Assembly (NCBI GenBank): GCA_027067015.1
Contig: JAMOMS010000061.1
Span: 1 to 12,482, forward strand
Length of the DNA: 12,482 nt
Reading direction: 5' to 3'
DNA from: Campylobacterales bacterium
GTDB lineage: Bacteria > Campylobacterota > Campylobacteria > Campylobacterales > Hydrogenimonadaceae
Positions within the stretch are counted from its first letter, which is position 1. Every line of letters begins with the position of its first letter. The notes below the pieces were generated by a model that saw only the letters and a program-made list of their open reading frames with translations, was not told the origin of the DNA and made no database searches. A program made the position numbers and the translations under genes. This document shows positions 1 through 12,482 of the stretch, one piece after another.

Positions 1-858
1 CATGAAGCGCTCGATTTGCCTGCTCTTGTTGATCGTCTCGCGCGTCAAAAAGAGCCGGCGCTGATGTGCGGTGAAGGCCTACCCTGCCTGGCGGTCTTCT
101 CCTCCGAAGCGTTGGCGGCGTTGGCGTTGAAGAGGGATAAAGATGTGGCGTTGAGGCTTGGCGGTTGCTTTTCTTGCGCGCTTAATCGGGAGGGGAAGGT
201 TTTACCGGCTATTGAAGAGGCGGTCGCGGAGGCCAATCGCTTTTTGGCCTTCGCGGGTTTTTCGGTACGGGTGAGGGTGGACAAATCGGCCAATGAGGCA
301 GAGCCCAAAGAGGTGTCACGCCGGGATCTTTTCAAAGGGTTGATCGCCAAAAGATTGGCCAAAAGCGAGCCGTCCGTATCGCCGGTCAATGAGCAAAAAC
401 GCATACCGCCGCGCCGACTCTTTTTGCAACAGGCTCTAAAAGAGCGGGCGGAACAGCTGGCGCAAACCAAAGGGCGGACCGACTTTTCATTCGTGACGGG
501 CAAATATATCGATTCTGGGCTGTGTGACAACTGCCGGGAGTGCGCCATGTTCTGCCCCACCGGCGCCCTGACGCTGACTTCCGGGAATGACGGTATTATC
601 TTTCAGGTCGGCAAGTGTATCCATTGCGGTATCTGCAACGACGTGTGTCGGCCCCGGGCCATAGGCGACAGCGACGGGTTTGATATGGTGACTTTTGCGT
701 TTGACAGGGCCGAGGTGCTGGTGCGCCATAGGCTGGAGATTTGCGAGGAGTGCAAAGTGGCCTTCCCCTATAAAGGGGGCGAGAAGCTATGCGGACGTTG
801 CCGTGATTTTAAGGCCAACTTTTCCGATCTTTTTACGCTGGCCAAAGATATGGCGTAA
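1..858 (+). CDS. Ferredoxin-like protein with two [4Fe-4S] clusters, 5'-truncated by the window edge
   Basis: The reading frame is open from base 1, so the true start lies upstream; an in-frame TTG at 16 is probably not the start. Numbering residues from that TTG, there are two classic CxxCxxCxxxC motifs, C170/C173/C176/C180 (followed by P) and C201/C204/C207/C211, which should bind two [4Fe-4S] clusters. A further CxxC pair of pairs (C243/C246 and C259/C262) near the C-terminus looks like a zinc-ribbon or rubredoxin-like knuckle. The N-terminal half has C18/C24 and C51/C54 in a region I do not recognise. An internal SRRDLFKG at 101-108 resembles the arginine pair in NapF-like ferredoxins. 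Its role is probably cytoplasmic electron transfer or maturation of a redox enzyme. The convergent moaC allows, but does not show, a molybdoenzyme link. The cluster assignment is secure; the function is not. Confidence 0.8.
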   Translation, partial: HEALDLPALVDRLARQKEPALMCGEGLPCLAVFSSEALAALALKRDKDVALRLGGCFSCALNREGKVLPAIEEAVAEANRFLAFAGFSVRVRVDKSANEAEPKEVSRRDLFKGLIAKRLAKSEPSVSPVNEQKRIPPRRLFLQQALKERAEQLAQTKGRTDFSFVTGKYIDSGLCDNCRECAMFCPTGALTLTSGNDGIIFQVGKCIHCGICNDVCRPRAIGDSDGFDMVTFAFDRAEVLVRHRLEICEECKVAFPYKGGEKLCGRCRDFKANFSDLFTLAKDMA

Positions 859-866
859 CCGGTCGG

Positions 867-1967
867 TTACTCTTTCTCCTTTTTCTGCTTGTAGGCCTCG
901 GCCATCTCCATCGCCTTTTTCCACGCTTTGGTGCCCAGTTTTCTGGCTTCTTCGGCCAGTTGGGTTTTGAGTTCGGCTCCCCGGATGGCCGCCTCTTTGG
1001 CCAGATTGGCCAGCTTCTCCTTGGCCACGTCGATCGTCTCGTGGCTGATGCGCTTGAGTTCGGCGAACTGGTCACCCAGGATATCCGAGGCGTTCTGAAG
1101 TTTTTCCCGAATAAACGGAGAGCTCTTGGCCGCGACGCCGTCGATGATCTCCCGATAGAGCTCGTCACTGCGTGAAAGCATACGGATCAGCTCCTGCCAG
1201 TTGGCCACCTGGGTGTTTTTGATCTCGTCGGGCGCGAAACGGAGTTGCTCTTTGAGTTGGCGCACCGTGGCGATCAGGGCGTCGTTAATGCCGTAAACGG
1301 TGCCTTGGATAATGGCGTCGGCCCGGGTGGGGGTGGCTTCGGCCAGTTCCGCCGCCTTGGTGAGGGTGGCGTTGAGAATGGCCCGGATGCGGGCGGCGCC
1401 GAGCAAGCCTTCTCCCAATGCCTTATGGACGATGTGGCGTACCACTTCCCGAATCGATTTTTCCACCGCTTCCGCCTCTTCCAGGGCGTTGATGAGGGCG
1501 GCTTCAAGGGTCTCTTCCAGAATTCCGAGCCCTTCTACGTGTTCGAGTTCCGTATTCTCCAGGGCCTCTATCCATGCTGTGCGTTCCGGCTCGGGAAGGG
1601 CTTGCGCGGTTGTCTCGATGCCGGTGAAGAGTTCCCTGAGCGCGCGGCGCAGTTCCTCTTCTTCCGTGTGGAGGTGACGTTTGAGCCGGTCGATCTCCGC
1701 GATCAGCCGTTCGATCTCTTTCTCTTTTGGGCGTTGTACCGCGCAGATGAGGGTGTCAAAGGCAAATTGGAGTGTCTCCTCGTCATCATACCCCAGTGCG
1801 GCCAATTCAGCGCGCAGGGCCGTCGCCGCCGATTCGGCCAGGGTGCGGGGCGCCATGGCGGCGTGAAGGTGTACGGCGCTTTCGATCGCTTTTTTCAAAG
1901 CCGTTCGCACCGCCTCTTGATCGGATGCCTGCCCGTCTGGCAGAAAGCTTTTGATATCCAGTTTCAT
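867..1967 (-). CDS. Long all-helical protein of unknown function (DUF6781-like)
   Basis: This 366-residue protein starts at ATG 1967, with AAGGAG seven bases upstream on the minus strand. It is rich in Ala, Glu, Leu and Lys and almost free of Gly/Pro-rich stretches, so it should be nearly entirely alpha-helical. Residues 82-112 have a heptad-like charged pattern that may form a coiled coil, and the last 50 residues form a highly charged amphipathic helix ending in KQKKEKE. There is no signal peptide, membrane segment or catalytic motif, and only one cysteine (C75). The composition recalls phasins and other surface-coating helical proteins. From memory it resembles the uncharacterised DUF6781 family, but I cannot verify that here. 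It is the last gene of the moaC operon, 21 bp after the DUF493 gene. A structural, scaffold or granule-associated role is possible; no function is claimed. Confidence 0.8.
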   Translation of the reverse strand: MKLDIKSFLPDGQASDQEAVRTALKKAIESAVHLHAAMAPRTLAESAATALRAELAALGYDDEETLQFAFDTLICAVQRPKEKEIERLIAEIDRLKRHLHTEEEELRRALRELFTGIETTAQALPEPERTAWIEALENTELEHVEGLGILEETLEAALINALEEAEAVEKSIREVVRHIVHKALGEGLLGAARIRAILNATLTKAAELAEATPTRADAIIQGTVYGINDALIATVRQLKEQLRFAPDEIKNTQVANWQELIRMLSRSDELYREIIDGVAAKSSPFIREKLQNASDILGDQFAELKRISHETIDVAKEKLANLAKEAAIRGAELKTQLAEEARKLGTKAWKKAMEMAEAYKQKKEKE

Positions 1968-1983
1968 CTTTTCTCTCCTTGGC

Positions 1984-1998
1984 GGTGCCTAAAGCACC
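1984..1998 (-). other. Small intercistronic stem-loop over the DUF493 stop codon
   Basis: GGTGC (1984-1988) and GCACC (1994-1998) are perfect complements around the five-base loop CTAAA, which contains the TAG stop of the DUF493 gene. The stem ends next to the Shine-Dalgarno sequence of the downstream helical-protein gene. It lacks a U tract, so it is not a terminator. It may tune translation or mRNA stability between the two genes, or be chance. Confidence 0.3.
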
Positions 1999-2258
1999 AT
2001 GGTCAGGTCGTCGTGCCCTTTGAGTTGGGCGTAGAGTTGTGTTCGGTCATCCTCGTTGTGCACGAGGGTTGAGACTTCGTAGCTGTGGTAGTTGCCCTTT
2101 TTGGAGCTGTTGGAGAAACGGCATTGGTGGGGGCGCTCCCCGAAAACCGATTGGACGGCTTGTTGCACCTTCTCTTTGTCGGGGCCGATCACTTTGTATT
2201 TCCATTCGCAAGGGTAGGTGATTGCCACCTTTTTATCCATCTCGTTGATAACGTCCAC
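1989..2258 (-). CDS. DUF493 family protein (HP0495/YbeD-like)
   Basis: This 89-residue protein has the layout of the HP0495/YbeD family: an opening strand with the [11 protein letters not shown] stretch (residues 15-25), a helix containing [14 protein letters not shown], the [21 protein letters not shown] core (51-71), and a final helix/strand ending near the C-terminus. Known members have a small ferredoxin-like alpha/beta fold resembling ACT domains; their biochemical role is not established, though regulation by ligand binding has been proposed. The start is GTG 2258: an excellent SD (AAGGAGG) lies five bases upstream of it, inside the moaC coding sequence. The next ATG, six codons further in, has no such site. 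The gene overlaps the last 26 bases of moaC, which implies translational coupling. Confidence 0.88.
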
Positions 2259-2709
2259 TTTTACCTCCTTCCTTCGACTCCAGGCGGATATCGAGAATCT
2301 CCATCCCTTTGTCGATGGCTTTGAGCATATCGTAGATGGTCAACAGACCCACGCTCACGCCCGTCAGCGCCTCCATCTCCACGCCCGTTTTGCCCGTCAG
2401 GCGCGCGGTAACGGAGAGTTTGAAGCCGGGCAGATCGGGCAACTCCTCTATATCGCAGTCGATGCCGGTAAGAAGCAGGGGGTGGCACATCGGAATCAGG
2501 TCCGGCGTCTTTTTGGCCCCCATCACGGCGGCGATGACGGCGGTTTGGAGTACCGGCCCCTTTTTGGCGGTCTGGTTGACCACCGCCTCGTACGCTTCAC
2601 GGCTCATACGGATTTTGCCGCTGGCGACGGCAACACGGCGGGTCGGCTCCTTGTCGCCGACCTCGACCATTTTGGGGCGTTCTTTCTCATCCAGGTGGGT
2701 CAGTTGCAT
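2233..2709 (-). CDS. moaC: Cyclic pyranopterin monophosphate synthase (molybdenum cofactor biosynthesis)
   Basis: MoaC converts the 3',8-cyclo-GTP made by MoaA into cyclic pyranopterin monophosphate, the first stable intermediate of molybdenum cofactor synthesis, in the cytoplasm. At 158 residues the protein matches the family length and aligns with the E. coli enzyme from end to end. It opens with [20 protein letters not shown] and has the LIPMCHPL motif, the KTGVEMEAL active-site segment, the [11 protein letters not shown] segment carrying the catalytic Asp/Lys, and a closing GGKSG. The start is ATG 2709, with AAGGAG (minus strand, 2721-2726) 11 bases upstream. It leads a three-gene operon. 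A molybdenum cofactor gene implies molybdoenzymes such as formate dehydrogenase or nitrate reductase elsewhere in the genome; none is in this window. Confidence 0.97.
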
Positions 2710-2736
2710 GGCTACTACGGCTCCTTTTTTGACTCC

Positions 2737-2742
2737 ATTTTA
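2737..2742 (-). promoter_or_regulatory. Probable -10 element for the moaC operon
   Basis: Read on the minus strand this is TAAAAT preceded by GC (GCTAAAAT). It differs by one base from the GCTACAAT before pyrG and before the small gene at 6718. Transcription would start near 2730, leaving a leader of about 20 bases that holds the AAGGAG site before moaC. No -35 match is seen, as is common in Campylobacterota. Confidence 0.45.
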
Positions 2743-2783
2743 GCATATCGCCCCCGCGTTTTTGGTGATCTAAGTTGCATAAG

Positions 2784-2841
2784 TGACGAAAAAAGTTCTA
2801 TATTGACGATTTTATAAAAATTTAATTGACTTTTTTCGTCA
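2784..2841. repeat. Perfect 13-bp inverted repeat (TGACGAAAAAAGT / ACTTTTTTCGTCA), candidate operator
   Basis: The left arm is TGACGAAAAAAGT at 2784-2796 and the right arm is its exact reverse complement at 2829-2841, with a 32-bp AT-rich spacer. A third copy of the TGACGA core lies inside the spacer at 2804-2809, exactly 20 bp after the left one. The right arm overlaps the -35 element of the promoter for the recombinase-like gene, and the A/T run in each arm suits a protein with a minor-groove-binding GRPK arm, such as the one encoded just downstream. The geometry and position suggest an operator for autorepression or DNA looping. Confidence 0.6.
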
Positions 2842-2855
2842 AAATGTCGTACAAT
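2826..2855 (+). promoter_or_regulatory. Sigma70-type promoter of the recombinase-like/ccoG operon
   Basis: TTGACT (2826-2831) and TACAAT (2850-2855) are separated by 18 bp, close to the sigma70 consensus and the best -35/-10 pair in the window. Transcription would start at about 2862, leaving a leader of roughly 27 bases before ATG 2889. The -35 is covered by the right arm of the 13-bp inverted repeat, so a protein bound there should block RNA polymerase. Confidence 0.65.
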
Positions 2856-2888
2856 GCTCTGTCGTTATACAAAACATTAGGAACGGTT

Positions 2889-3572
2889 ATGACTTACGCC
2901 TATTTGCGACAGATTCCCGGGGCCCGAAGCCTGATGCACCAGCAAAAATCGGTCATCGGCTACGCGCTCGGCCAGGGACTGGAGATCGACAAGGAGGTGG
3001 TGGAGCACTCCAGCCGCAACCGTCCCATCGAGGAGCGGAAGCAGTTTGAGGAGTTTATGCACTCCCTGGAGCGCGGTGACGACCTGATTGTCGCTGAGAT
3101 ATGGGCTTTGAGCGACCGGATTGACGAGTTGATGAAGATTCTGGGCTGTACCATCAGCCGGGAAGTTTCATTGCATATCGTCTCAAGCGGTCTGAAGGTG
3201 GACAAGGAGACGCCGATCGGCAAGATATTGCCGCTCTTTAACGGGCGGCCCGATATTGAGAGCGAAAAGAAGAGCGGGGTGGGGCGTCCCAAAGGGAGCA
3301 AGTCCCGCTCCAAGTTCGACTCCTTGCAACCGCAGATTCTCAATATGCTCAAAGAGGGGATGAGTGTGAGCGCGATTGCCAGAGAGCTGGGGGTTAACCG
3401 CAGTTCTTTGAAAGATTACATCGAATCACGCTCGCTCAAGGAGTTGGTGGAAAACACCTTTATCGAGATCGGGAAGCCCCGGCGGACCGATATTATCGGC
3501 GACGATCTGCTCATCTGCCCTTTTGAGGAGGAGCGGGAGAGCGAGAGCCGACAATCACAAAAAAGGAGATAG
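2889..3572 (+). CDS. Catalytically degenerate serine-recombinase-like DNA-binding protein, probable transcription regulator
   Basis: This 227-residue protein has the domain order of small serine recombinases: a resolvase-like N-terminal domain (1-115), a linker, a Hin-like arm VGRPKGSK (131-138) and a helix-turn-helix (about 158-178: SVSAIARELGVNRSSLKDYI). The resolvase motif Y-A-R-V-S-T reads Y5-L-R-Q-I-P10, so isoleucine replaces the nucleophilic serine. The DRLGR motif reads WALSD (72-76), so both catalytic arginines are replaced (A73, D76). It therefore should not cut DNA, but should still bind it. The start is ATG 2889 after an AGGAAC-type site; an upstream GTG-type extension would precede the promoter's transcript start. 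The stop is three bases before ccoG, so the two genes are co-transcribed. Automatic annotation would call it recombinase or invertase; I infer a regulator. The acidic/basic C-terminal tail (214-227) is unrecognised. Confidence 0.8.
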   Translation: MTYAYLRQIPGARSLMHQQKSVIGYALGQGLEIDKEVVEHSSRNRPIEERKQFEEFMHSLERGDDLIVAEIWALSDRIDELMKILGCTISREVSLHIVSSGLKVDKETPIGKILPLFNGRPDIESEKKSGVGRPKGSKSRSKFDSLQPQILNMLKEGMSVSAIARELGVNRSSLKDYIESRSLKELVENTFIEIGKPRRTDIIGDDLLICPFEEERESESRQSQKRR

Positions 3573-3575
3573 CCG

Positions 3576-5039
3576 ATGCAAGCGACAGCCGGCGCGCAGA
3601 GCGCGCCTAAAAAGACCAATAAAGCCAAGGAGTACCTCAAAGGGTGGGTGCCGTACCGCACGAAGCGGTACTGGCTCTTCGGGATCGTGACGGTAGTGGC
3701 GTTGATATTGCCATTCATCAAGATCAACGGGAACCACTTTTTCTTGCTCAACTTCGACCATAAACAACTGCACTTCATGTTCGTGCGGTTTGATATGCAA
3801 GAGCTCTATTTGATGCCCTTTTTGCTGATGCTTCTGTTTTTGGGGATCTTTTTCATGACCACCCTGGGGGGCCGTGTGTGGTGCGGCTGGGCCTGCCCGC
3901 AGACGATTTTTCGGGTGATCTACCGGGATCTGTTCGAGACCAAGCTGTTGCACCTGCGTAAGCGGATCACCAATAAACAGCAAGAGCCCGACTGGTCCAA
4001 ACCGGAGAATAAGGCCAAAGAGGGGGTGGCGATCGTGCTGTGGTCCATCCTGGCTCTCATCGCCGCCGCCGACTTTGTCTGGTTCTTCGTGCCGCCGGAG
4101 GATTTCTTTGCCTATATCCAAAACCCCGGTGAGCATAGCGTGCTGATGGGATTTTGGCTGGGACTGACCCTCTTTCTCATTGTTGACGTGGTGTGGCTTA
4201 AAGAGAATTTTTGTATCTATATCTGCCCCTACAGCCGCGTGCAATCGGTGATGTACGACGAAGATACCATCATGGCGATCTACGACGTCAAACGGGGCGG
4301 CCATATCTACGACCATGAGGGTCAAGACGGCCATAAACTGGTCAACTCCGTCAAAGAGCTAAGAGCCAGAGAGCCCGAGTCGGAGTGTACCGCGTGCGAA
4401 AGCTGTGTGAAAGTGTGCCCGACCCATATCGATATCCGGCAGGGTATGCAGTTGGAGTGTATCAACTGCCTGGAGTGCGTGGACGCGTGTACCAAAGTGA
4501 TGGGCGCGTTGGGTAAAGAGAGCCTCGTGCGCTGGACCAGCCCCCACGAAGTCGAGACCGGGGAGAAGACCAAATATATCCGACCCCGGACCATCGCCTA
4601 CTCCGTGGCCCTGACCATCGTCTTCGTGGCCCTGCTGATTATGGGAACCAAAAAAGAGCATATGCTACTCAACATCAACAAAACGGCCCAGCTCTACCGG
4701 TTCACCCATGACGGAAGGATCGTCAATGACTACACCTTCCTCTTCCAAAACACCGACAGTAAGGATCACACCTACTACTTCAAAGTAGAAAACGATAAGA
4801 TCAAAATTGTCAAACCGAGTAAGCCGTTTAAACTGGCGGCGGGCAAAAAGGCCAAGAAGATTGTCCAGCTTGAGGCGATCAAACCCCTGGCCGAGGATAC
4901 CCGAAAAGATACGCCGGTGCCGATCAAGATTGTGGCGTTTGCCACCGATGATCCCGAAAAGATCCGCGTGGAGCGCAATACCGTCTTTGTCTATCCCCGC
5001 TGGGATATCGTGCAGAAAAAATTGAAGAAGGCGGAGTAG
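3576..5039 (+). CDS. ccoG: Cytochrome c oxidase accessory protein CcoG (FixG/RdxA family)
   Basis: CcoG is an inner-membrane polyferredoxin needed for maturation of cbb3-type cytochrome oxidase, where it is thought to reduce Cu(II) to Cu(I) for the oxidase copper site. The 487-residue length is typical. Hydrophobic segments lie near 33-49, 77-95, 150-172, 187-207 and 338-356. The family hallmark WCGWACPQT is at 102-110 (C103, C107), followed by C213/C217 in CIYICPYS. Two [4Fe-4S] motifs sit at C271/C274/C277/C281 and C295/C298/C301/C305, and the last 120 residues form the periplasmic immunoglobulin-like domain of the family. The start is ATG 3576 with AAAGGAG nine bases upstream. It is the second gene of a four-gene operon, away from any ccoNOPQ genes in this window. 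Confidence 0.96.
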   Translation: MQATAGAQSAPKKTNKAKEYLKGWVPYRTKRYWLFGIVTVVALILPFIKINGNHFFLLNFDHKQLHFMFVRFDMQELYLMPFLLMLLFLGIFFMTTLGGRVWCGWACPQTIFRVIYRDLFETKLLHLRKRITNKQQEPDWSKPENKAKEGVAIVLWSILALIAAADFVWFFVPPEDFFAYIQNPGEHSVLMGFWLGLTLFLIVDVVWLKENFCIYICPYSRVQSVMYDEDTIMAIYDVKRGGHIYDHEGQDGHKLVNSVKELRAREPESECTACESCVKVCPTHIDIRQGMQLECINCLECVDACTKVMGALGKESLVRWTSPHEVETGEKTKYIRPRTIAYSVALTIVFVALLIMGTKKEHMLLNINKTAQLYRFTHDGRIVNDYTFLFQNTDSKDHTYYFKVENDKIKIVKPSKPFKLAAGKKAKKIVQLEAIKPLAEDTRKDTPVPIKIVAFATDDPEKIRVERNTVFVYPRWDIVQKKLKKAE

Positions 5040-5042
5040 GCG

Positions 5043-5396
5043 ATGTTGATCGCGATGCCGGTGAAGATGAACTGGGAGGATCCGCCGTTAACGACGGTGT
5101 TTGGCAAGGCCAAGTGGTTCGCCTTTGCTGATGACGGCGGCACGGTGGAGGTTCGGGAGAACCCCTACGCCGGCGCCGGCCCCAAGACGGTGGCCTGGCT
5201 GATTGAAAACGGCGTGGATACGGTGATAACCCAGCATATCGGGGGCAACCCCTTTATGTTCATGAAAGAGGCCGGGGTGCGGCTCTGGTACCCCGGCGAG
5301 GGGCGCATACTGGTCTCCGAGGCGCTGGCGCGTCTGCGGGAGGGGGCGTGCGAGGAGATTACCGTTGATAACATCATGCGATTTCACAACCATTAG
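5043..5396 (+). CDS. NifX/NifB C-terminal-domain protein (dinitrogenase iron-molybdenum cofactor family)
   Basis: This 117-residue protein has the single RNase-H-like domain shared by NifX, NifY and the C-terminus of NifB. It opens with LIAMPVKM and has the FGKAKWFAFADD stretch (20-31), the NPYAGAGPKTVAWLIENGVDTVITQHIGGN region (40-69) and the closing ITVDNIM. In nitrogenase systems such domains carry Fe-S/FeMo cofactor precursors; many stand-alone members occur in organisms without nitrogenase and have unknown jobs. There is a single cysteine (C103) and two C-terminal histidines, so any metal-cluster binding would be unusual. It starts at ATG 5043, three bases after the ccoG stop, with GGAG at 5034-5037, and is followed within 11 bases by the flavoprotein gene. 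No other nif gene is present, so a nitrogen-fixation role is not supported. Confidence 0.88.
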   Translation: MLIAMPVKMNWEDPPLTTVFGKAKWFAFADDGGTVEVRENPYAGAGPKTVAWLIENGVDTVITQHIGGNPFMFMKEAGVRLWYPGEGRILVSEALARLREGACEEITVDNIMRFHNH

Positions 5397-5407
5397 GAGG
5401 AGAGGTT

Positions 5408-6598
5408 TTGAACCATAAGAAAGTGTTGATTCTGGGCGGCGGTTTCGCGGGGTTGGAGGCGGCCATCTTCCTGCGCAAAAAGGGGTGGTCGGTGACGATG
5501 ATCTCCAACCGCGACTACTTCTATATCTACCCCACCTCCATCTGGGTGCCCACCGGGGAGGCGAGTTTTGAGGATGTGAGCATTCCGCTCAAGCGCCTTT
5601 CGTGGGTGCACGGCTTTGAGCTGATTGTTGACGAGGTCAAAGAGATTCACGCCAAAGAGCGGCGGGTGGTCTGCGCGGAAGAGACCTACACCTGCGATTT
5701 TCTTGTGATCGCCATGGGAAGCGGCAAGGTCAAGCATGAGGGAAGCGAGCACTTTCTCTCCATCTGCGGCCATCCCGAAGAGTCGCTCAAGATCAAGGAG
5801 CGGCTGGAGGCGTTGGTGCAAAAGGGGAGCGGAAAGATCGCCATGGGATTTGGCGGCAACCCCAAAGACCCCAGCAACGTGCGGGGCGGCCCGGCTTTTG
5901 AGGTGCTTTTTAATGTGCACAATATGCTTAAGAAAAAGGGGATCCGCGACAAGTTCGAGCTTACCTTTTTCGCGCCCATGAAAGAGCCCGGCGCGCGGTT
6001 GGGTACCAAAGCGCTGAAGATGATGGATATGTTTTTTGAGCGTCTGGATATCCGCCGCCAGACGGGCAAAAAGATCAAACGTTTCGAGGCCGACGGCGTG
6101 GTGCTGGAGGATGATAGCAAGATCGAGAGCGACTTTACCATGTTCATTCCCGCCGGCGACGGTCACCCGGTTTTCAAAAACTCCGACCTGCCGCTCAACG
6201 AAGCGGGGTTGATCCGCATCAACGACTATTGCGAGGTGGTGCACGATTATGACGAGAGCCCCGAGATCTACAATGTTTTCGCCATCGGCGACAGCGCCGT
6301 GCTGGACGGCCCCGACTGGCGCGCCAAACAGGGGCACATTGCCGAGGTGATGGCCCGCAACGTGGCCTTCAACATTGACGCCATCGCCAAAGGGCGCAGT
6401 GAGCGCAAAGGGTATATGTCGCACCTGAATATTCTGTGCGTCATGGACAGCGGCGACGGCGCGGCCTTTGTCTACCGCGACGACAAAGGGGGCAAAATGA
6501 TCCCCATGCCGGTGGTGGGCCACTGGCTCAAAAAGGGGTGGGGCTGGTATTGCCGCAACTCCAAGCTTGATCGCATCCCCCGTATTCCGGGGATGTGA
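5408..6598 (+). CDS. Sulfide:quinone-reductase-like FAD-dependent oxidoreductase
   Basis: This 396-residue flavoprotein of the two-dinucleotide-binding-domain superfamily is closest in layout to sulfide:quinone oxidoreductases. The FAD Rossmann motif ILGGGFAGLEAA is at 8-19, DFLVIAMGSG at 97-106, a second nucleotide-fold segment at 140-150, and the FAD-contacting FAIGDSA at 291-297. It ends in the GHWLKKGWGWYC-type tail (371-382) that in SQRs anchors the protein to the membrane. Cysteines are C89, C96, C120, C275, C344 and C382. C120 and C344 fit the first and third conserved SQR cysteines, but the middle one, expected near NVRGGPAFE (157-165), is absent, so sulfide as substrate is uncertain. 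The start is TTG 5408, chosen because AGGAGG lies seven bases upstream at 5395-5400. It is the last gene of the ccoG operon. Confidence 0.85.
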   Translation: MNHKKVLILGGGFAGLEAAIFLRKKGWSVTMISNRDYFYIYPTSIWVPTGEASFEDVSIPLKRLSWVHGFELIVDEVKEIHAKERRVVCAEETYTCDFLVIAMGSGKVKHEGSEHFLSICGHPEESLKIKERLEALVQKGSGKIAMGFGGNPKDPSNVRGGPAFEVLFNVHNMLKKKGIRDKFELTFFAPMKEPGARLGTKALKMMDMFFERLDIRRQTGKKIKRFEADGVVLEDDSKIESDFTMFIPAGDGHPVFKNSDLPLNEAGLIRINDYCEVVHDYDESPEIYNVFAIGDSAVLDGPDWRAKQGHIAEVMARNVAFNIDAIAKGRSERKGYMSHLNILCVMDSGDGAAFVYRDDKGGKMIPMPVVGHWLKKGWGWYCRNSKLDRIPRIPGM

Positions 6599-6606
6599 TC
6601 CTTTTG

Positions 6607-6620
6607 GCCCCCCGCGGGGC
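6607..6620 (+). terminator. GC-rich hairpin after the flavoprotein gene
   Basis: GCCCC (6607-6611) pairs with GGGGC (6616-6620) around a four-base loop, nine bases after the stop codon. There is no U tract behind it, so it is a weak candidate for an intrinsic terminator and may instead protect the 3' end of the operon mRNA. Confidence 0.35.
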
Positions 6621-6621
6621 T

Positions 6622-6641
6622 TAAAACTTCTATAAAACTTC
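6622..6641 (+). repeat. Tandem 11-bp direct repeat TAAAACTTC
   Basis: TAAAACTTC occurs at 6622-6630 and again at 6633-6641, with a period of 11 bp (one helical turn). It lies 43-62 bases upstream of the -10 element of the next gene, where an activator pair on the same DNA face could bind. Confidence 0.5.
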
Positions 6642-6657
6642 GGCTTATCTTTTTTAT

Positions 6658-6679
6658 AAGGCGAAAACTCTTTCGCTTT
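6658..6679 (+). promoter_or_regulatory. Inverted repeat GCGAAA-N4-TTTCGC, candidate operator
   Basis: GCGAAA (6661-6666) and TTTCGC (6671-6676) are perfect complements separated by ACTC. Pairing extends to 9 bp (6658-6666 with 6671-6679) with one G-T wobble. The repeat occupies the -35 region of the promoter at 6684, so a dimeric regulator binding here is plausible. The protein that would bind is unknown. Confidence 0.4.
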
Positions 6680-6683
6680 GCGC

Positions 6684-6689
6684 TACAAT
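6684..6689 (+). promoter_or_regulatory. Probable -10 element (GCTACAAT) for the small gene at 6718
   Basis: TACAAT at 6684-6689, preceded by GC, repeats the motif before pyrG. Transcription would start near 6696 and include the strong AAGGAG at 6707-6712. No canonical -35 is seen; that region is taken up by an inverted repeat. Confidence 0.5.
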
Positions 6690-6717
6690 TTCGTAAAAAT
6701 TTTCCCAAGGAGCTGTG

Positions 6718-7110
6718 ATGACCCAGAAAGTCTTCAAAGAAAAATACCCCATTTTCGAGCTTTTCATCGACAAAAGCGAAACCACCTGCCAAAACGTGGA
6801 TGACGTGATCGCCCATTTCAAAGCGCGTATCGAGGAGCATCCGGTGGCCACCTATATCGCCACCTTCGACCACTACGCCCACACCGCCTCTTTGCCGGAG
6901 AGCACGATCGCCGACAATATCAAGGCGGCCAAGAACATCGTCTTTTGCTTCGGCAAAGAACTGCCGACCCCCGAGGTGATGGCGGTACGCCCCCGCTCCA
7001 TCGGCGTGAGCGACCTGGGCGACAAGTTCGTCGTGATCTTCATGGAAGCGCCCAACCCCCAGGCCAACGAGGCGATGGAGAACTGGAGCAAGGCGCTCAA
7101 AAACGCGTAA
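6718..7110 (+). CDS. Small conserved protein of unknown function (DUF6858-like)
   Basis: This 130-residue protein is predicted to be soluble and cytoplasmic. ATG 6718 is preferred over the adjacent GTG 6715 because AAGGAG at 6707-6712 lies five bases before the ATG and only two before the GTG. Visible features are an N-terminal FKEKYPIFELFIDKSET block, a helix (28-40), the central HPVATYIATFDHYAHT stretch (41-56) with H52 and H55, FCFGKELPTPEVMAVRPRS (76-94) and the strand KFVVIFMEAPNPQANE (103-118). C24, C77 and the two histidines could bind a metal, but that is speculation. From memory it resembles the uncharacterised DUF6858 family of Campylobacterota, which I cannot check here. It is monocistronic by its own promoter and a following hairpin. 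Confidence 0.82.
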   Translation: MTQKVFKEKYPIFELFIDKSETTCQNVDDVIAHFKARIEEHPVATYIATFDHYAHTASLPESTIADNIKAAKNIVFCFGKELPTPEVMAVRPRSIGVSDLGDKFVVIFMEAPNPQANEAMENWSKALKNA

Positions 7111-7120
7111 AACCCCATAG

Positions 7121-7145
7121 GCCCGCCCTTTCGGGGGCGCGCTTT
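7121..7145 (+). terminator. Probable intrinsic terminator after the small gene
   Basis: GCCCGCCC (7121-7128) pairs with GGGCGCGC (7135-7142) around a six-base TTTCGG loop, with one internal mismatch, and is followed only by TTT. It directly abuts the TATAAT of the next gene. The short T run keeps confidence moderate. Confidence 0.45.
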
Positions 7146-7147
7146 GA

Positions 7148-7153
7148 TATAAT
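7148..7153 (+). promoter_or_regulatory. Consensus -10 TATAAT directly before the antiporter start codon
   Basis: TATAAT ends only five bases before ATG 7159, so the expected transcription start falls at or next to the A of the start codon. No Shine-Dalgarno sequence precedes the ATG. This points to a leaderless mRNA. Confidence 0.55.
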
Positions 7154-7158
7154 CATTT

Positions 7159-8766
7159 ATGGACTATCTCTCAATTACCCTTCTGGCTGTTTTTTTGTCG
7201 GTTGTTTTGAACCTGCTTCTTAAACGGGTCAATATCCCCACCGTTATCGGTTACATTCTGACCGGTGTCATCGTTACCGTCTTTTTTGATCTGCACGAAG
7301 ATCTCGCGAGCCTGCACCACGTGGCGGAGTTTGGTATTGTCTTTTTGATGTTTACCATCGGGCTGGAGTTTTCCTACCGCCATTTGGCGAAGATGAAGCG
7401 GGAAGTCTTTCTCTACGGCGCTTTGCAGTTGGGGCTGGCCGCGGCGGTTTTTGGCGTTTTGGCCCATTTCGCGGGCGCGCTTTCTTATAAAGGGGCGATG
7501 ATCGTGGGGTTGGCGTTGGGGCTCTCTTCCACGGCGATTGTGCTCAAGACCCTGGCCGAGTCGGGGCAGATGCACGCCCCTTACGGCAGGAAAGCGGTGG
7601 GGATTTTGATCTTTCAGGATATGGCGGTGATCCCCATTTTATTGATGATCACCATCTTCTCCTCCCAAAGCGCCGATCTGGGCCAGATGCTGTGGCAGAT
7701 TCTTATTGACGCCGTGGCGGTGGGGATCATTATCTACCTGGTGGGCAAATACCTGCTGGAGTGGGTGTTGGCGCAGATTGCCAGAAGCAACGCCACGGAG
7801 ATCTTTTTGGCAAGTGTTTTGCTGATTGTCCTGGGGGCCGCCCAGATGGCCCACTTTTTTGGGTTCAGCTACTCGCTGGGGGCCTTTTTGGCCGGCATGA
7901 TGCTGGCCGAAACCCACTACCGCTACAAGATCGAGGCGGAGCTGGCGCCTTTTAGGGACCTTCTGCTGGGCCTCTTTTTCGTCACGGTGGGGATGCAGAT
8001 CGACCTGCGGGCCGTGGCCGAAAACGCCGGGTGGATTCTGCTTCTAACCGTGGTGATTATGGCGATCAAGTTTGTCACGGTTTATCTCTTTTTGCGCTTC
8101 TTTACCCGACCTCGTGTCGCCCTCAAAACCGCTTTGGCCCTCGCGCAGGTGGGTGAGTTCGCGCTGGCGGTCTTCTCTTTGGCCTCGGCCAACGGTCTGC
8201 TGGAGGGGAGGGTGACGCAGATTCTGCTTGCTTCCATTATCCTTTCGATGGTGGCGTCGGTCTTTGTGCTGGCAAGGGTGCGGGATATCGCCGATCGGTT
8301 ACTGCCGGAGCCTGAACCCGATTTCGTTCGGCCCGATTCGGCCGGTTTTTCCCACCATGTGATCTTGTGCGGTTACGGGCCGTTGGGACGCCGGGTGGCC
8401 GAGGAGTTGAAGCGCCAGGGGGTCAACTACGTGGTGCTGGAGCACGATATCAACCGGGTCGAGGAGGGGCAGAAGGCGGGTGAGCCCATCTTTTTCGCCA
8501 ACGCCGCCAACGAAGAGGTGCTCAAACACTTTGAGGCCTCCCGTGCCTGCGCGGTCATTGTGGCGGTGGACAATGCCAAACACCTGCGCCTTATCTGCGA
8601 GGCGGTGGACGCCGTGGCGCCGGAGGCCAACCTGGTGGCCAAGGTCAAGACCCGATCGGAAGCGGAGCTGATTACGGGGCTGGATGTGGACCATGTGGTG
8701 ATCGAGAGCGAGGAGATGGCCAGACTGCTGGTGGCCGAGGCGATGCGTTGTCGGCTTTTCGGGTAG
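7159..8766 (+). CDS. Monovalent cation:proton antiporter-2 (CPA2) with RCK domain, KefB/KefC-like
   Basis: This 535-residue inner-membrane protein exchanges K+ or Na+ for H+ and should serve pH and ion homeostasis. Residues 1-380 form the hydrophobic Na+/H+ exchanger domain with about 12 segments, including the family segments GYILTGVIV (31-39), FGIVFLMFTIGLEFS and the LSSTAIVLKTLAE stretch. The cytoplasmic RCK (TrkA-N) domain begins at 399 with HHVILCGYGPLGRRVAEEL; the GYGPLG glycines (405-410) would bind NAD(H) or a related nucleotide. Full TrkA-C is lacking, so the protein stops shortly after the RCK-N fold, as in Kef-type proteins. ATG 7159 opens the first hydrophobic helix directly. It is a lone gene between two hairpins or promoters, with pyrG 70 bases downstream. 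The exact ion, and glutathione gating as in E. coli Kef, cannot be judged. Confidence 0.93.
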   Translation: MDYLSITLLAVFLSVVLNLLLKRVNIPTVIGYILTGVIVTVFFDLHEDLASLHHVAEFGIVFLMFTIGLEFSYRHLAKMKREVFLYGALQLGLAAAVFGVLAHFAGALSYKGAMIVGLALGLSSTAIVLKTLAESGQMHAPYGRKAVGILIFQDMAVIPILLMITIFSSQSADLGQMLWQILIDAVAVGIIIYLVGKYLLEWVLAQIARSNATEIFLASVLLIVLGAAQMAHFFGFSYSLGAFLAGMMLAETHYRYKIEAELAPFRDLLLGLFFVTVGMQIDLRAVAENAGWILLLTVVIMAIKFVTVYLFLRFFTRPRVALKTALALAQVGEFALAVFSLASANGLLEGRVTQILLASIILSMVASVFVLARVRDIADRLLPEPEPDFVRPDSAGFSHHVILCGYGPLGRRVAEELKRQGVNYVVLEHDINRVEEGQKAGEPIFFANAANEEVLKHFEASRACAVIVAVDNAKHLRLICEAVDAVAPEANLVAKVKTRSEAELITGLDVDHVVIESEEMARLLVAEAMRCRLFG

Positions 8767-8795
8767 CTTTTACCTGCCTCTTAGAGGGGCTTGGC

Positions 8796-8801
8796 TACAA
8801 T
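8796..8801 (+). promoter_or_regulatory. Probable -10 element (GCTACAAT) for pyrG-recJ
   Basis: TACAAT at 8796-8801, preceded by GGC, gives a start near 8808. The leader carries AGAGGG (8825-8830) six bases before ATG 8837. No -35 is recognisable. Confidence 0.5.
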
Positions 8802-8809
8802 CGCGTTAG

Positions 8810-10470
<1,661 letters not shown>

Positions 10471-10481
10471 GTTTTTATCGG

Positions 10482-12068
10482 TTGGAAGATCTTCCCCTGC
10501 TTGACAAATCCGCGGTAGAGGCGCTTTTGCGCGCCCGCTTCCCCGAAGGATTCGTGCCTCTCTCCCGACTTCCCGACCCCTTTGCCCTGCACGATATGGA
10601 CCGGGCTGTCGGGCGTATCGCCCGGGCGATACGCGAAAAAGAGCGGATTGTCGTGGTGGGTGACTATGATGTGGACGGGGTGGTCTCTTCGGCGTTGATG
10701 GAGGAGTTTTTTGAAAGGGTCGGCGCAAGGGCCGAGATCTTTATTCCCAACCGTTTTGAAGACGGTTACGGCCTTTCGGCCGAGCTTGTGGCCCGGCTGG
10801 AGGCGGATGTGATCGTGACGGTGGATAACGGTATCAACGCCGTGGAGGCCGCGGCGCTTTGTCGCAGGCGGGGGATCGACCTGGTTGTAACCGACCACCA
10901 CACCCCCGGTCCAGAACTGCCCGACGCCTATGCCGTGGTGAATCCCAAAAAGAGAGCGTGCCGTTTTCCCTACCCTGAAATCTGCGGGGCGCAGGTGGCC
11001 TGGTTTTTGATCGGGGGGCTCAAAAAAGAGCTGGGGTTGACACTGCCCATGGCCAGTTTTCTTGACCTGTTGGCGCTGGCGATCGTGGCGGACGTGATGC
11101 CGCTTAAAGGTATCAACCGGACACTGGTGCAAAAAGGGCTTGAGCGGCTCTCGACCTCTTCACGGCCCGCCTTTGTCGTGGCGAGGGAGCGGCTGGGCAA
11201 ACGGCGTTTCACGGCCGAGGATGTGGGGTTTGCCATCGCGCCCCGGCTCAACAGCGCCGGCCGAATGGGCGACGCCGGGCGGGCGCTCCGTTTTTTGCGG
11301 GCCCAAAGCGTGGCGGAGGCGTCGGTGTTGTGGGATGAACTGGAGGCGCTTAACATAAAACGCCGCCAGACGGAGAATGAGATCGAGGCTTTCGCACTTC
11401 AAAATGTTTCGCCCGACGATCCGATTATCGTGGCGGCGGGAGAGGCGTGGCATGAGGGGGTCGTGGGTATCGTGGCCTCCCGCCTGGCCGGCAAATTCGG
11501 CAAGCCGGCGGTGGTGCTGAGCGTGGAAGGCGGGCGGGCCAAAGGGAGCGGTCGAAGCGTGGGACAGGTGGACCTGTACGGTCTGCTCAAAGAGGCTTCG
11601 GAGCACCTGGAGGGGTTTGGGGGGCACAAGATGGCCGCCGGTCTTTCGTTGGAGGCTTCGCGAATCGACGCTTTCTCCCGGGCGATTCGCAAGGCGGCGG
11701 GGCGTCTGGACGCTTCGCTGTTCGTGCCCGAAAGCCCGGTGCTCGGCCGCTTGCCGGCGGAGGCGATCGACTGGGAGCTGATGGAGATACTCCAGCGCTA
11801 CGAACCCTACGGGGAAGGAAACCCCAAGCCAGAATTCCTGATTGAAAAGATCAAAATTTTTGATGCTTTTTTGATTGGTCGGGAAAAACGCCATCTTAAA
11901 CTGACAGTCGGCGTAAAAAATCGGCGTTTTCCCGCGCTCTTTTTTGGATGCCAAACCCTCTATGAACCCGGCACCGATGCCCGAATACAGGGGTCTTTGC
12001 AAGTCAACGAGTTCCAGGGGCGCCGGGAGATCCAAATTCTTGTCAATCAAATAATGGTGATAAAATAA
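10482..12068 (+). CDS. recJ: Single-stranded-DNA-specific exonuclease RecJ (DHH family)
   Basis: RecJ is a 5'-3' single-strand DNA exonuclease used in RecF-pathway recombination, mismatch and base-excision repair. Numbering from TTG 10482, the DHH-family metal motifs are in order: GDYDVDG with D61/D63/D65, VDNGIN (D115), DHH at 138-140, ADVMPL, and the APRLNSAGRM motif. The DHHA1 domain follows with VGIVASRLAGKFGKP and the EGFGGHKMAAG motif (H382), then a C-terminal OB-like domain. The 528-residue length matches Campylobacter RecJ. The start is uncertain: the frame stays open upstream into pyrG (GTG 10353), but family N-termini begin just before the LLDKSAVEALL segment, so TTG 10482, 11 bases after the pyrG stop, fits best, although no clear Shine-Dalgarno is seen. 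The pyrG-recJ order is also found in Campylobacter, and the two are likely co-transcribed. Confidence 0.93.
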   Translation: MEDLPLLDKSAVEALLRARFPEGFVPLSRLPDPFALHDMDRAVGRIARAIREKERIVVVGDYDVDGVVSSALMEEFFERVGARAEIFIPNRFEDGYGLSAELVARLEADVIVTVDNGINAVEAAALCRRRGIDLVVTDHHTPGPELPDAYAVVNPKKRACRFPYPEICGAQVAWFLIGGLKKELGLTLPMASFLDLLALAIVADVMPLKGINRTLVQKGLERLSTSSRPAFVVARERLGKRRFTAEDVGFAIAPRLNSAGRMGDAGRALRFLRAQSVAEASVLWDELEALNIKRRQTENEIEAFALQNVSPDDPIIVAAGEAWHEGVVGIVASRLAGKFGKPAVVLSVEGGRAKGSGRSVGQVDLYGLLKEASEHLEGFGGHKMAAGLSLEASRIDAFSRAIRKAAGRLDASLFVPESPVLGRLPAEAIDWELMEILQRYEPYGEGNPKPEFLIEKIKIFDAFLIGREKRHLKLTVGVKNRRFPALFFGCQTLYEPGTDARIQGSLQVNEFQGRREIQILVNQIMVIK

Positions 12069-12096
12069 GATAATTTTTACCATCAGGCTGTTACAC

Positions 12097-12106
12097 TATA
12101 TATACA
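12097..12106 (+). promoter_or_regulatory. AT-rich candidate -10 region before the Tat flavoprotein gene
   Basis: TATATA (12097-12102) or TATACA (12101-12106) could serve as the -10 of a promoter between recJ and the next gene; the two overlap, and no -35 decides between them. AGGAG follows at 12118-12122. Confidence 0.35.
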
Positions 12107-12130
12107 TACGTTAACACAGGAGTGACGGCC

Positions 12131-12482
12131 ATGGATAAAAAGATGATGAAGCAGAGTCAGGAAGTGATCGAAGAGCTTTTAAAGCGAGAGGGTATGAGCC
12201 GCCGGGACGCTTTGAAGCTAATGGGCCTTGGCGGTGCGGCGACGATGATGGGCGCGGCGCCTTCAGCGGCCCAGGCGGCCACCGAGGCGATGGCTTCGAG
12301 TGACAAGAAAGCCAAAATCGTGATTGTCGGCGGCGGCGCCGGTGGTATTATGGCGGCGGCCAGGATGCGCAAAGCGGCACCCAACGCCGAGATCGTCTTG
12401 ATCGCCCCCAACGATATTCACCTCTATCAACCCGGACAGGTCTTTATGGCGGCGGGTCTTTACACCGAAGACGACATTCGCA
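12131..12482 (+). CDS. Tat-exported SQR-like FAD-dependent oxidoreductase, 3'-truncated by the window edge
   Basis: The first 117 residues are visible. ATG 12131 has AGGAG eight bases upstream. A 22-residue charged extension precedes a twin-arginine motif SRRDALK (23-29), a hydrophobic stretch rich in Gly/Ala/Met (30-46) and a likely signal-peptidase site after AQA (47-49), so the protein should be exported folded, with its flavin, to the periplasm. The mature part opens with the FAD-binding motif KIVIVGGGAGGIMAA (62-76) and then PNAEIVLIAPNDIHLYQPGQVF (84-105); the HxYQPG element is typical of sulfide:quinone reductases and relatives. Periplasmic SQR-like or flavocytochrome c sulfide dehydrogenase-like function is likely, but the diagnostic cysteines lie beyond the window. 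It probably starts a new transcription unit 62 bases after recJ. Confidence 0.85.
   Translation, partial: MDKKMMKQSQEVIEELLKREGMSRRDALKLMGLGGAATMMGAAPSAAQAATEAMASSDKKAKIVIVGGGAGGIMAAARMRKAAPNAEIVLIAPNDIHLYQPGQVFMAAGLYTEDDIR

Follow-up and report, generated by a model that had tools for sequence, protein, structure and literature searches.

What does a protein with the fold of a DNA-cutting recombinase, and with an apparently emptied active site, do immediately ahead of a gene for cbb3 oxidase assembly? The question arises in a 12,482-nucleotide stretch of Campylobacterales DNA (the window, by which we mean the whole stretch analysed), where two reading frames follow one another:

2889..3572, forward strand: regulator gene, 227 aa, serine-recombinase fold, predicted to be catalytically dead (open reading frame, Pfam, family alignment, fold search)
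3576..5039, forward strand: ccoG (cupric reductase / cbb3 oxidase assembly), directly following the regulator gene (TIGR02745, E 1.4e-152)

The regulator stop codon ends at 3572 and ccoG starts at 3576, which leaves the three bases between them that a preliminary description, made from the sequence alone, had reported. We consider it highly probable that the first gene encodes a small serine recombinase, domesticated and no longer able to cut DNA, which has become a dedicated autoregulator of a redox and sulfur regulon.

Catalytic residues, family and genomic context

The 227-aa protein matches Pfam Resolvase over residues 3-114 (E 7.9e-9) and HTH_7 over residues 141-175 (E 1.4e-5), both above the curated cut-offs, and its structure model has the serine-recombinase fold (Foldseek 4e-9); the best NCBIfam match is master invertase Mpi, far under the cut-off (63.7/272 bits). 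The model has helices at 144-155, 160-167 and 171-180. At the place of helix E it has only helix 110-118, followed by pLDDT below 50 across 122-138, and residues 190-227 are of low confidence. The GRPK arm (G132-R133-P134-K135) and the helix-turn-helix (HTH), described earlier as intact, are indeed present, supported by the modelled helices, and retained in the family; together they form the most conserved part of the protein (28/53 invariant columns in residues 132-181, 32-sequence alignment).

For the active site, we take gamma-delta resolvase numbering and the motifs YARVST and DRLGR as the reference for Ser10, Asp67, Arg68 and Arg71. The gapless register places Y5-L-R-Q-I9-P against YARVST and W72-A-L-S-D76 against DRLGR, with the replacements Ser10 to Ile9, Asp67 to Trp72, Arg68 to Ala73 and Arg71 to Asp76. 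The following codons in the window are concerned:

2913..2915, forward strand: codon 9 (Ile), where the nucleophilic Ser would stand (family alignment)
3102..3116, forward strand: codons 72-76 (WALSD), aligned with the D-R-L-G-R motif (family alignment, register to Sin)

The preliminary reading of YLRQIP, with Ile at the Ser position, was in the correct register and agrees with the family alignment, and its placement of WALSD, with Ala and Asp for both arginines, recurs in a profile alignment to Sin (PDB sequences), with the intact invertases aligning at the same place.

A protein search yielded 925 relatives at E <= 1e-3. Among the best 120 of these, the names were recombinase family protein, DNA invertase Pin-like or hypothetical, so automatic annotation does hide the protein under the name of an enzyme, as had been predicted; the named relatives in this set belonged to Hydrogenimonas, Sulfurovum and an unclassified Epsilonproteobacterium. 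A search with the most divergent member (L115) returned only 2 proteins, one of them 99% identical to the query. Across 397 Campylobacterota genomes, a profile search gave a match at E <= 1e-15 in 102, one per genome. Three (G137, G155, G197) are intact invertases: they carry the motifs YIRVST and SRLGRS, and the stretch examined contains no ccoG. The regulator gene is present in 99 genomes, untruncated in 98. The family alignment contains the window and further loci, 114 rows in all (111 distinct; second copies L003/L018, L015/L030 and L017/L032), taken from 118 after exclusion of the intact invertases L116, L117 and L119 and the truncated L118.

None of the 114 rows carries Arg at the 68 or 71 place, so the loss of these residues is fixed across the family. 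The nucleophile column is non-Ser in 112/114 rows; the Ser in L060 and L093 stands in a different motif, and both proteins lack the arginines. All three intact outgroup invertases have Ser, Arg and Arg in these columns. The earlier phrase "catalytic residues erased" holds for Ser10, Arg68 and Arg71 but is slightly too strong because the Arg8 equivalent (R7: 90 R, 23 K, 1 Q; R/K in 113/114) and the Arg45 equivalent (R50, 114/114) are kept. Neither the family alignment nor the register to Sin allows an active recombinase with catalytic residues at shifted positions. These two retained arginines would also be what one expects if the protein still recombined DNA, by altered chemistry or with an intact recombinase as partner, and another Resolvase-domain protein does occur in 4/25 genomes tested. 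The remaining 21/25 have no further Pfam Resolvase match at E <= 1e-5, which speaks against the partner, and the family has neither Arg68 nor Arg71 anywhere; we regard continued recombination as exceedingly improbable.

The gene is under purifying selection, with pairwise dN/dS of 0.016-0.16 in 17 of 18 pairs (the remaining pair has saturated dS), and since the Ser/Arg loss is fixed in the family under this selection, it is more than chance. In a maximum-likelihood tree, the family stands apart from the three intact invertases with support 100/100, and taxonomic families cluster, with 9 label changes for 10 groups, the minimum possible; the tree was built without the 16 named-contig loci and L118, its root was placed for display, the members of group f4 do not form one clade, and some of the long branches are uncertain. 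Fixed loss, a separate tree group and low dN/dS therefore describe an old, retained protein without the catalytic set, as far as sequence comparison can tell.

Synteny is equally constant. As the preliminary description had proposed to check, the gene stays beside ccoG in other Campylobacterota: ccoG lies downstream on the same strand in 112/114 rows, the other two (L014 and L093) ending at a contig edge, and in these 112 rows the start of its frame ranges from 160 bp within the regulator frame to 283 bp beyond it. A single copy beside ccoG is found in 97/98 genomes with an untruncated gene, the last one being at a contig edge. Because ccoG occurs in 380/397 genomes, mostly without the regulator, it is the regulator that comes with ccoG and not the reverse. 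A decaying pseudogene of a mobile-element resolvase could be seen in one genome (G195), where a copy at ccoG is truncated, but the single, consistently placed copies, the conserved HTH and above all the dN/dS values contradict decay for the family, and we give this reading next to no chance. The truncated copy itself (L118:5013-5363) has a 117 aa frame whose stop falls within the profile match; it stands about 330 bp ahead of ccoG and is a recent loss of the regulator gene.

Operator half-sites in the regulator's own promoter

The region 2780-2860, proposed earlier for DNA binding, holds a strongly conserved putative operator. A repeat search over 2710-2900, together with conservation and pattern scans, gave the following elements:

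2784..2796, forward strand: half-site 1 of the operator, TGACGAAAAAAGT, which is the outer arm of a perfect inverted repeat of 13 nt (repeat search, conserved in relatives)
2804..2812, forward strand: operator half-site 2, TGACGATTT, a direct repeat 20 bp after half-site 1 (conservation, pattern scans)
2829..2841, reverse strand: operator half-site 3, inverted, ACTTTTTTCGTCA (repeat search, conserved in relatives)
2826..2855, forward strand: sigma-70-like promoter, -35 TTGACT (2826-2831), 18-bp spacer, -10 TACAAT (2850-2855) (consensus match)

Half-sites 2 and 3 form an inverted unit of 38 bp (2804-2841), and the CGTCA core of half-site 3 (2837-2841) falls in the spacer between -35 and -10. 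The promoter is the best of 4 sites, matching 10/12 positions by consensus alone, where chance alone would give 2.5 sites in the scanned region. The full 13-nt palindrome was rejected as the conserved signal: it is special to the window genome, and relatives keep half-sites and spacing instead.

The putative half-site takes the form TGACG-(A/T)n and occurs either as an inverted pair on both sides of the -35 box, about 34 bp apart, or as repeats at intervals of ~20 bp. In 111 of the 114 upstream regions (150 bp each, identical ones removed), TGACG/CGTCA occurs 241 times vs 16.9 in 50 shuffles (maximum 25). The commonest inverted spacing, start to start, is 34 bp (49 pairs), with 12 pairs each at 33 and 35 bp, and the commonest direct spacing is 20 bp (43 pairs). 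A strict arrangement (inverted 33-35 or direct 19-21) is present in 95/111 promoters vs a mean of 0.06 in 100 shuffles, and in 0/20 of the 2-kb stretches upstream of ccoG in genomes without the regulator. Many of the 16/111 promoters in which it is absent have one half-site and a degraded partner, and the inverted half-site is degraded to CATCA in many Sulfurovum relatives. Such conservation in the regulator's own promoter marks the protein as a candidate autoregulator. Separately, the upstream regions of one family (f9: L045, L052, L060, L093) have the half-site TGGCG/CGCCA at nearly the same spacing, a change that could serve to map HTH specificity residues by covariation.

The GRPK arm and HTH would bind these half-sites, the HTH reading TGACG in the major groove and the arm reading the A-tract in the minor groove, with the recombinase domain kept as a dimer-forming, possibly signal-receiving part. 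Bound protein would then block RNA polymerase and repress the regulator-ccoG transcript, a mode of action we infer because the half-sites enclose the -35 box, with one between -35 and -10. An activator that recruits RNA polymerase from tandem half-sites upstream of -35 would suit the Hydrogenimonas- and Sulfurovum-type genomes, in which direct repeats at intervals of 19-21 bp precede the -35 box. Half-sites between -35 and -10, or after -10, normally repress, and the commonest layout has precisely such an inverted half-site (TTGAC-N6/N7-CGYCA, 70/111 promoters), to which most promoters of bacterial family f8 add a further one after the -10 box; the -35 boxes, moreover, are near consensus. Activation is thus unlikely, and we favour repression.

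Operator copies away from the regulator gene

To follow the operator genome-wide, we scanned all 397 genomes with the pattern TGACGDWWWN(20-22)WWWHCGTCA. It occurs in 36/99 genomes with the gene (55 sites, hand count) vs 2/298 without (p 3e-22; this and all other co-occurrence p-values are optimistic because the genomes are related), both matches in the latter lying inside long reading frames. With the regulator's own promoter left out, the counts are 21/99 vs 2/298 (p 6e-12). A reversed control pattern gave ~19 matches in the 99 positive and ~58 in the 298 negative genomes (hand counts), ~0.2 per genome in both, and therefore the base rate does not differ.

Twenty-one of the 55 sites are the regulator's own promoter; the other 34 are in 21 genomes. 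Among these, 14 precede an M48 peptidase gene (the frame was seen in 11 and inferred from near-identical flanks in 3), 4 are at a rhodanese locus (in 3 of which the rhodanese frame was picked), and 5 are single cases before other genes. A further 5/34, possibly chance matches, fall within long reading frames or run across their start; 4 of the M48 and rhodanese sites overlap short alternative frames. The remaining sites precede relatives of genes that lie downstream of ccoG in the window:

5043..5396, forward strand: NifX-like protein gene (PF02579); a 32%-identical relative has one operator at its own locus in G362
5408..6598, forward strand: SQR-like FAD oxidoreductase gene; relatives with 58-67% identity have the operator at separate loci, 4 sites in 4 genomes
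6715..7110, forward strand: DUF6858 protein gene; a 51%-identical relative has one operator at its own locus in G009

Thus the window's downstream genes carry the same operator where they are located elsewhere. The DUF6858 gene, in the window operon here and with its own operator copy elsewhere (L127:1614-2000), points by this double association to a redox or sulfur role. Through the shared operator, the regulator would control the SQR-like flavoprotein, NifX-like, DUF6858, rhodanese and M48 peptidase genes.

Several observations made by eye adjoin this set. An operator-like site in G238 (L170:2001-2038) lies 261 bp before an apparent cytochrome bd oxidase subunit I gene. At the end of the window, 12122-12481 (forward strand) encodes the beginning of a flavoprotein similar to sulfide dehydrogenase or SQR, cut by the contig end, with a weak resemblance to the operator in the region upstream. 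The CTP synthase gene (pyrG) is apparently split into 8837-9202 and 8791-10470 (forward strand), around 9190, so that either the gene or the assembly seems to contain a frameshift.

Outside the regulator's own promoter, the operator is found mostly in family f8, where the gene and the pattern can be compared among related genomes. There the pattern is present in 21/33 genomes with the gene vs 0/18 without (Fisher 3e-6), or 16/33 vs 0/18 when the own promoter is not counted (p 3e-4). The orthologous region upstream of the M48 gene has a slightly looser arrangement, always 34 bp, in 13/24 genomes with the regulator and in 0/18 without, though all 18 have the peptidase gene; excluding the six discovery sites leaves 7/18 vs 0/18 (p 0.008). 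This comparison covers 25/33 f8 genomes with the gene, reduced to 24 by dropping G389, whose peptidase gene runs over two contigs; each of the eight other genomes has an operator site at the M48 locus in the pattern scan, with the peptidase frame inferred in three of them. An operator at unlinked genes that co-occurs with the regulator, mainly in f8, is again consistent with a regulator that acts beyond its own gene.

Could the operator belong to another transcription factor, with the dead recombinase a mere target that has some other role, for instance architectural or in protein-protein contacts near CcoG? The link between regulator and operator is one we infer, and an unknown factor could vanish together with the gene. 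However, the operator tracks the regulator gene within f8 and does so at the unlinked M48 promoter too, the arm and HTH are the best-conserved part of the protein, and the polarity of the half-site, with the specific part outside and the A-tract inside, suits the arm-HTH layout known from resolvases. We therefore hold a separate factor to be quite improbable, and binding by the regulator itself to be the better reading.

Within the window's own genome, the pattern scans place the operator only at the regulator gene itself. A direct-repeat pattern in Hydrogenimonas- and Sulfurovum-type genomes is present in 20/26 with the gene (hand counts), 24/32 sites being at the own promoter (control 6), and in 1/8 without it (1 site; control 3; hand counts). 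For these genomes, what the sequences offer is evidence for autoregulation and a ccoG operon, not for a wide regulon. The proposal of a resolvase turned into a dedicated regulator of respiratory or metal-redox genes is accordingly borne out in its main part, by the fixed catalytic loss, the ccoG synteny and the operator at redox and sulfur genes; its metal component fits less well, as the regulon looks more like sulfur and thiol redox than metal redox.

Candidate signal, known relatives and significance

Two near-invariant cysteines suggest thiol sensing:

3147..3149, forward strand: Cys87 codon, 114/114 family rows (family alignment)
3516..3518, forward strand: Cys210 codon, in the C-terminal tail, 113/114 family rows, L115 being without it (family alignment)

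Exactly two cysteines are present in 51/114 family proteins. Cys87 and Cys210 are the best switch candidates and might sense reactive sulfur or the thiol redox state. In its widest form, this leads to the tentative proposal that a phylum-wide family of dead serine recombinases acts as a thiol- or persulfide-sensing repressor, with a Cys87-Cys210 switch, regulating sulfide and redox homeostasis in free-living sulfur-oxidising Campylobacterota. A sensor of copper or oxygen, serving cbb3 oxidase assembly, is a less likely alternative. It keeps some chance because the constant partner of the regulator, CcoG, is a cupric reductase for cbb3 oxidase, as described in the accessible part of PMC8267372, and the two cysteines could bind Cu(I). 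Yet the unlinked operator genes identified are SQR-like, rhodanese, NifX-like, DUF6858 and M48 genes, with no copper gene among those identified (part of the flanking genes having been family-searched), and ccoG itself mostly occurs without the regulator. A sulfur or thiol signal is the reading we prefer.

Comparison with characterised systems separates the familiar from the unusual. According to PMC7157771, Tn3 TnpR regulates its own gene, tnpR, together with tnpA by binding to promoters within res; TnpR (Tn3/gamma-delta) shares with the window regulator its fold, a C-terminal HTH and several half-sites over its own promoter. The window regulator differs from TnpR in the family-wide catalytic loss, in inverted half-sites of ~38-40 bp end to end and in having host redox and sulfur genes as targets. 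Hin has a GRPK arm plus HTH, a combination the window protein shares with the Hin/Gin/Mpi invertases, Mpi being its best NCBIfam match; unlike them, it has no catalytic Ser and neither Arg68 nor Arg71. The simplest origin would be a resolvase or invertase that kept its autorepressor half, lost its chemistry and became tied to host genes.

On the side of sulfur sensing, SqrR/CstR-type repressors have an ArsR or CsoR fold. In the portion of PMC9995734 available, SqrR represses sqr and a rhodanese gene and leaves DNA after a tetrasulfide forms between two cysteines. The window family resembles SqrR/BigR/CstR in its two conserved cysteines and in an operator that also stands at SQR-like and rhodanese genes; it is unlike them in having a serine-recombinase fold, not one of ArsR or CsoR type, and a persulfide response would apply to it by analogy only. 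A structure search of viral models (BFVD) also matched the fold of our model to poxvirus OPG061 (F16) proteins, at E 8.8e-5 and weaker. OPG061 is a eukaryotic virus protein and a serine recombinase relative without the catalytic site, in which it resembles the window protein; it is not known as a bacterial promoter regulator.

To our knowledge, the known bacterial members of the serine-recombinase fold are enzymes. We rate the window protein as a probable autoregulator on this fold, which fails as an active recombinase and lacks the ArsR or CsoR fold. Literature on a serine recombinase, resolvase or invertase with ccoG, on inactive or domesticated recombinase regulators, and on Sulfurimonas and Sulfurovum held nothing on this protein in titles and abstract starts, most subscription journals lying outside that scope. 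The main text of PMC6682613 has 0 occurrences of recombinase, resolvase, invertase, ccoG or helix-turn-helix, and PMC8987985, in its accessible sections, which include one on co-opted mobile-element transcription factors, gives no serine recombinase in that role.

The family would thus represent a mobile-element enzyme turned chromosomal regulator and kept in several families of one phylum, a likely transcription factor concealed by the annotation "recombinase family protein". Campylobacterota are prominent in sulfide-rich marine habitats. Given the operator sequence, the predicted regulon and the two cysteines proposed as sensors, regulation of sulfur and cbb3-linked redox functions by this protein becomes directly testable.
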